A stretch of 64,000 bases of DNA, taken from positions 186,001-250,000 of the forward strand of contig JAURLX010000004.1 of assembly GCA_030830965.1 (NCBI GenBank). Reading direction: 5' to 3'. The stretch comes from Verrucomicrobiota bacterium (GTDB lineage Bacteria; Verrucomicrobiota; Verrucomicrobiia; Opitutales; UBA953). The position numbers and the translations under genes are program-made. How positions within the stretch are numbered: the stretch's first letter is position 1; each line of letters starts with the position of its first letter. The notes under the pieces were generated by a model. It was not told the DNA's origin, searched no databases, and worked only from the letters and a program-made list of their open reading frames with translations. This document shows, in pieces, positions 1-64,000 of this stretch.

Positions 1-67
1 CTCGGAAAAGGGCTGGCGAGCCGCGGGAATCACGCCTCCCCCGGCGCAGGGCGGGCTCCTCTGACGC

Positions 68-97
68 TGGACAAAAGCGGTCGGCGGCAGTTAGGGT
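68..97 (+). promoter_or_regulatory. Candidate promoter of proB
   Basis: TGGACA at 68-73 and TAGGGT at 92-97 (18-base spacer) lie just upstream of the proB start at 109. The same TAGGGT -10-like box occurs before rpoZ in this window. The first 67 bases hold no gene I can support. By-eye prediction. Confidence 0.35.
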
Positions 98-108
98 CTC
101 GCCCTTCC

Positions 109-879
109 ATGGCCAAACGCTGGGTCATCAAGCTGGGCTCCGGCCTCCTCACCCGCAAGGACGGCAAGGTCGACCGCGTCCAGATTGGACGCATCGCCGA
201 CCAGCTCGCCGCGCTTCGCCGCAAGGGCTACGAGGTCGTGCTGGTCTCTTCCGGGGCGGTCGCGTCCGGGATGACCGCCATGGGGCTCGACCGGCGGCCG
301 AAGGACGCCCGGGAGCTCCAGGCCTGCGCCACCGTCGGCCAGCCGGAGCTGATGTCGGAGTATGGTCGCCGTCTCCGCCGGCACGGCCTGCTGGCCGCCC
401 AGATGCTCCTGACCTACTGGGACCTCGACAGCCGCGGCTGCACCCGCAACGCCCGCGCCACGCTGGACCTGCTCCTGCGCCGCGGACGCTTCATCCCCAT
501 CATCAACGAGAACGACGCCATCGCCGACGAGGAGATCAAGGTCGGCGACAACGACCGCCTGTCCGCCCACGTCGCCGCGCTGATCGAGGCCGACCTGCTC
601 GTAATCCTCTCGGGCGTCGATGGGCTCATGACGCGGCCCGACGGAACCGGCAGCCTCGTGCCCAAGGTGACCCGCCTGGACGCCGGGGTGCGAGCCCTCG
701 CCGGGGGCGCCGGCTCCGAACGCAACGTCGGCGGCATGGTGACGAAACTGCAGGCCGCGGAGATCGCCGCCGAGGGCGGCGTCGACACCGTGATCGCCAA
801 CGGGCGTCGCCCCGGGGTCCTGCTCGAGCTCTCCGCCGGCCGCAGGGTAGGCACACGCTTCTCCCTCCGCCGTCGATGA
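109..879 (+). CDS. proB: Glutamate 5-kinase, PUA-less form
   Basis: Phosphorylates L-glutamate with ATP to gamma-glutamyl phosphate, the first step of cytoplasmic proline synthesis. The protein is 256 residues, an amino-acid-kinase fold: KLGSGLLT near the start for phosphate binding, SSGAVASGM, and the INENDAI glutamate-site motif around residue 129. It ends soon after the kinase domain, so the C-terminal PUA domain found in the roughly 367-residue E. coli enzyme is absent; short forms are known in other bacteria. It overlaps proA by four bases (ATGA), indicating translational coupling. ProB is normally feedback-inhibited by proline; nothing in the sequence tells whether this one is. Confidence 0.95.
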   Translation: MAKRWVIKLGSGLLTRKDGKVDRVQIGRIADQLAALRRKGYEVVLVSSGAVASGMTAMGLDRRPKDARELQACATVGQPELMSEYGRRLRRHGLLAAQMLLTYWDLDSRGCTRNARATLDLLLRRGRFIPIINENDAIADEEIKVGDNDRLSAHVAALIEADLLVILSGVDGLMTRPDGTGSLVPKVTRLDAGVRALAGGAGSERNVGGMVTKLQAAEIAAEGGVDTVIANGRRPGVLLELSAGRRVGTRFSLRRR

Positions 880-2135
880 ACGAGCTCACCGCCAAAGTCA
901 CGGCGCTCGCCGCCGCCGCCAAGAAGGCCGCGCGCAAGGTGGCGCTCGCGCCGTCGGCCGTCCGGGACCGCGCCCTGCGCGCCGCCGCGGCCGCCCTGCG
1001 GCGCGACGAGTCCGCGATCCTCGCGGCCAACGCCGAAGACCTGGCCGCCGCGCGGAGCAAAGGGCTGGCCGAAGCGATGGTGGACCGCCTGCGCCTCGAC
1101 CCGGGGCGGCTCGAGGCCGTGGCCGCGGCCTGCGAAGCGGTCGCCGGACTGCCCGACCCCGTCGGCGAGGTGATCGAGCAATGGAGCCGGCCCAACGGCC
1201 TGCGCATCGTCAAGCGCCGCGTGCCCATCGGGCTCGTGGCCATCATCTTCGAGTCGCGGCCCAACGTGACCGTCGACGCCGCCGCGCTGTGCCTCAAGTC
1301 CGGCAACGGCTGCGTCCTGCGCGGCGGCAGCGAGGCCCTGCGCACCAACCTCGCCCTCGCCGCCTCCTTCGCCGCGGGCCTGCGCGAGGCGGGACTGCCC
1401 GGCGAGGCCGTGACGCTGCTGCCCTTCACCGACCGCGAGGCCGTGCCCGCCCTCGGCTCGCTGCGGGGCGTGGTCGACGTGATCGTGCCGCGCGGAGGCC
1501 CCGGCCTGATCGAGGCTGTGAGCGCCTCGGCACGCATGCCGGTCATCAAGCATGACGCCGGCGTCTGCCACGTCTACGTCCACGCCGCCGCCGATCTCGC
1601 CAAGGCGCTGCCCATCATCGTCAACGCCAAGTGCCAGCGCCCGAGCGCCTGCAACGCCGCGGAGACCGTGCTGGTCGACGCCGCCGTCGCGCCCGACCTG
1701 CTGCCCCGCCTCGCCCGCGAGCTCGCCGCCCGACGGACGGAGGTGCGCGCCTGCCCGCGGGCCCTGGCCCTCATGCCCGGCGCGACCGCCGCGACGGAGC
1801 AGGATTTTCGCACCGAGCACCTCTCCCTCGTCCTGAACGTGAAGGTCGTGGCGGGGCTGGACGAGGCGGTCGACCACGTGGAGTCCCTCGGCTCCCACCA
1901 TTCGGACGCGATCCTGACCGAGGACGCCGAGGCCGCCCGGGCCTTCCTCGCCCAGGTCGACAGCGCCTGCGTCTACTGGAACGCCAGCACCCGGTTCACC
2001 GACGGCGGCGAGTTCGGCTTCGGGGCCGAGGTGGGCATCAGCACCGAACGACTCCACGCGCGCGGCCCGATGGGGCTGCGCGAACTGACCACCTGGAAAT
2101 TCGAGGTCAGCGGCGACGGGCAGGTGCGCGCCTGA
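876..2135 (+). CDS. proA: Gamma-glutamyl phosphate reductase
   Basis: NADPH-dependent reduction of gamma-glutamyl phosphate to glutamate-5-semialdehyde, the second proline step. The 419-residue protein has full family length. It is an ALDH-superfamily enzyme with the catalytic cysteine in CQRPSACN (about Cys259) and the VAIIFESRPNVTVD segment near residue 121. The start overlaps the proB stop. No proC is in the window. Confidence 0.96.
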   Translation: MNELTAKVTALAAAAKKAARKVALAPSAVRDRALRAAAAALRRDESAILAANAEDLAAARSKGLAEAMVDRLRLDPGRLEAVAAACEAVAGLPDPVGEVIEQWSRPNGLRIVKRRVPIGLVAIIFESRPNVTVDAAALCLKSGNGCVLRGGSEALRTNLALAASFAAGLREAGLPGEAVTLLPFTDREAVPALGSLRGVVDVIVPRGGPGLIEAVSASARMPVIKHDAGVCHVYVHAAADLAKALPIIVNAKCQRPSACNAAETVLVDAAVAPDLLPRLARELAARRTEVRACPRALALMPGATAATEQDFRTEHLSLVLNVKVVAGLDEAVDHVESLGSHHSDAILTEDAEAARAFLAQVDSACVYWNASTRFTDGGEFGFGAEVGISTERLHARGPMGLRELTTWKFEVSGDGQVRA

Positions 2136-2147
2136 CGGCTTTTCCGT

Positions 2148-2177
2148 TTGACACCCCGGGCCGAGGGGGCGTTTGCT
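2148..2177 (+). promoter_or_regulatory. Candidate promoter of tRNA-Asp
   Basis: TTGACA (2148-2153) and TTTGCT (2172-2177), 18-base spacer, ending 20 bases before the mature tRNA. TTTGCT recurs before rpmB and mcsA and resembles TTTGTT before tRNA-Ala. Confidence 0.45.
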
Positions 2178-2183
2178 GAACGT

Positions 2184-2283
2184 CCTTTCGGCTGTCCGGG
2201 GTGGTAGCTCAGTTGGTTAGAGCGCCTGCCTGTCACGTAGGAGGTCGCGGGTTCGAGTCCCGTCCATCCCGCCAGCCGAAAGG
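2184..2283 (+). repeat. Inverted repeat flanking tRNA-Asp
   Basis: An 11-base arm CCTTTCGGCTG at 2184-2194 is perfectly complementary to CAGCCGAAAGG at 2273-2283. The second arm begins inside the encoded CCA end. In the precursor these arms would extend the acceptor stem, separated from it by three bases on the 5' side and two on the 3' side. Confidence 0.8.
2198..2274 (+). tRNA. tRNA-Asp (anticodon GTC)
   Basis: A 77-nt cloverleaf with the CCA end encoded. The acceptor stem GGGGTGG pairs with CCATCCC (one G-U), discriminator G. The anticodon stem CCTGC/GTAGG encloses loop CTGTCAC with anticodon GTC at 2232-2234, reading Asp codons. The T arm has GTTCGAGTC. Confidence 0.97.
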
Positions 2284-2386
2284 GGCCCGGCCCCGCAAGG
2301 GGCGCCCGACCGCCGCCCCGCCTTCACCGCTCCGGCCGAGGTTTTGTCTTTCCCCGAGGGAGTGCGGCAGGATGATGGCCCCACCC

Positions 2387-3583
<1,197 letters not shown>

Positions 3584-3654
3584 CGGCCCTCCCCGCCCGC
3601 CGCACGGCGGGCTTTTCATTTGCGCCCCCTTCGCGCGGGGGCAACCCTGCCGCC

Positions 3655-4830
3655 GTGCCCGACGCGCTGACCGAAGCCTTCTCCCGACTCGACCTCTCGC
3701 AGGTCCCGAGCCCGTGCCACGTGCTGCACCGTGGGCTGCTCGAGTCGAACCTGCGGACGCTACGGTCGGTGATGGACCGCTCGGGCGCGAAGGTGCTGCT
3801 CGCGCTCAAGGGCTTCGCCCAGTTCAGCGAGGCGAAACTGGTCGCCCGGTACCTGGCCGGCACCACGGCCAGCGGCATCCACGAGGCGCTGCTCGGACGC
3901 GAGGAATTCGGCGGCGAAGTACACGCCTACTCGCCGGCCTTCAAGGACGAGGAGTTCGAGCGGCTGCTGCGGGTGGCCGACCACGTCTCGTTCAACTCGC
4001 CGTCGCAGTGGCGGCGCTTCCGCGAACGCGGGCTCGCCGCGCCCCGCCGGGTCTCCTTCGGGCTCCGCGTGAACCCGGAGCACGCGGAGGTGGAGGTCGA
4101 GCTCTACAACCCCTGCGCGCGCGGCTCGCGGCTCGGCACGCCACGCTCGGAGATCCGCTCGGCCGAGGACCTCGCGGGACTCGAGGGCCTGCACTTCCAC
4201 ACGATGTGCCAGCAGGGCGCCGACGTGCTCCAGCGGACGGTCGCCGCCTTCGAATCGCGCTTCGGCGAGTTCATCCCCCGCATGAAGTGGGTGAACTTCG
4301 GGGGCGGGCACCACATCACGCGTCCGGGCTACGATCTCGACCTGCTGGTCAGGGTCGTGACGGACTTCCGCCGGAAGTGGGGCGAGCACATCCAGGTCTA
4401 CCTCGAGCCCGGGGAGGCCGTCGGCATCGGCACGGGCGTCCTGGTGGGCACGGTGCTCGACGTGGTCCGCAACGGGATAGAGATCGCCATCCTCGACATC
4501 TCTGCGACCTGCCACATGCCCGACACCCTGGAGATGCCCTACCGGCCTGACATCGTCGGAGGCGAGCCGCCGGGCAGGCTCCCCCACACCTACCGCCTCG
4601 GCAGCTCAACCTGCCTGGCGGGCGACGTGATCGGCGACTACTCCTTCGCCGAGCCGCTCAGGCCCGGACAGCGGCTCGTCTTCCTGGACATGTCCCACTA
4701 CACCTTCGTCAAGAACACGACCTTCAACGGGGTCCCGCTTCCCGCCATCGCCTCCTATGACCCCGCCGACGGCAGGATCCACGTGGTCAGGCGCTTCGGA
4801 TACGCCGACTACAAGGGCCGGCTGTCCTGA
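3655..4830 (+). CDS. nspC: Carboxynorspermidine decarboxylase
   Basis: PLP-dependent decarboxylase producing spermidine or norspermidine from the carboxy intermediate made by the preceding gene. The 391-residue protein is an alanine-racemase-fold group IV decarboxylase: PLP lysine in LLALKGF (about Lys52), FHTMCQQGAD, the phosphate-binding YLEPGEA region, and SSTCLAGDVIGDY carrying a substrate-site cysteine. I take GTG at 3655; no ATG lies nearby in frame and the homology begins immediately after. A 71-base gap separates it from the dehydrogenase stop. The two genes form the alternative, S-adenosylmethionine-decarboxylase-independent polyamine route. Confidence 0.9.
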   Translation: MPDALTEAFSRLDLSQVPSPCHVLHRGLLESNLRTLRSVMDRSGAKVLLALKGFAQFSEAKLVARYLAGTTASGIHEALLGREEFGGEVHAYSPAFKDEEFERLLRVADHVSFNSPSQWRRFRERGLAAPRRVSFGLRVNPEHAEVEVELYNPCARGSRLGTPRSEIRSAEDLAGLEGLHFHTMCQQGADVLQRTVAAFESRFGEFIPRMKWVNFGGGHHITRPGYDLDLLVRVVTDFRRKWGEHIQVYLEPGEAVGIGTGVLVGTVLDVVRNGIEIAILDISATCHMPDTLEMPYRPDIVGGEPPGRLPHTYRLGSSTCLAGDVIGDYSFAEPLRPGQRLVFLDMSHYTFVKNTTFNGVPLPAIASYDPADGRIHVVRRFGYADYKGRLS

Positions 4831-4840
4831 GGGCGGGGAC

Positions 4841-4869
4841 TTGACCCAACCGGGGCCCGCGGGCATCCT
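4841..4869 (+). promoter_or_regulatory. Candidate promoter of the coiled-coil gene
   Basis: TTGACC (4841-4846), 17-base spacer, CATCCT (4864-4869), 17 bases before the ATG at 4887. The same CATCCT box occurs before the NHL gene at 42102. Confidence 0.4.
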
Positions 4870-4886
4870 GTCGGTGACTCATCCGC

Positions 4887-5516
4887 ATGAAGACCTCCGA
4901 AATCGTCCTCTCCCTCGTGGCCGCCACGTTCGCCGGCATCGCCGTCGTCACCTGGAACGGCGAAGCAGAGGCCGTCGTACGCGCCGACAAGGCGCAGACT
5001 TCGCTCAACGCCGCCAATGTCCGTAACGCCCAGCTGACCAAGGCCGACGGCGAGCATCGCGCCCGCATCGCCGACCTCGAAAAGTCGCTCAAGGCCGCCG
5101 CCGCCGAGGCCGCCGACGTGAAGACCCAGCTCGCCGCCGCCAGCGAGGCCACGAAGGCCGCCCGGAAGGACCTCGAGGCCGCCCGGACGGCCACGAAGGA
5201 CGCCAAGGACGCCCTCGCCAAGGCGTCCACCCGCGCCGCGGAGCTTGAGAAAGCCCGCGCCGACGCGGCCGCGCAGGTGAACGCCCTTTCGACCGAACTG
5301 GCCGGACTCCGCAGCGGAGCCGAGCTGCGTGACGCCATCGAACGCCGCAAGAAGGCCGAATCCGACCTCGAGGCCGCCTCCGCCGCCCTCCGTGAAGCCA
5401 ACGCGCGAGCCGCCAAGGCCGAAGCCAGGATCAAGGAGCTGGAAGAGGAGCTCGCCCGCCTTAAGGGCCGCGCCCGGGGACTGGACACGGGCTCGCCCAA
5501 CAACCGCGGGATCTGA
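4887..5516 (+). CDS. Membrane-anchored or secreted coiled-coil protein, unknown function
   Basis: Not recognised by family. The 209-residue protein starts with a lysine and a hydrophobic segment (about residues 5-24) acting as signal peptide or N-terminal anchor. The rest is almost pure Ala/Lys/Glu/Asp heptad sequence, with repeated ADLEKSLKAA, ARKDLEAAR and AEARIKELEEELARL patterns, so one long coiled coil. It ends with a short polar tail. It has its own promoter-like sequence and is followed by a hairpin terminator, so it is probably monocistronic. A structural periplasmic or cell-envelope role is a guess. Low sequence complexity makes homology searches unreliable. Confidence 0.75.
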   Translation: MKTSEIVLSLVAATFAGIAVVTWNGEAEAVVRADKAQTSLNAANVRNAQLTKADGEHRARIADLEKSLKAAAAEAADVKTQLAAASEATKAARKDLEAARTATKDAKDALAKASTRAAELEKARADAAAQVNALSTELAGLRSGAELRDAIERRKKAESDLEAASAALREANARAAKAEARIKELEEELARLKGRARGLDTGSPNNRGI

Positions 5517-5539
5517 GCCCGGCTCTAGGCGTATGAAAC

Positions 5540-5561
5540 GAGGCCCGCTTCCGCGGGCCTC
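5540..5561 (+). terminator. Hairpin terminator after the coiled-coil gene
   Basis: Perfect 9-base arms GAGGCCCGC (5540-5548) and GCGGGCCTC (5553-5561) around a 4-base loop, 24 bases after the stop. The downstream tract is only weakly T-rich (CTGCTTTG). Confidence 0.65.
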
Positions 5562-5586
5562 CTGCTTTGCGGCCGGACGCAAATAG

Positions 5587-5610
5587 GGAGCCCTCCTCCC
5601 AGAGGGCCCC
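5587..5610 (-). terminator. Hairpin terminator after the porin gene
   Basis: On the minus strand, arms GGGGCCCTC and GAGGGCTCC (one G-U) enclose a 6-base loop, followed by CTATTTG. It sits 24 bases beyond the porin stop and back to back with the plus-strand terminator. Confidence 0.6.
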
Positions 5611-5633
5611 CTGCCATGAAGCCTGACCGGAAC

Positions 5634-6947
5634 TCAGTAGTTGAACTGAAGCTGGAGCGCAAGCCGCTGCGCGTCCTCCACGACATTGTAAGGTGCTGAC
5701 GCGGTGTTGGTACGCTCCTTGGTGAAGGAATAGACCACCTGGATCTCATATTCCGGACGAACCTGCCATTCGAGCCCGAGGTCGATCTCGTTGACGACGA
5801 ACTTGGGGGCGTTGGTCGCGAACTTGCGCGCGCCGTCGAAGTAGTTCCAGCGGACGAACGGCGTGTAGACCGAGCCGCCGAGATTGAGCTGGTAGGAGGC
5901 CATGACATATCCGCCGTTGAGACTCTCGACGCCGATGCTGGTCCGGTCACCGTTGAGCTGCGGACCCTCGCCCCAGTTCCACTCGGCCTCGATGCCGAAA
6001 GGCTGCGGATACATGATGAAGGTGACGCATGTCCGCCGGTCATTGAACTCCGTGCCGCCCGAAGGAACGGCGGCGGCCCCGCCGCCAGCCGGCGTGACGG
6101 CCGCGCGGGAGATGACGTATTTGCCGGCGTAGGCGCCGACGCCCGCCTCGTAGATCTGGCCGCTTTCGGACTTCCAAGGATAGCTGAGACGGGCGAGGAG
6201 ATGGGGCTCCCCGTTCAGGTCGGACTTATTAAGGCCCTGGCCGTTGTAACCGCCGATGGTGAAGACGCCGTAGTCGCCCGATCCCTTGAGGCCGTCCTTG
6301 ACGAGGGACTTGAAGAGATCACGGGACTCCTTGGACGCGTACATGTAGTAGACGCCGACGTCGCGTTCGCCCTCGACCGCCGAATTGAGGGCCTCCGGAC
6401 GCTCGGTGACGATGCGGTTCTGGGAGGACTGGAGATTGACCCAGCCGTAGGGGACCTTGCTGAGGCCCACGCGCGCGCGGTGCTCCCTCAGGTCATCGAA
6501 GGCGATGTCGGCGTAAAGATCGCGGGCCTGCAGAGAAAGGCTGGAAGCGCCCGTGCTGGCCTGGAAATCGAGCTGGGAATAGAGATGGAGGCGGGGGGAC
6601 ACGTCTCCGCTGATCTTGAATCGTCCTCGACGGATCAAGAAGCTCTCGGTGGGCTTGGTCGATTTGTCCGCCGGAACATCGAGCAAGTCCGCCGCGTCGT
6701 TCAGCTGTTCCGTGAAACGGAGCTGGGTGTAGCCGTCGATCTTGAGCTTCTCATACCAGGAAGCCGGCTTGGCGGGAGCGTTGAGCTTGGCGATGGCGGC
6801 CTGCTCGAGGGCCTGGGCACGCTCCTCGGCGGTGATGATGCCCTTCTTGACAAGGAGATCGAGGGCGGGGTTGCGCTCCTGGGCGCCGGCGGGGATGACC
6901 GCCAGGGTGGAGGCCGCGAGCAGCGTGGTCTTGAGGATGTAGTTCAT
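5634..6947 (-). CDS. Outer-membrane porin (phosphate-selective porin O/P type)
   Basis: Beta-barrel channel of the outer membrane. The 437-residue product begins with a Sec signal peptide (KTTLLAASTLAVIPAGAQ, cleavage after about residue 23), then a short helical region (LLVKKGIITAEERAQALEQ) common at the N-terminus of Verrucomicrobial porins, then alternating aromatic/polar strands (DGYTQLRF, RGRFKISGDV, LHLYSQLDFQ). The chain ends in LQLQFNY with a C-terminal aromatic, the usual assembly signal. I place the start at ATG 6947, directly before the signal peptide, although the frame stays open to 7166. Solute specificity cannot be read from sequence, and I see no convincing promoter in its 110-base upstream gap. 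Confidence 0.85.
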   Translation of the reverse strand: MNYILKTTLLAASTLAVIPAGAQERNPALDLLVKKGIITAEERAQALEQAAIAKLNAPAKPASWYEKLKIDGYTQLRFTEQLNDAADLLDVPADKSTKPTESFLIRRGRFKISGDVSPRLHLYSQLDFQASTGASSLSLQARDLYADIAFDDLREHRARVGLSKVPYGWVNLQSSQNRIVTERPEALNSAVEGERDVGVYYMYASKESRDLFKSLVKDGLKGSGDYGVFTIGGYNGQGLNKSDLNGEPHLLARLSYPWKSESGQIYEAGVGAYAGKYVISRAAVTPAGGGAAAVPSGGTEFNDRRTCVTFIMYPQPFGIEAEWNWGEGPQLNGDRTSIGVESLNGGYVMASYQLNLGGSVYTPFVRWNYFDGARKFATNAPKFVVNEIDLGLEWQVRPEYEIQVVYSFTKERTNTASAPYNVVEDAQRLALQLQFNY

Positions 6948-7056
6948 GATCGGATGTGCGGGTGTGCGGAGACATCCTCTCAGAGGTCCATGGCGGAATG
7001 AGGACTGTGACGTGAAGAACGCGTCACGCCGCAGGGACGGAACGGTGTCCGTCGTG

Positions 7057-7947
7057 TTACGGACCTGTGACCGCGCCCCCGGGAAGGCAGGGCCCGAGGC
7101 CGGCGTACACGTCCGCGTAAAGGGGCTTCCAGCCGAGTTCAGCAGCGATCTTGGAAGCGTCCACACGGCGACTGGGCTGGGTGCGTCCGCCTTTGCGCAT
7201 GCGGGGGCCGGCCTCGGCCTCGGGCACGAACGCGGGCGGCGGCAGACCGAGCCGCAAGGCGATCCATCGGGCCAGCTCGGCCTTGGTCACGGGCCGACCG
7301 TCGGTCACGTTGTAGGTCCGGTGACCGGGCGGCCCGCCCTCGAGGGCCGCAATCACCGACGAAGCCGCGTCATCGCCATGCAGATAGTTGATGAGATGGT
7401 CGGATCGCCCGCCGACGACAGTCTCGCCGCGTCTGAAAGCGTCGAGCAGGTAGTGCCTACCGGGGCCGTAGAGCCCGCCGAAGCGCAAGGCGCGCGTGAA
7501 CGCGATCCCCGACCCCGCGGCAGCGGCCTCCCCCGCGAGGATGGCATCGGAGGCAAGGTCGCCGCCGGCCGGCGAATCCTCGTCGACGGTGACGCCGCCA
7601 TCCTGCCGATAGACGCCGGTGGAACTGGTGAAGACGAAGCGCTCCGCGCCGATCGCGCGGGCCCACTCCACGGCGCGCCGGACGCGGAAGTCATAGGCGG
7701 CCGCATAGGCTTCGGGTCCGCCGCCGCCCGCGCTGGCGGCGCAGACGACGCAATCGAAGTCGCGAGGCAACGCCGACCAGTCCGCGGCGTCGAGGTCGAA
7801 GGCGACAGCGTCTAGGCCCGCCGCCGCAAGGGCGTCGCGGGAACCGACCGAGCGGACCACGCCGAACGAGCTGACGCCACGGTCACGGAGAAGACGCAGC
7901 ACGCGCGCGCCGACGTAGCCGCAGCCCAAGATGACGGCACGTCTCAT
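7057..7947 (-). CDS. NAD(P)-binding SDR-like epimerase/reductase (YeeZ type)
   Basis: A 296-residue Rossmann protein beginning VILGCGYVGARVL, with VCAASAGGG, FTSSTGVY and a late NVTDGRPVTKAELA segment. The classical Tyr-x3-Lys catalytic pair is not evident after the STGVY strand, as in the atypical SDR group of E. coli YeeZ, so I would not assign a reaction. Its start ATG 7947 overlaps the lpxB stop (ATGA), making it the last gene of the clpB-oxidoreductase-lpxB operon. A role in sugar-nucleotide or envelope metabolism is inferred only from position. Confidence 0.75.
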   Translation of the reverse strand: MRRAVILGCGYVGARVLRLLRDRGVSSFGVVRSVGSRDALAAAGLDAVAFDLDAADWSALPRDFDCVVCAASAGGGGPEAYAAAYDFRVRRAVEWARAIGAERFVFTSSTGVYRQDGGVTVDEDSPAGGDLASDAILAGEAAAAGSGIAFTRALRFGGLYGPGRHYLLDAFRRGETVVGGRSDHLINYLHGDDAASSVIAALEGGPPGHRTYNVTDGRPVTKAELARWIALRLGLPPPAFVPEAEAGPRMRKGGRTQPSRRVDASKIAAELGWKPLYADVYAGLGPCLPGGAVTGP

Positions 7948-9128
7948 GGCAGGAAGGAGGCCGCCCACTCGGCGGGGGAGGAACCGGGCCGGGCGGAGAG
8001 CATTTCGCGCAGTTCCGCGGCGTCAAGGAGCGCCCGCTCGCGAGGCTCGGGCCCCTCGACGCAGGCGCGCAGCCGGGCGGCGAGGGCTTCGGGTTCGCAG
8101 GCGCCCTGCAGGTACTCCGGCCAGGCCTGGCGCTTCAGTAGAATGTTCGCGATCCCGAGATGGTCGACGCGCCCGGCGATGAGGTAGCGGCCCATCACCC
8201 AGGTCAGCGGATTGGCGCGATACACGACGGCGCCCGGGATGCCGGCTAGCGCCACCGAAAGGGACATCGTGCCCGAGCTCACGAGCGCGGCGCACCCGCC
8301 GGCCTGGCCCTCCCCGACCGGGCGGAGATCGACGCCCTTGGCGGCGTCGCCGTATTCGGCGAGCAGACGGTAGAGCTCGGCGTGCACCGATCCGCCGGTG
8401 TGCAGCACGAGCGCCCGCCTCCGGGGATCCTGGCACCGGTACCGGGCGAAGGCCTCGACGAGGGCGGGGAAGATCTTCCGGACGGGCTTGGGGCGGCTGC
8501 CCGGAAGCAGCAGGACCGGACCGTCGGGGTCGTAGCGCACCGGAGGCGCGTGCGTCTCGTTGACGAAAGGATGCCCGACGAACGTGGCTGGCAGCGTCGT
8601 GTCGGCGTAGCACCCGGTCTCGAAGGGGAAGATGACGCCGACGGCGTCAAGATCGCGGGCCATCGAGAAACGACGCCGCGGCTTCCAGGCCCACAGCTGC
8701 GGGCTGACATACTGGATCACGGCCGTCTCGCCGCCGCCCTGCCGGGAGAGGCCGGCGGCGCGCAGGTCGGCCGCTAGGCGCAGGTTCAGTCCGGGATAGT
8801 CGACCAGGATCACCAGCGCAGGCCGCCAGCGCAGGATCCAGGCGCGCATGGCGGCGAAGAGACGTCGGTAGAAGGGGTAGGCGGAGACGACCTCAACGAG
8901 TCCGACCGCCGAGAAGGCCGTCATGTCGAGGAGCAGTTGCGCTCCGGCCTCGCGGAGGCGGGGGCCGCCGAAGGCGGCGACGCGGAGTCCGGGCCGGCCG
9001 GCGACGAGCGCGCGGACCAGCTCGGACGCATGCTGGTCTCCGGAATGCTCGCCCGCGACCACGAGGACGTCCAGGTCGCCGCCGCGCGGCCGGGGGAACT
9101 CGTCGGGGATGGACGGGAAGGCGGTCAT
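7944..9128 (-). CDS. lpxB: Lipid-A-disaccharide synthase
   Basis: Transfers the 2,3-diacylglucosamine unit from its UDP form onto lipid X, giving the lipid A disaccharide at the inner face of the inner membrane. The product is 394 residues (E. coli 382), a GT19 glycosyltransferase with GEHSGDQHAS at about residues 26-35, FGGPRLREAG, VDYPGLNLRLA, YVSPQLWAWK and FVGHPFVNE. The start ATG 9128 overlaps the stop of the upstream oxidoreductase. It shows that the organism makes lipid A. No lpxA, C or D is in the window. Confidence 0.95.
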   Translation of the reverse strand: MTAFPSIPDEFPRPRGGDLDVLVVAGEHSGDQHASELVRALVAGRPGLRVAAFGGPRLREAGAQLLLDMTAFSAVGLVEVVSAYPFYRRLFAAMRAWILRWRPALVILVDYPGLNLRLAADLRAAGLSRQGGGETAVIQYVSPQLWAWKPRRRFSMARDLDAVGVIFPFETGCYADTTLPATFVGHPFVNETHAPPVRYDPDGPVLLLPGSRPKPVRKIFPALVEAFARYRCQDPRRRALVLHTGGSVHAELYRLLAEYGDAAKGVDLRPVGEGQAGGCAALVSSGTMSLSVALAGIPGAVVYRANPLTWVMGRYLIAGRVDHLGIANILLKRQAWPEYLQGACEPEALAARLRACVEGPEPRERALLDAAELREMLSARPGSSPAEWAASFLP

Positions 9129-10069
9129 CGGCGCGCCATGCCAGCGCGGATCTGCTCGGTGATCTGGATCGCGACGGCCAGGGCGGTACGGCCGAGCTCG
9201 CCGCTGACCTTCGGGCTCTTGCGTTCGCGGACGCAGGCGGTGAAGGAGGCGAGCTCGATGGCGAGCGGCTCGCCCTTCTCGATCGGGATCTCCTCCTTGG
9301 CGAAGCCGCCCTCGGCCGCGGGATCGACGCGCACGGTGTGCCCCTTCTGCCCCATGAAGTCGATGGAGAGGTAGCCGCCGGTCTGGAAGACGCGGATCTC
9401 GCGGTTCTTCTTCAGCGAGACACGGCTCGCGCTCAGGTTGGCGACGCACCCGTTGCGGAAGGCGATGCGGGCGTTGGCGATGTCCTCGGTCCTGGTCACG
9501 ACGGACACGCCGACCGCGTCGATGCGCTCGACGGGGGAGTTCGCCAGCTGGAGGACGATGCCGATGTCATGGATCATCAGGTCGAGCACGACCCCGACCT
9601 CGGTTCCGCGCGGCGTGAAGGGGGCCAGACGCTCGGCGGTGATGTAACGGGCGTCGGTGACGGTCCTCTCGAGGTAGGACATCACGGGGTTGTAGTGCTC
9701 GATGTGGCCGACCTGGACGAGCCGGTCGGCCTTGGCGGCGGCGTCCAGGATCCGGGAGGCCTCGTCCAGGGTCACGCAGATGGGCTTCTCGATGAGGAGA
9801 TGGACCCCCCTGGCGAGGAGCGGAAGCGCCACGGCGGCGTGATGGTTGGTCGGGACGACGACGCTAACGGCATCGCAGTGCTCCGCCATCTCGTCGAGCG
9901 TGGCGAACCGGCGGCAGCCGTGCCGGCCGCAGATCTCCGCGGCCCGCGCGTCGTCCGGCTCGAAGATCCCCGCGAGCTCGGCTCCCGGAAGGGAGGCGTA
10001 GATGCGGGCGTGGTGCTGGCCGAGCGAACCCGTACCGGCGACCCCGCAGCGGATGCGGCTGGCGGTCAT
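9125..10069 (-). CDS. Gfo/Idh/MocA oxidoreductase, GnnA-like (UDP-GlcNAc 3-dehydrogenase candidate)
   Basis: A 314-residue NAD(P)-dependent sugar oxidoreductase: N-terminal GTGSLGQHHA dinucleotide motif, EKP at about residues 94-96, GHIEHYNPV, and VLDLMIHDIG with the catalytic-region His-Asp at about 167-168. The pattern DIANARIAFRNGCVANLSAS with close coupling to lpxB (ATGA overlap) is what I expect of GnnA-type enzymes, which oxidise the 3-OH of UDP-GlcNAc so that a partner aminotransferase (GnnB) can make the 3-amino sugar used for amide-linked lipid A. No GnnB is seen here. Family membership is firm; the substrate is inferred from neighbours. Confidence 0.82.
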   Translation of the reverse strand: MTASRIRCGVAGTGSLGQHHARIYASLPGAELAGIFEPDDARAAEICGRHGCRRFATLDEMAEHCDAVSVVVPTNHHAAVALPLLARGVHLLIEKPICVTLDEASRILDAAAKADRLVQVGHIEHYNPVMSYLERTVTDARYITAERLAPFTPRGTEVGVVLDLMIHDIGIVLQLANSPVERIDAVGVSVVTRTEDIANARIAFRNGCVANLSASRVSLKKNREIRVFQTGGYLSIDFMGQKGHTVRVDPAAEGGFAKEEIPIEKGEPLAIELASFTACVRERKSPKVSGELGRTALAVAIQITEQIRAGMARR

Positions 10070-10099
10070 GCCAAAGGATTCAGCGGCGCGGCGCGACCT

Positions 10100-12700
<2,601 letters not shown>

Positions 12701-12887
12701 GCCTTGACCCATGCAGGAACCGTTCCCGCCCTGCCGCGGGTCAGCGGGGTGTTTTCGCGTCGCCGCAAGGGGCCGGCGGGACAGCCGAGCGACAATGCGT
12801 CGCTCCTGCGACGAGATGTCGCCGCAGCGGCGGCGGCGAAGGAGTCCCTTGTTGCGGTCAGGCCGGGATTCCGACATTTCCGAGAGG

Positions 12888-13724
12888 ATGCAAGAGGACG
12901 CGCGGCTGGCCCCCCTGGGGCGACTGCTTGACGACCCTTCCCCGGTCGTCCGCCAGGCCGTGCTCGAACGTCTCCGCGAGGCGGGTGTCGCCGGGATCGA
13001 ATGGCTCGAACAGAGGCTGGAAGCGGGGCCCGACGCGGAGCAGGCGAAGCTGCTGCTGGACTCGCTCCGCACGCCTGAATCCGCAGCCCGCGCCTTCATA
13101 CGCTACCTCGGCAGCGACAAGGCCGAGCTGGAGCGCGCCTGCCTGCTGCTCGAACGAGCCGCGGACCCTTCCCTGCCTGACGACGCCCATTCCGCGGAGT
13201 TCGACCGGCTCGCCGGACGGACCCGGGAGCTCCTCGTGGACCCGCAGGACCTCAGGAGCCGCTGCAAGACCCTCTGCCGGGTCGTCTTCGGGGAAGAAGG
13301 CTACCGCGGGGCCCGCGAGAGCATGTCATCGCCGGGCTCCTCCCTGCTCTCCCGCGTGATCGCCTCGCGCCGCGGCATCCCGATCTCCCTCTGCCTGCTC
13401 TGCCTCTTCACCGCCCGGAGGCTCGGGCTGCCCCTCGAGCCGGTCGGGCTTCCGGGACGGTTCATGCTCGGCGTGTTCAAGGGCAACGAGACGTTCTATC
13501 TCGACTGCTTCGAAGGCGGAACTTTCCGCACCCGTTCGGAAGTGCAGCTCATGCTGCTCGACAACCACCTCCCCGCGGACGAGGCCTTCCTGGGCCCGGT
13601 GTCGGCTCGGCAGACGCTGGCCCGCTGCTGTCGCAATCTGGTCTCGCAGTGCGAGGCTGCGGGCGACGACAGCCTGAGCCGCATGTACCAGGGATTCGCC
13701 CAGACGCTGGAGCGCGACGCATGA
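12888..13724 (+). CDS. SirB1/YchA-family transglutaminase-like protein
   Basis: A 278-residue cytoplasmic protein of the SirB1 (YchA) family, function unknown. The N-terminal third is helical and HEAT-like ([20 protein letters not shown]); the core has [20 protein letters not shown] and [20 protein letters not shown], the typical SirB1 signature, then [12 protein letters not shown]. The frame is open upstream to 12711, but I start at ATG 12888 where the homology begins. It overlaps aroE by four bases. The 187-base divergent gap to clpB should hold both promoters, neither clear to me. Confidence 0.8.
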
Positions 13725-14608
13725 ACGCCCGGGATGCACTCGACGCGCGCGCGATCGGCGCCCTGCGGCCGGACGGGCCGCGGCTTGGCGTCCTCGGGGA
13801 TCCGGTCGCGCACTCCCTCAGCCCGCAGATGCACGCCGCCGCCATCGCGGCCCTGGCCCCCGCCTCGCCCGAAGTCGCACGCTTGCGCTACCTGAGGCTG
13901 CACGTGAAGGCGGACGAGCTGGCCGAAGCCCTCGCCCGACTGCATGCAGCGGGCTTCGTCGGACTCAACCTCACCGTGCCGCACAAGGTGGCCGCGCTCG
14001 GGCTCGTGACCGCGCTTTCACCCGAGGCCCGCCGGGCAGGATCGGTCAACACCCTGGTCCGTCGCGACGAAGGATGGGGCGGAATGACCACGGATGGCCC
14101 GGGCTTCCTGGAGGCCCTGAGGGAGCGCTCCGGCGCCGGCCTCGCCGGCCGTCCCGCAGTCGTCCTTGGCGCCGGCGGCGCCGCGCGCGCGGTGGCGGCG
14201 GCCTGCCTGGACGATGGCTGCTCCTCCCTGCTGGTGGCCAATCGGGACGCGGCGAAGGCCGAGGCCCTGGCCGCGAGCCTGTCCGGGGCCGATGTGCGCG
14301 CCTGCGCCCTCTCGCCTTCGCTCCGTCTCCCCGCTGGCGCGGTCGTGGTCAACTGCACCGTGCTCGGCCTGCGACCCGGCGACCCCTCGCCGGTCGCGCG
14401 CGAAGCGCTGTCTCCGGACCATTTCGTCTTCGACACGACTTACGCGGACACGGACTCGCAGCTGCTGCGCGACGCCGCCCAGGCAGGAGCCCGGAGCTGC
14501 GACGGAAGGCCCATGCTGCGCTGGCAAGGAGCGCTCGCCTTCCGGGCTTGGACCGGCATCCTGCCTCCCGCAGCTCCGATGCGTGAAGCCATCGGCGAAG
14601 CCCCCTGA
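13721..14608 (+). CDS. aroE: Shikimate dehydrogenase
   Basis: NADPH-dependent reduction of 3-dehydroshikimate to shikimate in aromatic amino acid synthesis. It is 295 residues, with the shikimate-binding PVAHSLSPQMHAAA segment, catalytic Lys in NLTVPHKVAALG, Asp in TDGPGF and the nucleotide-binding VLGAGGAARAV loop. The start overlaps the preceding stop; the prepilin peptidase starts one base after its stop. Confidence 0.93.
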   Translation: MNARDALDARAIGALRPDGPRLGVLGDPVAHSLSPQMHAAAIAALAPASPEVARLRYLRLHVKADELAEALARLHAAGFVGLNLTVPHKVAALGLVTALSPEARRAGSVNTLVRRDEGWGGMTTDGPGFLEALRERSGAGLAGRPAVVLGAGGAARAVAAACLDDGCSSLLVANRDAAKAEALAASLSGADVRACALSPSLRLPAGAVVVNCTVLGLRPGDPSPVAREALSPDHFVFDTTYADTDSQLLRDAAQAGARSCDGRPMLRWQGALAFRAWTGILPPAAPMREAIGEAP

Positions 14609-14609
14609 C

Positions 14610-15464
14610 ATGACCGAGGCCTTGCAGCGATTCGCCGAACTCCACCCCGGGGCCGCCCTGGCCTGCTTCGGCCTCCTCGGAGCCTGCGTGGGCAGCTTCC
14701 TCAACGTCTGCATCCATCGCATGCCCAAGGGAGAGTCCGTCGTGACGCCGGGCTCCCGCTGCGCCTGCGGCGCCCCGATCCCCTGGTGGCTCAACCTTCC
14801 GCTCGTCGGCTGGCTCTCCCTCCGCGGGCGGGCGCGCTGCTGCGGCGGACGGATCTCGGCGCGCTACCCTACGGTGGAGCTGCTGACCGCGCTGGCCTTC
14901 GTCGGGTCGTGGTGGCTGCTCCCGCCGGCCAAAGCCGTCGGCGCCTTCGTCTTCATCCCGCTGCTCATCCTGCTGGCGGGGTGCGACCTCGAGGAGATGC
15001 TCGTGCCGGACGCCCCGAACTTCGCCCTGGTGGGCGCCGGCCTGATGGCCTCGATGCTGGCGCCGGAGCTACAGGGGGAGACGGGCCACGCGGTCGCCGC
15101 GATGAATCGCATCCACTCCGCCGGTGACTCGCTTTTCGGCATCGCGGTCGGCACGGCGATCGTATGGTGGGTGCGGACGGTGGGCACGGTGCTCGCCGGC
15201 CGGGAGGCGATGGGCGAGGCCGACATCATCCTCTGCGCCGGAGTGGGAGCATGGTGCGGCTGGCAGGGCGCGCTCTTCTGTCTGTTCGGGGGATCCGTCG
15301 TCGGCGTCATAACGGCGCTTCCCGGGGTCATTTCAGCCCGCGTCAAAGGCGAAGAGTACGACGGGGTGGTCCCCTTCGTCCCCAGCATGGCGGTGGCGGG
15401 CGTCCTCTGGTACGTCAGAGGACCCGAACTGGTGACGGCCTGGCACCACTGGGTCTCAGGCTGA
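14610..15464 (+). CDS. pilD: Prepilin peptidase / N-methyltransferase (A24 family)
   Basis: Inner-membrane aspartic protease that cleaves and N-methylates type IV pilins and pseudopilins. It is 284 residues with about eight hydrophobic segments. The N-terminal GACVGSFLNVCIHRMP is the family signature. The two catalytic aspartates are in GCDLEEMLVPD (about Asp126) and GEADIIL (about Asp205; the usual motif is GxGD). The zinc-type cysteine module is unusual: Cys51 and Cys53 (CAC) and Cys77-Cys78 (CC) instead of two CxxC pairs. No pilin genes are adjacent. Confidence 0.9.
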   Translation: MTEALQRFAELHPGAALACFGLLGACVGSFLNVCIHRMPKGESVVTPGSRCACGAPIPWWLNLPLVGWLSLRGRARCCGGRISARYPTVELLTALAFVGSWWLLPPAKAVGAFVFIPLLILLAGCDLEEMLVPDAPNFALVGAGLMASMLAPELQGETGHAVAAMNRIHSAGDSLFGIAVGTAIVWWVRTVGTVLAGREAMGEADIILCAGVGAWCGWQGALFCLFGGSVVGVITALPGVISARVKGEEYDGVVPFVPSMAVAGVLWYVRGPELVTAWHHWVSG

Positions 15465-15477
15465 GGCAGGTTCGGGC

Positions 15478-15505
15478 TTGTCACGCCACCCCCTCCCCCC
15501 ATCTT
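15478..15505 (+). promoter_or_regulatory. Candidate promoter of the small lipoprotein
   Basis: TTGTCA (15478-15483), 16-base spacer, CATCTT (15500-15505); ATG at 15526. Confidence 0.4.
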
Positions 15506-15525
15506 GAAAGACCCCACCCCTGCCA

Positions 15526-15780
15526 ATGAAGCTCCTGACACTCGCCTCCCTGCTCCTGCTCGCAGGTTGCTCCACCTACGACACTCCTTACCACGCCAAG
15601 TCGGTGGCCGCCGAACCCAGCCACAACTTCTTCGGCATCATCACGACCGAGCCCGCCTCCTACGGCTTCAATTCAGGCACCAAGGTCAACCTCAGCACCA
15701 CCGAGATCATGGCCCGGCGCAACACCAGCGGCGACCGCGTGACCCTGCTCTGGGGCGCGATCACCATCTCGGACTACTGA
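15526..15780 (+). CDS. Small lipoprotein, unknown function
   Basis: An 84-residue protein with a clear lipobox: a hydrophobic leader ending LLAGC (Cys15), so lipid-anchored. The mature part has no recognised domain; it carries aromatic and Ser/Thr-rich stretches (HNFFGIITTEPASYGF, VTLLWGAITISDY). Start ATG 15526 follows a promoter-like pair by 20 bases, and a strong terminator follows 22 bases after the stop, so it is probably a single-gene transcript. The final amphipathic strands might be a small beta-hairpin. Confidence 0.8.
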   Translation: MKLLTLASLLLLAGCSTYDTPYHAKSVAAEPSHNFFGIITTEPASYGFNSGTKVNLSTTEIMARRNTSGDRVTLLWGAITISDY

Positions 15781-15802
15781 GCCGCCGCGGTCCCTCCCCG
15801 CC

Positions 15803-15830
15803 GAAGCCCCGGAGTCGGGGCTTCTTCATT
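15803..15830 (+). terminator. Intrinsic terminator after the lipoprotein gene
   Basis: Perfect 9-base arms GAAGCCCCG and CGGGGCTTC with a 4-base loop, followed by TTCATT. It lies only 7 bases before the oleC ATG, so oleC needs either a promoter within this region or readthrough. Confidence 0.75.
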
Positions 15831-15837
15831 TGAGGAC

Positions 15838-17484
15838 ATGAACGACCCCGGCGCCAACGTCGCCCGACATCTGAGAGAGGCGGCCCTCCGCACGCCCGGG
15901 GCCACGGCCACGCTCACGCCCGCAGGGGCGGACCGGAACGGACGCCCGATTCACGAGGCGCGCACGTTTCTTGAACTGGACCGCGAGAGCGACGCGGCGG
16001 CCCGGTTGCTGGAGACCGAGGGCCTGCGGCCCGGCGACCGCGCGCTGCTGGCGGTCCGGCCGGGGCATGACCTCGTCGTGGGCATGTTCGCGCTGCTCAA
16101 GGTCGGCGCGGTGCCCGTCGCGATCGACCCCGGGATGGGCCTGGCCCGCTTCCTGGACTGTCTGCGCAGCTCAGCGCCGATCGCCGTGCTCGGCAGCCGC
16201 GCCGCCACGCTGCTCAGTCGTCTTCCGCTGAGATCGCTCCGCGCCGTCCGGATCCGCCTGACCTGCGGAGGACGGCGCTGGCGCCGGGCGACGGACGGGG
16301 CCGCGGAGGCCCGCCGCCCGATCGCCCACCGACGGGCCGGGGACGAGGCGGCGGTGCTCTTCACCTCGGGGTCGACCGGCGCGCCCAAGGGGGTCCGCTA
16401 TGACCATGGCATGTTCGACGCGCAGATCAGGCTCATCCGGTCCACCTTCGGCATCGCGCCGGGCGAGGTCGACATGGCGATGCTGCCGCTCTTCTCGCTC
16501 TTCAACCCCGCGCTCGGCGTCACCACCGTGACGCCCGCGCTCGACCCTTCGCGGCCGATGGCGGCGGAGTCTGGCCCGATCGTCTCCGCCCTGGTCTCGG
16601 AGAAAGTCACCACCTCCTTCGGCTCGCCTGCCATCTGGGGCAAGGTCGCCGACCTCTGCGAGGCGCAGGGCGTCACCCTGCCCTCGCTCCGCCGCCTCCT
16701 CATCGCGGGGGCGCCGGTGTCCGCCGAACTCGTCGCCAGACTGCGCAGCATCGCCCCGAACTGCGTGACCCACACGCCCTACGGGGCCACCGAATGCCTG
16801 CCCGTCACGACCATCCGAGGCGAGGAACTCCTCGGCGAGGCCCGCCAGCTGGCGCTGCGCGGCGAGGGCACCTGCGTGGGAAGGCCGGTCGATGGGGTCG
16901 AGATCCGGATCATCCGAGAGACCCCCGCCCCGATCGGCAAGCTCGACGAGGCCTCGCCATGCGGGCCCGGCGAGGTAGGCGAGATCATCGCCACCGGTCC
17001 GAGCGTCACGAGGGAGTACGACGGACTGCCGGAGGCGACGAGGCTGGCCAAGATCCAGGAAGGCGACAGGACTTGGCACCGCATGGGCGACCTAGGGCGG
17101 CTCGGCGCCGACGGCCGCCTCTACTTCCTGGGCCGCCGCGCCGAGAAGGTGCTCACGGCGGAGGGCGACCTCCCGACGGAGAGCCTGGAGCCGGCCTTCC
17201 GGCAGCATCCGCACGTCGCCCGCTGCGCGATCATCGGACTCGGCGAACCCCCGCGGCAGGTCCCCGCCCTCGTGGTGGAGTCCCGCCCGGGCGCCCATCC
17301 GGAGACGCGCGAGGCCCGTGAAAGGTTCGAAGGAGAGCTGCGCGGCCTCGCCCGGGTGAATCCGCGCGCATCGATGGTGCGCCACATCTTCTTCCAGCGC
17401 GCCCTGCCGGTCGACGTCCGCCATAACGCCAAGATCCATCGCCTCCAGCTCGCCAAGGAATGGACCCGGCGCCTCGCCCGATGA
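15838..17484 (+). CDS. oleC: Olefin beta-lactone synthetase
   Basis: ATP-dependent conversion of 2-alkyl-3-hydroxyalkanoic acids to cis-beta-lactones in long-chain hydrocarbon synthesis. It is a 548-residue ANL-superfamily enzyme with P-loop FTSGSTGAPKG, then AMLPLFSLFNPALGVTTVTP, the HTPYGATECLPVT motif, RMGDLGRL and the C-terminal VDVRHNAKIHRLQLA. These blocks match OleC from Xanthomonadales as I recall them and differ from ordinary acyl-CoA ligases. The stop overlaps the oleD start. The pathway also needs OleA (thiolase-like) and OleB (beta-lactone decarboxylase), neither of which is in the window. Confidence 0.9.
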   Translation: MNDPGANVARHLREAALRTPGATATLTPAGADRNGRPIHEARTFLELDRESDAAARLLETEGLRPGDRALLAVRPGHDLVVGMFALLKVGAVPVAIDPGMGLARFLDCLRSSAPIAVLGSRAATLLSRLPLRSLRAVRIRLTCGGRRWRRATDGAAEARRPIAHRRAGDEAAVLFTSGSTGAPKGVRYDHGMFDAQIRLIRSTFGIAPGEVDMAMLPLFSLFNPALGVTTVTPALDPSRPMAAESGPIVSALVSEKVTTSFGSPAIWGKVADLCEAQGVTLPSLRRLLIAGAPVSAELVARLRSIAPNCVTHTPYGATECLPVTTIRGEELLGEARQLALRGEGTCVGRPVDGVEIRIIRETPAPIGKLDEASPCGPGEVGEIIATGPSVTREYDGLPEATRLAKIQEGDRTWHRMGDLGRLGADGRLYFLGRRAEKVLTAEGDLPTESLEPAFRQHPHVARCAIIGLGEPPRQVPALVVESRPGAHPETREARERFEGELRGLARVNPRASMVRHIFFQRALPVDVRHNAKIHRLQLAKEWTRRLAR

Positions 17485-18476
17485 GCTCGCCCCTCGTCCT
17501 CGTCACCGGCGGCGTCGGCTTCCTCGGCCAGGCGGTGGTCCGCCGCTGTCTCGCGCGCGGCTACCGCGTGCGCATCCTCGGGCGCACGCCGCCCGCCGGC
17601 GAACCCGCCGCCGGGACGGAATTCGTCCGCGGCGACATCGCGGACCGCGCGACGGTCGATGCGGCCGTGAAAGGCTGCGACTTCGTCTTCCACGTGGCGG
17701 CCAAGGCCGGCGTCTGGGGCCCGTGGGAGGAATACGTCCGCATCAACATCGACGGGACCTCGAACGTCGTCGCCGCCTGCCAGGCCCACGGGGTCCGCGC
17801 CCTGGTGCACACGAGCACGCCGAGCGTCGTCTTCAACGGCGAAGCCTTCCGAGGCGCCGACGAATCACTGCCCTACGGGGACAACTGGCTCTGCGCTTAT
17901 GCGGAGACCAAGGCCATCGCCGAACAAGCCGCGCTCAAGGCCGCCTCGGAGCGCCTGAAGGTCTGCGCGCTGCGTCCGCACCTGATCTGGGGCGCGGGCG
18001 ACCCGCACATCTTCCCGCGCCTGCTCGCCCGCGCCCGCGCCGGCAGGCTCCGCATCGTCGGCGACGGCCAGAACCGGGTCGACGTCACCCACGTCGACAC
18101 CGCGGCGGACGCGCACCTCGGCGCGCTCGACGCGCTCCTCGACGGACGCGCCAACGGCAAGGCCTACTTCCTCTCGCAGGGCGAGCCCGTGAAACTCTGG
18201 GAGTTCATCAATCGCCTGCTCGTCGGCGCCGGCGAACGGCCCGTCGCGCGACGCCTCAGCCTGCGCTCCGCCTACTGGCTCGGCGCCCTGCTCGAAGGCC
18301 TCTGGACGCTCTGCCGCCTTCGGGGGGAGCCGCCCATGACCCGCTTCGTGGCCGTCGAACTCGCCAAGGACCATTGGTACGACGTCTCGGCCGCGCGTCG
18401 CGACCTCGGCCTCCGACCCGCCGTCGAGACGTGGACCGAACTCGACCGTCTCGCCGCAACGCTCCGCGTGAAGTGA
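17481..18476 (+). CDS. oleD: 2-alkyl-3-oxoalkanoate reductase
   Basis: NADPH-dependent reduction of the beta-keto acid made by OleA to the beta-hydroxy acid used by OleC. It is a 331-residue extended SDR with GGVGFLGQAVVRR, VFHVAAKAGVWG, Ser-Thr in VHTSTPSVVF, Tyr-x3-Lys in YAETKAIAEQ, LRPHLIWGAGDP, and the family's RLRGEPPMTRFVAVELAKD near the C-terminus. I start at ATG 17481, which overlaps the oleC stop by four bases, showing coupled expression. The frame stays open seven codons further upstream. Confidence 0.9.
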   Translation: MSSPLVLVTGGVGFLGQAVVRRCLARGYRVRILGRTPPAGEPAAGTEFVRGDIADRATVDAAVKGCDFVFHVAAKAGVWGPWEEYVRINIDGTSNVVAACQAHGVRALVHTSTPSVVFNGEAFRGADESLPYGDNWLCAYAETKAIAEQAALKAASERLKVCALRPHLIWGAGDPHIFPRLLARARAGRLRIVGDGQNRVDVTHVDTAADAHLGALDALLDGRANGKAYFLSQGEPVKLWEFINRLLVGAGERPVARRLSLRSAYWLGALLEGLWTLCRLRGEPPMTRFVAVELAKDHWYDVSAARRDLGLRPAVETWTELDRLAATLRVK

Positions 18477-18482
18477 AGCGTT

Positions 18483-18513
18483 CGCTTGCCCCGGGAAGCT
18501 TTCACGCCATCCC
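18483..18513 (+). promoter_or_regulatory. Candidate promoter of the thioesterase gene
   Basis: CGCTTGCC at 18483-18490 (TTGCCC as -35), 16-base spacer, CATCCC at 18508-18513. The ATG at 18522 is only 8 bases beyond, so a transcript would be nearly leaderless. Confidence 0.35.
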
Positions 18514-18521
18514 TGCTGACC

Positions 18522-18962
18522 ATGCCCGCCGACGGACTCCAGCCTGACCGGTCGTTCGTCGTGACGATGAGGACCTGGTTCGACCAGACCGACGGCCTCG
18601 GCATCCTCCACCATTCGCACTACCTGCTGCTGATGGAGCGCGCCCAGAAGGCGATGTTCGTGGCGGTGACGGGCAAGGACACGCTCGATCCGGCCGTCGC
18701 CCCCGACGTCTACGTGGTCGTCCGCGACATCGACCTCCGCTACCATGCGGCAATCCGGCCCGAATGCGACGTGAAGATCGTCCTCAGCGTCCGCAAGGTC
18801 CGCGCCGCCGGCCTCACGGTCGACTTCGAGTTCCGCAGCGCCGACTTCTCCGTCCTGCACGCCAGGGCCTCGCGCACCGTCTGCCGCATGGACGGCACGA
18901 CCCATCAGCCCGCCGCCTGGAGCGAGGAGTTCCGCGCGAGGCACGAGGCGCTCGTGCGCTGA
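18522..18962 (+). CDS. Hotdog-fold acyl-CoA thioesterase (4HBT/YbgC type)
   Basis: A 146-residue single-domain hotdog protein expected to hydrolyse acyl-CoA or acyl-ACP. The active-site region is TWFDQTDGLGILHHSHYL, with the Asp and nearby His typical of 4-hydroxybenzoyl-CoA thioesterase relatives, followed by the long-helix LLLMERAQKAMF. I choose ATG 18522; ATG 18486 would add twelve residues with no homology and would overlap the promoter-like box. It follows oleD by 45 bases on the same strand, so a link with the Ole pathway (releasing fatty acids or clearing acyl-CoA) is possible but unproven. Confidence 0.8.
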   Translation: MPADGLQPDRSFVVTMRTWFDQTDGLGILHHSHYLLLMERAQKAMFVAVTGKDTLDPAVAPDVYVVVRDIDLRYHAAIRPECDVKIVLSVRKVRAAGLTVDFEFRSADFSVLHARASRTVCRMDGTTHQPAAWSEEFRARHEALVR

Positions 18963-19586
18963 TCAGCCTGCGCGCAAGGCCGCGCAGATTCCGCACATCC
19001 GTCCGTCGCAGCCCCGGGCGGTGCAGTGCTCGCGGCCGTAGAAGATGATCCGGAGGTGGAGCCTGTTCCACTGCTCCTCGGGGAAGAGCCGCTTCAGATC
19101 GCGCTCGACCTGCTCGACCGACCTGCCGGGACTGAGTTTCCAGCGCCTCGCCAGCCGGTGGATGTGCGTGTCCACCGGGAAGGCCGGTACGCCGAAGGCC
19201 TGGGCCATGACGACCGAGGCGGTCTTGTGGCCGACACCCGGGAGCGCCTCGAGCTCCTCGAAGGTCCGCGGCACCTGACCGCCGTGCTTGGCCATGAGCA
19301 TCCTGCCCAGACCGACAAGCGCCCTGGACTTCTGCGGGGCCAGCCCCAGCTGACGGATGAGGGCCAGCACCCGGGCCTCGCTCATGGCCGCCATCTTGGC
19401 CGGCGTGCCGGCTGCCTCGAAAAGGGCCGGCGTGACCTGGTTGACCTTCTTGTCCGTGCACTGGGCCGACAGCACGACGGCCACGAGCAGCGTGAAGGGG
19501 TCCTTGTGGTCCAGGGGGATCGGCGTCCGCGGATAGAGCCGGGCCAGCTCCCTGGCCACGTGATCCGCTCGCTCCTGCTTAGTCAT
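18963..19586 (-). CDS. nth: Endonuclease III
   Basis: Bifunctional DNA glycosylase/AP lyase removing oxidised pyrimidines. It is 207 residues with the helix-hairpin-helix LPGVGHKTASVV carrying the catalytic Lys, and PVDTHIHRLARR carrying the catalytic Asp. Four C-terminal cysteines (HCTARGCDGRMCGIC) are available for a 4Fe-4S cluster, but the spacing is C-x4-C-x4-C-x2-C rather than the E. coli C-x6-C-x2-C-x5-C. Its stop abuts the thioesterase stop (convergent). Confidence 0.92.
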   Translation of the reverse strand: MTKQERADHVARELARLYPRTPIPLDHKDPFTLLVAVVLSAQCTDKKVNQVTPALFEAAGTPAKMAAMSEARVLALIRQLGLAPQKSRALVGLGRMLMAKHGGQVPRTFEELEALPGVGHKTASVVMAQAFGVPAFPVDTHIHRLARRWKLSPGRSVEQVERDLKRLFPEEQWNRLHLRIIFYGREHCTARGCDGRMCGICAALRAG

Positions 19587-19642
19587 GGGTCGGAGGCTGC
19601 CCCTCCGGGGGCCGCGAGGCAATCACGGGAGCCGCCGACGGC

Positions 19643-19670
19643 TTATGGGATGGGCTCGGCGGTCTAATAC
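19643..19670 (+). promoter_or_regulatory. Candidate promoter of gcvP
   Basis: TTATGG (19643-19648), 16-base spacer, TAATAC (19665-19670), the closest match to a TATAAT box in the window. A start near 19677 would leave a leader of about 58 bases before ATG 19735. Confidence 0.4.
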
Positions 19671-19734
19671 CCCCGGCCGGGACAGAGGGATGGTTGCGAG
19701 CCTCAGGGCGTCTTTCAAAAACCATCATCCAACC

Positions 19735-22716
19735 ATGGCCAAGCTGCCCTTTGACCCGACCCAGCTGCCTCGCGAGCTCGCCCGGCACTATGTCCCGGCC
19801 AGCGACAAGGACATCCGCGAGATGTTCGCGGCCGTCGGCGACAAGGACTTCCCCGAGCTCTACTCCCACATCGACCCGGCGGTGCTTTTCCAGGCTCCGC
19901 CCGACCTCCCGGAAGAACTGTCCTACGAGGCCCTCGCGGACTCGATGGAGGCGCTCTCGGCGCGGAACGAGGTGCGCACCGCCTTCCTGGGGGACGGACT
20001 GCAGGCCTACCGCGTGCACGAAATCGTCGGGCACGTCTGCTCGATCCGCAACCTCACCACCTCCTACACGCCCTACCAGCCGGAACGCTCGCAGGGAACG
20101 CTGATCAGCCACTGGCTCTACCAGTCGACCATGGCGCAACTGACCGGCTTCGAGGCGGTCAACTCCTCGCTCTACGACCGCGCCAGCGCGCTCTTCGAGG
20201 CCGCGGTGTGCGCGGTCCGCATGGGCGACGCCGACGCCAATACGGTGCTCGTGGCGGGCAACCTGCTCCCCTCCGACCTGGAAGTCCTGCGCACGCACGT
20301 CGAAGGCACCTCGGTGAGGCTCGAATTCCTACCCCCCGACGAGGGGACCGGCCGGCTCGCCGCCGGCGCGTTCAAGGAGGCGGCCGGTCGGCTTGGACGC
20401 TCGCTCGCCGCCTTCATCTTCCCCCAGGTCAACACGCTGGGCCTCCTCGAGGACGTCGACGCGCTCACCGACGCCTGCGCCGACGCCGGCATCAGGGCCG
20501 TGGCGGTCGTCGACCCGATGCTGCTCGCGACCGGAGGCCTCAAGCCGCCCGCGGCCTACGGCCGCAAGGGCGCCGACATCGTCGTCGGCGAAGGGCAGCA
20601 TCTGGCGATCGGTCCGAACTTCGGAGGCCCCGGCCTGGGCCTCTTCGCCGTCCGCCACAACGCGGAGAAGAAGAACGAGGTGCGTGAGACGCCGGGAAGG
20701 TTCGTCGGCAAGGCCAAGGACGGCTCCGGCCGCGACTGCATCGTGATGGTGATGTCCACCCGCGAGCAGCACATCCGCAAGGACAAGGCCACCTCCAACA
20801 TCTGCTCGAATCAGGCGTTCATCGCGACCATCGCGGGGGCCGCCGTGCTGGCGCGCGGCGAGAAGGGCATGGCCGCGTCGTGCGCCGCCGGCCGCGACCT
20901 GGCGCAACGCGCCGCCTCCCGCCTCCACGCAGTGCCAGGCCTGCGGGTCTGCTACGCCAAGGAGGCCTTCTGGAACGAGTTCTGCCTGATGCTTCCTGAG
21001 TCGGCCGCGGCGGTCATCGCCAAAGGCCGGGCCGCCGGACTGCATGTCGGCGTCGACGTGACGGGACGCACCCCATGCGGCTGCCATCTGCTCAAGGTCT
21101 CCTTCAGCGACGTGCAGTCGGTCGCCGACGCCGACCGGCTGGTCGCCTTCTTCGAAGGGCTCTACGGCAAGGCCGGCACGCCGGCCTCGCTGCCCGCGAT
21201 CCCCGCCCGGCTTCTCCGCGAAGGACCGGTCGGACTTCCCAACTTCACCCTCGCCGAACTCAAGGACTACTACCTCCGGCTCGGCGAGCTGAACGTCTCC
21301 CCCGACACCGGCTGCTTCCCGCTCGGCTCGTGCACGATGAAGTACAACCCGCACGTCAACGACTGGGCCGCGGGGCTCCCGGGCTTCACCGGCCTGCACC
21401 CCCAGGCCCCCGTCGAGGACGCGCAGGGCTCGCTCGCGCTGCTGTGGGAGATCCAGGAATGGTTCCGCAAGATCACCGGGCTCGCCGGCCTGACCACGCA
21501 GCCCGTCGCCGGCGCCCAGGGCGAACTGGTCGGGCTCAAGCTCTTCCAGGCCTACCATCGCGCCAAGGGCGAGACGCGGGACATCCTGCTCATCCCGGCC
21601 ACCGCCCACGGCACCAACTTCGCCACCGCCACCGCCGCGGGCTATGTCACCGGCCGTCGCCCGGACGGCTCGCCCTCGGGCATCGTCATCCTCAAGGCGC
21701 TGCCCGACGGCCGCGTCGACCAGGCCGACTTCGACGCCAAGATCGCCGAGTTCGGACCGCGCGTGGCCGGCATGATGGTCACCAACCCGAACACCTCGGG
21801 CGTCTTCGAGACGGACTTCCGCCGCATGGCCGAGGCCGTGCACCGGGCCGGCGGGCTGGTCTACATGGACGGCGCCAACATGAACGCGATCGCCGGCTGG
21901 GTCGACCTCGGGGCGCTCGGCGTGGACGCCGTCCACAACAACCTGCACAAGACCTGGACCGTCCCCCACGGCGGCGGCGGGCCGGGGGACGGCATCGTGG
22001 CCGTGTCCGAGCGGCTCGTGGACTTCCTGCCCGGCTTCCAGGTGGAGAGGCGCGGAGACACCTACGTCCCGACCAGGCCGAAGCACAGCATCGGCTCCTT
22101 CCACCGCCACTGGGGCAACTTCGCCCACAAGGTGCGCGTGCTGACCTACCTCCGCCGACTCGGCAAGGCGGGCGTCCGACGCATGGCGGCGATGGCGGTG
22201 CTCTCCAGCCGCTACCTGCACTCCCGGCTCGGCGCCCACTTCCCCTCCCTGCCCGCGGGCGCCGACGGCGTGCCGCGCATGCACGAGTTCATCCTCACGC
22301 TCACCGAGGAGGATTTCCGGCGGGCCGAGTCGGCCGGCGTGCCCCGCGCCTCGGTCATCGCGCGCGTCGGCAAGCTCTTCCTCGACTTCGGCTTCCATGC
22401 CCCGACGGTGGCGTTCCCGGAAGTCTTCGGCCTGATGATCGAACCCACGGAATCTTACACCAAGGCCGAGCTCGACCGCTTCGCCGAGGCCGTGATCGCC
22501 ATCGGCTCCCTCATCCGCGAGAGACCCGAAGTACTCAAGTCGGCCCCGCGGTTCACGCCCGTCGACCGGGTCGACGAGGTCGCGGCGAACCGCAGCCTGA
22601 CGCTCAGCGAACGGGTGACCGGGCTTCCGGGACTCAACCCGAACCGCATCCCGCCGGCGCAGCTGGCGGCGATGCCGGTCGAGGAGATCCGGCGTCGCAT
22701 CCTCGCCGAAGTCTGA
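19735..22716 (+). CDS. gcvP: Glycine dehydrogenase (P-protein), fused GcvPA-GcvPB halves
   Basis: Decarboxylates glycine and loads the aminomethyl group on the lipoyl H-protein in the glycine cleavage system. It is 993 residues. Residues about 1-470 resemble the GcvPA subunit (TSYTPYQPERSQGTL, FPQVNTLGLLED); residues about 480-993 resemble GcvPB (SPDTGCFPLGSCTMKYNP), including the PLP lysine in HNNLHKTWTVPHGGGGPGDG. The two-subunit type is usually two genes; here it is one chain. I start at ATG 19735; ATG 19693 is possible. No gcvT or gcvH is nearby. Confidence 0.93.
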   Translation: MAKLPFDPTQLPRELARHYVPASDKDIREMFAAVGDKDFPELYSHIDPAVLFQAPPDLPEELSYEALADSMEALSARNEVRTAFLGDGLQAYRVHEIVGHVCSIRNLTTSYTPYQPERSQGTLISHWLYQSTMAQLTGFEAVNSSLYDRASALFEAAVCAVRMGDADANTVLVAGNLLPSDLEVLRTHVEGTSVRLEFLPPDEGTGRLAAGAFKEAAGRLGRSLAAFIFPQVNTLGLLEDVDALTDACADAGIRAVAVVDPMLLATGGLKPPAAYGRKGADIVVGEGQHLAIGPNFGGPGLGLFAVRHNAEKKNEVRETPGRFVGKAKDGSGRDCIVMVMSTREQHIRKDKATSNICSNQAFIATIAGAAVLARGEKGMAASCAAGRDLAQRAASRLHAVPGLRVCYAKEAFWNEFCLMLPESAAAVIAKGRAAGLHVGVDVTGRTPCGCHLLKVSFSDVQSVADADRLVAFFEGLYGKAGTPASLPAIPARLLREGPVGLPNFTLAELKDYYLRLGELNVSPDTGCFPLGSCTMKYNPHVNDWAAGLPGFTGLHPQAPVEDAQGSLALLWEIQEWFRKITGLAGLTTQPVAGAQGELVGLKLFQAYHRAKGETRDILLIPATAHGTNFATATAAGYVTGRRPDGSPSGIVILKALPDGRVDQADFDAKIAEFGPRVAGMMVTNPNTSGVFETDFRRMAEAVHRAGGLVYMDGANMNAIAGWVDLGALGVDAVHNNLHKTWTVPHGGGGPGDGIVAVSERLVDFLPGFQVERRGDTYVPTRPKHSIGSFHRHWGNFAHKVRVLTYLRRLGKAGVRRMAAMAVLSSRYLHSRLGAHFPSLPAGADGVPRMHEFILTLTEEDFRRAESAGVPRASVIARVGKLFLDFGFHAPTVAFPEVFGLMIEPTESYTKAELDRFAEAVIAIGSLIRERPEVLKSAPRFTPVDRVDEVAANRSLTLSERVTGLPGLNPNRIPPAQLAAMPVEEIRRRILAEV

Positions 22717-22723
22717 GCCCCGC

Positions 22724-23968
22724 TCAGGTCCCGGCGTCGATGAACCTGCCCCGCGTCACCGCGGAATAGGCGCCGATGCCCAGCGCAGCGACGCCGCAGA
22801 GCCAGAAGACCTGGCCTGAATCCAGACCGCAGCGGAAGGCGAGCCACTGGACGCCCGAGGCGGCCAGGATGCCGATGAAGCTGAGCAGGTTGGCGGCGCC
22901 CTGCACGGCGCCCTTGTCCTCGGGCGCAGGCCGATGCTGCAGGACCGCGGCGATGGGCACGATGAAAAGTCCGGCGGAGAAGCCGAGCGCGACGAGGCCG
23001 CAGGCGAAGCCGGTGACGCCCACGCCCGGCCAGCCAAGCGGAGCCGAACTCAAGGACAGCCCGACGGCGCCGAGCGGCACGAGCCGGTACTCGATGCGGC
23101 CGCGCGAGGCGTAGCCGGCCGTCACGCTGCCGATGCCGATGCCGAGCGCGAGCGCGGCGCTGAGCAGGCCGCTGTCGGTCTCGCCGAGGCGAAGCACGTC
23201 GCGGGCGAAGATGAGCACGTTGGCCTGCACGAGCGCCGCCAGGAAAAAGAAGCCGGCGTTGCCCCAGTTGGCGCGCCACAGGTCGCGATCGAGGCGCATG
23301 CTTCCGAGCCGCCGGGCGAACTCCGCCACGGGGTTGGCGGAGAGCCTCCGGTCCGGCGCGGCGGCGGGCAGGCGCGGGACGCCGCGGCTGAAGGCCCATC
23401 CGACGACCGCCAGCACGGCCAAGATGAGGCCGGCCGCGCCCGGCTGCGGCGCGAGATGCTCGGCGAAGACGGCGCCGATCACGATGCCGAGGATGATGCC
23501 CATGAAGGTCAGGAGCTCGAGGATCCCGTTGCCCCAGGAGAGTCGGTCGTGAGGGAGCAGCTCGGGAAGCACGCCGTACTTCGAAGGCCCGAAGATCGCG
23601 CTGTGCGTCCCCATGAGGAAGACCGCTGCAAGCTCCAGCGGGAGCGCGCGCAGCCAGAGCGCCGCCGCCGCGAACAGCATGATGGCCACCTCGGCGGCCT
23701 TCACCCCGGTCATGACGGAAGGCTTGCTGAAACGGTCGGCCATCCAGCCGCCCAGCATCGAGAACAGGATGAACGGCGCGGCGAAGAGCGCGCCCACGAG
23801 CGCGACCAGGCCGTGCCGGTCGTCCTCCGACATCGGACGCGCCATCACGAGCAGGATGACGAGGTTCTTGAGCGCGTTGTCGCTAAAGGCGTTCTGGAAC
23901 TGGGTCGCCATGAGGCACCAGAAGCCGCGGCGCCAGCCGGGGACGCCGATTTCCAGGGGCGCGCGCAT
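22724..23968 (-). CDS. MFS transporter, LplT-like
   Basis: A 414-residue inner-membrane protein with about 12 hydrophobic segments. Conserved blocks include FQNAFSDNALKNLVILL at the N-terminus, GGWMADRFSKPSV between helices 2 and 3, and HSAIFGPSKYGVLPELLP, typical of the lysophospholipid transporter-like MFS branch. In other bacteria this branch is often fused to PlsC acyltransferase or acyl-ACP synthetase domains; here it stands alone. The substrate is not determinable from sequence. It follows metF on the minus strand (49-base gap) and converges on gcvP with 7 bases between stops. Confidence 0.85.
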   Translation of the reverse strand: MRAPLEIGVPGWRRGFWCLMATQFQNAFSDNALKNLVILLVMARPMSEDDRHGLVALVGALFAAPFILFSMLGGWMADRFSKPSVMTGVKAAEVAIMLFAAAALWLRALPLELAAVFLMGTHSAIFGPSKYGVLPELLPHDRLSWGNGILELLTFMGIILGIVIGAVFAEHLAPQPGAAGLILAVLAVVGWAFSRGVPRLPAAAPDRRLSANPVAEFARRLGSMRLDRDLWRANWGNAGFFFLAALVQANVLIFARDVLRLGETDSGLLSAALALGIGIGSVTAGYASRGRIEYRLVPLGAVGLSLSSAPLGWPGVGVTGFACGLVALGFSAGLFIVPIAAVLQHRPAPEDKGAVQGAANLLSFIGILAASGVQWLAFRCGLDSGQVFWLCGVAALGIGAYSAVTRGRFIDAGT

Positions 23969-24017
23969 GCGTCATCCCATCCTCGGCGGGAAAGGATGAC
24001 AAACCTAATGGCGACGC

Positions 24018-24896
24018 TCAGGCCCGCAGGGCGGCGAAAAGCTCACGCGCCGAGTCCGACCGGTTAAGGACGTAGACGTGCAGTCCGGGCGCGCCGCCCG
24101 CGACGAGACCGCGGGCCTGGGCGACGGCCCAGCGGACACCCGCGCGACGTTGGGCCTCCTCGTCCTCGCCGCAGGCTTCAAGCTCTCGCTCGAGAGCGGC
24201 GGGGATGCGGGCCTTGCAGAAACCGCAGAAGCTGCGGGCCTGCTTAAGGGAGAGCACCGGCATGATGCCGGGCACAATGGGCACACGCACGCCCGCGGCG
24301 CGGACCCGGGCGACGAAACTGAAGTAGTCGGCGTTGTCCAGGAAAAGCTGCGTCGTCACGAAGTCGGCTCCGGCCGCGACCTTGCCGGCGAGATGACGCA
24401 CGTCGGACAGGTCGTCGGACGAGTCGGGATGACGCTCGGGAAAACCGGCGACGGAGACGGCGAACCGTCCGGGGCGCACGGCACGGATCAGGCGGACCAG
24501 CTCATGGGCGTGGGCGAAGCCTTCGGGATGACGCACGAAGGCCCCCTGCCCCTTGGGCGGATCGCCGCGCAGGGCGAGGATGCCCGAGAACCCGGCTTCG
24601 TCGTAGCGGGCGACCAGCTCGGCCAGCTCCCCGCGGGAGTGGCCGACGCAGGTGAGGTGGCCGACCATGGCGTAGCCCATGTCCACGAGCTTACGGCCGT
24701 AGGCGAGGGTGGTGTCCCGGGACGAGCCGCCCGCGCCATAGGTGATGGAGGCGAAGTCGACGCCGGCGCCGTGCAAGGTGCGGGCCGCCTCCAGCATGCG
24801 CTCGCCGGCCGCCGCGTCCTTGGGCGGGAAGAACTCCACCGAGACGGACGGGCGTCCATGACGGCGGAAGACGGCGGCTAGAGGGTTGTTCCTCAT
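24018..24896 (-). CDS. metF: Methylenetetrahydrofolate reductase
   Basis: FAD enzyme reducing 5,10-methylene-THF to 5-methyl-THF, the methyl donor for methionine. It is 292 residues with VSVEFFPPKD, SITYGAGGSSRDTT, LRGDPPKGQG, VTTQLFLDN and VPIVPGIMPV, all family hallmarks. ATG 24896 has AAGAAG six bases upstream; ATG 24902 (two residues longer) is equally in frame. The gap to the upstream DUF983 stop is only about 30 bases and contains a palindrome. Together with gcvP it places one-carbon metabolism in this region. Confidence 0.94.
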   Translation of the reverse strand: MRNNPLAAVFRRHGRPSVSVEFFPPKDAAAGERMLEAARTLHGAGVDFASITYGAGGSSRDTTLAYGRKLVDMGYAMVGHLTCVGHSRGELAELVARYDEAGFSGILALRGDPPKGQGAFVRHPEGFAHAHELVRLIRAVRPGRFAVSVAGFPERHPDSSDDLSDVRHLAGKVAAGADFVTTQLFLDNADYFSFVARVRAAGVRVPIVPGIMPVLSLKQARSFCGFCKARIPAALERELEACGEDEEAQRRAGVRWAVAQARGLVAGGAPGLHVYVLNRSDSARELFAALRA

Positions 24897-24907
24897 TCCC
24901 ATCTTCT

Positions 24908-24917
24908 TATCATGATA
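24908..24917. promoter_or_regulatory. AT-rich palindrome upstream of metF
   Basis: Perfect 10-base palindrome TATCATGATA in the roughly 30-base gap between DUF983 and metF, conspicuously AT-rich for this genome. It could be a repressor operator for metF or just part of a translation initiation region. Confidence 0.3.
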
Positions 24918-24929
24918 CGATGATGAAAG

Positions 24930-25337
24930 TCAATGCTCACCGCTGCGTCCTGAGCCCCCGTTGGCGGGCAGGTCGCCTGGCAGGGCGAGATGGCAGGCGG
25001 CCACCATCCAGCAGAGCATGACGGGGTAGATGCCGACGATAAAGGCGGCCGAGCCGAACATGCCGATGAGGACGGCCGCCCTGGCGCTGACGACGTCGTG
25101 GACGACCAGGAAGCACAGAGGCAGGAGGATGACGAGGATCGCCGCGACGTAGCCGATCGAGGTGGTGCCGGAGTAGAAGCCGTGGGAGCGCGCGAGGTCC
25201 ATGCCGCAGTGACGGCAGGCCGGGGCCAGACGGAACCAGGACGCGAGAAGCCCACGTCCGCCGCAGTTGGGGCAGGCGCAGCGTAGGCCCCGCAGCAGGA
25301 CGTCGGACCGGGTGACCTTGAGTGCGGGCTCGCTCAT
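24930..25337 (-). CDS. DUF983 family zinc-ribbon membrane protein
   Basis: A 135-residue protein with two CxxC pairs near the N-terminus (CPNCGGRG and CRHCGMDLAR) followed by two or three hydrophobic segments (about residues 60-115), the DUF983 pattern. Function unknown. Start ATG 25337 lies 35 bases after the stop of the HGSNAT-like gene, and metF follows at once, so all three are probably cotranscribed. Family recognition rests on the CPNCGGRG...CRHCGMDL arrangement. Confidence 0.78.
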   Translation of the reverse strand: MSEPALKVTRSDVLLRGLRCACPNCGGRGLLASWFRLAPACRHCGMDLARSHGFYSGTTSIGYVAAILVILLPLCFLVVHDVVSARAAVLIGMFGSAAFIVGIYPVMLCWMVAACHLALPGDLPANGGSGRSGEH

Positions 25338-25372
25338 CGGACGGGGACTGCGGTCGGGGCGGGGGCGTGAGG

Positions 25373-26497
25373 TCAAACGCGAAGGAAGACCTGCTTGCGC
25401 TTCATGAGCCAGAGCAGGGCCCATTTGACCGCGAAGGCGCCGACGGCCAGCGCGAGGCCCTGCGCCGGGACCGGCAGCCCGCGGGCGACGCCGCCGAAGA
25501 TCGCCTGGGCGGTGAAGGAGAAGGAGATGAAGCCGCCGGCCATGTAGATGAAGACGGAGTTCGCGCCGATGACGGCGAAGAACTCGCCGGGACGACGCAG
25601 CCACCCACGCACGTCCACGGTCCAGTAGGAAAAGGCCAGCAGCAGGGCCGACCAGCCGGAGGTCCAGAGGACGAAGCTGCTGGTCCAGAGGTTCTTGTTG
25701 ATCGGGAAGGAAACGTCCCAGACGGCTCCGACGGCCAACGCGCCGAGGCCGGCGAGCACGAGCCCGCGGGCCTTGCGGTCGCCGGAGATCTCCTCGGCGG
25801 AACGCCTGAGCCAAAGGCCCGCGAGGACGCCAAGCAGGGCGTTGCCGATGGCGGGCACGGTCGCGAGCAGACCCTCGGGGTCGTGCACGCCCTTGTGGAG
25901 CCTGCCGGGCAGCAGCAGACGGTCCACGTAGGAGGCGAAGTTGCCCTGCATGCTGAGGTCGCCGGCCGCGAAACCGGGCGCGTGCCCGACCTTCATGACG
26001 ACGAAGTAGCCGGCAAGGACGCCCGCCAACCAGTACCAGAGGCGGCGGGGCCGGTGGTGGTTGAAGATGTAGATCAGCTGGGCGAACATGCCGGCCAGTC
26101 CGATCCGGCCGAGCACGCTGCCAAACCGCGTCGCCTCTAGGCCCTTCCACTGGAGGCCGTTGTTGTAGATGATCCCGAGCAGCACGAGTAGAAGCCCGCG
26201 CAGCACGACCTTGCGGCAGGCCTCGCGTCGCGCACCGGCCTCGAGACGGGACGACAGCGAGAACGGAGTCGAGACACCGGCGAGGAACAGGAACAGCGGG
26301 AAGATGAGGTCGTACGGCAGGAATCCATGCCACTCGACATGCTTGAGCAGGCCGTTCGCCCAGCCGAGCCACTCCCAACCGGTAAGCACGTGCAGGGCGA
26401 GGAAGATGGCGTGCCCGCCGACGATCCAGAAGAGGTCGAAGCCGCGCAGGGCGTCGAGGGACAGCAGACGCGGGGCCTTCGGGGCGGAGGTCTCCAT
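25373..26497 (-). CDS. HGSNAT-like membrane acyltransferase (DUF5009 family)
   Basis: A 374-residue polytopic membrane protein related to heparan-alpha-glucosaminide N-acetyltransferase, expected to move acetyl groups across the membrane onto amino sugars. The diagnostic N-terminus is RLLSLDALRGFDLFWIVGGH, with a conserved His that fits the catalytic or acetyl-relay position, then PYDLIFPLFLFLAGVS and FPINKNLWTSSFVLWTSGWS. About ten hydrophobic segments follow. It lies 69 bases after argS on the same strand. PVC genomes carry many such paralogues linked to polysaccharide use; the acceptor is unknown. Confidence 0.82.
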   Translation of the reverse strand: METSAPKAPRLLSLDALRGFDLFWIVGGHAIFLALHVLTGWEWLGWANGLLKHVEWHGFLPYDLIFPLFLFLAGVSTPFSLSSRLEAGARREACRKVVLRGLLLVLLGIIYNNGLQWKGLEATRFGSVLGRIGLAGMFAQLIYIFNHHRPRRLWYWLAGVLAGYFVVMKVGHAPGFAAGDLSMQGNFASYVDRLLLPGRLHKGVHDPEGLLATVPAIGNALLGVLAGLWLRRSAEEISGDRKARGLVLAGLGALAVGAVWDVSFPINKNLWTSSFVLWTSGWSALLLAFSYWTVDVRGWLRRPGEFFAVIGANSVFIYMAGGFISFSFTAQAIFGGVARGLPVPAQGLALAVGAFAVKWALLWLMKRKQVFLRV

Positions 26498-26566
26498 GGA
26501 GATGAGTGTTACTATCCGCGCGAGGACGCAGGTCCAATCCGAAACGCCCTTGCGGGACGCATCCGT

Positions 26567-28345
26567 TCACATCCGCTCCAGGGGCTCGATGCCGAGCAGA
26601 CGGAGACCGCACTCGAGCACGGCCGAGGTGCGGGCGCAGAGCATGAGCCGGCGGGCCTTCACGGCGGGGTCGTCGACGATGACGCTGTCCGCGGCGTAGA
26701 AGGCGCCGTAGGCGGAGGCGAGCTCATGCAGGTAGGTGCAGAGATGGTGCGGGCGCAGCTCCTCGAGGGACTGGTCCAAGGCGGCGGTGAACGCCACGAG
26801 CTTGCGGGCCAGGGCGATCTCGGCGGGCGTGACCGGGTCGTCGGCGCCCTCCTCTCCCTGCCCGACCGACAGGCCGGCCTTGCGGAAGATGGAACGGACA
26901 CGGACGCCGGCGTACATGAGGTAGGGCGCGGTGTTGCCCTCGAAGGCGAGCAGCTTGGACCACGAGAAGGTGTAGTCCATCGTGCGGTTCGAGGAGAGGT
27001 CGGCGTAACGGAGCGCGCCGACGCCGACGGCGCGCGCGATGGCGCGACGTTCGGCCTCCGGCAGGTCAGGGCTCTTGGCGGACACCGCCTCGAAGGCCTT
27101 GGCGGCCGCCTCGTCGATGAGCTCCTGGAGGCGGACGGGGTCGCCGGACTTCGTCTTGATGGCCTTGCCGTCCTCGCCGAGGATCGTGCCGAACCAGACG
27201 TGCCGGAGCCGCGGCAGCTGGCGGCCCGAGGCCTTGAACCACTTGGCGCCGGTCAGGAAGAGCTGGTGGAAGTGGTCCTGCTGGCGGCCGTCGGTGACGT
27301 AGACGATCTCGTCGGCCTTGAGGTGCTCGGCGCGGTAGAGGAGCGTGGCGAGGTCGGTGGAGGCGTAATTGGAGGAGCCGTCCTTCTTGCGGACGATGAA
27401 GGGCATCTTCGTCTCGGCGTCGCGCGAGAAGCGTGGCTCCTCGTCGTGCCAGACCACGAGGGCGCCTTCGCTCTCCTCAGCCAGCCCGTGCTTCGCCAGC
27501 TCGGCGTAGACCTGGTCGACCTTGTCGCGGTAGAAGGACTCGCCGAGGATGACGTCGGTCTTCAGCCCGAACTGGTCGTAGCTGCGCTGGCAGGCCGCGT
27601 TGGAGACCTCGACGATCTGCTTCCAAAGGGCGGAGTTCGCGAGGTCGCCGGACTGCAGTTTGGCGAGTTCGGCCCGCGCGGCGTCCATCAGGGCGGGGTC
27701 GGCCTTGGTGGCGGCGCTGCCCTCCTTGTAGAGCCGCTCCAAGTCCTCGAGGGCCGTCGGGCTCTTGGCGTCGAGCTGGAAGCCCGCGCGCCGGATGGCG
27801 AGGATGAGGACGCCGAAGTTCGTGCCCCAGTCGCCGATGTGGTTGTCGCGGACGAGGTCGGCGCCACAGAACTCGATCAGACGCGCGACGGCCTCGCCGA
27901 TGACGATGGGGCGGAGGTGCCCGACGTGCATCTGCTTGGCGGTGTTGGGCGAGGGATAGTCGATGACGACCTTGCGGCCGCCCATCAGGCGGGCGGCGCC
28001 GGCGCGCCAGCGCGACTCGTCGCGATACTCCCGCAGCCAGGCGCCGAGGGCGGCGGGCGTGAGCTTGAAGTTGATGAAGCCGGGGCCGGCGACCTCGACC
28101 TGGACAAGCCTCTCGTCGAGCCCGCCGCCCGCGCGCAGGGCCTCCAGCAGCTGGGTCGCGAGGGCGCGCGGATTGGCCTTGGCCTGCTTCGCCGCCCCGA
28201 GCACGCCATTGGCCTGGAAGTCCGCGTGACGGGGGTCGGAGGGCTTCAGCTCGGGGTTGAAGCCGGCGCCAAGCGCGGGCACGGACGCGGCGGCCTGGCG
28301 CAGGAGGGCGTCGAGCTCACGCGCAGGATTGAACCAGGCGGACAT
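26567..28345 (-). CDS. argS: Arginine-tRNA ligase
   Basis: Class I aminoacyl-tRNA synthetase charging tRNA-Arg. It is 592 residues with SPNTAKQMHVGHLRP containing the HxGH signature (HVGH), YASTDLATLLYRAEH, and the DALR anticodon-binding domain at the C-terminus. The KMSKS loop is degenerate (DGKAIKTKSGD), as usual for this enzyme. I start at ATG 28345; GGAGG sits one base from the ATG, too close for ordinary pairing, and a TTGCC box lies about 31 bases upstream. Confidence 0.96.
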   Translation of the reverse strand: MSAWFNPARELDALLRQAAASVPALGAGFNPELKPSDPRHADFQANGVLGAAKQAKANPRALATQLLEALRAGGGLDERLVQVEVAGPGFINFKLTPAALGAWLREYRDESRWRAGAARLMGGRKVVIDYPSPNTAKQMHVGHLRPIVIGEAVARLIEFCGADLVRDNHIGDWGTNFGVLILAIRRAGFQLDAKSPTALEDLERLYKEGSAATKADPALMDAARAELAKLQSGDLANSALWKQIVEVSNAACQRSYDQFGLKTDVILGESFYRDKVDQVYAELAKHGLAEESEGALVVWHDEEPRFSRDAETKMPFIVRKKDGSSNYASTDLATLLYRAEHLKADEIVYVTDGRQQDHFHQLFLTGAKWFKASGRQLPRLRHVWFGTILGEDGKAIKTKSGDPVRLQELIDEAAAKAFEAVSAKSPDLPEAERRAIARAVGVGALRYADLSSNRTMDYTFSWSKLLAFEGNTAPYLMYAGVRVRSIFRKAGLSVGQGEEGADDPVTPAEIALARKLVAFTAALDQSLEELRPHHLCTYLHELASAYGAFYAADSVIVDDPAVKARRLMLCARTSAVLECGLRLLGIEPLERM

Positions 28346-28353
28346 GCCTCCAA

Positions 28354-28384
28354 GCCGTATGCCGCCCCGCCCCCTCGGCAAGCG
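28354..28384 (-). promoter_or_regulatory. Candidate promoter of argS
   Basis: On the minus strand CGCTTGCC occupies 28384-28377 (TTGCCG as -35), with TACGGC 16 bases on at 28359-28354, 8 bases before the ATG. The -35 resembles other promoters in the window; the -10 is poor. Confidence 0.3.
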
Positions 28385-28409
28385 AAGAAGGCGGCGCGAC
28401 GGCCAAGGC

Positions 28410-31400
28410 TCACTTCAGGGTGGCCAGGTAGGCGAAGAGGTCGGCGATCTGGCCGTCGTCGAGGCCGTCGAGCAGGCCCTCGGGCATGAGCGAGCGGCGG
28501 AGATACTTGGCTGAACGCACCTCCGCCCTGGGCACGCGTCGGTCAGGTCCGCCGGGCTGGCGGATGACGTAGGCGGTCGCGTCCTCCGAGACATAGAACG
28601 ACTCGATGACCTCGCCCGTCCTGGTCTCGATCCGGAAGATGCGGTAGGCGGCCTCGATTGCGGCGTTGGGGTCGATGATGTTGCGGATGACCGCCTCCAT
28701 CCCCATGGCGCCGGCGCCGGAGAGATTGGGGCCGATCTGACCGCCCTGCCCGTTGATCATGTGGCAGGACTGGCAGAGTGCGGCGAGCGCCCTGCCCTTC
28801 GCGGCATCGCCGCCCTTCGCGGCCAGTGCGGTGAAACGGGCCGTCTTCGATTCAAGCGCCGCGAACTGCGCGGCGTTGAGCAGCGGCGGCGCATCGGTGG
28901 TGCGCGCGATGCGGGCTCCCTTGCCCAGCTTGCCCCAGGCGGCGTCACCGGAGGAGGAAACGAACACGAGGCCGGCCGGCGCCACCTTCTCGCCGGCGAA
29001 CGTGCGGGTCATGTGCGACCGCACCTCTTCCGGCCGGCGCGCGATGTTCCAGATGCGGTATTCGGCGAGCGCGCCCTGGGTGCCGCCCTTGGGCGTCGAC
29101 CAGCCGACGGTGAGCCCGGCAAGGTCATGCCCGTGGGCGGCCTTGGCGGTGCCGGTGAGCTCGCCGTCCTGGAAGAGCCGCAGCACGCCCTGCGCGTCGC
29201 GCGTGACGGCGACGTGGGTCCAGATGCCGGATGAGACCGGCTTGGAGGAGATGACCGCGTCATGGATCTTCCCGCCCAGGTAGGCGCGGAAGAATCCGCC
29301 GGCGAAGTTGAGGTCCAGCACGCCCGGAGCGCCGAGGATACTGTCGTTGTTGTCGACCTTGCCATCCAGCCGCACCCAGGTCTCCACCGTGAACGGACCC
29401 TTGAGCGTGAGCCCGCCCCGGGCGACCGCCGTGTCCGAGCCGTCGAGCAGGAGCACGCTGCGGAAGACGCCGCCGAGCCGGGCCGAGACATCGGCGAGCT
29501 CGGGGCCGTCGCCGAGGGCGATGGCGAGCTTCTCCGCGGCGGAAGGGTCGACCTCCGCGGCGGCCACGACGCCGGAAGCCAGCGCTGCGGCCACGGCCTT
29601 GGCGCCGGCCTTGGTGCCACTGAGGCCTTCGAGCACGCCCTTGCGGTCGTTCAGGGCGAGGTCCGGATAGAGCTTCAGGGCGAGCGCAGGCGCCTCGTCG
29701 GACCGCGAGGCGACGAGCGCGTCGAGGGCGAGGCGTGACACCTCGGCTCCGGACTCGCCGATGAACGGCAGGAGGACCGAGGGCTTGGACGTGCGCAGCT
29801 GCTGGAGAGCGACGAGCACCTCCTTGCGGGCATCCTCGCGGCCGAGGAGGGCCAGGACGTCGTCCTCGAACGCGGAGAGCTGGAAGCCTCCGGTCAGCCG
29901 CACGGCCAGCGAGCGGCCGGCCGCATCCTGCGCGAGGAGCGTGCGGACCGCCTCGGCGACGACGGGGCCCACCTTGGCGGCGTCGAGGTCGGTGCGGAAG
30001 GCGAGCAGCAGCTCGACCACGCGGACGCGCACCGACGCATCGGCCAGGAGCTTGCGCAATACCGCGGCGCTCTCGGGCTGATCCAGGGTCTTCGCGACGG
30101 CGAGAAGCTCGTCCGGGCCGGGCGCGCGGGAGAGCTGGCCGACCAGTTGGGCGACGAGCGGTGCGCCGACCTTGGGGTCGAGCGCGAGCGCCGCGAACAT
30201 GCGCCCTTCGGCCGGCAGCGACCTGGCGGCGTCGTCGGCGAGGAATGCGGCGACGGCCTCGGGCTGACGCTCCAGATACATGCGCACGAGGAAGCGTTCG
30301 AACTCGCGTTCGTAGGCCACGCCGGCCTTGGCGGGCTGGCCGCGACGGTCGGGCGCCATCGGACCGTCCAGGGAGGGCCTGGCGAAAGCCATCAACGCGC
30401 CGAGCGCGGCGGACGAATGGGCCGAGGCCTCGCCCAGCGTCTTGATGGCGGCGGCGCGGACTTCCGCGTCGGGGTCGTCGGCCAACGCGGTCAGGGCGCC
30501 GAGATGGGGTGCCCAGGCGCCGACGTGCCGGATGCCGTTCACGCCCTCACGTCGGATGTTTCGGTTCGGATCGGACAGCAGACGCTGCGCGAGCGGACCG
30601 ATCTTACGCCCGTGCTCGCCCATCACCCAGAGGGCCTGGATGCGCCGTGCGGCGGGCGCGGCGGCATCGGAGGCGATCGCCGAGAGCGCGGCCTCGAGGG
30701 CCTCGCCTTCGTCGCGTCGGTCGGCGAGCGTCTGCCAGGCGAGGTGGGCGTCGGCGGCGATCTTCGAGCCCAGGCGGGCGATGAGCTCGGCGGACGGCAG
30801 TCGCGTGTAATCCGGGACCGCGGCCGGCGTGAAGCCCTTGGGGCGGATGCGCCAGATGCGGCCGGACTGCTTGTCGCGGTCGGGATGGCTGCGTGCGACC
30901 TCGTTGTGGCTGATGATCTTGTTGTACCAGTCGACCACGTAGAGGCAGCCGTCAGGACCCATCGTCATGGCGATCGGACGGAAGAAGGGGTCGTCGCAGC
31001 TTACCAGGTCGTCGAGCTTCTCGAGGCGGTAGCCCGAACCCGCGCGATGCTGGCGCACCGCGTTCACCTTGGACGTGATCGGATTGGCGACGTACATCAC
31101 CCCGTCGAAGCCCTCGGGCCAGACGCCGGCGTCGGAAAGCGCCAGCCCGCTCAGGCCCGTACCGCCCATCTTGAAGCCGGGCGCCTGCACCGGGAACGGG
31201 GGCTGGTAGGACTTCGCCAGACGATCCGCGCAGCCCGGATACCAGGCGTACTCGTGGAACGGCATCACCGGGTAGCCGAAGTCATTGGCCTCCTGGATGA
31301 AGACCTCGCCCTCGCCCGTCATGGCGAGCCCCCAGATGTTGCAGGGGCCGGTGCTGGTCGGCTCGAAGTAGCCGCCGTCCGGACGGAAGCGCGCCATGCG

Positions 31401-32678
31401 CGTGTTGGGGAAGTCCGTGACGTCGCCCTTGGTCGTGACAACCTTGCCGCTGTTGAAGGCACCCTGCGCGAGCCAGAACCAGCCCCAGGGCGCGCGGGTG
31501 AACTGGTGCGGGAAAAGGTGGCTGTCCTGGATGCCGAAGCCCGCGAGCAGGACCTCCCGTCGGTCGGCGGCGCCGTCGCCGTCGGTGTCCCGGAGGAAGA
31601 CGACGTCGTGTCCGTGCTGGACCACCGCCCCGTCCCGGTAGGGCAGCACGCCCTCGGGGATCGCGAGCCCGTCGGCGAAGACGCGCGGCTTCTGCGGGCC
31701 GGAGGCGAACGGCGTGTCGAAGACCACGACCTTGTCGCGCGCCTTCGACTTGTAGAGCGCTTCCGCGGCGGCCGGATTCTCGTTGGCGTCGACCGGATAC
31801 TCCAGTGCGGTGCTGGACCACGCCCTGCCCCGCTGATCGAACACGAGCATGATGAATTTGCCGAAGCCGTCGGACTCCTTGGCGACCAGCTCGATCGTGA
31901 ATCCCTCGGGCAACCTGAAGAGCTTCTGCTGCTCCTCCGCGGCACGCCGCACCCCCTTCACGTTGTTGTAGCTGGTGTCGCGCGACGCCGCCTTGGGCGC
32001 GGCCTTCGGCTTGGGCGCCGCCGGCTTCACCGGGGGCAGCGTGGCCCAGGTCGGCGCGCCGGGCGTCGGCGGCAGCTCCTCGATCATCACGTCCTTGGCC
32101 TGCACGGCGGCCACCCCGCCCGAATGGAGCTGGATGCCGATGCGTCCGTCCTGCGCCATGCCGGGCTCCTTCTCGACGTAGTCCTGGGCCTGCACGCCGT
32201 TGATCCAAGTGCGGATGCGGGGACCCTCGGCGCGGATGCGGTACTCGTTCCAGTCGCCCTCCTTGACCGCGGCCTTGAGCGCGGCCGCGTCGAGCACGTC
32301 GGAGATGACGCGGTTGCGGCGGCTCTCATCGTAAAGCTTGCCGTACCAGCCCGGGCCATAGTCGCACTGGTAGCCGGACATCTCCGTGCTGCCGGGCACC
32401 CGGACGCTGCGGATCTGGATTCCGCCGTTCACGAATCCGGTGCCGTTCAGCCGGACCTTCAGCGTGAGCTCGAAGTTCTGGTAGGACTTCTCGGTGGCCA
32501 GGAAGAGGTTGCTCGGCACCTTCTCGCCGTCACGCCCGCCGCGGATCTCACCCGCCTCGACCCGCCACCAGGCGGCGTCGCCCTCCCAGCCGGCTAGGCT
32601 GCGGCCGTCGAAGACGGGGACGGGGGCGGCGGAACAGGCGGCGGCGAGCAGCGACGCCAGCAGACGTGACAGGGGCAT
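28410..32678 (-). CDS. Giant secreted PVC-type protein: DUF1080, dehydrogenase beta-propeller, HEAT repeats, LamG, cytochrome c
   Basis: A 1422-residue exported protein. After a signal peptide (about residues 1-18) come: a DUF1080/3-keto-glycoside hydrolase-like concanavalin fold (about 20-205; FDGRSLAGWEG, DGRIGIQLHSGG); a Pro/Ala/Lys linker; a PVC-type membrane-bound dehydrogenase propeller (about 240-650; LPEGFTIELVA, DTDGDGAADRREVL, MGPDGCLYVVDWYNK); HEAT-like repeats (about 660-1000); a LamG-like domain (about 1110-1280; TVETWVRLDGK); and a single-heme cytochrome c with CQSCH at 1302-1306. This suggests periplasmic sugar or polymer oxidation coupled to electron transfer. The frame is open above 32678, but the start is set by the signal peptide. 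Substrate unknown. Confidence 0.85.
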   Translation of the reverse strand: MPLSRLLASLLAAACSAAPVPVFDGRSLAGWEGDAAWWRVEAGEIRGGRDGEKVPSNLFLATEKSYQNFELTLKVRLNGTGFVNGGIQIRSVRVPGSTEMSGYQCDYGPGWYGKLYDESRRNRVISDVLDAAALKAAVKEGDWNEYRIRAEGPRIRTWINGVQAQDYVEKEPGMAQDGRIGIQLHSGGVAAVQAKDVMIEELPPTPGAPTWATLPPVKPAAPKPKAAPKAASRDTSYNNVKGVRRAAEEQQKLFRLPEGFTIELVAKESDGFGKFIMLVFDQRGRAWSSTALEYPVDANENPAAAEALYKSKARDKVVVFDTPFASGPQKPRVFADGLAIPEGVLPYRDGAVVQHGHDVVFLRDTDGDGAADRREVLLAGFGIQDSHLFPHQFTRAPWGWFWLAQGAFNSGKVVTTKGDVTDFPNTRMARFRPDGGYFEPTSTGPCNIWGLAMTGEGEVFIQEANDFGYPVMPFHEYAWYPGCADRLAKSYQPPFPVQAPGFKMGGTGLSGLALSDAGVWPEGFDGVMYVANPITSKVNAVRQHRAGSGYRLEKLDDLVSCDDPFFRPIAMTMGPDGCLYVVDWYNKIISHNEVARSHPDRDKQSGRIWRIRPKGFTPAAVPDYTRLPSAELIARLGSKIAADAHLAWQTLADRRDEGEALEAALSAIASDAAAPAARRIQALWVMGEHGRKIGPLAQRLLSDPNRNIRREGVNGIRHVGAWAPHLGALTALADDPDAEVRAAAIKTLGEASAHSSAALGALMAFARPSLDGPMAPDRRGQPAKAGVAYEREFERFLVRMYLERQPEAVAAFLADDAARSLPAEGRMFAALALDPKVGAPLVAQLVGQLSRAPGPDELLAVAKTLDQPESAAVLRKLLADASVRVRVVELLLAFRTDLDAAKVGPVVAEAVRTLLAQDAAGRSLAVRLTGGFQLSAFEDDVLALLGREDARKEVLVALQQLRTSKPSVLLPFIGESGAEVSRLALDALVASRSDEAPALALKLYPDLALNDRKGVLEGLSGTKAGAKAVAAALASGVVAAAEVDPSAAEKLAIALGDGPELADVSARLGGVFRSVLLLDGSDTAVARGGLTLKGPFTVETWVRLDGKVDNNDSILGAPGVLDLNFAGGFFRAYLGGKIHDAVISSKPVSSGIWTHVAVTRDAQGVLRLFQDGELTGTAKAAHGHDLAGLTVGWSTPKGGTQGALAEYRIWNIARRPEEVRSHMTRTFAGEKVAPAGLVFVSSSGDAAWGKLGKGARIARTTDAPPLLNAAQFAALESKTARFTALAAKGGDAAKGRALAALCQSCHMINGQGGQIGPNLSGAGAMGMEAVIRNIIDPNAAIEAAYRIFRIETRTGEVIESFYVSEDATAYVIRQPGGPDRRVPRAEVRSAKYLRRSLMPEGLLDGLDDGQIADLFAYLATLK

Positions 32679-32811
32679 GGGCTCGATCGTGGCGGCGGAG
32701 CGGACGGCCTCAACCTCCGACTCCCCTTCCGTGCGCAGACCCGCCACCTTCAAACGCACACGGGGCCGCGAGCACGCTTGCGTCCGCAGGCGGAACGCCA
32801 ACTTTGTAGCC

Positions 32812-33354
32812 ATGTCGGAAATTACGCTCATCCGAGATTGTCAGGCGTCGGTGATTCCCTCCGGCGACCTCGTGGTGCTGGAGAAAGGCGCGGTCGCGCA
32901 CGTGACGCAGGCCCTCGGAGGGAACGTCACCGTACGCACGCCGATGGGGCTCTTCCGCATCGACAGCCGGGACCTCGACGCCCTCGGCGCCGAGGCCGCG
33001 GCCCGCTACGCCGCCTCGCCCTCCGACCCGGCCTCCGCCGGACCGCTGGATGAGGACGCCCTGTGGCAAGCCCTCAAAGGGTGCTTCGACCCCGAGATCC
33101 CCGTCAACATCGTCGACCTCGGGCTCATCTACCATCTCGCGCTCACCGACGGCGCGAAAGGCAAGCGCGTGGCGGTCAAGATGACCCTCACCGCCCAGGG
33201 CTGCGGGATGGGTCCGGTCATCGCCGGCGACGCCAAGGCGAAGCTCGAGGCGCTGCCGGGCGTCGAGTCGGCCGAGGTCGAGATCGTATGGGACCCCGTG
33301 TGGAATCCGCGCATGATCTCCGAAGAAGGCCGGCAGCAGCTGGGACTGGAGTGA
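32812..33354 (+). CDS. sufT: SufT-type Fe-S assembly protein (DUF59/MIP18 family)
   Basis: A 180-residue protein with an N-terminal 75-residue extension typical of SufT and a C-terminal DUF59 domain: FDPEIPVNIVDLGLIY, then LTAQGCGMGP with the conserved Cys, and VWDPVWNPRMISEEG. It is expected to aid maturation of iron-sulfur proteins. ATG 32812 is chosen because homology begins there; the frame is open upstream. Its stop overlaps the hemW GTG start (GTGA). No other suf genes are visible. Confidence 0.88.
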   Translation: MSEITLIRDCQASVIPSGDLVVLEKGAVAHVTQALGGNVTVRTPMGLFRIDSRDLDALGAEAAARYAASPSDPASAGPLDEDALWQALKGCFDPEIPVNIVDLGLIYHLALTDGAKGKRVAVKMTLTAQGCGMGPVIAGDAKAKLEALPGVESAEVEIVWDPVWNPRMISEEGRQQLGLE

Positions 33355-34493
33355 ACGAGGCATCCGTGAGCCGCGGTACGTCGCTCTACCTCCACGTGCC
33401 CTTCTGCGCGTCGAGCTGCGACTTCTGCGCCTTCTACCAGGAGCAGCCCAAGCGGCCCGACCTCGAACGCTACCTCGCGGGCGTCGAACGCGAGCTCGAG
33501 CTGGATCCGCCCGGACGCGTCGAGACGGTCTTCTGGGGCGGCGGCACGCCCGGCCTGCTCCCCGCCGAGGACCTCGCCCGACTCGGCCGCGCGGTGACCG
33601 GGGCCGCCGGCCGGCCGGCCGAATGGACGGTCGAACTCGCGCCCTCCTCGGTGCGGGCGGACAAGCTGGCCGCGCTCAAGGAGGCCGGCGTGACGCGTGT
33701 CTCGCTCGGGGTGCAGAGCTTCGATGCTGCGACGCTCGAAGCGCTCGGCCGGCGCCATTCTCCGAAGCAGGTCGAGGAAGCCTGGGCGCTGATCGAGGAC
33801 GCCGGCTTCGCCTCCCGCAACCTGGACCTGATGTTCGCCATCCCCGGACAGGACGAGTCGCGCTGGATGGATGACCTGGAGCGGGCGGTCGACCTGGGGC
33901 CGGACCACCTCTCGACCTACTGCCTGACCTTCGAGGAAGACACGGCGATGTACGTGAAACTCTCGCAGGGGAAGGTGAAGCTCGACCCCGAGTTCGAGGC
34001 CTTCCTCTACCGGAGGACCTGGGAGCGGCTGGCCGAGCGCGGCTACGCGCAATACGAAGTGTCGAACTTCGCCCGCCCAGGAAAGGAGTGCCGGCACAAC
34101 CTCATCACCTGGGAAATGGGCGAGTGGCGCGGCTATGGTCCGTCGGCCGCGTCGCAGTGGCGGCGCGAGCGCTGGAGCAGCCCCGCCGACCTCGACGGCT
34201 GGCTGCGCGGCGTCGAGGCCGGCGCGCCCGCGCGCGAGCACGTCCGCCGGCTGAACGCATCCGACCTCCTCGCGGACTCGCTGGTGTTCGGACTGCGGAT
34301 GAACGCGGGGGTCAATCCCTTCGCCCTCGCGAAGCGGTTCGACACCGAGCTGCCCGCCGGCGTGAACGCGCTCTTCGCCGATATGGTCGAAGAAGGCCTG
34401 ATGGAGCTCGCCGGCGACCGCTTCCGCCTGACCGACGAGGGACGGCTGCGGGCCGACGCCGCCGGCGTCGCCGTGCTCGGGAAGTTCGGCTGA
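33351..34493 (+). CDS. hemW: HemW-like radical SAM protein (heme chaperone family)
   Basis: A 380-residue HemN-family radical SAM protein. The cluster motif CASSCDFCAFY (CxxxCxxC) is near residue 18, followed by VFWGGGTPGLL, VSLGVQSFD and LDLMFAIPGQ, then the HemN C-terminal domain. HemW binds heme and is not a coproporphyrinogen oxidase; short length and this motif favour HemW over HemN. GTG start at 33351 overlaps the sufT stop, so an Fe-S assembly factor is translationally coupled to an Fe-S enzyme. Confidence 0.88.
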   Translation: MNEASVSRGTSLYLHVPFCASSCDFCAFYQEQPKRPDLERYLAGVERELELDPPGRVETVFWGGGTPGLLPAEDLARLGRAVTGAAGRPAEWTVELAPSSVRADKLAALKEAGVTRVSLGVQSFDAATLEALGRRHSPKQVEEAWALIEDAGFASRNLDLMFAIPGQDESRWMDDLERAVDLGPDHLSTYCLTFEEDTAMYVKLSQGKVKLDPEFEAFLYRRTWERLAERGYAQYEVSNFARPGKECRHNLITWEMGEWRGYGPSAASQWRRERWSSPADLDGWLRGVEAGAPAREHVRRLNASDLLADSLVFGLRMNAGVNPFALAKRFDTELPAGVNALFADMVEEGLMELAGDRFRLTDEGRLRADAAGVAVLGKFG

Positions 34494-34547
34494 CCGGACC
34501 GCGTCTGGACGGTTGAAAAGGACCGGGGCGCACGCCAATCTGCCGTC

Positions 34548-34931
34548 ATGAGACGCCTCATCCTCGCAATGTTGGCCCTCGGCGCGGCCGGGGCGGCCCC
34601 CGACGCCGCGGAAGCCCAGCAGAGACCCTCCCGGAAAACCGCCAAGGAGGACTCCCCGCTCGTCCGCGCGGAGGGCATCATCCTGCCGGTCCTCCAGTTC
34701 AATGACGGCCGGCTCGACGCCGTCGCGGCCCGGCTGAGCGAGCTCTCCGCCAAGGCCGACCCCGGGGGCGTGGGCGTCAGGATCGTCTACGCCGGGCCCA
34801 AGGACGACGTCCCCGCCTGGAGCATCGACCTGCGGAACACGCCCCTGTCCCACGTGCTCAAGCTGCTCTCGCAGAGCATGGGTTACCGCACGACCGTCAA
34901 GGACGGGGCCATCCTGCTCGAACCCCGGTGA
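34548..34931 (+). CDS. Small secreted STN-like domain protein
   Basis: A 127-residue protein with a signal peptide (about residues 1-23, AEAQ) followed by one compact domain: LPVLQFNDGRLDAVAARLSE, then IDLRNTPLSHVLKLLSQSMGYR, ending DGAILLEP. This matches the secretin/TonB short N-terminal (STN) fold, normally a periplasmic module of larger outer-membrane proteins; here it is free-standing. Its stop overlaps the GTG of the DUF1080 gene. Stand-alone STN proteins are seen in Verrucomicrobia but their role is unknown to me. Confidence 0.7.
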   Translation: MRRLILAMLALGAAGAAPDAAEAQQRPSRKTAKEDSPLVRAEGIILPVLQFNDGRLDAVAARLSELSAKADPGGVGVRIVYAGPKDDVPAWSIDLRNTPLSHVLKLLSQSMGYRTTVKDGAILLEPR

Positions 34932-35656
34932 CGCGCGTCCTCCTCTCCTTGCTGGCGGCGGCGCTCATCGCGCAGGACGGTCCGCCCAAGCCCAAGCAGA
35001 CGCTGCCCGTGCCCAACGACGAGGCGGCGCTCGGCTGGCGGCCGCTCCTCGACGGGGCCACGCTCAAGGGCTGGCGCGGAGACCCCCGTTACTGGCGCTG
35101 CGAGAACGGCGCCATCGTGGGCGAGGTCACGCCGGAGACCCTGCTCAAGAACAATACCTTCCTCATCTGGGAAGGCTCGGCCCCGGGCGACTTCGAGTTC
35201 AAGGCCTCCTGCCGCATCTCGGAGAAGGGCAACAGCGGGATCAACTACCGGAGCGCGCCCGTGGAGGGGCTGCCCTTCGCCCTGACCGGACCGCAGTGCG
35301 ACATCGACGGACAGAAGCGGCACGTGGGGCAGAACTACGAGGAGCGAGGGCGCACCTTCAACGCGCTGCGCGGACAGGTCACCCGCGTCCGCCCGGGCGC
35401 GAAGGCCGAGGTGGTCGGGTCGGCGGGCGATCCGGCCGAGCTCGCCAGGACGGTGCGCGACGGAGACTGGAACGAGTATCACGTCATCGTGCGGGGCGGC
35501 GTCCAGACCCACCTCGTCAACGGGAGGGTGATGAGCGTGGTCTTCGACGACGACGCCGGTGCCCGCCACGCCGAAGGACTCATCGGGGTGCAGGTGCACG
35601 TCGGGCCGCCCATGAAGGTGGAGTTCCGCGACGTGAAGCTCAGGCTTCTGCCCTGA
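34928..35656 (+). CDS. Secreted DUF1080 protein (3-keto-glycoside hydrolase-like)
   Basis: A 242-residue exported protein: signal peptide at about residues 1-17, then a single DUF1080 concanavalin-like domain with LLDGATLKGWRGDPRYWRC, NSGINYRSAP and GDWNEYHVIVRGG. DUF1080 proteins of this group are implicated in hydrolysing 3-keto disaccharides after oxidation by a dehydrogenase. GTG start at 34928 overlaps the STN gene stop. It is a smaller relative of the N-terminal domain of the giant protein at 28410-32678. Confidence 0.82.
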   Translation: MTRVLLSLLAAALIAQDGPPKPKQTLPVPNDEAALGWRPLLDGATLKGWRGDPRYWRCENGAIVGEVTPETLLKNNTFLIWEGSAPGDFEFKASCRISEKGNSGINYRSAPVEGLPFALTGPQCDIDGQKRHVGQNYEERGRTFNALRGQVTRVRPGAKAEVVGSAGDPAELARTVRDGDWNEYHVIVRGGVQTHLVNGRVMSVVFDDDAGARHAEGLIGVQVHVGPPMKVEFRDVKLRLLP

Positions 35657-35688
35657 AGGGGTCTCCCCCGCCGCGGACGCGGCACGGA

Positions 35689-36162
35689 TCAGGCAGGGCC
35701 GCGGATCTGACGCAGGGCCTCGTAGGCACCGACGCCGCAGGCGGTCGAGAGATTCAACGACCGGGCGAGCGCGTCGTACTGGGGGATCTTGACGCTGCGG
35801 TCCGGCCCGAACCAGGCGTGCTCCTCCGGCGAAGCTCCGGCCGATTCGCAGCCGAACACCAGCCCGTCACCCACGAGGTAGCGGACGTCCCAGTGGGCGC
35901 GCGGGGCCGAGGTGGTGAACAGCCACAGGCGCTCCGGGCGCCCGGGGGCGGCGAGGAACGCCTCGAAGGAGTCGTGCTCACGCACATCAAGCCGCCGCCA
36001 GTAGTCCATCCCCGCCCGGCGCAGCTTGGCGTCATCGATCCTGAACCCGAGCGGCCGGACGAGGTGCAGGACGCAGCCCGTCACGGCGCACATGCGGCCG
36101 ACGTTGCCCGTGTTGGGGGCGATCTCCGGGCGGAGCAGGACCAGATGGAGCGGCGGACTCAC
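35689..36162 (-). CDS. trmL: tRNA (cytidine/uridine-34-2'-O)-methyltransferase
   Basis: SPOUT methyltransferase modifying the wobble ribose of tRNA-Leu. It is 157 residues with LRPEIAPNTGNVGRMCAVTG, LVFGCESAGASPE and the knot end IPQYDALARSLNLSTACGVG. I start at GTG 36162, which overlaps the smpB stop (GTGA) and directly precedes the first strand; the frame runs further upstream only as the smpB shadow. Confidence 0.9.
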   Translation of the reverse strand: MSPPLHLVLLRPEIAPNTGNVGRMCAVTGCVLHLVRPLGFRIDDAKLRRAGMDYWRRLDVREHDSFEAFLAAPGRPERLWLFTTSAPRAHWDVRYLVGDGLVFGCESAGASPEEHAWFGPDRSVKIPQYDALARSLNLSTACGVGAYEALRQIRGPA

Positions 36163-36629
36163 CGGCGGCGACGCATCGCCCGGGACATCTCCCGCTTCGC
36201 CTCGCGCTCCTTGATGTCCTGGCGACGGTCGTGCTGCTTCTTGCCCTTGGCGACGGCGATGAGGCACTTGGCCAGCCCGTGCGTGAAGTAGAGCCTGAGC
36301 GGCACGATGGCGCTGCCGCCCGATCGCACCTCGCCGCGGATGCGTTCGATTTCCGGCCGGCGCAGCAGCAGCGGGCGCGGACGGTAGGCCGCGTGGTTGT
36401 TATGGCTGCCGAAGTCGTACTCCGCGATGTGGGCGTGGTAGAGCACCGGACCGCGCGGCGTAAGGCGCACGAAGGCGTCGGCGATGTTGGCCCGGCCGGC
36501 GCGGAGCGCCTTGACCTCCGTGCCGAGCAGGACGAGTCCGGCCTCGAACGTCTGTCCGATGAAATAGTCGCGGCCGGCCTTGGGGTTGCCGACCTCGGGC
36601 GTGTCCTTCTGTTCTCGGCGCGCGGCCAT
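36159..36629 (-). CDS. smpB: SsrA-binding protein SmpB
   Basis: Binds tmRNA and brings it to stalled ribosomes. It is 156 residues with GLVLLGTEVKALRAGRANI, HIAEYDFGSHNNH (the family usually has NPxR-type loops here) and the basic tail KGKKQHDRRQDIKEREAKRE. The tmRNA gene is not in the window. Lies 42 bases after the rpoZ-like gene on the same strand; trmL overlaps it. Confidence 0.95.
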   Translation of the reverse strand: MAARREQKDTPEVGNPKAGRDYFIGQTFEAGLVLLGTEVKALRAGRANIADAFVRLTPRGPVLYHAHIAEYDFGSHNNHAAYRPRPLLLRRPEIERIRGEVRSGGSAIVPLRLYFTHGLAKCLIAVAKGKKQHDRRQDIKEREAKREMSRAMRRRR

Positions 36630-36671
36630 CAGTCGATCGTCGGCGCGGCGCGCCGGTGCCGCGCCACGTCC

Positions 36672-36917
36672 TCAGGCCTTGGACTTCTCGTCCGGGCGGA
36701 ACTCCCAGGCGAGCCTGCCCTCGATGATCTCACGGAGGGCGATGTCCTCCGGGGAGAGCTTCTCGTAGACGTCGCCGAGCAGGTGGCTGTAGACAGGAGG
36801 GGTCTGGGAGTGGTCCGCGGTGCTGCGGAGCTGCTTCACGCGCTTGGAGACGACGTTGATCAGGATGTTCGGGTCGGTGATGACCCGGCGGGCTTTCTCG
36901 AGGTATTCGTCGCGCAT
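36672..36917 (-). CDS. rpoZ: RNA polymerase omega subunit
   Basis: An 81-residue protein with ITDPNILINVVSKRVKQL and EDIALREIIEGRLAWEF, the conserved core of omega, which assists assembly of beta-prime. The hydrophilic C-terminus DEKSKA is short. Start ATG 36917 has a well-placed promoter pair upstream. It heads an rpoZ-smpB-trmL operon. Confidence 0.88.
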   Translation of the reverse strand: MRDEYLEKARRVITDPNILINVVSKRVKQLRSTADHSQTPPVYSHLLGDVYEKLSPEDIALREIIEGRLAWEFRPDEKSKA

Positions 36918-36944
36918 GGTGCTTTCCGTTGAAGGGAACCAACG

Positions 36945-36975
36945 ACCCTAGGCCGCCTCCCCCCTCTGGCAAGCG
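36945..36975 (-). promoter_or_regulatory. Candidate promoter of rpoZ-smpB-trmL
   Basis: Minus-strand CGCTTGCC at 36975-36968; TTGCCA (36972-36967), 16-base spacer, TAGGGT (36950-36945), 27 bases before the ATG. Confidence 0.5.
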
Positions 36976-37023
36976 GTATTTGGGCCGCTAAATCGCCTTC
37001 CCTGCCCGCTTTTCGGGGCTATC

Positions 37024-37030
37024 AAGGAGG
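37024..37030 (+). promoter_or_regulatory. Strong Shine-Dalgarno of dgkA
   Basis: AAGGAGG five bases before ATG 37036. It is one of few canonical ribosome-binding sites in the window and fixes this start against the in-frame ATG 37063. Confidence 0.75.
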
Positions 37031-37035
37031 AAGGC

Positions 37036-37431
37036 ATGAGCGACCCCAGGTACGGAGAGACGATGAAGTCCAAAGGCGGACTGGGACGGCTCGTGAACGC
37101 GCTCAAGTACACGTGGCAGGGGCTGCTCGCTGCGGCCAGGCACGAGGAGGCCTTCAGGCAGGAGCTCGTCGTCGTCGTGCCGCTCGCGGTCTCGGCCTGG
37201 CTGCTGCCCGGAATCCCCCTCCTGGAGAGGGCCCTGCTCTTCGGAACGTTGCTGCTGATCCTGATCGCGGAGCTCCTCAACTCGGCCATCGAGGCGAACA
37301 CCGACCACATCTCGCTGGAGCGCCACCCTCTGGCCAAGCGCGCCAAGGACATGGGCAGCGCGGCGGTCTTCTTGGCCATCCTGATCGCGGCAGCCACGTG
37401 GGCGGCCGTGATCTGGACGCGTCTCGCCTGA
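37036..37431 (+). CDS. dgkA: Diacylglycerol kinase, DgkA family
   Basis: Small integral membrane kinase phosphorylating diacylglycerol or undecaprenol. It is 131 residues with three hydrophobic segments and the catalytic stretch AELLNSAIEANTDHI followed by AKRAKDMGSAAVFLA. The N-terminal RLVNALKYTWQGLLAAARHE is the amphipathic surface helix. It converges on rpmB through a shared bidirectional terminator. Confidence 0.92.
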   Translation: MSDPRYGETMKSKGGLGRLVNALKYTWQGLLAAARHEEAFRQELVVVVPLAVSAWLLPGIPLLERALLFGTLLLILIAELLNSAIEANTDHISLERHPLAKRAKDMGSAAVFLAILIAAATWAAVIWTRLA

Positions 37432-37446
37432 ACACCCTGCCAACGG

Positions 37447-37471
37447 AAAGGCCCGCGCGAGGCGGGCCTTT
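37447..37471. terminator. Bidirectional terminator between dgkA and rpmB
   Basis: Perfect 10-base arms AAAGGCCCGC (37447-37456) and GCGGGCCTTT (37462-37471) with a 5-base loop. The A/T ends serve both directions, 15 bases after the dgkA stop and about 21 after the rpmB stop. Confidence 0.8.
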
Positions 37472-37492
37472 GCGGAGCAGCCGGGACCGGGC

Positions 37493-37723
37493 TCAGGCCT
37501 TGGTGACGAGTCCGGCCTTGAGGGCCTTGACCGAGACCCACTGGCGCTTGACGCTGCCGTTGGGCTGGAGGACGCGGATCCGCTGGACGTTCGGCTTGAA
37601 CGTGCGCTTGGTCTGCTTCACGAGCTGGAAGCCGATGCCGCCGCTCTTCTTGGACTGGCCGCGATGGATGATGCGACGGCCCTTGACGGGGCGCTTGCCG
37701 GTGACGCTGCAGATGCGGGACAT
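37493..37723 (-). CDS. rpmB: 50S ribosomal protein L28
   Basis: A 76-residue basic ribosomal protein: SRICSVTGKRPVKGRRIIHR at the start, then TKRTFKPNVQRIRV and VSVKALKAGLV. ATG 37723 is chosen because it begins the conserved region; AAGGAG lies 11 bases upstream. The usual neighbour rpmG is absent here. Confidence 0.95.
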   Translation of the reverse strand: MSRICSVTGKRPVKGRRIIHRGQSKKSGGIGFQLVKQTKRTFKPNVQRIRVLQPNGSVKRQWVSVKALKAGLVTKA

Positions 37724-37751
37724 GGTGTTTCGAGCTCCTTTGGAAGGTCGG

Positions 37752-37782
37752 AGCAAAGGTGGCGAAGCGGCTTTGGCAAGCG
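37752..37782 (-). promoter_or_regulatory. Candidate promoter of rpmB
   Basis: Minus-strand CGCTTGCC at 37782-37775; TTGCCA (37779-37774), 16-base spacer, TTTGCT (37757-37752). Confidence 0.5.
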
Positions 37783-37797
37783 GTAATTAGGCCGGAT

Positions 37798-38955
37798 TCA
37801 GGTCCTCCGAAGGGCTTTTTCCAGGCCCTTCAGGCCCCGCTCAAGCCGGTCGGGCGGGGTAAGGAGACTGATGACGACGTGGGCTCCTCCCTCCGGCATT
37901 CCGTAGAAGAACCCCGGATGGGCCCAGACGCCCTCCTCGATCGCCGCGGCGAGCAGCCGCTCCTCGTCGACGCCGGGAGGAAGCGCGACCACCGCCGTCC
38001 ATCCGGCCTGCCGCGGAAGCACCCGGCATCCGCCATCGGCGGCCCAGCGCGAGAGGGCGCGCTCCGATTCGGCGCAACGCTCGATCACACGGAGGCGCAA
38101 AGGCCCCGCGGCCTCGAGCAGCCAGGGCAGCGCCAGCTGCGCCGGCGTGCTGACGGAAAGAAAGGCGTCGGCGACGTGCTCGAGGCGGGCGCATGCCTCG
38201 AGGGCCCAGGCGGCAGGACCGGCCGCGACGATCCAGCCCGCCTTCAACTGGGGGGCGAGGGCGACCTTGGAGAGTCCGCTCAGGACGAAGAGCGGGACTT
38301 CCTGTTCGCCCGCCCAGGTGGCGGCCGGTCCGGCCGAGGGGTAGTCCAGGAAGACCTCGTCGCAGAGCACGGCGAGGCCGTGACGACGGGCGAAGTCGCG
38401 CAGCACGCCGCGGTCGGCCTCCCCGACGAGGGCGCCGAGCGGGTTGGAGGGATTCACGCAGACGACCGCACGCGTGCGCGGTCCCGCGTTCAGCGTCGCG
38501 CGGTCGATGCGCCAGCCGTCGCCTTCGGGGACGAGCCGGTAGGTGCGGAGCTTCACGCACTCCAGCGCGGCGAGCACCTCGAGCAGCGGATAGGACGGCT
38601 CGGGCACGAGGACCTCGTCGCCCGGGGCGCACAGCAGCTTGAAGATCCAGGCGTAGCCCTCGCTGGTGCTGGCCGTGAGGAAGATGCGGTCCTCGGCCAC
38701 GGAGGCTCCGCGCGCCGCGTAGTAGGCTGCGACGGCGCCGCGCGCGGAAGGGAGCCCGCGCGGATCCGGCTCCTGCCTTTCAACCCCCGGCCTGGTCAGC
38801 GCGGCGGCGAGTTCGGACGGCGGCCACGTGAAACCGGCGGCGGCCGGGTCGGACAGGGCGAGGTCCGTCAACGGGAGCCCCGCGCGCAGCCGTCGGTCAC
38901 GGGCGAGGCTGAGCGCGTTGACGCCCTCCGTGAAAGCCAGTCGGCCGCTGAACAT
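37798..38955 (-). CDS. Pyridoxal-phosphate aminotransferase, class I/II
   Basis: A 385-residue fold-type I aminotransferase. PLP contacts include TASTSEGYAWIFKLLC, CVNPSNPLGALV, CDEVFLDY and the Schiff-base lysine in VLSGLSKVALAPQLKAGWI. The amino-acid substrate is not determinable. It is divergent from fabV with a 112-base gap and has no functionally related neighbour. The frame is open upstream of ATG 38955 but overlaps fabV, so I set the start where the family N-terminus begins (FSGRLAF). Confidence 0.85.
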   Translation of the reverse strand: MFSGRLAFTEGVNALSLARDRRLRAGLPLTDLALSDPAAAGFTWPPSELAAALTRPGVERQEPDPRGLPSARGAVAAYYAARGASVAEDRIFLTASTSEGYAWIFKLLCAPGDEVLVPEPSYPLLEVLAALECVKLRTYRLVPEGDGWRIDRATLNAGPRTRAVVCVNPSNPLGALVGEADRGVLRDFARRHGLAVLCDEVFLDYPSAGPAATWAGEQEVPLFVLSGLSKVALAPQLKAGWIVAAGPAAWALEACARLEHVADAFLSVSTPAQLALPWLLEAAGPLRLRVIERCAESERALSRWAADGGCRVLPRQAGWTAVVALPPGVDEERLLAAAIEEGVWAHPGFFYGMPEGGAHVVISLLTPPDRLERGLKGLEKALRRT

Positions 38956-39067
38956 GCCGGAAGCAAAGCGGGCCCGGCCCTGCGCGCAACGGGCGATTGC
39001 GTCCCCTGCCGGAGGTGACGGCACGAATGCCGTTGAACTCGAACCACGCCCGAACAAAGGTGGGCCC

Positions 39068-40270
39068 ATGTCGCTGCAACTCGTGAAGCCCCGTGTGCGC
39101 GGGTTCATCTGCCTGACCGCGCACCCCGAAGGCTGCGCCGCCCAAGTCAGGACCCAGATCGCCCACGTGCGCTCGCGCAAGCCGCTGAAGGACGGCCCCA
39201 AGTCGGTCCTGGTGATCGGCGCCTCCACCGGCTACGGCCTCGCCTCGCGCATCGCCGCGGCCTTCGGGTCGGGCGCCGCGACCGTCGGCGTGCTCTTCGA
39301 ACGGGACGGGGAAGGCGACAAGACCGGCTCGCCGGGCTGGTACAACACGGCCGCCTTCCACGCCGAGGCCCGCAAAGCCGGACTCGGGGCGGTCTCGATC
39401 AACGGCGATGCCTTCTCGGCGGACATCAAGGCGCGCGCGATCGAGGCCGTGAAGGCCAAGATGCCCGGCGGCAAGGTCGACCTCGTCGTCTATTCCCTCG
39501 CCTCGCCGCGGCGCACCGCTCCCGACGGGACCGTCTACAAGTCGGTGCTCAAGCCCGTTGGCGCACCCTTCAAGGCCAAGAACCTCGACACCGACCGGAA
39601 GGTGGTGAACGAGGTCACCCTCGAGCCCGCCGCGGGCGACGACGTCCTGCAGACCGTGAAGGTCATGGGCGGAGAGGACTGGGAGCTCTGGATGGAGGCG
39701 CTCGAATCCGCCGGCGCGCTCGCCGAAGGCTGCCAGACGGTGGCCTATTCCTACATCGGCCCGGAGGTCACCTGGCCGATCTACCGCGACGGCACCATCG
39801 GCAAGGCCAAGGAGGACCTCGACCGGGCCGCGGCGAAGATCGACGCGCTCATGAAGCTTCGCCGCGGGCGCGCGTTCGTGTCGGTCAACAAGGCCGTCGT
39901 CACCCAGGCGAGCTCCGCCATCCCCGTGGTGCCGCTCTACGTCTCCCTCCTGTTCAAGGTGATGAAGGCGAAGGGCACGCACGAAGGCTGCATCGAGCAG
40001 ATCCAACGTCTCTTCGAAAAGCAGATGTACGGGGGCAACGCCCTCGACTTCGACGACAAGGGACGCGTCCGCATCGACGACTGGGAGATGGCGGAGGACG
40101 TCCAGCGCGAGGTCTTCCGCGTCTGGCCCGACGTCACGACCGAGACGCTGGACGCGCTGGCCGACTTCGCCGGCTACCAGAAGGACTTCCTCGGCAACTT
40201 CGGCTTCGGCTGCGCCGGCGTCGACTACGACGCGCCGACGGAGGTCGAACGCCCCATCACGGACGCCTGA
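39068..40270 (+). CDS. fabV: Trans-2-enoyl-ACP/CoA reductase FabV
   Basis: NADH-dependent reduction of the enoyl intermediate in fatty acid elongation; FabV is the long, triclosan-refractory type. It is 400 residues with the FabV N-terminus VKPRVRGFICLTAHPEGC, the nucleotide site VLVIGASTGYGLASRIAAAF and the catalytic Tyr-x8-Lys in YRDGTIGKAK. One base separates its stop from the parA start, so the two are cotranscribed. No FabI appears in the window. Confidence 0.95.
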   Translation: MSLQLVKPRVRGFICLTAHPEGCAAQVRTQIAHVRSRKPLKDGPKSVLVIGASTGYGLASRIAAAFGSGAATVGVLFERDGEGDKTGSPGWYNTAAFHAEARKAGLGAVSINGDAFSADIKARAIEAVKAKMPGGKVDLVVYSLASPRRTAPDGTVYKSVLKPVGAPFKAKNLDTDRKVVNEVTLEPAAGDDVLQTVKVMGGEDWELWMEALESAGALAEGCQTVAYSYIGPEVTWPIYRDGTIGKAKEDLDRAAAKIDALMKLRRGRAFVSVNKAVVTQASSAIPVVPLYVSLLFKVMKAKGTHEGCIEQIQRLFEKQMYGGNALDFDDKGRVRIDDWEMAEDVQREVFRVWPDVTTETLDALADFAGYQKDFLGNFGFGCAGVDYDAPTEVERPITDA

Positions 40271-40271
40271 C

Positions 40272-41048
40272 ATGACCAAGGTCTTCGCCATCGCGAACCA
40301 AAAGGGCGGGGTCGGCAAGACGACCACCACGATCAACCTCGGCGCCGGCCTCGCCCGCGCGGGGGTGCCGACGCTCGTCGTCGACCTCGACGCGCAGGCC
40401 AACGCGACCAGCGCGCTCGGCGTCGAGAAGACGCCCGGCCGCTCGCTCTATCCGGTGCTGCACGGCGAGGCGGCCGCGGCCGACATGATCGTCGCGACCT
40501 CGACCAAGGGCCTCTTCCTGATTCCCTCCGAGGTCGACCTCGCGGCGATCGAGTCCGAGCTGGCGCAGGGCGACAACTACCTCGGCCGGCTGCGCGCGGC
40601 CCTGGCCCCGGTCATCGAAGGAGGCACCTACAAGGCCGTGCTCATCGACTGCCCGCCCGCGCTCGGCATGCTCTCGATGAACGCGCTGGCCGCGTCCGAC
40701 CACCTGGTGGTCGCGCTCCAGACGGAGTACCTTGCGATGGAGGGCCTCGGCCAGATCGTCGGCGTGGTCGAGCAGCTCAAGGCCGCCGGCGCGGGGGACC
40801 GCCTGACGCTCGGAGCAATCATCATGACGATGTTCGACGGACGTACCAACCTCTCCCGCCAGGTGGTGGAGGAGGTCCGCACGCACTTCCCCGACAAGGT
40901 CATGGATGCGGTGATTCCGCGCACAGTGCGCCTCTCGGAGGCACCGAGCCACGGCAAGACGATCTTCCAGTACGACGCGCAGTCGCCCGGGGCGAAGGCC
41001 TACGCCGCCCTCGCGAAGGAGTTCGCGGCCAAGTTCGGCCTCCGGTGA
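40272..41048 (+). CDS. parA: ParA family chromosome-partitioning ATPase
   Basis: A 258-residue Walker-type cytoskeletal ATPase: deviant Walker A IANQKGGVGKTTTTINLGA, VDLDAQANATSALGV, and IDCPPALGMLSMNALAASD. This is the Soj-like ParA with no DNA-binding N-terminus. ParB normally follows at once; here the next gene is a converging NHL-repeat protein 7 bases away. Coupling to fabV is unusual. It may be the chromosomal ParA with parB elsewhere, or an orphan positioning ATPase. Confidence 0.92.
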   Translation: MTKVFAIANQKGGVGKTTTTINLGAGLARAGVPTLVVDLDAQANATSALGVEKTPGRSLYPVLHGEAAAADMIVATSTKGLFLIPSEVDLAAIESELAQGDNYLGRLRAALAPVIEGGTYKAVLIDCPPALGMLSMNALAASDHLVVALQTEYLAMEGLGQIVGVVEQLKAAGAGDRLTLGAIIMTMFDGRTNLSRQVVEEVRTHFPDKVMDAVIPRTVRLSEAPSHGKTIFQYDAQSPGAKAYAALAKEFAAKFGLR

Positions 41049-41055
41049 ACGGCGT

Positions 41056-42102
41056 TCACCTCGCCAGCGTCAGCTTCGAGGGATAGCGCCGTTCAGCGTT
41101 CCATTCGCCGAGGTAGATGTCGCCGGCGGAATCCACGTAGAGGTCGTGCCCGTGAAGGAACACGGGCTTCGCCTGCCTGAGCGGCTGCAACTTGCCGGCG
41201 ACGTACCTAGGCTCCTCGCCACCGGGCGCGCTGAGCACCTTCTTCGTCGCGCGGTCGAGCACGAGGAGGAAGCCTGATTTGGCGGGACGCTTGCCCTGCG
41301 CATCCTTGCTCCAGCAGACGGCCGTGTAGATCTTGTCGCCGCGGAAGAAGAGCTGGCCGGCGAAGGCGCCGGGGAGGTCGAGGGTGTCGACATGCCTACC
41401 CTCGAGGGTGAAGGCCTTGATCTGGTTCTGACCGCGGGAGGGAACCCAGACCAGCGGACCGCGGGGGTCGGTGACGTCGATGGAGACGCCGTGGGCGTTG
41501 CTGAGATTGGCGGCGTCCTTGGTAGGTCCGCCCCACTTGCGCACCAGCTTGCCCTCGAGGGTCAGTTCATAGACGAGGTTCGAGCCGTAGCCGTCGGCGA
41601 TGAGCAGCGTGCCCGAGGGCGTCCAGGCCACGTCGCAGGGCATGAACTTGCCGTCCTTCTGGCCCAGCTCCGCGGGCGTGGGCAGCCTGCGGACCACCTT
41701 GCCGTCGAGGGTCAGGATCGTGACCCGACCCTCGACCGGCGTCGGATTCCAGCCTTCGGCCGCCATGTGCCATCCGGAGTCGACGTGCGCCAGGTATTCG
41801 ACGCCGTCCTTCGTGAAGATTTCCAAGCCATGACCTCCGCCGAGCCCGGCGCTGATCGACCGTAGGTAACGGCCGTCCTTCTCGAAGACGATGAAGTCGT
41901 TCCTCGGATGGTCGGTGACGAGGTAGATGCGCCCGTCGGAGGCCTCCGCCAGCGCGTGCGCGTTGACGATCGGCGCGACCGTCGGATCCGCCTTGGCCCA
42001 GCCGAAGTCGAGACGGTAACGCAGGGCTCCGTGACCGAGAAGATCCTCCGCCCGCGCGCCCGGAAGGAGCAGGGCCGGGAGGAGCATGACGGCGAGACGC
42101 AT
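41056..42102 (-). CDS. Secreted NHL-repeat beta-propeller protein
   Basis: A 348-residue exported protein: signal peptide (MRLAVMLLPALLLPGARA), then a six-bladed NHL-like propeller with recurrent blade patterns (GRIYLVTDHPRNDFIVFEKDG, WTPSGTLLIADGYGSNLVYE, VWVPSRGQNQIKAFTLEG). Function unknown; such secreted propellers are abundant in PVC bacteria. The start ATG 42102 is divergent from mfd with an 83-base gap holding a promoter pair for each. Confidence 0.8.
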   Translation of the reverse strand: MRLAVMLLPALLLPGARAEDLLGHGALRYRLDFGWAKADPTVAPIVNAHALAEASDGRIYLVTDHPRNDFIVFEKDGRYLRSISAGLGGGHGLEIFTKDGVEYLAHVDSGWHMAAEGWNPTPVEGRVTILTLDGKVVRRLPTPAELGQKDGKFMPCDVAWTPSGTLLIADGYGSNLVYELTLEGKLVRKWGGPTKDAANLSNAHGVSIDVTDPRGPLVWVPSRGQNQIKAFTLEGRHVDTLDLPGAFAGQLFFRGDKIYTAVCWSKDAQGKRPAKSGFLLVLDRATKKVLSAPGGEEPRYVAGKLQPLRQAKPVFLHGHDLYVDSAGDIYLGEWNAERRYPSKLTLAR

Positions 42103-42108
42103 GCGGGC

Positions 42109-42139
42109 AGGATGGCTTGCGCCCCGCGCACGGCAAGCG
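42109..42139 (-). promoter_or_regulatory. Candidate promoter of the NHL gene
   Basis: Minus-strand CGCTTGCC at 42139-42132; TTGCCG (42136-42131), 16-base spacer, CATCCT (42114-42109), ending 6 bases before the ATG at 42102, so the message may be leaderless. Confidence 0.4.
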
Positions 42140-42151
42140 GGACGAGAGCGT

Positions 42152-42180
42152 TTGACCCGCCGCCCCTTACGCCCTCGATG
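42152..42180 (+). promoter_or_regulatory. Candidate promoter of mfd
   Basis: TTGACC (42152-42157), 17-base spacer, TCGATG (42175-42180). The ATG at 42186 is 5 bases beyond, again implying little or no leader. Confidence 0.35.
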
Positions 42181-42185
42181 GAGCC

Positions 42186-45100
42186 ATGACCGGGCCGAGA
42201 CGAGAGGCGCTGACCGGCGTGCCGACCTGGGCGCGCCCGGCGGCGGCCTGCGCCGAGGGCGCGGACCGCTCGGTCATCGTGCTGCTGGCTGGCAATCTGG
42301 GCTCGGCCGAATCCCTCGCGGAGGAGGCCGCCCAGCTGCTCCGGCTCGCCGCCGCCGCGCAGCCCTCCGCGCGAACCCTGACCGAGCCCGACGCGGCCGT
42401 GCCGGCCTTCGAGGCGGAATGCGACCTCCTGGGCGTGCTTGCCCTCCTGCGGCACGGAGGGCACGTCCCGGGCCGGCCGCTGCTCATCGCCTGCACGCCG
42501 GGCGCGCTCGCGCGAGGCTCGCCAACGGCCGGCGCCGCGGGCGCGGGCGAAATCGTCATACGCAAGGGCGCGGTGGTCTCGCCGCGGGAACTGGTCCGAC
42601 GCCTCGCCGAGGAGTTCGGCTACGGGCACGAGGCCCTGTGCGAGCAGCCCGGCGAGTTCTCCGTGCGCGGCGGCGTCATCGACGTCTATCCGCTCAACGC
42701 GCAGGCACCCGTGCGCATCGACCTCTTCGGCGACCGCGTCGAGTCGCTGCGACCGTTCGACCCCGCCACCCAGCTCAGCGAGGGCGAGACGGACGGGCTC
42801 GTCATCTGTGCGCCCGGAGGGGACGACGCGGACGCGGCCCCTTTCTGGACGCACCTGCCGGCGGGGGCACTGGTGGTCGCCTGCGACCGCTGCCTAGAGG
42901 ACCCCCGCTGCGCCGGGCTCGGCGCTTCGTCGGTCGACCTGCTGGCCCTGGAGGAGACCGACGAGCCTCCCGCCGGCTTCGCCGCGCGGTCGCTCGAGTG
43001 CGCCCCGGCGGAGTCGCTGCTCATCGGCGCGCCGGCCGACGCGGGCGCCGCGCGCGCCGGTCTGCTGAGAGCCGCGGCCTCCGTCTGCCGGGACGGACGG
43101 CTCTGCGTCCTCGCGGGCGACACCGAAGGCGCCGTCGAGCGGCTCGAGACGGACCTGAAAGCGGCGGCCGTGCACGGGTTCTCCCCCGCGATCGCGCAGG
43201 CGCGCTTCGGCGCGGGCGTGCTCATCCCGCCGGGCGCGCTGCGCGGGCCCCTCGCGGGAGGTCTCGTGCTGCTGACCGAGCGTGAGCTCTTCGGCCGGCG
43301 ACGCCGTCCGCTGGCCTCCCTGCCGCGGCGACGCACCGCCGTGCGGACGGAGATCGGCCGCGCACTCGACTTCGGCGAAGTGGCCGAGGGCGATCCCTTG
43401 GTCCACGCGACGCAGGGCATCTGCCTCTTCCGCGGCATCAGGCCTCATGAGCATGACGGACGCACGGAGGACTTCATCGGCCTCGAGTTCGCGGGCGGCT
43501 CGACGCTGCACCTGCCGGTCCGCGAGTCCCACCTGCTCACCCGCTACGTGGGCGTCGGGCGGGCGCAGCCGAAGCTATCCAGGCTCGGCGGGGGCGGCTG
43601 GGAGCGCTCGCGCAAGGCGGCGGAGAAGTCGGCCGACGACCTGGCGGCGCAGCTGCTGGCCATGCAGGCGCAGCGCTCGGCTCGGCCCGGCGACTCGCAC
43701 CCGAAGGATGAGGAGAGCCCGTGGATGGGCGAGTTCGAGCGCTCGTTCCCGCACCGCGAGACCCCGGACCAGACCCGGGCCATCGGCGAGGTGAAGGCCG
43801 ACATGGAACGGCCCGCGCCCATGGACCGTCTGGTGTGCGGCGACGTCGGCTTCGGCAAGACCGAGGTCGCGCTGAGGGCCGCCTTCAAGTGCGTCGTCGG
43901 AGGGCGCCAGGTGGCGGTGCTCGCGCCGACCACGGTCCTGGCCCAGCAGCACTTCGAGACCTTCCGCGAGCGCCTGTCGCGCTGGCCCGTCTCCGTCGAG
44001 CTGCTCAGCGGGTACCGCACGCCCGCACAGAAGGCCGCCGTGCGGGCCCGGGCGGCCGCCGGCTCGGTGGACGTCGTCGTGGGCACGCACGCGCTGCTCT
44101 CGGAAGGCACCTCCTTCGCGAGACTCGGGTTGGTGGTGATCGACGAGGAGCACCGCTTCGGCGTACGGCACAAGGAGCGCCTCAAGCGCCTGCGCGCCGA
44201 GGTCGACGTCCTCGCGATGAGCGCGACCCCGATCCCGCGCACGCTCTACCTGGCGCTCGTCGGGGCCCGCGACCTGAGCGTGATCGAGAGCCCCCCGCGC
44301 GAACGCCTCCCCATCCGCACGATCGTGAGGGCCTACGACGAGCGGCTGGTGCGCGACGCCGTGCGGGCGGAGATCGCGCGCGGCGGACAGGTGTTCTACC
44401 TGCACAACCGCGTCGAGACCATCCGCGCCGTGGCGGACCGCCTGCGTGCGGCGCTCCCGGAGGCGCGCATCGCGGTGGGCCACGGACAGATGGCGACGGG
44501 CGAGCTCGAGGAGGTGATGTCGGCCTTCGTCGCGGGCGAGCACGACGTCCTCGTCTGCACCACCATCATCGAGACGGGCCTCGACATCCCCAACTGCAAC
44601 ACGCTGATCATCGAGGGCGCCGACCGCTTCGGGCTGGCCCAGCTCTACCAGCTGCGCGGCCGGGTCGGCCGCTTCAACCGGCAGGCCTACGCCTACCTCT
44701 TCCTGCACCGGCACGCCGCGCTCGTGGGCACGGCGATGCGCCGCCTGACCGCGATCCGCCAGCACAACCAGCTGGGGGCCGGCTTCCGCGTGGCCATGCG
44801 CGACCTCGAGCTGCGCGGCGCCGGGAACATCCTCGGGGCCGAGCAGAGCGGGCACGTGGCCAGCGTGGGTTTCGACCTCTACTGCCAGCTGCTGCGCCGG
44901 AGCGTGGCCAGGCTCAACGGAGCGGCCGCCGGAGGTCCGGACCGCTGCGAGCTCTCGCTCGACTTCGTCGACCACTCCACCGCCGTCACCGGCGTGGAGG
45001 AGGTGCGCTCGGGCGACGGCGCGGGGGCGCGGCTGACGGCCACCCTGCCCTCCGACTGGATCCCCGAGACCCGCCTGCGCATCGAGTCGTTCCGCAAGCT

Positions 45101-45413
45101 CGCCCTCGCCCGGGACGAAGCCGAGGTAGACGAGGTCCGCCGCGGCCTCCGCGACCGCTACGGCCGTCTGCCGCCGGAAGCCGAAGCCCTGCTCGGCATG
45201 GCCTCCCTGCGCTGCCTGGCCGAGACCAAGCATGTCGTCGCCCTGGCCACCGAGGAGGAGGTGATCCGATGCGTGCGGGCCCTGCCCGGAACGGCGCCCG
45301 AGACCGTACGGCTGGGGACGCGGTTTCCCCGCTTGACCGTGCGGGAGCCCCTGCGGAAACTCAAGGAGATCAGAGGCTTCCTCTCGAGACTGCCCGATCA
45401 CCAAGCAAGATGA
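42186..45413 (+). CDS. mfd: Transcription-repair coupling factor
   Basis: Translocase that removes stalled RNA polymerase and recruits UvrA. It is 1075 residues (E. coli 1148). The N-terminal UvrB-like module (about 1-330) contains GEFSVRGGVIDVYPL; the RNA polymerase-interacting CarD-like domain is near 390-460; helicase motifs follow with Walker A GDVGFGKTEVALRAAF near residue 551, DEEH in VVIDEEHRFGV, and QLRGRVGR; the TRCF C-terminal domain closes the protein. Its stop overlaps the PPIase start (ATGA). Confidence 0.96.
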   Translation: MTGPRREALTGVPTWARPAAACAEGADRSVIVLLAGNLGSAESLAEEAAQLLRLAAAAQPSARTLTEPDAAVPAFEAECDLLGVLALLRHGGHVPGRPLLIACTPGALARGSPTAGAAGAGEIVIRKGAVVSPRELVRRLAEEFGYGHEALCEQPGEFSVRGGVIDVYPLNAQAPVRIDLFGDRVESLRPFDPATQLSEGETDGLVICAPGGDDADAAPFWTHLPAGALVVACDRCLEDPRCAGLGASSVDLLALEETDEPPAGFAARSLECAPAESLLIGAPADAGAARAGLLRAAASVCRDGRLCVLAGDTEGAVERLETDLKAAAVHGFSPAIAQARFGAGVLIPPGALRGPLAGGLVLLTERELFGRRRRPLASLPRRRTAVRTEIGRALDFGEVAEGDPLVHATQGICLFRGIRPHEHDGRTEDFIGLEFAGGSTLHLPVRESHLLTRYVGVGRAQPKLSRLGGGGWERSRKAAEKSADDLAAQLLAMQAQRSARPGDSHPKDEESPWMGEFERSFPHRETPDQTRAIGEVKADMERPAPMDRLVCGDVGFGKTEVALRAAFKCVVGGRQVAVLAPTTVLAQQHFETFRERLSRWPVSVELLSGYRTPAQKAAVRARAAAGSVDVVVGTHALLSEGTSFARLGLVVIDEEHRFGVRHKERLKRLRAEVDVLAMSATPIPRTLYLALVGARDLSVIESPPRERLPIRTIVRAYDERLVRDAVRAEIARGGQVFYLHNRVETIRAVADRLRAALPEARIAVGHGQMATGELEEVMSAFVAGEHDVLVCTTIIETGLDIPNCNTLIIEGADRFGLAQLYQLRGRVGRFNRQAYAYLFLHRHAALVGTAMRRLTAIRQHNQLGAGFRVAMRDLELRGAGNILGAEQSGHVASVGFDLYCQLLRRSVARLNGAAAGGPDRCELSLDFVDHSTAVTGVEEVRSGDGAGARLTATLPSDWIPETRLRIESFRKLALARDEAEVDEVRRGLRDRYGRLPPEAEALLGMASLRCLAETKHVVALATEEEVIRCVRALPGTAPETVRLGTRFPRLTVREPLRKLKEIRGFLSRLPDHQAR

Positions 45414-46483
45414 AGCCACTCCTCCTCCCGGTCCTGGTCGCCCTGGCCGCCACGTCCTCGGCCCAGCTCCGGCCGCCGACCCTGGAGGAGACGGCCGCCG
45501 GACGCTGGACCGAACTCAACACCGACCGCATCGCCGGCACGGCGGACGGCCAGGGCATCACGATGTCGGATGTTCGCCGCCAGATCGAACCGGTCATCGG
45601 ACAGATCCGCGCCTCAGTCCGCGGCGAGAACGAGTTCACGGAGGCCCTGAAGAAGGCCGCGGACGAGATCCTGCGCAACATGGCCGACCGCCAGATCGTG
45701 CTGGCCGAGTTCCGCAGCGGCACCGGCCAGCTGCCCGCCAGCTACGTGGACACCGACATCGAGGAGACGGTCCGGCGCGATTTCGCCGGGGATCGCTCCC
45801 GCTTCATCAGCTCCCTGCGCGCGGCCGGCATGACCCCCCTCGCCTACCGGAAGTTCATCGAGGACCGCATTATCTTCGACTACATGGTCGGCCAGGTGCG
45901 CCGCACGGCCGCGGTCGTCCCGCCCGGCAAGCTCGCCGCCTACTACGAAGCCCACAAAGCGGAATTCGAGCGGAAGGAGCAGGTGCGGCTCAGCCAGATC
46001 ACCGTCGCCCAGGGCGCGGCCGAGAGCCTGGACGAGGCTAAAGGACGCGCAGCCGGCTGGTCCGCCGCCTTGCTCGCCCCCGCGACGCTCAAGGACGCCT
46101 TCGCGAAGGCCGGCCTGCGCCAGCCGGCCTCGCAACCCTCCTTCGAGGACGTCGCCAAGGCGGTCAGCACGGACGACTATGCCGCCAAGGGCGGGGACGC
46201 CGGCTGGCGCAATCTGGCCGACCTCAATGAACGCGTGGCCGCCTCGCTGCGCGGCATGAAAGACGGGGAGATTTCGCAGCCGCTGCAGTTCGACCTGCCC
46301 GGCGGCCGTGCCGTATGGTTCATCCTCCGTCGCGACGGCTACCGACCGCAGGGCTTCGCCTCACTGAAGGACCCCGAGGTCCTGGCGCAGATCGAGGACA
46401 AGGTGCGGGCGATCAACCTGCAGAAGGCCGTGCAGGAGTGGATCGAGGAGCTCCGCGCCAGGCATCACGTCGAGTTCCGCTGA
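45410..46483 (+). CDS. Periplasmic SurA/PpiC-like peptidyl-prolyl isomerase
   Basis: A 357-residue exported chaperone: signal peptide (about residues 1-18), SurA-like N-terminal helices (NTDRIAGTADGQGITMSDV), then a parvulin-type region from about residue 180 (PPGKLAAYYEAHKAEFERK, AKGGDAGWRN, GGRAVWFILRR). It probably assists folding of outer-membrane proteins such as the porin. It is coupled to mfd by the ATGA overlap, and malQ starts two bases after its stop, so mfd-PPIase-malQ form an operon of unrelated functions. Confidence 0.88.
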   Translation: MKPLLLPVLVALAATSSAQLRPPTLEETAAGRWTELNTDRIAGTADGQGITMSDVRRQIEPVIGQIRASVRGENEFTEALKKAADEILRNMADRQIVLAEFRSGTGQLPASYVDTDIEETVRRDFAGDRSRFISSLRAAGMTPLAYRKFIEDRIIFDYMVGQVRRTAAVVPPGKLAAYYEAHKAEFERKEQVRLSQITVAQGAAESLDEAKGRAAGWSAALLAPATLKDAFAKAGLRQPASQPSFEDVAKAVSTDDYAAKGGDAGWRNLADLNERVAASLRGMKDGEISQPLQFDLPGGRAVWFILRRDGYRPQGFASLKDPEVLAQIEDKVRAINLQKAVQEWIEELRARHHVEFR

Positions 46484-46484
46484 G

Positions 46485-47996
46485 ATGAGCCACGCCCTGC
46501 CTCCGCCCTCCGGCGCGGCGGGCGGCCGGAGCCCCTACCGCTGCAGGGCCTTCGCAAGCCGTTCGGCGGGCGTGCTGCTGCACCCGACCTCGCTGGCGGG
46601 CGCGGGCCCCGTCGGCTCGCTGGGCGCCGAGGCCCGGGCGTTCGTGGACCTGCTCGCCGAGGCGGGGTTCGGCTGGTGGCAGGTATGCCCGCTCGGGCCG
46701 ACAGGCTACGGCGACTCGCCCTACCAGACGCTCTCGGTCTTCGCCGGCAACCCCTACCTGCTCGACCTTGAGGAGCTCGCCGCGGACGGGCTGCTGACCG
46801 CCACCGAGGTCGCTGATCTGAAACGCGGCGGCGAGGGCGACACCGACTACGGCGGGCTCTGGTCGCGATTGCGCCCCGCGCTCGACAAGGCGGCCGGCCG
46901 CGCCGCCACGGCCCTGCTCGCCGACCGCGGCTTCGCCTCCTTCCGCGAACGCGCCGAGCCGTGGCTCGGGGCGTGGTGCCGCTTCATGGCGCTGCGCGAG
47001 ACGCACGGCTTCCGCCCTCCCGCAGAATGGGACCGCGCCGCGCGGCCCGACCCGGCCGCGGCCGAGCGCGCCTCGGTCCTCCAGTTCCTCTTCGCCCGCC
47101 AGCTCGACCGGTTGCGCGCGCACGCCGCAGCCAAGGGCGTGCGCATCTTCGGCGACCAGCCGATCTACGTCTCGGCCGACGGCTGCGACGCATGGTCGCG
47201 GCCCGAACTCTTCGACCTCGACGCGGACGGACGGCCGCGGGCCGTGGCGGGGGTCCCGCCGGACTACTTCTGCGCCGACGGCCAGCTCTGGGGCAACCCG
47301 CTCTACCGGTGGGAGCGGCATGCGGCGGACGGCTTCGCCTGGTGGGGCTCGCGCGTGCGGCACGACCTCGGACGCTTCGACGCCGTGCGCATCGACCATT
47401 TCCGCGGGTTGCACGACTACTGGAGCGTGCCCGCGGGCGCGCAGGACGCCCGCGGAGGCGAGTGGCTGGACGGCCCGGGCATGGCCTTCCTCCGCGCGCT
47501 GGGCGACGCGCCCCTGGTCGCCGAAGACCTGGGCATGCTCTCACCAGGCGTCGAGGCGCTACGGAAGGAGGCGGGGCTGCCGGGAATGTCCGTGCTACAG
47601 TTCGGGTTCGGCGGCCCCAAGGCGGGCAACCCGCATCATCCGGAGAACGTCGCCGAGGATCGCGTCGCCTACACGGGCACGCACGACAATGACACCCTCG
47701 TCGGATGGCTCGCGACGCTAACGGAGGGCGAACGAGAGGCCCTCCGTGAGGCCTTCGGCGGCGAAGACCCAGGGGCGGCGGACCTGACCGGCTCCGTGCT
47801 GAGCTCGCCGGCCGTGGCGGCCTTCCTCCCTGCACAGGACCTGCTCGGCCTGGACGGGGCGGCGCGCTTCAACGCGCCCGGCCGGCCGGACGGCAACTGG
47901 CGCTGGCGCATGACCGCCGCCGACCGCGGACGCCTCGAGTCCGCCGCGCCGGCGCTGCGTGCGCGCCTGCGGGAGGCGCGCCGGCTCAGCGCGTGA
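46485..47996 (+). CDS. malQ: 4-alpha-glucanotransferase
   Basis: GH77 enzyme disproportionating maltooligosaccharides in glycogen/maltose metabolism. It is 503 residues, the short plant/bacterial DPE1 type. Motifs: CPLGPTGYGDSPYQ, FGDQPIYVS, the nucleophile Asp in RFDAVRIDHFRG, acid/base Glu in VAEDLGML and Asp in GTHDNDTLVGW. Its last 11 bases overlap the end of ettA on the other strand. Confidence 0.95.
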   Translation: MSHALPPPSGAAGGRSPYRCRAFASRSAGVLLHPTSLAGAGPVGSLGAEARAFVDLLAEAGFGWWQVCPLGPTGYGDSPYQTLSVFAGNPYLLDLEELAADGLLTATEVADLKRGGEGDTDYGGLWSRLRPALDKAAGRAATALLADRGFASFRERAEPWLGAWCRFMALRETHGFRPPAEWDRAARPDPAAAERASVLQFLFARQLDRLRAHAAAKGVRIFGDQPIYVSADGCDAWSRPELFDLDADGRPRAVAGVPPDYFCADGQLWGNPLYRWERHAADGFAWWGSRVRHDLGRFDAVRIDHFRGLHDYWSVPAGAQDARGGEWLDGPGMAFLRALGDAPLVAEDLGMLSPGVEALRKEAGLPGMSVLQFGFGGPKAGNPHHPENVAEDRVAYTGTHDNDTLVGWLATLTEGEREALREAFGGEDPGAADLTGSVLSSPAVAAFLPAQDLLGLDGAARFNAPGRPDGNWRWRMTAADRGRLESAAPALRARLREARRLSA

Positions 47997-49662
47997 AGCG
48001 GCGGTACTTCGGGCGGCGCGGCGTGTCGGACTCGAGCCCGAGCCGCCGTCGCCGGTCCTCCAGGTAGTCGGCGTAATTCCCCTCGTGCCAGACCACGCGA
48101 CTGTCGCCCTCGAAGGCCATGATATGGGTGGCGACGCGGTCCAGGAACCAGCGGTCGTGCGTCACGATGACCGCGCAGCCCGCGAACCCTTCGAGCGCAT
48201 CCTCCAGGGCGCGGATCGTGTTCACGTCGAGGTCGTTGGTCGGTTCGTCGAGCAGCAGCACGTTGGCGCCGGACTTGATGAGGCGGGCCAGATGGATGCG
48301 GTTGCGCTCGCCGCCCGACATCACCCCGACCTTGCGCTGCTGGACGTCGCCCGTGAAACCGAAGCGCGCCGCGTAGGCGCGGGCCGGCACCGTCACCTTG
48401 CCGAGGTGCACCATCTCCTGGCCGTCGGAAATGGCCGACCAGAGCGGAGCCTCCGCGGGCAGCGCATCACGGGTCTGGTCCACGTAGGCGATCTTCACCG
48501 TGTCGCCGAGCGTGAGCGTGCCGGCGTCGGGCCGCTCCTGCCCGGTGATCATGCGGAAGAGCGTCGTCTTGCCCACGCCGTTAGGCCCGATGACGCCGAC
48601 GATGCCGCCGGCGGGCAGCGAGAAGTTCACATCCTCCATGAGGAGCCGTTCGCCGTAGCCCTTCGCCAGCCCGCGGGCCTCGATGACCGCGCCGCCGAGC
48701 CGGGGGCCGGGCGGGATCCAGATCTCGGCGGCCTTTTCAAGCTGGCCCTGGTCCTGCGCGAGCATCTGCTCATACGCGCGAAGGCGGGCCTTGTTCTTGG
48801 CCACGCGCGCCTTGGGCGACGAGGCGGCCCATTCCCGCTCACGCTCCATCGAGCGGGAGCGCGCGGCGGACTGCTTCTCCTCGGCCTCGAGCCGCTTGCG
48901 CTTCTGCTCGAGCCAGGAGGAGTAGTTGCCCTTCCAGGGGATGCCGCGTCCGCGGTCCAGCTCCAGGATCCAGCCGGCGACGTTGTCGAGGAAGTAACGG
49001 TCGTGCGTGATGGCGATGACCGTCCCCTTGTAGCCCTGGAGATGGCGTTCCAGCCAGGCGACCGTGTCGGCGTCGAGGTGGTTGGTGGGCTCATCGAGCA
49101 GAAGGATGTCCGGCTCCATCAGCAGGAGGCGGCAGAGCGCCACGCGACGCTTCTCGCCGCCGGAGAGCGAGGACACCAAGGCGTCGCCCGGAGGGCAGCG
49201 CAGGGCGTCCATCGCCATCTCGATGCGTGAGTCGAGGTCCCAGCCGCCCTTCGTGTCCAGGATCGCCTGGATCTCGGCCTGGCGGGCCAGGATGCGCTCC
49301 TGCTCCTTTGCGTCGTCCGTCTCCGAGACCTTCACGAACGTGTCATCATACTCGTCCAGCAGCGCCTTCATCGGGCCCGCGGCCTGCATCACGCACGCCT
49401 GCACCGTGAGCCGCTCGTCGAGACGCGGCTCCTGGGCGAGGTAACCGAGCGCGTAGCCGGGCACCTGGCTGATCTCGCCGTCGAACTCCTTGTCTTCGCC
49501 GGCCATGATGCGCAGCAGGGTCGACTTGCCCGAGCCGTTGAGCCCGAGCACCCCGATCTTGGCGCCGTAGTAGTAGGAGAGGGAGATGTCGCGGAAGACC
49601 GGCTTGCGCTCGAAGTGCTTCGTCACCCCGGTCATCGTGAAGATCACCTTTTCGTCGGCCAT
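47986..49662 (-). CDS. ettA: Energy-dependent translational throttle protein EttA (ABC-F)
   Basis: Cytoplasmic ABC-F ATPase binding the ribosomal E site and gating elongation by ATP level. It is 558 residues with two ABC domains: LNGSGKSTLLRIMAG and GPNGVGKTTLFRMITG Walker A sites, signature motifs SLSGGEKRRVA and VMSGGERNRIHLA, and a charged linker with SSPKARVAKNKARL. I start at ATG 49662 (ADEKVIFTM); the longer open frame crosses the nusA promoter region. A minus-strand CGCTTGCC box lies at 49699-49692. Confidence 0.94.
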   Translation of the reverse strand: MADEKVIFTMTGVTKHFERKPVFRDISLSYYYGAKIGVLGLNGSGKSTLLRIMAGEDKEFDGEISQVPGYALGYLAQEPRLDERLTVQACVMQAAGPMKALLDEYDDTFVKVSETDDAKEQERILARQAEIQAILDTKGGWDLDSRIEMAMDALRCPPGDALVSSLSGGEKRRVALCRLLLMEPDILLLDEPTNHLDADTVAWLERHLQGYKGTVIAITHDRYFLDNVAGWILELDRGRGIPWKGNYSSWLEQKRKRLEAEEKQSAARSRSMEREREWAASSPKARVAKNKARLRAYEQMLAQDQGQLEKAAEIWIPPGPRLGGAVIEARGLAKGYGERLLMEDVNFSLPAGGIVGVIGPNGVGKTTLFRMITGQERPDAGTLTLGDTVKIAYVDQTRDALPAEAPLWSAISDGQEMVHLGKVTVPARAYAARFGFTGDVQQRKVGVMSGGERNRIHLARLIKSGANVLLLDEPTNDLDVNTIRALEDALEGFAGCAVIVTHDRWFLDRVATHIMAFEGDSRVVWHEGNYADYLEDRRRRLGLESDTPRRPKYRRFTR

Positions 49663-49726
49663 GCGCACAGCGTCCCGAGCCGGCGCCCGGGGGCAAGCGG
49701 AACCCGGGGTCGACCTAGGTGCGGCC

Positions 49727-49755
49727 TTGACATCGCCCCCGTCGCCGCCAGATTC
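49727..49755 (+). promoter_or_regulatory. Promoter of nusA-infB-rbfA
   Basis: TTGACA at 49727-49732, then AGATTC at 49750-49755 (17-base spacer). Predicted start near 49761 gives a leader of about 75 bases containing a terminator. Confidence 0.5.
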
Positions 49756-49764
49756 GGAAACAGT

Positions 49765-49782
49765 CACCTTTTCACAGAGGTG
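49765..49782 (+). promoter_or_regulatory. Possible antiterminator hairpin in the nusA leader
   Basis: CACCT (49765-49769) can pair with AGGTG (49778-49782), which would occupy the first bases of the terminator's left arm. The two structures are mutually exclusive. Short stem, so tentative. Confidence 0.35.
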
Positions 49783-49807
49783 GGTCCTGCCAGGACCCGC
49801 CTTTTTT
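49779..49807 (+). terminator. Intrinsic terminator/attenuator in the nusA leader
   Basis: Nine-base arms GGTGGGTCC (49779-49787) and GGACCCGCC (49793-49801, one G-U) around loop TGCCA, followed by six Ts (49802-49807). It lies 29 bases before the nusA ATG. No plus-strand gene ends nearby (malQ stops at 47996, with ettA opposite in between), so it can only act on the nusA leader transcript. Confidence 0.8.
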
Positions 49808-49836
49808 GTCCCCACTTCCATCCCACCGCACCCACC

Positions 49837-51090
49837 ATGAGCAGCAGCGTAGACATCAAGCCCTTCCTACAGTACCTCGAGAAGGAGAAGCGCATCTCCC
49901 GCGAGGAGGCCTGCGAAATGATCAAAGAGGCCATCCGCAGCTCCGTCGAGAAGTCCATCATGGCCGGCCACAACGTGGAGGTCGAGGCCGACCCCGCCTC
50001 CGGCAAGCTCGAGGCCTTCATCCAGCTCCGCGTGACCGACTCCGTCTCCAACGAGAAGACCGAGATCAACACCGTCCTGGCGCGCGAAATCAAGGAGGAC
50101 GCCGCGGTCGGCGAGTTCATCCGCAAGCCCATCCCGGTCTCCGACCTCGGCCGCATCGCCGCCAAGACCACCCAGCAGCTCATCAACCAGAAGCTCCGCA
50201 AGATCGAGAAGGACCAGGTCTTCGCCGAGTACAAGGACAAGGTCGGCGACATCGTCACCGGCACCGTGCGCCGCACCGAGCGCGGCAACGTGGTGATCGA
50301 ACTCGGCTCCGCCGAGGCCGTGCTCACCCAACGCGAGCGCTGCTACGGCGACGAGTTCCGCACCGGAGACCGCATCCGCTGCCTGCTCAAGGAGATCAAG
50401 GACGACCCGCAGCGCGGCCGTGAGTTCGTGCTCTCACGCTCCGCCGACGATTTCGTCCGCCGCCTGCTCCAGCTCGAGGTGGCCGAGATCGCCGACGGGA
50501 CCGTCGAGGTGCGCAAGCTCGCGCGGGACGCCGGCTACCGCACCAAGGTGGCCGTCCATTCCAAGGACCCCAAGGTCGACCCTGTAGGCGCCTGCGTCGG
50601 CGCCCGTGGCGCCCGCGTCCGCAACATCGTCAAGGAGCTCGGCGGCGAGAAGATCGACATCATCCGCTGGCACGACGAGCCCCTCAAGCTGCTCGAGGAG
50701 GCCATCCGGCCCGCCCGTCCGCGCAACGTGCGCGTAGACGAATCCAGGCACATCATCCATTTCGAGGTCGAGGACGAGGACATGCGCATCGCCATCGGCA
50801 GCAAGGGGCGCAACGCCCGCCTGACGAGCAAGCTCATGGGCTGGGGCCTGGACATCTCCAAGGCCAGCAACGCGCCCGAGTCCCAGGAGCAGCAGCTCGG
50901 CGAACGCGCGACCCGCATGAGCGAGCAGCTCGGCCTGCCCTTCGAGCTGGTGGCCAAGTTCGTCGCCCTGGGGATCTCCGACCTCGGCGCCGTCGCCGGC
51001 GCCAGCCTCGCCGACTTCGAGGGAACGGACATCACGCCGGAGGAGGCCGAATCCTTCCTGGCCGCCGTGGCCAAGGCGACCCAGGCCTGA
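49837..51090 (+). CDS. nusA: Transcription termination/antitermination protein NusA
   Basis: RNA polymerase-binding elongation factor. It is 417 residues: N-terminal polymerase-binding domain (about 1-130), S1 domain (KVGDIVTGTVRRTERGNVVI, about 132-200), KH1 and KH2 (VGACVGARGARVRNI, AIGSKGRNARLTSKL), then a short helix-hairpin-like tail without the acidic repeats of E. coli. The ATG 49837 has no good Shine-Dalgarno; CCCACC just before it is complementary to GGTGGG at 49779-49784. No rimP precedes it. infB follows 34 bases downstream. Confidence 0.95.
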   Translation: MSSSVDIKPFLQYLEKEKRISREEACEMIKEAIRSSVEKSIMAGHNVEVEADPASGKLEAFIQLRVTDSVSNEKTEINTVLAREIKEDAAVGEFIRKPIPVSDLGRIAAKTTQQLINQKLRKIEKDQVFAEYKDKVGDIVTGTVRRTERGNVVIELGSAEAVLTQRERCYGDEFRTGDRIRCLLKEIKDDPQRGREFVLSRSADDFVRRLLQLEVAEIADGTVEVRKLARDAGYRTKVAVHSKDPKVDPVGACVGARGARVRNIVKELGGEKIDIIRWHDEPLKLLEEAIRPARPRNVRVDESRHIIHFEVEDEDMRIAIGSKGRNARLTSKLMGWGLDISKASNAPESQEQQLGERATRMSEQLGLPFELVAKFVALGISDLGAVAGASLADFEGTDITPEEAESFLAAVAKATQA

Positions 51091-51124
51091 GCCCGGACCC
51101 TCCCATCCTCCGAACAGACGACGC

Positions 51125-53521
51125 ATGACCGAAAAGAAGAAGAAGCCCGAAGGCGGCGCCAAGAAGGCGACGACGGCCCGTTACAACGACGTGGCCAAGG
51201 AGCTCGGCGTCGAGGTCAAGGCGCTGCTCGCACTTGTCGAGCAGTTCGTTGACGCGCATCCGGACTTCAAGGACTACGTCTACAACGACGGCAAGAAGCC
51301 GGCAGCGTCCAACAACTTCCCGAAGTTCATCCGTGACGACTTCATGAAGTTCGCCGGAGACAAGCTGCCGCAGAAGGCCTCCGAGCCGGAGCCCGAGCCG
51401 GTCAAGCCCGAGCCGGTCAAGCCTGAGCCGGCCAAGCCTGAGCCGGCCGCCACGGCCCCCGTGCCCGCGAAGCCCGCGCCCGCCCCTTCCCCGACCCTGC
51501 GCCCGACGACGACTGCCCAGCCCTCCCGGCCGCCCTCGCCCCCTCCGATGCCGCCCCGTCCGGCGACGCCGCGCGCCGACCTACCCCCGGTGCTGGTCAC
51601 TCCCAGCACGCCGGCCTCACGGCCCGCCTCGCCGCCTCCGGTGGTGCGGGCGCCCGTGACCCCGGTCATCGGCCGGCCCGCCGCCACGGGAGCCGTGGCG
51701 CCTGGCAGCAAGGGCAGCCTCACGGTACGCCCGCCGATCGTCGTCCGCGACTTCGCCATCGCCCTCAACCTGAAGCCCTTCCAGGTCATCGGATCCCTGA
51801 TGGAGTTCGGCAAGGTCGTGAGCACGACCTCGGTCATCGAAGAGGCCGACGCGCGGAAAGTCGCCGAGCGCCACGGCTACATCCTCGAGATCCGTCACCG
51901 CGGCGAGGGCGTGCAGCCGGTCAAGAAGGAGGAGAAGCCCAACGAGGACGACCCGGCGCTGATGACGCCCCGCCCGCCGGTCGTCTGCGTCCTCGGCCAT
52001 GTGGACCACGGCAAGACCACCCTGCTCGACTTCTTCCGCAAGTCCAACGTCGTCGCCGGCGAGGCGGGCGGCATCACGCAGCACATCGGCGCCTACGCCG
52101 TGGGCTACCAGGGCGAGAAGCCCGAGTACAAGGGGCGCACCGTGACCTTCCTCGACACGCCCGGCCACGCCGCCTTCGCCAAGATGCGCGAACGAGGCGC
52201 CAGCGTCACCGACGTCGCGGTCCTTGTCGTGGCGGCCGACGACGGCTTCATGCCGCAGACGGAGGAGGCCCTCAAGTTCGCCCAGAAGCACGCGGGGGCC
52301 ATCGTCTGCGCCATCAACAAGGTCGACGCCAAGGGGGCCAACTTGGACCGCGTGAAGCAGCAGATGCAGCAGCGCGGCATCACCCCCGAGGACTGGGGCG
52401 GCGAGACGATCACGAACGCCGTCTCGGCGCTGAAGGGCAGCGGGATGAACGAGCTGATCGAGTCCATCCTCCTTCAGGCCGAAGTCCTGGACCTCAAGGC
52501 CAACCCCAAGTGCCCCGCCCAGGGCGTGGTCATCGAATCCCAGATGGAGACCGGCCGCGGCCCGACCGCGACGGTCATCGTCCAGAAGGGCACACTCAAG
52601 CCCGGGGATGCCTTCGTGTGCGGCGAGACCTGGTGCAAGGTGCGCGCGCTCATGGACGACCGCGGAGGCCGCCTGAACGCGGCCGCCCCGGGCGCGCCGG
52701 CGCTCGTGCTCGGCTGGGACGCCGTGCCGGCCCCGGGCAGCCGCTTCCAATGCGTCAAGAACGACCGCGCGGCCCGCGAGCTCGCGGAGGAAGCCGTGCA
52801 GGAGGCCCGCAAGGCCGCCGAGGCACGCGGCTCCGCCCCCGCGCCCTCCGGGCCGGCGGGCATGTCGGACCTCGACCGCCTCATGGCCGCGCTGGAGAAG
52901 GACAAGGAGAAGATCCTCCGGGTGCTGCTCAAGGCCGACGTGAACGGCACGCTCGAGGCGCTCGACGGGTGTCTCCGCGAGATCAAGTCGGACAAGGTCC
53001 GCCTCGAGATCGTCGGCGGCTCGGTCGGGCCGGTCACCCAGGGCGACGTCGCCCTCGCGGAGGCCGCCAGGGCCTCCATCGTGGCCTTTGATACGAAGCT
53101 GGAGAACGGCGTGCAGGCGCAGTTGAAGCGCGGCGGCGTGCGGGTCGTCTCCCACGACATCATCTACGAGCTCATCACGCTCGTGAAGGAGGCCATGGCG
53201 GAGCTTCTCGACCCCGAGGTGCGGGAGAACCGTCTCGGCGCGGCCGAAGTGAGGGCGGTGTTCCCGCTCGGCAAGGACCACCAGGTCGCAGGCTGCATGG
53301 TCACCGAGGGGCTCATCCGGCGCGGCGCGAGGGCGCGCCTCGTCCGCAAGGGCCAGGTCGTGCACCAGGGTCCGGTCGAGACGCTCCGCCGTTTCAAGGA
53401 CGACGCGTCCGAGGTCAAGGCGGGCTTCGAGTGCGGCATCAAGCTGGGCGGATACGACGACTACGCCGCGGGCGACGTCATCGAGGCCGTCGAGATGCTG
53501 CAGATCCGCCCCACGCTCTGA
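51125..53521 (+). CDS. infB: Translation initiation factor IF-2
   Basis: GTPase placing initiator tRNA on the 30S subunit. It is 798 residues: a lysine-rich N-terminus with a small helical domain (about 15-75), a long Pro/Ala/Glu linker (about 85-195) with KPEP repeats, an IF2-N-like domain (about 205-245), then the G domain with [14 protein letters not shown] near residue 290, [12 protein letters not shown], and NKVDA, followed by domains II-IV. It is in the nusA-infB-rbfA operon; rbfA starts 3 bases after the stop. Confidence 0.97.
51395..51448 (+). repeat. 15-base tandem repeat in the IF-2 linker
   Basis: Near-identical units GAGCCGGTCAAGCCC, GAGCCGGTCAAGCCT and GAGCCGGCCAAGCCT start at 51395, 51410 and 51425, with a partial fourth unit. 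They encode [10 protein letters not shown] repeats, a likely site of length variation between strains. Confidence 0.8.
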
Positions 53522-53524
53522 CCC

Positions 53525-53893
53525 ATGTCCCAGCGGCAGCTGCGCGTCGCCGAGCTCGTCCAGCGCGAGGTATCCCTCGCGCTGCGGCGGGGATGGACGG
53601 CCGAGGCGGCGCTCATCACCGTGACCCGCGCCTCGGTCTCCCCGGACCTGCGGCAGGTGCGCGTAGGCTACGCGGTCTCAGGCGACGCCGCCGCGGGCAA
53701 GGCGGCGCGCGCCCTCCTCCGCCGCATCCGCGGGGAGATCCGCTCGACCGTGGGCCGGACGCTGGGCCTGAAGAGCACGCCCGAACTGACCTTCGCCGAA
53801 GACGACGTCACGGGCGGCGTGGCGCGCGTGCAGGCGCTGCTGGACGAGATGTCCCGCAAGAAGCCGACCGACCGCGACGGGGATGGAGCCTGA
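53525..53893 (+). CDS. rbfA: Ribosome-binding factor A
   Basis: A 122-residue single KH-type domain protein needed for 30S maturation. Recognised by QRQLRVAELVQREVSLAL at the start, SPDLRQVRVGYAVSG and LGLKSTPELTFAEDD. It is the last canonical gene of the nusA operon; the stop is followed by the YHYH gene after 43 bases. Confidence 0.93.
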   Translation: MSQRQLRVAELVQREVSLALRRGWTAEAALITVTRASVSPDLRQVRVGYAVSGDAAAGKAARALLRRIRGEIRSTVGRTLGLKSTPELTFAEDDVTGGVARVQALLDEMSRKKPTDRDGDGA

Positions 53894-53936
53894 CCGGCCG
53901 GGTGAAACCCGAACGACAAGAGGGGGTTCCAAAGGC

Positions 53937-54821
53937 ATGCCGGCCCATCCCCTGACCGCCCTGCTGGCCTCGGCCTTCAGCCTGTCGGCGCTGCTGGGCG
54001 CGTCGCCTCCCCGTGTGGAGATCAGGACGCAGGCTGAATACCGCCTGCTGCTTTCCAACGGACTGCCCAACCACGAGACCGGTCGGTTCCCCAACCGCAA
54101 CAACCCCAATCCGATCGCGGAGATGAACTACATCTTCCGGATGCCGCTACGACCCCAGGTGGCACCGCGGCCGACTCCGACCGGCTTCGCATGGTTCGGC
54201 GTGGCCCTAAACGGCGTCCCTTTCGAACCCGGCACCCAGGAGTTCTGGAAGGAGGACCGGGAGTCCGGCTGGAACTATGAGGCGATGGGCGGGGCCTCCG
54301 ACCTCGGCATCGACCTGAGCCTGGCCCATGTGCAGCCCAACGGCGCCTACCACTACCACGGCTCGCCGAAAGCCCTGCTCCCCCTCCTCGGCGACGCGGG
54401 CAAGGACATGGTCCTCGTCGGCTGGGCCGCCGACGGCTTCCCGCTTTACGCCGGCCGCGGCTACCGCGACCCCATGGACCCGAAGAGCGGACTCAAGGAG
54501 ATGCGCCCAAGTTACAGGCTCAGGGCCGGGCTCAGGCCTGGGGAGCCGAAGGGGCCGGGCGGCAGGCATGACGGGAACTTCACGGAGGACTACGAGTACG
54601 TGCCCGGTCTGGGAGACCTCGATGAGTGCAACGGGCGCTTCGGCCTCACCCCGGAGTTCCCGCGCGGAACCTACCACTACTACGCGACCGCGTCCTTCCC
54701 CTACGTGTCGAGATTCTGGAAGGGGACCGCGGACATCACTTTCCAGAAGAAGGGCCCGCCCGCGGGCTCGCATCCCAGGAAGCCCCGGCGGCCGGACGAC
54801 CTCAAGGGCGAAGGCCCCTGA
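53937..54821 (+). CDS. Secreted YHYH-domain protein
   Basis: A 294-residue exported protein with a signal peptide (about residues 1-22) and a YHYH domain: LSNGLPNHETGRFPNRNNPN, NGAYHYHGSPKALL (the name motif, about residue 140), GWAADGFPLYAGRGY and PRGTYHYYATASFPYV. YHYH proteins are widespread in marine bacteria and eukaryotes with unknown function; the histidines look metal-binding. I start at ATG 53937, before the signal peptide. Possibly read through from the nusA operon. Confidence 0.85.
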   Translation: MPAHPLTALLASAFSLSALLGASPPRVEIRTQAEYRLLLSNGLPNHETGRFPNRNNPNPIAEMNYIFRMPLRPQVAPRPTPTGFAWFGVALNGVPFEPGTQEFWKEDRESGWNYEAMGGASDLGIDLSLAHVQPNGAYHYHGSPKALLPLLGDAGKDMVLVGWAADGFPLYAGRGYRDPMDPKSGLKEMRPSYRLRAGLRPGEPKGPGGRHDGNFTEDYEYVPGLGDLDECNGRFGLTPEFPRGTYHYYATASFPYVSRFWKGTADITFQKKGPPAGSHPRKPRRPDDLKGEGP

Positions 54822-54833
54822 GGGGACGCGCCC

Positions 54834-55907
54834 TCACGCCGTCGGCGGCCCGGCCTCGGGGAAGTCCCGCAGGGCCTCGCGCACCGCGGCGGCCCGGCGC
54901 ACGTCGCGGGCGTCGCTGTCAAGTTCGGCTCCGACGAGCGCCTGCACATGGGCGGGCTGGCCCTCGATCATCAGGCGATCGACCGTGGAGCGTCGCTCCT
55001 CGGGGAGGCATCCCATGTCGCAGGCGAGCCGGAGGAGCGAGAGCATGTTCATCGACTCCGCGCTGGTGAGCAGACGGGCATGGCGCAGCAGTCCGAGGGC
55101 GCGCGCGGCGCGGTCGACGAACTTCTCGCCCTCGTCCGCGGCAAGCCGGCGACGGGCGTTCCACTCCTGCTCCACGACATGCTTGATCCAGCCCGCAAGA
55201 TGCCTGCGGATCTCCTCCTCCGAACGACCGAGCGTCTGCTGGTTGGAGATCTGGAACACGTTGCCGACGGCCTCGGTACCCTCCCCCAGCCAGCCCCGCA
55301 CGGCGAGGCCGTCCTGGCCGAGACCGCGCGCGACCTTGTCCATGTGGCCGGACAGACAGAGCCCCGGCAGATGGAGCATGGCGGAGGCGCGCAGGCCGGT
55401 GCCGACGTTGGTCGGGCAGGCGGTCAGGTACCCGAGGCGCTCGGAGAAGGCGAACCCGAGCCGCGGGGCGAGCGCGTCGTCCAGCTGCTCCGCGATCTGC
55501 CAGGCGCTGGCGAGATGCCAGCCTGCCTTCACGACCTGGATGCGCAGATGGTCCTCCTCGTTGACCATCACGGAGCAGGTCTGGTCGCGGCTGATGACCG
55601 CCGCCCCGGCCTTGCCGGCGGCGAGCTCCTTCGAGACGAGGTGACGCTCCACCAGCACGGTACGGTCGAGGTCGGCCAGCTCCGCCATGCGCAGGACATG
55701 GCCGCGGCGGAACCGGGGGAGCGCGACGAGCGAACGCAGGCAACGCTCCGCGACTTCTTCACGCTGGGCTGGCTTGGACCAACCTGGGAAGGGGAGCCCG
55801 GACAGATTGCGGGCGAGCCGGATGCGCGTGCTCAGCACCACGGGCTGCTGGGCGCCGAGCATGTGGGTGAGCTCGTTCTCGGCCTGGAGGATGTCGCGGA
55901 CGGACAT
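54834..55907 (-). CDS. mcsB: Protein arginine kinase McsB-like
   Basis: Phosphagen-kinase-fold enzyme that phosphorylates protein arginines, marking them for ClpCP in Firmicutes. It is 357 residues, full length. Visible motifs: STRIRLARNLSGLPFPGW, NEEDHLRIQV, the catalytic-Cys block TACPTNVGTGLRAS, and a C-terminal RDVRRA (about 334-339) fitting the RDxxRA phospho-arginine pocket of McsB. Its start lies two bases after the mcsA stop. The presence of both the kinase core and the pArg pocket argues against a creatine/arginine kinase of metabolism. Confidence 0.9.
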   Translation of the reverse strand: MSVRDILQAENELTHMLGAQQPVVLSTRIRLARNLSGLPFPGWSKPAQREEVAERCLRSLVALPRFRRGHVLRMAELADLDRTVLVERHLVSKELAAGKAGAAVISRDQTCSVMVNEEDHLRIQVVKAGWHLASAWQIAEQLDDALAPRLGFAFSERLGYLTACPTNVGTGLRASAMLHLPGLCLSGHMDKVARGLGQDGLAVRGWLGEGTEAVGNVFQISNQQTLGRSEEEIRRHLAGWIKHVVEQEWNARRRLAADEGEKFVDRAARALGLLRHARLLTSAESMNMLSLLRLACDMGCLPEERRSTVDRLMIEGQPAHVQALVGAELDSDARDVRRAAAVREALRDFPEAGPPTA

Positions 55908-55909
55908 GG

Positions 55910-56395
55910 TCAGGAGCTCTTGACGACGGCCTCGAGGCGCAGGATCTCGTCCCGCAGCCGGGCGGCCGTCTCGAACGCCTCGGCCTTGACGGCGGCCTCG
56001 AGCTCGCGCCGGGCCGACTCGAGACGGACGCGTGCCGGGCCGGCGGCCCCGGACGAGCCGGCGGGCGCACGGCCCTGATGCGCGGCGTCGTGCTGGACCT
56101 TGGAGAGCAGCCCGCCGAGGGCATCGGCGAAGACGGTCCAGCAGGCGGGGCAGCCGAGCCGTCCGCGCTTGCGGAAGTCGACGTCGGTGAAGCCGCAGGC
56201 GGGGCAGACGATGGCGGCGGGCGCCGAAGGGGCGGCGAGCGCGTCCGCGAGCTTGAACACGGAGGGGTCGGTCGCGCCGCCCTTCTGGGCGCAGGCGTCG
56301 CAGAGATGCACCTTGGTGAACTTACCGGCGTCGATCTGGGTGAGGTCGACGGTGGCGGGCTGGCCGCAAATGGAGCATCGAGAGGAGTCGCCCAT
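55910..56395 (-). CDS. mcsA: McsA-like zinc-finger/UVR activator of the arginine kinase
   Basis: A 161-residue protein with four CxxC pairs (Cys7/10, 32/35, 64/67, 82/85), forming two zinc sites as in McsA, then a linker and a C-terminal UVR motif (about residues 120-155, RRELEAAVKAEAFETAARLR). McsA activates McsB and docks on ClpC. It directly precedes mcsB in the Firmicutes order; ctsR is absent. A TTGCCA-N16-TTTGCT promoter lies just upstream. Confidence 0.88.
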   Translation of the reverse strand: MGDSSRCSICGQPATVDLTQIDAGKFTKVHLCDACAQKGGATDPSVFKLADALAAPSAPAAIVCPACGFTDVDFRKRGRLGCPACWTVFADALGGLLSKVQHDAAHQGRAPAGSSGAAGPARVRLESARRELEAAVKAEAFETAARLRDEILRLEAVVKSS

Positions 56396-56404
56396 CGCCA
56401 GACG

Positions 56405-56441
56405 AGCAAACGACGGGGGCGTCCGATGGCAAGGGCAAGCG
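56405..56441 (-). promoter_or_regulatory. Candidate promoter of mcsA-mcsB
   Basis: Minus strand: CGCTTGCC at 56441-56434, then TTGCCA (56432-56427), 16-base spacer, TTTGCT (56410-56405), ending 9 bases before the ATG. The -10 is identical to those of rpmB and tRNA-Asp. Confidence 0.5.
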
Positions 56442-56451
56442 GGGGCGGGGT

Positions 56452-56480
56452 TTGACTTCCGCGGCCGCCGACGGCTTGAT
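56452..56480 (+). promoter_or_regulatory. Candidate promoter of the ketosynthase gene
   Basis: TTGACT (56452-56457), 17-base spacer, CTTGAT (56475-56480). It overlaps the in-frame ATG 56479, supporting ATG 56494 as the real start. Confidence 0.35.
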
Positions 56481-56493
56481 GGCTGACCGTCCG

Positions 56494-57735
56494 ATGTCCC
56501 CCCTACCGCGCATCGTCATCACCGGCGTCGGCCTCACCGCCCCGAACGGGAACAGCATACAGGAGTTCCGCGCCAACCTGCTGGAAGGGCGCGCCCGGAT
56601 CGCCGAGATCGAGGTGCGTCACATGGGTCGCCAGCCCGCGGGCGTGTGCGACTTCGACGCCACGCGCTGGCAGAAACGCAAAGAGGTGCGCAACGGGACC
56701 CGCGCCGGTTCCATCTCGATCTGGTGCGCCCGCGAGGCGCTGGCCGACGCGGGCCTGGCGTGGGACACGCTGGACCGTTCCCGCGTGGGCGTCTACCTCG
56801 GCATCACCGAGCACGGCAACGTCGAGACCGAGAACGAGATCCACAACATATCCCAGTTCGGGAACGACACCAAGTACTGGACCCATCACCACAACCCCCG
56901 GACGGTCGCCAACAATCCCGCGGGCGAGGTGACGATGAACATGGGCATCACCGGCCCGCACTACACCATCGGCGCCGCCTGCGCCGCCGGCAACGCGGGG
57001 CTGATCCAGGCCGCGCAGATGCTCCAGCTGCGGGAAGTCGACGTGGCGTTCGCCGGCGGCGTCTCGGAGTCCATCCACACCTTCGGGATCTTCGCGGGGT
57101 TCAAGAACCAGGGGGCCCTCGCCGCCCACGCCGACCCCGCCAAGGCCTCGCGCCCCTTCGACCGTGGCCGTAACGGCATCGTGATCTCGGAAGGGGGCGC
57201 CATCTACGTGCTGGAACGGCTGGAGGACGCGCTTGCCCGCGGCGCCCGGATCCTGGGCGAGATCGCCGGATGGTGCATCAACTCCGACGCGACCGACGCC
57301 GTCCTGCCCAATCCAGACCGTCAGGCCGAATGCGTGCGGCTGGCCCTCGGCCGGGCCCGCATGGCGCCTTCGGACGTCCATGTGGTTTCGACTCACGCCA
57401 CCGCCACGGCGCTGGGGGATATCCAGGAATGCAAGGCCCTGCGCGAAGTCTTCACGGGCTGCCCGGGCACCTTCATCAACAACACGAAGAGCTACATCGG
57501 CCACTGCATGGGGGCCGCGGGCGCCCTGGAACTGGCCGGCAACCTCCCCTCCTTCGAGGACGGCTGGGTCCACCCGACCATCAATGTCGACGACCTCGAC
57601 CCCGAATGCGAGCTCCCCGGCCTAGTCCTCAACCGGCCCGCCAGGCCCCCAAGGATCGAGGCCATCCTGAACAACTCCTTTGGGATGCTAGGCATCAATT
57701 CCGCCCTTATCATCAAGAAATATGGGGTTGCCTGA
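56494..57735 (+). CDS. Beta-ketoacyl-ACP synthase family protein
   Basis: A 413-residue thiolase-fold condensing enzyme of the FabF/KS type. Catalytic residues: Cys163 in GAACAAGNAG, His301 in STHATATALGD, Lys332 and His337 in NTKSYIGHCMGAAGALE. Oddities: the His region reads HATAT rather than HGTGT, and a polar insert before the active Cys contains HHH (about 131-133) and NNPAGEVTMNMG. An ACP gene follows after 36 bases, suggesting a dedicated pair. It may make a special acyl chain or be a second elongation synthase; ordinary FabF is less likely because other fab genes are missing. Confidence 0.85.
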   Translation: MSPLPRIVITGVGLTAPNGNSIQEFRANLLEGRARIAEIEVRHMGRQPAGVCDFDATRWQKRKEVRNGTRAGSISIWCAREALADAGLAWDTLDRSRVGVYLGITEHGNVETENEIHNISQFGNDTKYWTHHHNPRTVANNPAGEVTMNMGITGPHYTIGAACAAGNAGLIQAAQMLQLREVDVAFAGGVSESIHTFGIFAGFKNQGALAAHADPAKASRPFDRGRNGIVISEGGAIYVLERLEDALARGARILGEIAGWCINSDATDAVLPNPDRQAECVRLALGRARMAPSDVHVVSTHATATALGDIQECKALREVFTGCPGTFINNTKSYIGHCMGAAGALELAGNLPSFEDGWVHPTINVDDLDPECELPGLVLNRPARPPRIEAILNNSFGMLGINSALIIKKYGVA

Positions 57736-57771
57736 GGGGGTCGGGTGGGCTTCAAAGAGGGTCCGCAGCCC

Positions 57772-58032
57772 ATGACCAACGAGGACATCAAGAAGGTGGT
57801 GCTAGACATCATCGCGGACATCGCCCCGGACGAGGACCTGACCGCCGTCAAGCCAGAGGTAAGGCTGCGCGACCAGCTCTCCCTCGATTCGATGGACTTC
57901 TTGGACATCGTGATGGAACTGCGCAAAAAGCACGGCATCGAGGTGCCCGAGGCCGACTACGTGCGGCTCTCCTCCCTTGATTCCTGCGCCGAGTACCTCC
58001 TGCCGAAGTTCCAGGCCAAGGCCGGGAAGTGA
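57772..58032 (+). CDS. Acyl carrier protein
   Basis: An 86-residue four-helix carrier with the phosphopantetheine serine in QLSLDSMDFLDIVMEL (Ser40), acidic overall, ending QAKAGK. The start is ATG 57772; GTG 57745 would add nine residues. It lies 36 bases after the ketosynthase and 56 before a secreted protein. Lower similarity to housekeeping AcpP (DSMDFLDIV instead of DSLDTVELV) suggests a specialised ACP. Confidence 0.88.
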   Translation: MTNEDIKKVVLDIIADIAPDEDLTAVKPEVRLRDQLSLDSMDFLDIVMELRKKHGIEVPEADYVRLSSLDSCAEYLLPKFQAKAGK

Positions 58033-58088
58033 GATTCAAGGGCATCGGGGGCTTTACTGCCGCCGCCTGCACCCCCATCCTGTCCGGC

Positions 58089-59084
58089 ATGAGACGGTTG
58101 CTCTGCCTGACCGCCCTTCTTGCGGCCTGCCCCCTCGGGGCCGAACCGGTCGTCCTTCGGAAGACCGGCAACCCCGCCGTGGTCACTTTCGAGTACATCA
58201 CCCAGGACGAGGAATCCATCACGGTGCGACTGCCCGGCCGGGACACCGTCCTGGTCTACCGCTGGGAGGAGCTCGACCAAGAGCACGCCCAAGCCAGCAA
58301 TCCGCGCGTCTGGGAGGAGAGGAAGCTCCTGCTCCAGTCCACCGAGGAGGCCTCCATGAAGAAGAAGGACGCCGCGGCGAACGACGATCCTTTCGCCGTC
58401 GCCGCCCGCCCCAACTCCCCCCAGGACCTTTCGCGTAATCTGGCCGGCGAGCTGGCCGAAGGGCTCAAGGGAATTTCCGTCAACTCCGCGGCCTTCCTCT
58501 GCCAGGAGGCCAACATCGACACCCTCGTCTTCTGGCGGACCTACGACGAGCTGCGCAAGCTCAGCGGCCGGCCGGCCGGCCCCGACATGGAGGCGACAAA
58601 ACCGTCCGACGACGACCCCGACCCCGCCAACGCGAAATCCACTCCGGGGAACCCCCAGGCCGGCAAGGCTTCCAAGGCCGCCAAGACCAAGACGGCCCCG
58701 CGGTCGCCGGCGCAGCAGGCGGAGATCGCGGCCCACACGGCGAAAGCGCGCGCCGACTTCGAGAACGACGTCAGGCCCTTCAGCGGGGCCGGCTACGTGA
58801 AGATGCTCGCGGACACGAACAAGGCCCGGTTCGCCTGGACGGTGCTGCGTCGCGCCTCCGAAGACCGCCGGCAGATCGTGGCGGCGCTTCGGCGCCAGGA
58901 CGCCGCGGCGGCAGAACTCTCTGAACGGACCGCCGACAAGGCCGCCAAGAGCGAGATCTCCGTCTTCCGAAAATCCGTGGCCACCCTCGCCGACAGCCTG
59001 GAGAAAGTGACACGCGAGGCCACGACCATGGAGTCCGGCCTAATCAACGAGGCGCAGGCCGTCGTCGCACGCCTCCCCCGCTGA
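58089..59084 (+). CDS. Secreted or lipid-anchored protein, unknown function
   Basis: Not recognised. The 331-residue product has an N-terminal export signal; LLAAC (Cys14) fits a lipobox, but cleavage by signal peptidase I after LGA is also possible. Next is a small beta region (VVTFEYITQDEESITVRLPG), a Lys/Ala/Pro-rich linker (about 170-215) and a C-terminal helical coiled-coil (TADKAAKSEISVFRKSVATL). It follows the ACP gene by 56 bases and is closed by a strong terminator, so it probably belongs to the ketosynthase-ACP transcript. Confidence 0.7.
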   Translation: MRRLLCLTALLAACPLGAEPVVLRKTGNPAVVTFEYITQDEESITVRLPGRDTVLVYRWEELDQEHAQASNPRVWEERKLLLQSTEEASMKKKDAAANDDPFAVAARPNSPQDLSRNLAGELAEGLKGISVNSAAFLCQEANIDTLVFWRTYDELRKLSGRPAGPDMEATKPSDDDPDPANAKSTPGNPQAGKASKAAKTKTAPRSPAQQAEIAAHTAKARADFENDVRPFSGAGYVKMLADTNKARFAWTVLRRASEDRRQIVAALRRQDAAAAELSERTADKAAKSEISVFRKSVATLADSLEKVTREATTMESGLINEAQAVVARLPR

Positions 59085-59101
59085 AGACCTCCAGAAACGG
59101 G

Positions 59102-59138
59102 CCGGCCGCACATCAGTGAGACGTGCGGCCGGTTCTTT
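59102..59138 (+). terminator. Intrinsic terminator after the secreted-protein gene
   Basis: Perfect 10-base arms CCGGCCGCAC (59102-59111) and GTGCGGCCGG (59123-59132), 11-base loop, followed by TTCTTTAA. It also separates this operon from tRNA-Ala on the other strand. Confidence 0.75.
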
Positions 59139-59140
59139 AA

Positions 59141-59216
<76 letters not shown>

Positions 59217-59231
59217 TCAAAGGGGACATGG

Positions 59232-59260
59232 AACAAAGGTGCGGCGCAGGGCACGGTCAA
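59232..59260 (-). promoter_or_regulatory. Candidate promoter of tRNA-Ala
   Basis: Minus strand TTGACC (59260-59255), 17-base spacer, TTTGTT (59237-59232), 15 bases before the mature tRNA. Confidence 0.5.
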
Positions 59261-59325
59261 CGCTTTTTTCCCTGTTTTCCAAGTCTCGCGTTGCCAACCC
59301 GGGCCGGCGGCATTGCCCTTCGGGC

Positions 59326-59967
59326 GTGGAAGATAACCAGGAGCAGGAAGAGGTCCGGCCCCCCGAAAGGAAGGGAGGTCTGCGGATCGAGAAGGAGTTC
59401 ATCGAGACCCTTCCCGTCGGGGCTTGGGACGGCCCGATCGACCTTGTCGAGAACGAGAATGACGCCGAGAAGGCGGTCGCTGCGCTGCGCGGAGAGAGGG
59501 TCCTGGGGTTCGACACCGAGACGAAGCCCTCGCACACCCGCGGAGAGTACAACCTGCCCTCGATCCTGCAGCTGGCCGGCGAGAAACGGATCTTCATCTT
59601 CCGCCTAGACCACTGCGGCGGCATCCCGCTCGCCTTCCCCCTGCTCTGCAACGAGCGGCAGGCGAAGGTCGGCGTGGCGGTCCGCGACGACGTGCGCAAC
59701 CTTCGCGCCCGCGCGCCCTTCGACGATCGGGCCTTCATCGACATCTCCGACCACACCAAGCGGGCCGGGGTCGAGAACACGGGCCTACGCGCGCTCGCGG
59801 CCCATTACCTCGGGCTGCAGATGAAGAAGTCCAAGAAGGTGCAGACTTCCAACTGGGCCCGGCCGCTCGACGAACGGCAGATCCACTACGCCGCCAACGA
59901 CGCATGGTTCAGCCGCGAGCTCTTCCTCAAGCTGGAGAAAGACGGCCTGATCCCGCGTTTCGGCTGA
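59326..59967 (+). CDS. 3'-5' exonuclease, RNase D-like (DEDDy)
   Basis: A 213-residue single-domain DEDD exonuclease acting on RNA or DNA 3' ends. Motif I FDTETKPS, motif II VRDDVRNLRA, motif III IHYAANDAWFSREL with the Tyr and Asp of the DEDDy group; the HRDC domains of full RNase D are missing. The frame is open to 59209 but that part overlaps the tRNA-Ala gene, so I take GTG 59326; a TTGCCA box lies at 59291-59296. Start uncertain by some codons. Confidence 0.8.
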   Translation: MEDNQEQEEVRPPERKGGLRIEKEFIETLPVGAWDGPIDLVENENDAEKAVAALRGERVLGFDTETKPSHTRGEYNLPSILQLAGEKRIFIFRLDHCGGIPLAFPLLCNERQAKVGVAVRDDVRNLRARAPFDDRAFIDISDHTKRAGVENTGLRALAAHYLGLQMKKSKKVQTSNWARPLDERQIHYAANDAWFSRELFLKLEKDGLIPRFG

Positions 59968-60007
59968 GCGGGCGCGACGCGGGCACGCCCTCCGGCACGG
60001 ACCCGGA

Positions 60008-61456
60008 CTAGCGGGACCTGGGACGCCCTTCGGCGGCGCAGGCGTACCACCCCGCGTCGGATTCCCTGATGGCGGCCCGGCCGCCGGTGAGGCCGTGATT
60101 CTGCGACCAGCTCCGGAGGGCATCGAAGGCGGCATGGTCGAGGTAGTCGACATCGAGGTCGACCTCCACGACGGAGCCGGCGGGCAGCCGGGAGAGCTCG
60201 GCGCTCAGCGTGGGCACGGCCGCGAAGGTGAGCGTGCCGCGGATCTTCACGTCCTTGACGTCGCCGCGGTCGGTCACCGAGATCCGGCACTGCGACAGCC
60301 TGCGGATAGAGGAGAGGACGGAGACCGCGACGCCGAGGCCGACGCCGGCGAGGAGGTTGATGCAGGTCACGCCGGCCACGGTGACCCAGTAGGCGCGCGC
60401 CTCGTTGTGGACGGCGAGGTCCCGGACGTGGCGGAGGTTGACCAGGTTCACGCCAACGTGCACGAGGAGCCCCGCCAGCACGGCCAAGGGGATGGTCTCG
60501 ATGTACGCAGAGAGGAAGAGCACGCTTAGGAGCACCCAGACTCCGTGGAACACCGCGGACCAGCGCGACGCGGCGGCGGCGGCGATGTTGGCGGAGGAGC
60601 GCACGATTACGCCGGTGACGGGAAGCCCGCCCAGCAGGCCGGAGGCCAAGTTGCCTGCGCCCTGCGCGGTAAGCTCCTTGTCGAGGTCACTGCGGGGCCC
60701 CGAATGCAGCTTGTCGGTCGCCACGGCGCACAAGAGCGACTCGACACTGGCGACGACGGCCAGGGTGAGCACGGCCATGAGGAAGACGCCCCAGTCCAAG
60801 GGGAGCCTCAGCTGCACGAACTCCAGCACCTCCGGCAAGTCAACGCGCTTCACGTCCATCCGGGCGACGAGCGAGACCAGCGTGCCCGACAGCACGGCGA
60901 CGAGCGCGCCGGGCACGGCGCGGACGGATGCCCAGGGGAGGCGCTTCCAGAGCACGAGGATGGCGATGGTCAGGGCGCCGAGGAGGGCGGCCTGCAAGTT
61001 CATCACGCCGAGCTTGGCGGGCAACGCGACGAGGTTGCGGACGGGGGAGCTGTCCGGCGAACCACCCAACATGACGTGGAGTTGGGCGAGCGCGATGGAG
61101 ATACCGATTCCCGCCAGCATGCCGTGCACGACCGAGGGCGCGATCAGTAGCGCTCCGCGGGCCACCTTGAACCACCCCATCAGCAGCTGGACGGCGCCGG
61201 CGCAGGCGGTCGCCAGGCACATCACTTCCCAGCCGAGCTGCTGCACCATGCCGAAGACGACGACGGTGAGGCCGGCCGCAGGGCCCGAAACCTGGAGGGG
61301 CGACCCGGCGAGCAGGCCGGTGACGATGCCGCCAACGGCGGCGCCGATGAGGCCGGCGATGATGGGGGCGCCGGAAGCCAGGGCGATGCCCAGCGAGAGG
61401 GGCACCGCGACGAGGAACACCACGATCGAGGCCGGGAGGTCTTTACGAAGGTTCAT
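60008..61456 (-). CDS. SulP family anion transporter with STAS domain
   Basis: A 482-residue inner-membrane protein with about ten to twelve helices: LPASIVVFLVAVPLSLGIALASG at the start (first conserved helix), GSPLQVSGPAAGLTVVVFG, the AGAGNLASGLLGGLPVTGVI substrate-region block, then a C-terminal STAS domain (about residues 385-470). Members move sulfate, bicarbonate or other anions; the substrate here is unknown. Start ATG 61456 is just before the first helix. The C-terminal STAS may bind regulators. Confidence 0.88.
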   Translation of the reverse strand: MNLRKDLPASIVVFLVAVPLSLGIALASGAPIIAGLIGAAVGGIVTGLLAGSPLQVSGPAAGLTVVVFGMVQQLGWEVMCLATACAGAVQLLMGWFKVARGALLIAPSVVHGMLAGIGISIALAQLHVMLGGSPDSSPVRNLVALPAKLGVMNLQAALLGALTIAILVLWKRLPWASVRAVPGALVAVLSGTLVSLVARMDVKRVDLPEVLEFVQLRLPLDWGVFLMAVLTLAVVASVESLLCAVATDKLHSGPRSDLDKELTAQGAGNLASGLLGGLPVTGVIVRSSANIAAAAASRWSAVFHGVWVLLSVLFLSAYIETIPLAVLAGLLVHVGVNLVNLRHVRDLAVHNEARAYWVTVAGVTCINLLAGVGLGVAVSVLSSIRRLSQCRISVTDRGDVKDVKIRGTLTFAAVPTLSAELSRLPAGSVVEVDLDVDYLDHAAFDALRSWSQNHGLTGGRAAIRESDAGWYACAAEGRPRSR

Positions 61457-61550
61457 GCAACAGCCAAGATGAACACGGACGAGGATTGTCAACGCCACCC
61501 GCCTGCCCGCCCCCGGAATGAGGCCCCGTCTTGACGGGACTTCCGGACCC

Positions 61551-62075
61551 TCACTTGAGGGCTTTTTCGATGTCGGCTAGCAACCCGGCGTCGTCGGGCT
61601 CCACGCCCGCGTCGTAACGGGCGATCAAACGGCCGTCGGCCCCGATGAGGAACTTGCTGAAATTCCAGCCGACGGGGCCGGGATGACCGCCCTCCTTGGA
61701 AGTGAGCGCAGCGAAGAGCGGATGGGCATCCCCCTTGATGCGGACCTTGCTGAACAGCGGGAAGGTGACCTTGAAGTTGGCCGAGCAGAAACGGCGGATC
61801 TCCTTCTCGTCGCCGGGCTCTTGGCCGCCGAAATCGTTGCAGGGGAAGCCCGCCACCACCAGACCCCTGCCCTTCATGGCCTCGTGCAGCGCCTGCAGGC
61901 CCGCATACTGCCGCGTGTAGCCGCATTCGCTGGCGACATTCACGACCAGCACGGCCTTGGGCTTGCCCGCACCCAGCGTGGTCTCCTTGCCCTCGATGTC
62001 CTTTACGGGGATGCGAAGCAAGTCGGGGGCGGCGGCGAGCGGGGACATGGCGAGAAGCAGGGCGAGAAGACGCAT
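61551..62075 (-). CDS. Secreted glutathione peroxidase family protein
   Basis: A 174-residue thioredoxin-fold peroxidase exported by a signal peptide (MRLLALLLAMSPLAAA). The peroxidatic Cys51 is in NVASECGYTRQY; further conserved blocks are GFPCNDFGGQEPG and VGWNFSKFLI. It contains Cys rather than selenocysteine. Periplasmic location and thioredoxin- or glutathione-dependent reduction are inferred. It follows DUF423 by 30 bases. Confidence 0.9.
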   Translation of the reverse strand: MRLLALLLAMSPLAAAPDLLRIPVKDIEGKETTLGAGKPKAVLVVNVASECGYTRQYAGLQALHEAMKGRGLVVAGFPCNDFGGQEPGDEKEIRRFCSANFKVTFPLFSKVRIKGDAHPLFAALTSKEGGHPGPVGWNFSKFLIGADGRLIARYDAGVEPDDAGLLADIEKALK

Positions 62076-62105
62076 GAGCGACAGATAAGGACGAAGGGGC
62101 CTGAA

Positions 62106-62465
62106 TCAAGAGCCCGGCGAGGATCGGCGCCCGGAGAAGGCGACCGCGATCCAGCCGGCGAGAAGCAGCGTGCCGCCCACGGGCGTGACCGCGCCCAGCC
62201 AGCGGGGCCCGCCGAGGGCCATCGCGTACAGCGTGCCGGCGAAGATCGCGGCGCCCGCGGCCCAGAGCCTGGACGGCCAGAGAGACGCAGGTCCAACCGC
62301 GACGACCGCGACCGCGTGCACCAGCAGGTAGAACGTGGCCGTCTCCCACCAGCCCGCGGCGGACGGGTCGGCGGCGAATCGCTCCTTCAGGCCGTGCGCC
62401 CCGAACGCGCCCAGCCCCACGGCTGTCGCGCCCATGACGGCGGCGAGCGGGGCGCGGGGCGCCAT
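62106..62465 (-). CDS. DUF423 family membrane protein
   Basis: A 119-residue protein with four hydrophobic helices and the N-terminal VGLGAFGAHGLKE signature of DUF423 (YgdD/TMEM256-like), function unknown. The WWETATFYLLVHAVA helix is typical. Its ATG lies one base after the clpC stop, so it is translationally coupled to clpC; glutathione peroxidase follows. Confidence 0.85.
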   Translation of the reverse strand: MAPRAPLAAVMGATAVGLGAFGAHGLKERFAADPSAAGWWETATFYLLVHAVAVVAVGPASLWPSRLWAAGAAIFAGTLYAMALGGPRWLGAVTPVGGTLLLAGWIAVAFSGRRSSPGS

Positions 62466-62466
62466 G

Positions 62467-64000
<1,534 letters not shown>

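Follow-up and report, generated by a model that had tools for sequence, protein, structure and literature searches.

Protein-arginine phosphorylation is familiar above all from Gram-positive bacteria such as Bacillus, Geobacillus and Staphylococcus, where the pair McsA-McsB works together with ClpCP and with the phosphatases YwlE/PtpB. According to the accessible portions of the respective papers, the C-terminal zinc finger of McsA activates McsB (PMC12467219), R337/D338 of Bacillus subtilis McsB constitute the receptor site for phospho-arginine, pArg (PMC8370763), structure 5hbn represents the pArg-bound N-terminal domain of ClpC with E32 and E106 as pArg-site residues (PMC12583610), and a Thr in the P-loop of the phosphatase, at the position preceding the final CR, directs the enzyme to pArg, and an Ile to pTyr (PMC8001253). 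Regarding Gram-negative hosts, McsAB and ClpC of Chlamydia are already in print (PMC10128030, PMC5177608), and the chlamydial ClpCP2P1 is reported to degrade pArg-casein (PMC10128030); in the accessible text of these papers, the production of pArg in Chlamydia is left open (PMC10128030, PMC5177608). In addition, Methylacidiphilum on formic acid is reported to increase expression of mcsB (Minf_0242) 3.21-fold and of an unfoldase gene (Minf_0241) 2.26-fold, and both are induced along with groESL and dnaK (PMC8024496).

The locus considered here lies in what we call the window, i.e., the whole stretch of 64,000 nucleotides that was analysed, which belongs to a Verrucomicrobiota bacterium whose genome (G000) is available as a 1.835 Mb draft of 30 contigs, 87% complete. 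The features of the window on which the discussion is built are as follows.

54834-55907, minus strand: mcsB, predicted protein-arginine kinase of 357 aa (PF00217, 6fh1, key residues)
55542..55562, minus strand: NEEDHLR block of McsB, residues 116-122, with catalytic E118 and ATP-site R122 (alignment A1)
55395..55418, minus strand: CPTNVGTG block of McsB, residues 164-171, with active-site C164 (alignment A1)
54891..54908, minus strand: RDVRRA of McsB, residues 334-339, with the predicted pArg receptor site R334/D335 (alignment through 6fh1)
55910-56395, minus strand: mcsA, predicted McsB activator of 161 aa (UVR PF02151, NF053706, 8wtb_B)
56427..56459, minus strand: conserved non-coding block upstream of mcsA, in the gap between the divergent mcsA and ketoacyl-synthase genes
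62467..64000, minus strand: 3' part of clpC, with a UVR motif (full gene G000:C12:248467-251001, 844 aa)
7944-9449, minus strand: lpxB (PF02684, 2.9e-62)
5634-7166, minus strand: porin (PF07396, 1e-27)

By their ORF coordinates, mcsA and mcsB are separated by two bases. A preliminary description, made from the letters of the window, had assigned the pair to 54834..56441; both ORFs do lie there, with the correction that coding stops at 56395 and that 56396-56441 is intergenic and includes part of the conserved block upstream of mcsA. The same description had deduced a Gram-negative envelope from lpxB and a porin, both of which were recovered in the window by Pfam match, and had placed the end of a UVR-containing ClpC at 62467, which is correct, the ORF continuing beyond the window. 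This clpC gene shares the strand of mcsA and lies some 6 kb upstream of it, and the interval between them is occupied by other genes, some of which are on the opposite strand. Among the named contigs, the closest relatives have McsB proteins that are 88-89% identical, and their contigs are labelled Opitutae and Verrucomicrobia. The window also encodes a second Hsp100, ClpB (10100-13099, minus strand; TIGR03346 at 1274.8 bits, above its cut-off), and a 1473-aa protein (28410-32831, minus strand) with DUF7133, 3-keto-disaccharide hydrolase, laminin-G, HEAT and cytochrome c domains.

McsB matches the ATP:guanido phosphotransferase family of Pfam (PF00217, E=1.6e-60), and its best solved-structure match is Protein-arginine kinase 6fh1 (1.6e-79), which we take to come from Geobacillus, with residues 18-347 covering residues 22-354 of 6fh1. 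The scores with the NCBIfam models, namely 4.6e-110 and 367.9 bits for the protein arginine kinase model NF002194 and 340.9 bits for NF053707, are under the respective cut-offs of 385 and 500, which are database thresholds and not biological features, and the protein was filed as McsB on its residues and structure match. The motifs CPTNVGTG, NEEDHLR and RDVRRA each have their aligned counterpart in 6fh1, and the two kinase blocks are kept at residues 164-171 and 116-122, as stated in the preliminary description. In alignment A1, which comprises 18 McsB proteins (17 come from named contigs), N116, E117, E118, D119 and R122, as well as C164, P165, N167, G169 and E209, are invariant across all rows. 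Seven residues were scored, i.e., R28, R30, R122, R173 and R204 at the ATP site and the catalytic E118 and E209, with roles that we take from the numbering of Limulus arginine kinase. All seven are retained in the window protein and in each of the 18 rows, so at the sequence level the loss of catalytic Glu or Arg, which would speak against a kinase, is not what the alignment displays. Moreover, R334/D335 correspond through 6fh1 to R337/D338 of B. subtilis McsB, in agreement with the earlier reading of RDVRRA as the pArg pocket. The pair is not universal, RD being found in 12 of the 18 rows. An AlphaFold model built from the 18 sequences has a mean pLDDT of 90.1 and a pTM of 0.88, and its C-terminal part is helical.

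The catalytic domain family PF00217 is shared with kinases of another kind, and McsB could in principle be a phosphagen kinase acting on free arginine as an energy buffer. Arginine kinases do match the protein, most of them at about 1e-25 to 1e-22 and the two-domain ones better; however, the McsB structures match far better (1.6e-79), and the match to a single-domain arginine kinase begins only at about residue 118, so that the N-terminal domain of the phosphagen kinases is missing. From the 6fh1 match and the model, the protein has instead its own McsB-type C-terminal part with the RD pocket, and it is encoded adjacent to McsA. This reading was rejected on the structure matches, and we consider it extremely improbable.

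The partner protein matches the UVR family (PF02151, 8.8e-08), the solved McsA 8wtb_B (4.7e-19) and NF053706 (8.9e-24), the last at 84.3 bits and under its cut-off of 210, which again is a database threshold and no biological feature. The four CxxC pairs listed in the preliminary description are found at 7-10, 32-35, 64-67 and 82-85, and its UVR motif at 124-156; between them, HQGRAP at 106-111 conforms to the motif HxG[KR]xP. Judged from their sequences, McsB and McsA form a true protein-arginine kinase pair, which is probably active.

The remaining components were looked for in the genome. The N-terminal domain of ClpC, with both of its GTEH motifs, falls outside the window and was read from the full gene in G000: the protein has a double Clp_N domain, both pArg-site glutamates, the UVR motif and the AAA modules, and its N-terminal domain matches ClpC structures that include 5hbn (1.4e-38), the GTEH glutamates being equated with E32/E106 by correspondence of the motif. 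No ClpC model is present among the top 25 NCBIfam matches of this protein. The searches for clpP and ywlE that had been proposed with the preliminary description both gave candidates. ClpP is represented by one strong match (1.8e-63), plus two weaker family matches, so its absence, which would count against the pathway, is not observed. Of two genes of the LMW-phosphatase family, one is YwlE-like, with the P-loop CTGNTCR (Thr before CR in the CX4CR loop), the acid motif DPF and the arginine phosphatase YwlE 4pic as its best solved match (3.1e-20), and its neighbours are a purD-like gene, named by eye, on one side and rpiB-glyA on the other; the second gene resembles arsenate reductase (3.7e-35, under its cut-off).

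All five components, together with their key residues, are thus encoded in this genome, and the likely explanation, in our judgement, is a working McsA-McsB pathway that leads from pArg to ClpCP, is opposed by a YwlE-like counter-enzyme, and is governed, as far as the searches reach, by a regulator other than CtsR or HrcA. In such a pathway, the C-terminal zinc finger of McsA would switch on McsB, which would move the phosphate of ATP onto arginines of damaged or selected client proteins; ClpC would take pArg in the two pockets of its N-terminal domain and deliver the client to ClpP, and the YwlE-like phosphatase would strip the mark. We infer the catalysis, the choice of clients and the coupling to ClpCP from the encoded proteins. 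This explanation is favoured because McsB has its seven residues, C164 and R334/D335, and because the motifs of McsA, the GTEH motifs of ClpC, ClpP and the YwlE-like gene are all in place. Alternatively, pArg might serve to regulate certain proteins reversibly and not primarily to tag them for degradation, as has been proposed for targeted pArg regulation in Mycolicibacterium in the accessible text of PMC9604228; the presence of an eraser-like gene and the fact that mcsAB and clpC do not form one operon here would both suit this possibility. On the other hand, the pArg-site glutamates of ClpC are kept, ClpP is present, and mcsA-mcsB-clpC are contiguous in several relatives, and we hold a mainly regulatory mark to be quite improbable.

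Regarding the control of the proposed ClpCP pathway, the preliminary description had not seen CtsR in the window, and a search of the 87% complete genome bears this out, with no match to PF05848 in G000, while in the controls B. subtilis was negative and Lactococcus positive for CtsR. The B. subtilis control detected HrcA, ClpP and the LMW phosphatase but missed both CtsR and Clp_N; as ctsR and clpC are located in one operon in B. subtilis, the control may lack or mask that stretch. Across the phylum, CtsR was found in one of 288 genomes, with a marginal 22.8 bits, and HrcA in none of 19 relatives, which include the bacterium itself and of which nine are of high quality. Neither CIRCE nor the CtsR box occurs in the window or in the stretch around clpC, and as far as searched, control of expression is not via CtsR or HrcA. 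The conserved block at 56427-56459 can be made out in 26 relatives, chosen from 68 named loci to be aligned with the window, and is weakest in L044; its strict pattern is found in 23 of 226 loci, the form of the window being one base shorter, and its 15-base core has one exact occurrence in the window. It could serve either mcsA or the ketoacyl-synthase gene. As an element shared by mcsA and clpC it was discarded: with up to three mismatches, the core has 2 occurrences in the window for 3.0 expected, the only match around clpC has two mismatches and lies inside the gene (0.43 expected), and no regulon is claimed.

The arginine kinase pair had been presented as unusual for a Gram-negative genome, and this point is not supported. 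In a survey of 288 genomes of the phylum, each at least 80% complete, which used the McsB alignment as query and accepted matches of 1e-20 or better, McsB was found in 267 genomes and in 232 of the 250 of high quality, and the cases of Chlamydia and Methylacidiphilum are in print. Because of this distribution, the McsA-McsB pair is ordinary for its phylum, and the window is a further case of a known system. A scan of named genomes returned 68 loci, mostly from Opitutales/Opitutae with a few from Omnitrophota, Lentisphaerae, Planctomycetota and others, and McsA adjoins McsB in 67 of them (the exception is L073). The clpC match starts 50-91 bases past the mcsB match in L057, in L058, L060, L063 and L065 (Opitutales or Opitutia), and in L064 and L066 (Omnitrophota); in many of the named loci, the contig or the flank ends before clpC could appear.

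The matches to McsB were divided at 1e-95, a cut chosen after inspecting the scores, which gives 219 genomes with a strong match, 48 with a weak one and 21 with none. All 32 strong genes that were read keep the seven key residues, in a sample that is not random, as 30 of them are the best-scoring ones. Another 19 genes were read (L117-L135), of which 17 are from the 48 weak genomes and two, G069 and G286, from the 21, recovered at a looser threshold. Only the gene of G117 keeps all seven residues, and the other 18 (L118-L135) keep 0-4, with the proviso that the alignment of the most diverged rows is unsure and that single residues differed between two readings. In all 27 loci examined (8 strong, 19 others), mcsA adjoins the McsB gene and its product keeps at least four CxxC pairs, and the HxG[KR]xP motif is present in 8/8 strong versus 2/19 others.

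These degenerate genes lend some substance to the view that, in the window also, McsA-McsB is mainly an adaptor or scaffold of ClpC, for which phosphorylation matters less or not at all. All 19 genes have open frames, 18 of them despite keeping 0-4 of the seven residues; all 19 are beside mcsA, with a clpC N-domain match next, within 0.8 kb after mcsB and on the same strand, in 14; and five dead McsB pairs have dN/dS of 0.12-0.38, at a dS of 1.2-4.2 that is near saturation, so that the ratios suggest retention only, as if the proteins were kept without their chemistry. For the McsB pair of the window, dS is saturated and there is no ratio. However, none of the tested catalytic residues is missing from the window McsB, and a Thr-type YwlE-like gene is kept in the genome; we consider a mainly adaptor role unlikely here because a lineage that could do without the chemistry would not be expected to keep either. 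In several of the other lineages, by contrast, these sequences indicate that McsA-McsB may have become a non-catalytic partner of ClpC.

As for the putative eraser, the Thr-type P-loop is found in 120 of the 288 genomes, i.e., in 118 of the 219 with strong McsB, in none of the 48 with weak McsB, and in two of the 21 with none; within genus g28 (2.2-3.5 Mb), it is found in 11 of 12 genomes with strong McsB and in not one of the 10 whose McsB is weak or missing. The Fisher values are 1e-14 (strong vs weak) and 3e-5 (g28), and they are not independent, as the genomes are related. All 11 Thr-positive strong genomes of g28 have two LMW-phosphatase matches, whereas nine of the ten weak-or-none genomes have one and G193 has zero, and the loop of the single phosphatase is CLGNICR in the eight read (G286 left out). 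The notion that a Thr-type YwlE always accompanies an intact McsB was ruled out by the 101 of 219 strong-McsB genomes that are without the motif. An LMW phosphatase is present in all 25 of those examined, and 17 of the 25 yielded a glyA-linked YwlE-like gene, among 30 loci read; the residue in these 17 is Ile (14), Ser (2) or Val (1), and for this reason the Thr rule does not hold throughout this group, or else many relatives are without a pArg-specific eraser. In other families of the same order (L154-L162, L166), the glyA-linked loop is CTANICR instead of CTGNTCR although the McsB there scores as intact, and these genes lend themselves to a test of the Thr/Ile rule. Separately, in several families (L142, L144, L146, L148, L150, L151, L153), an LMW-phosphatase domain is located within open frames that span about 600-760 aa. 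For some of them, rpiB or glyA signals lie close by, and the frames are possible gene fusions that involve a YwlE-like phosphatase.

As for the reader, a ClpC N-domain match was obtained in 35 of the 36 genomes searched, and in the 30 that were read, an intact pair of GTEH motifs occurs in 15 of 16 strong rows, our genome included, versus 2 of 14 others. In the 10 weak rows of g28, the first motif is GAEH in 8, while the other two have NSEH and GTEH. That the pArg-site glutamates are fully lost along with weak McsB was ruled out, as they are kept in 14/14 and only their neighbours change. In a ClpC tree of 28 rows, nine weak-McsB genomes of g28 form one clade and G096 stands apart, among the strong ones (96/91); a minimum of three label changes fits this tree, of which the starred branches require two or more, so that about two events carry the case for co-loss in g28.

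For the window, these comparisons further favour a working pArg-to-ClpCP pathway because mcsB and clpC are contiguous in relatives and the Thr motif accompanies strong (118/219) and not weak McsB (0/48), to which are added the induction of mcsB in Methylacidiphilum and the degradation of pArg-casein by chlamydial ClpCP2P1; it is weakened because both proteins score under their NCBIfam cut-offs, relatives have non-Thr glyA-linked YwlE-like genes, mcsAB is 6 kb from clpC, and the genome is 87% complete. More tentatively, the phylum could have inherited a CtsR- and HrcA-free pArg-to-ClpCP pathway, which would be complete in the lineage of the window, and several lineages could have made McsA-McsB a dead partner of ClpC, without the Thr-type eraser. 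If true, McsA-McsB would serve ClpC in a further way that does not need the kinase, and active forms like that of the window might do so too. Within the open-licence literature, searched by titles and the starts of abstracts, no paper on dead McsB or on the distribution of McsB in this phylum was found among those listed. Relatives with dead McsB are a natural set for separating the kinase role from the role as ClpC adaptor, and this comparison is the part of most value to specialists.

Compared with the system of Bacillus, Geobacillus and Staphylococcus, the one described here has kinase, activator, reader and eraser of the same families, with the same catalytic and pArg-pocket residues, and its ywlE-like gene is near rpiB and glyA, as in Bacillus. 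It differs in that CtsR and HrcA were not found, mcsAB and clpC are 6 kb apart, and the host has lpxB and a porin; a search for ctsR in the 87% complete genome, and for its box in the window and around clpC, did not give a clpC operon of the CtsR-regulated, Firmicutes type. An animal-type arginine kinase shares the catalytic domain and the key residues with the window McsB, which differs in being without the N-terminal domain and in having the McsB C-terminal part and a McsA partner. Closer in lineage, the McsAB and ClpC-ClpP1P2 of Chlamydia, as presented in the accessible text, also belong to a Gram-negative host, of the same superphylum, and have an mcsAB operon apart from clpC; the Thr-type YwlE-like gene is a finding for the present genome. 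Methylacidiphilum belongs to the same phylum, with an mcsB homologue named in print, and its mcsB and unfoldase genes bear consecutive locus tags in the accessible part of that report, whereas those of the window are 6 kb apart. Collectively, the complete pArg kit is normal for this Gram-negative phylum, where it goes without the repressor of the first studies, and for this reason general quality control, rather than control through CtsR, may be the older role of the kit.
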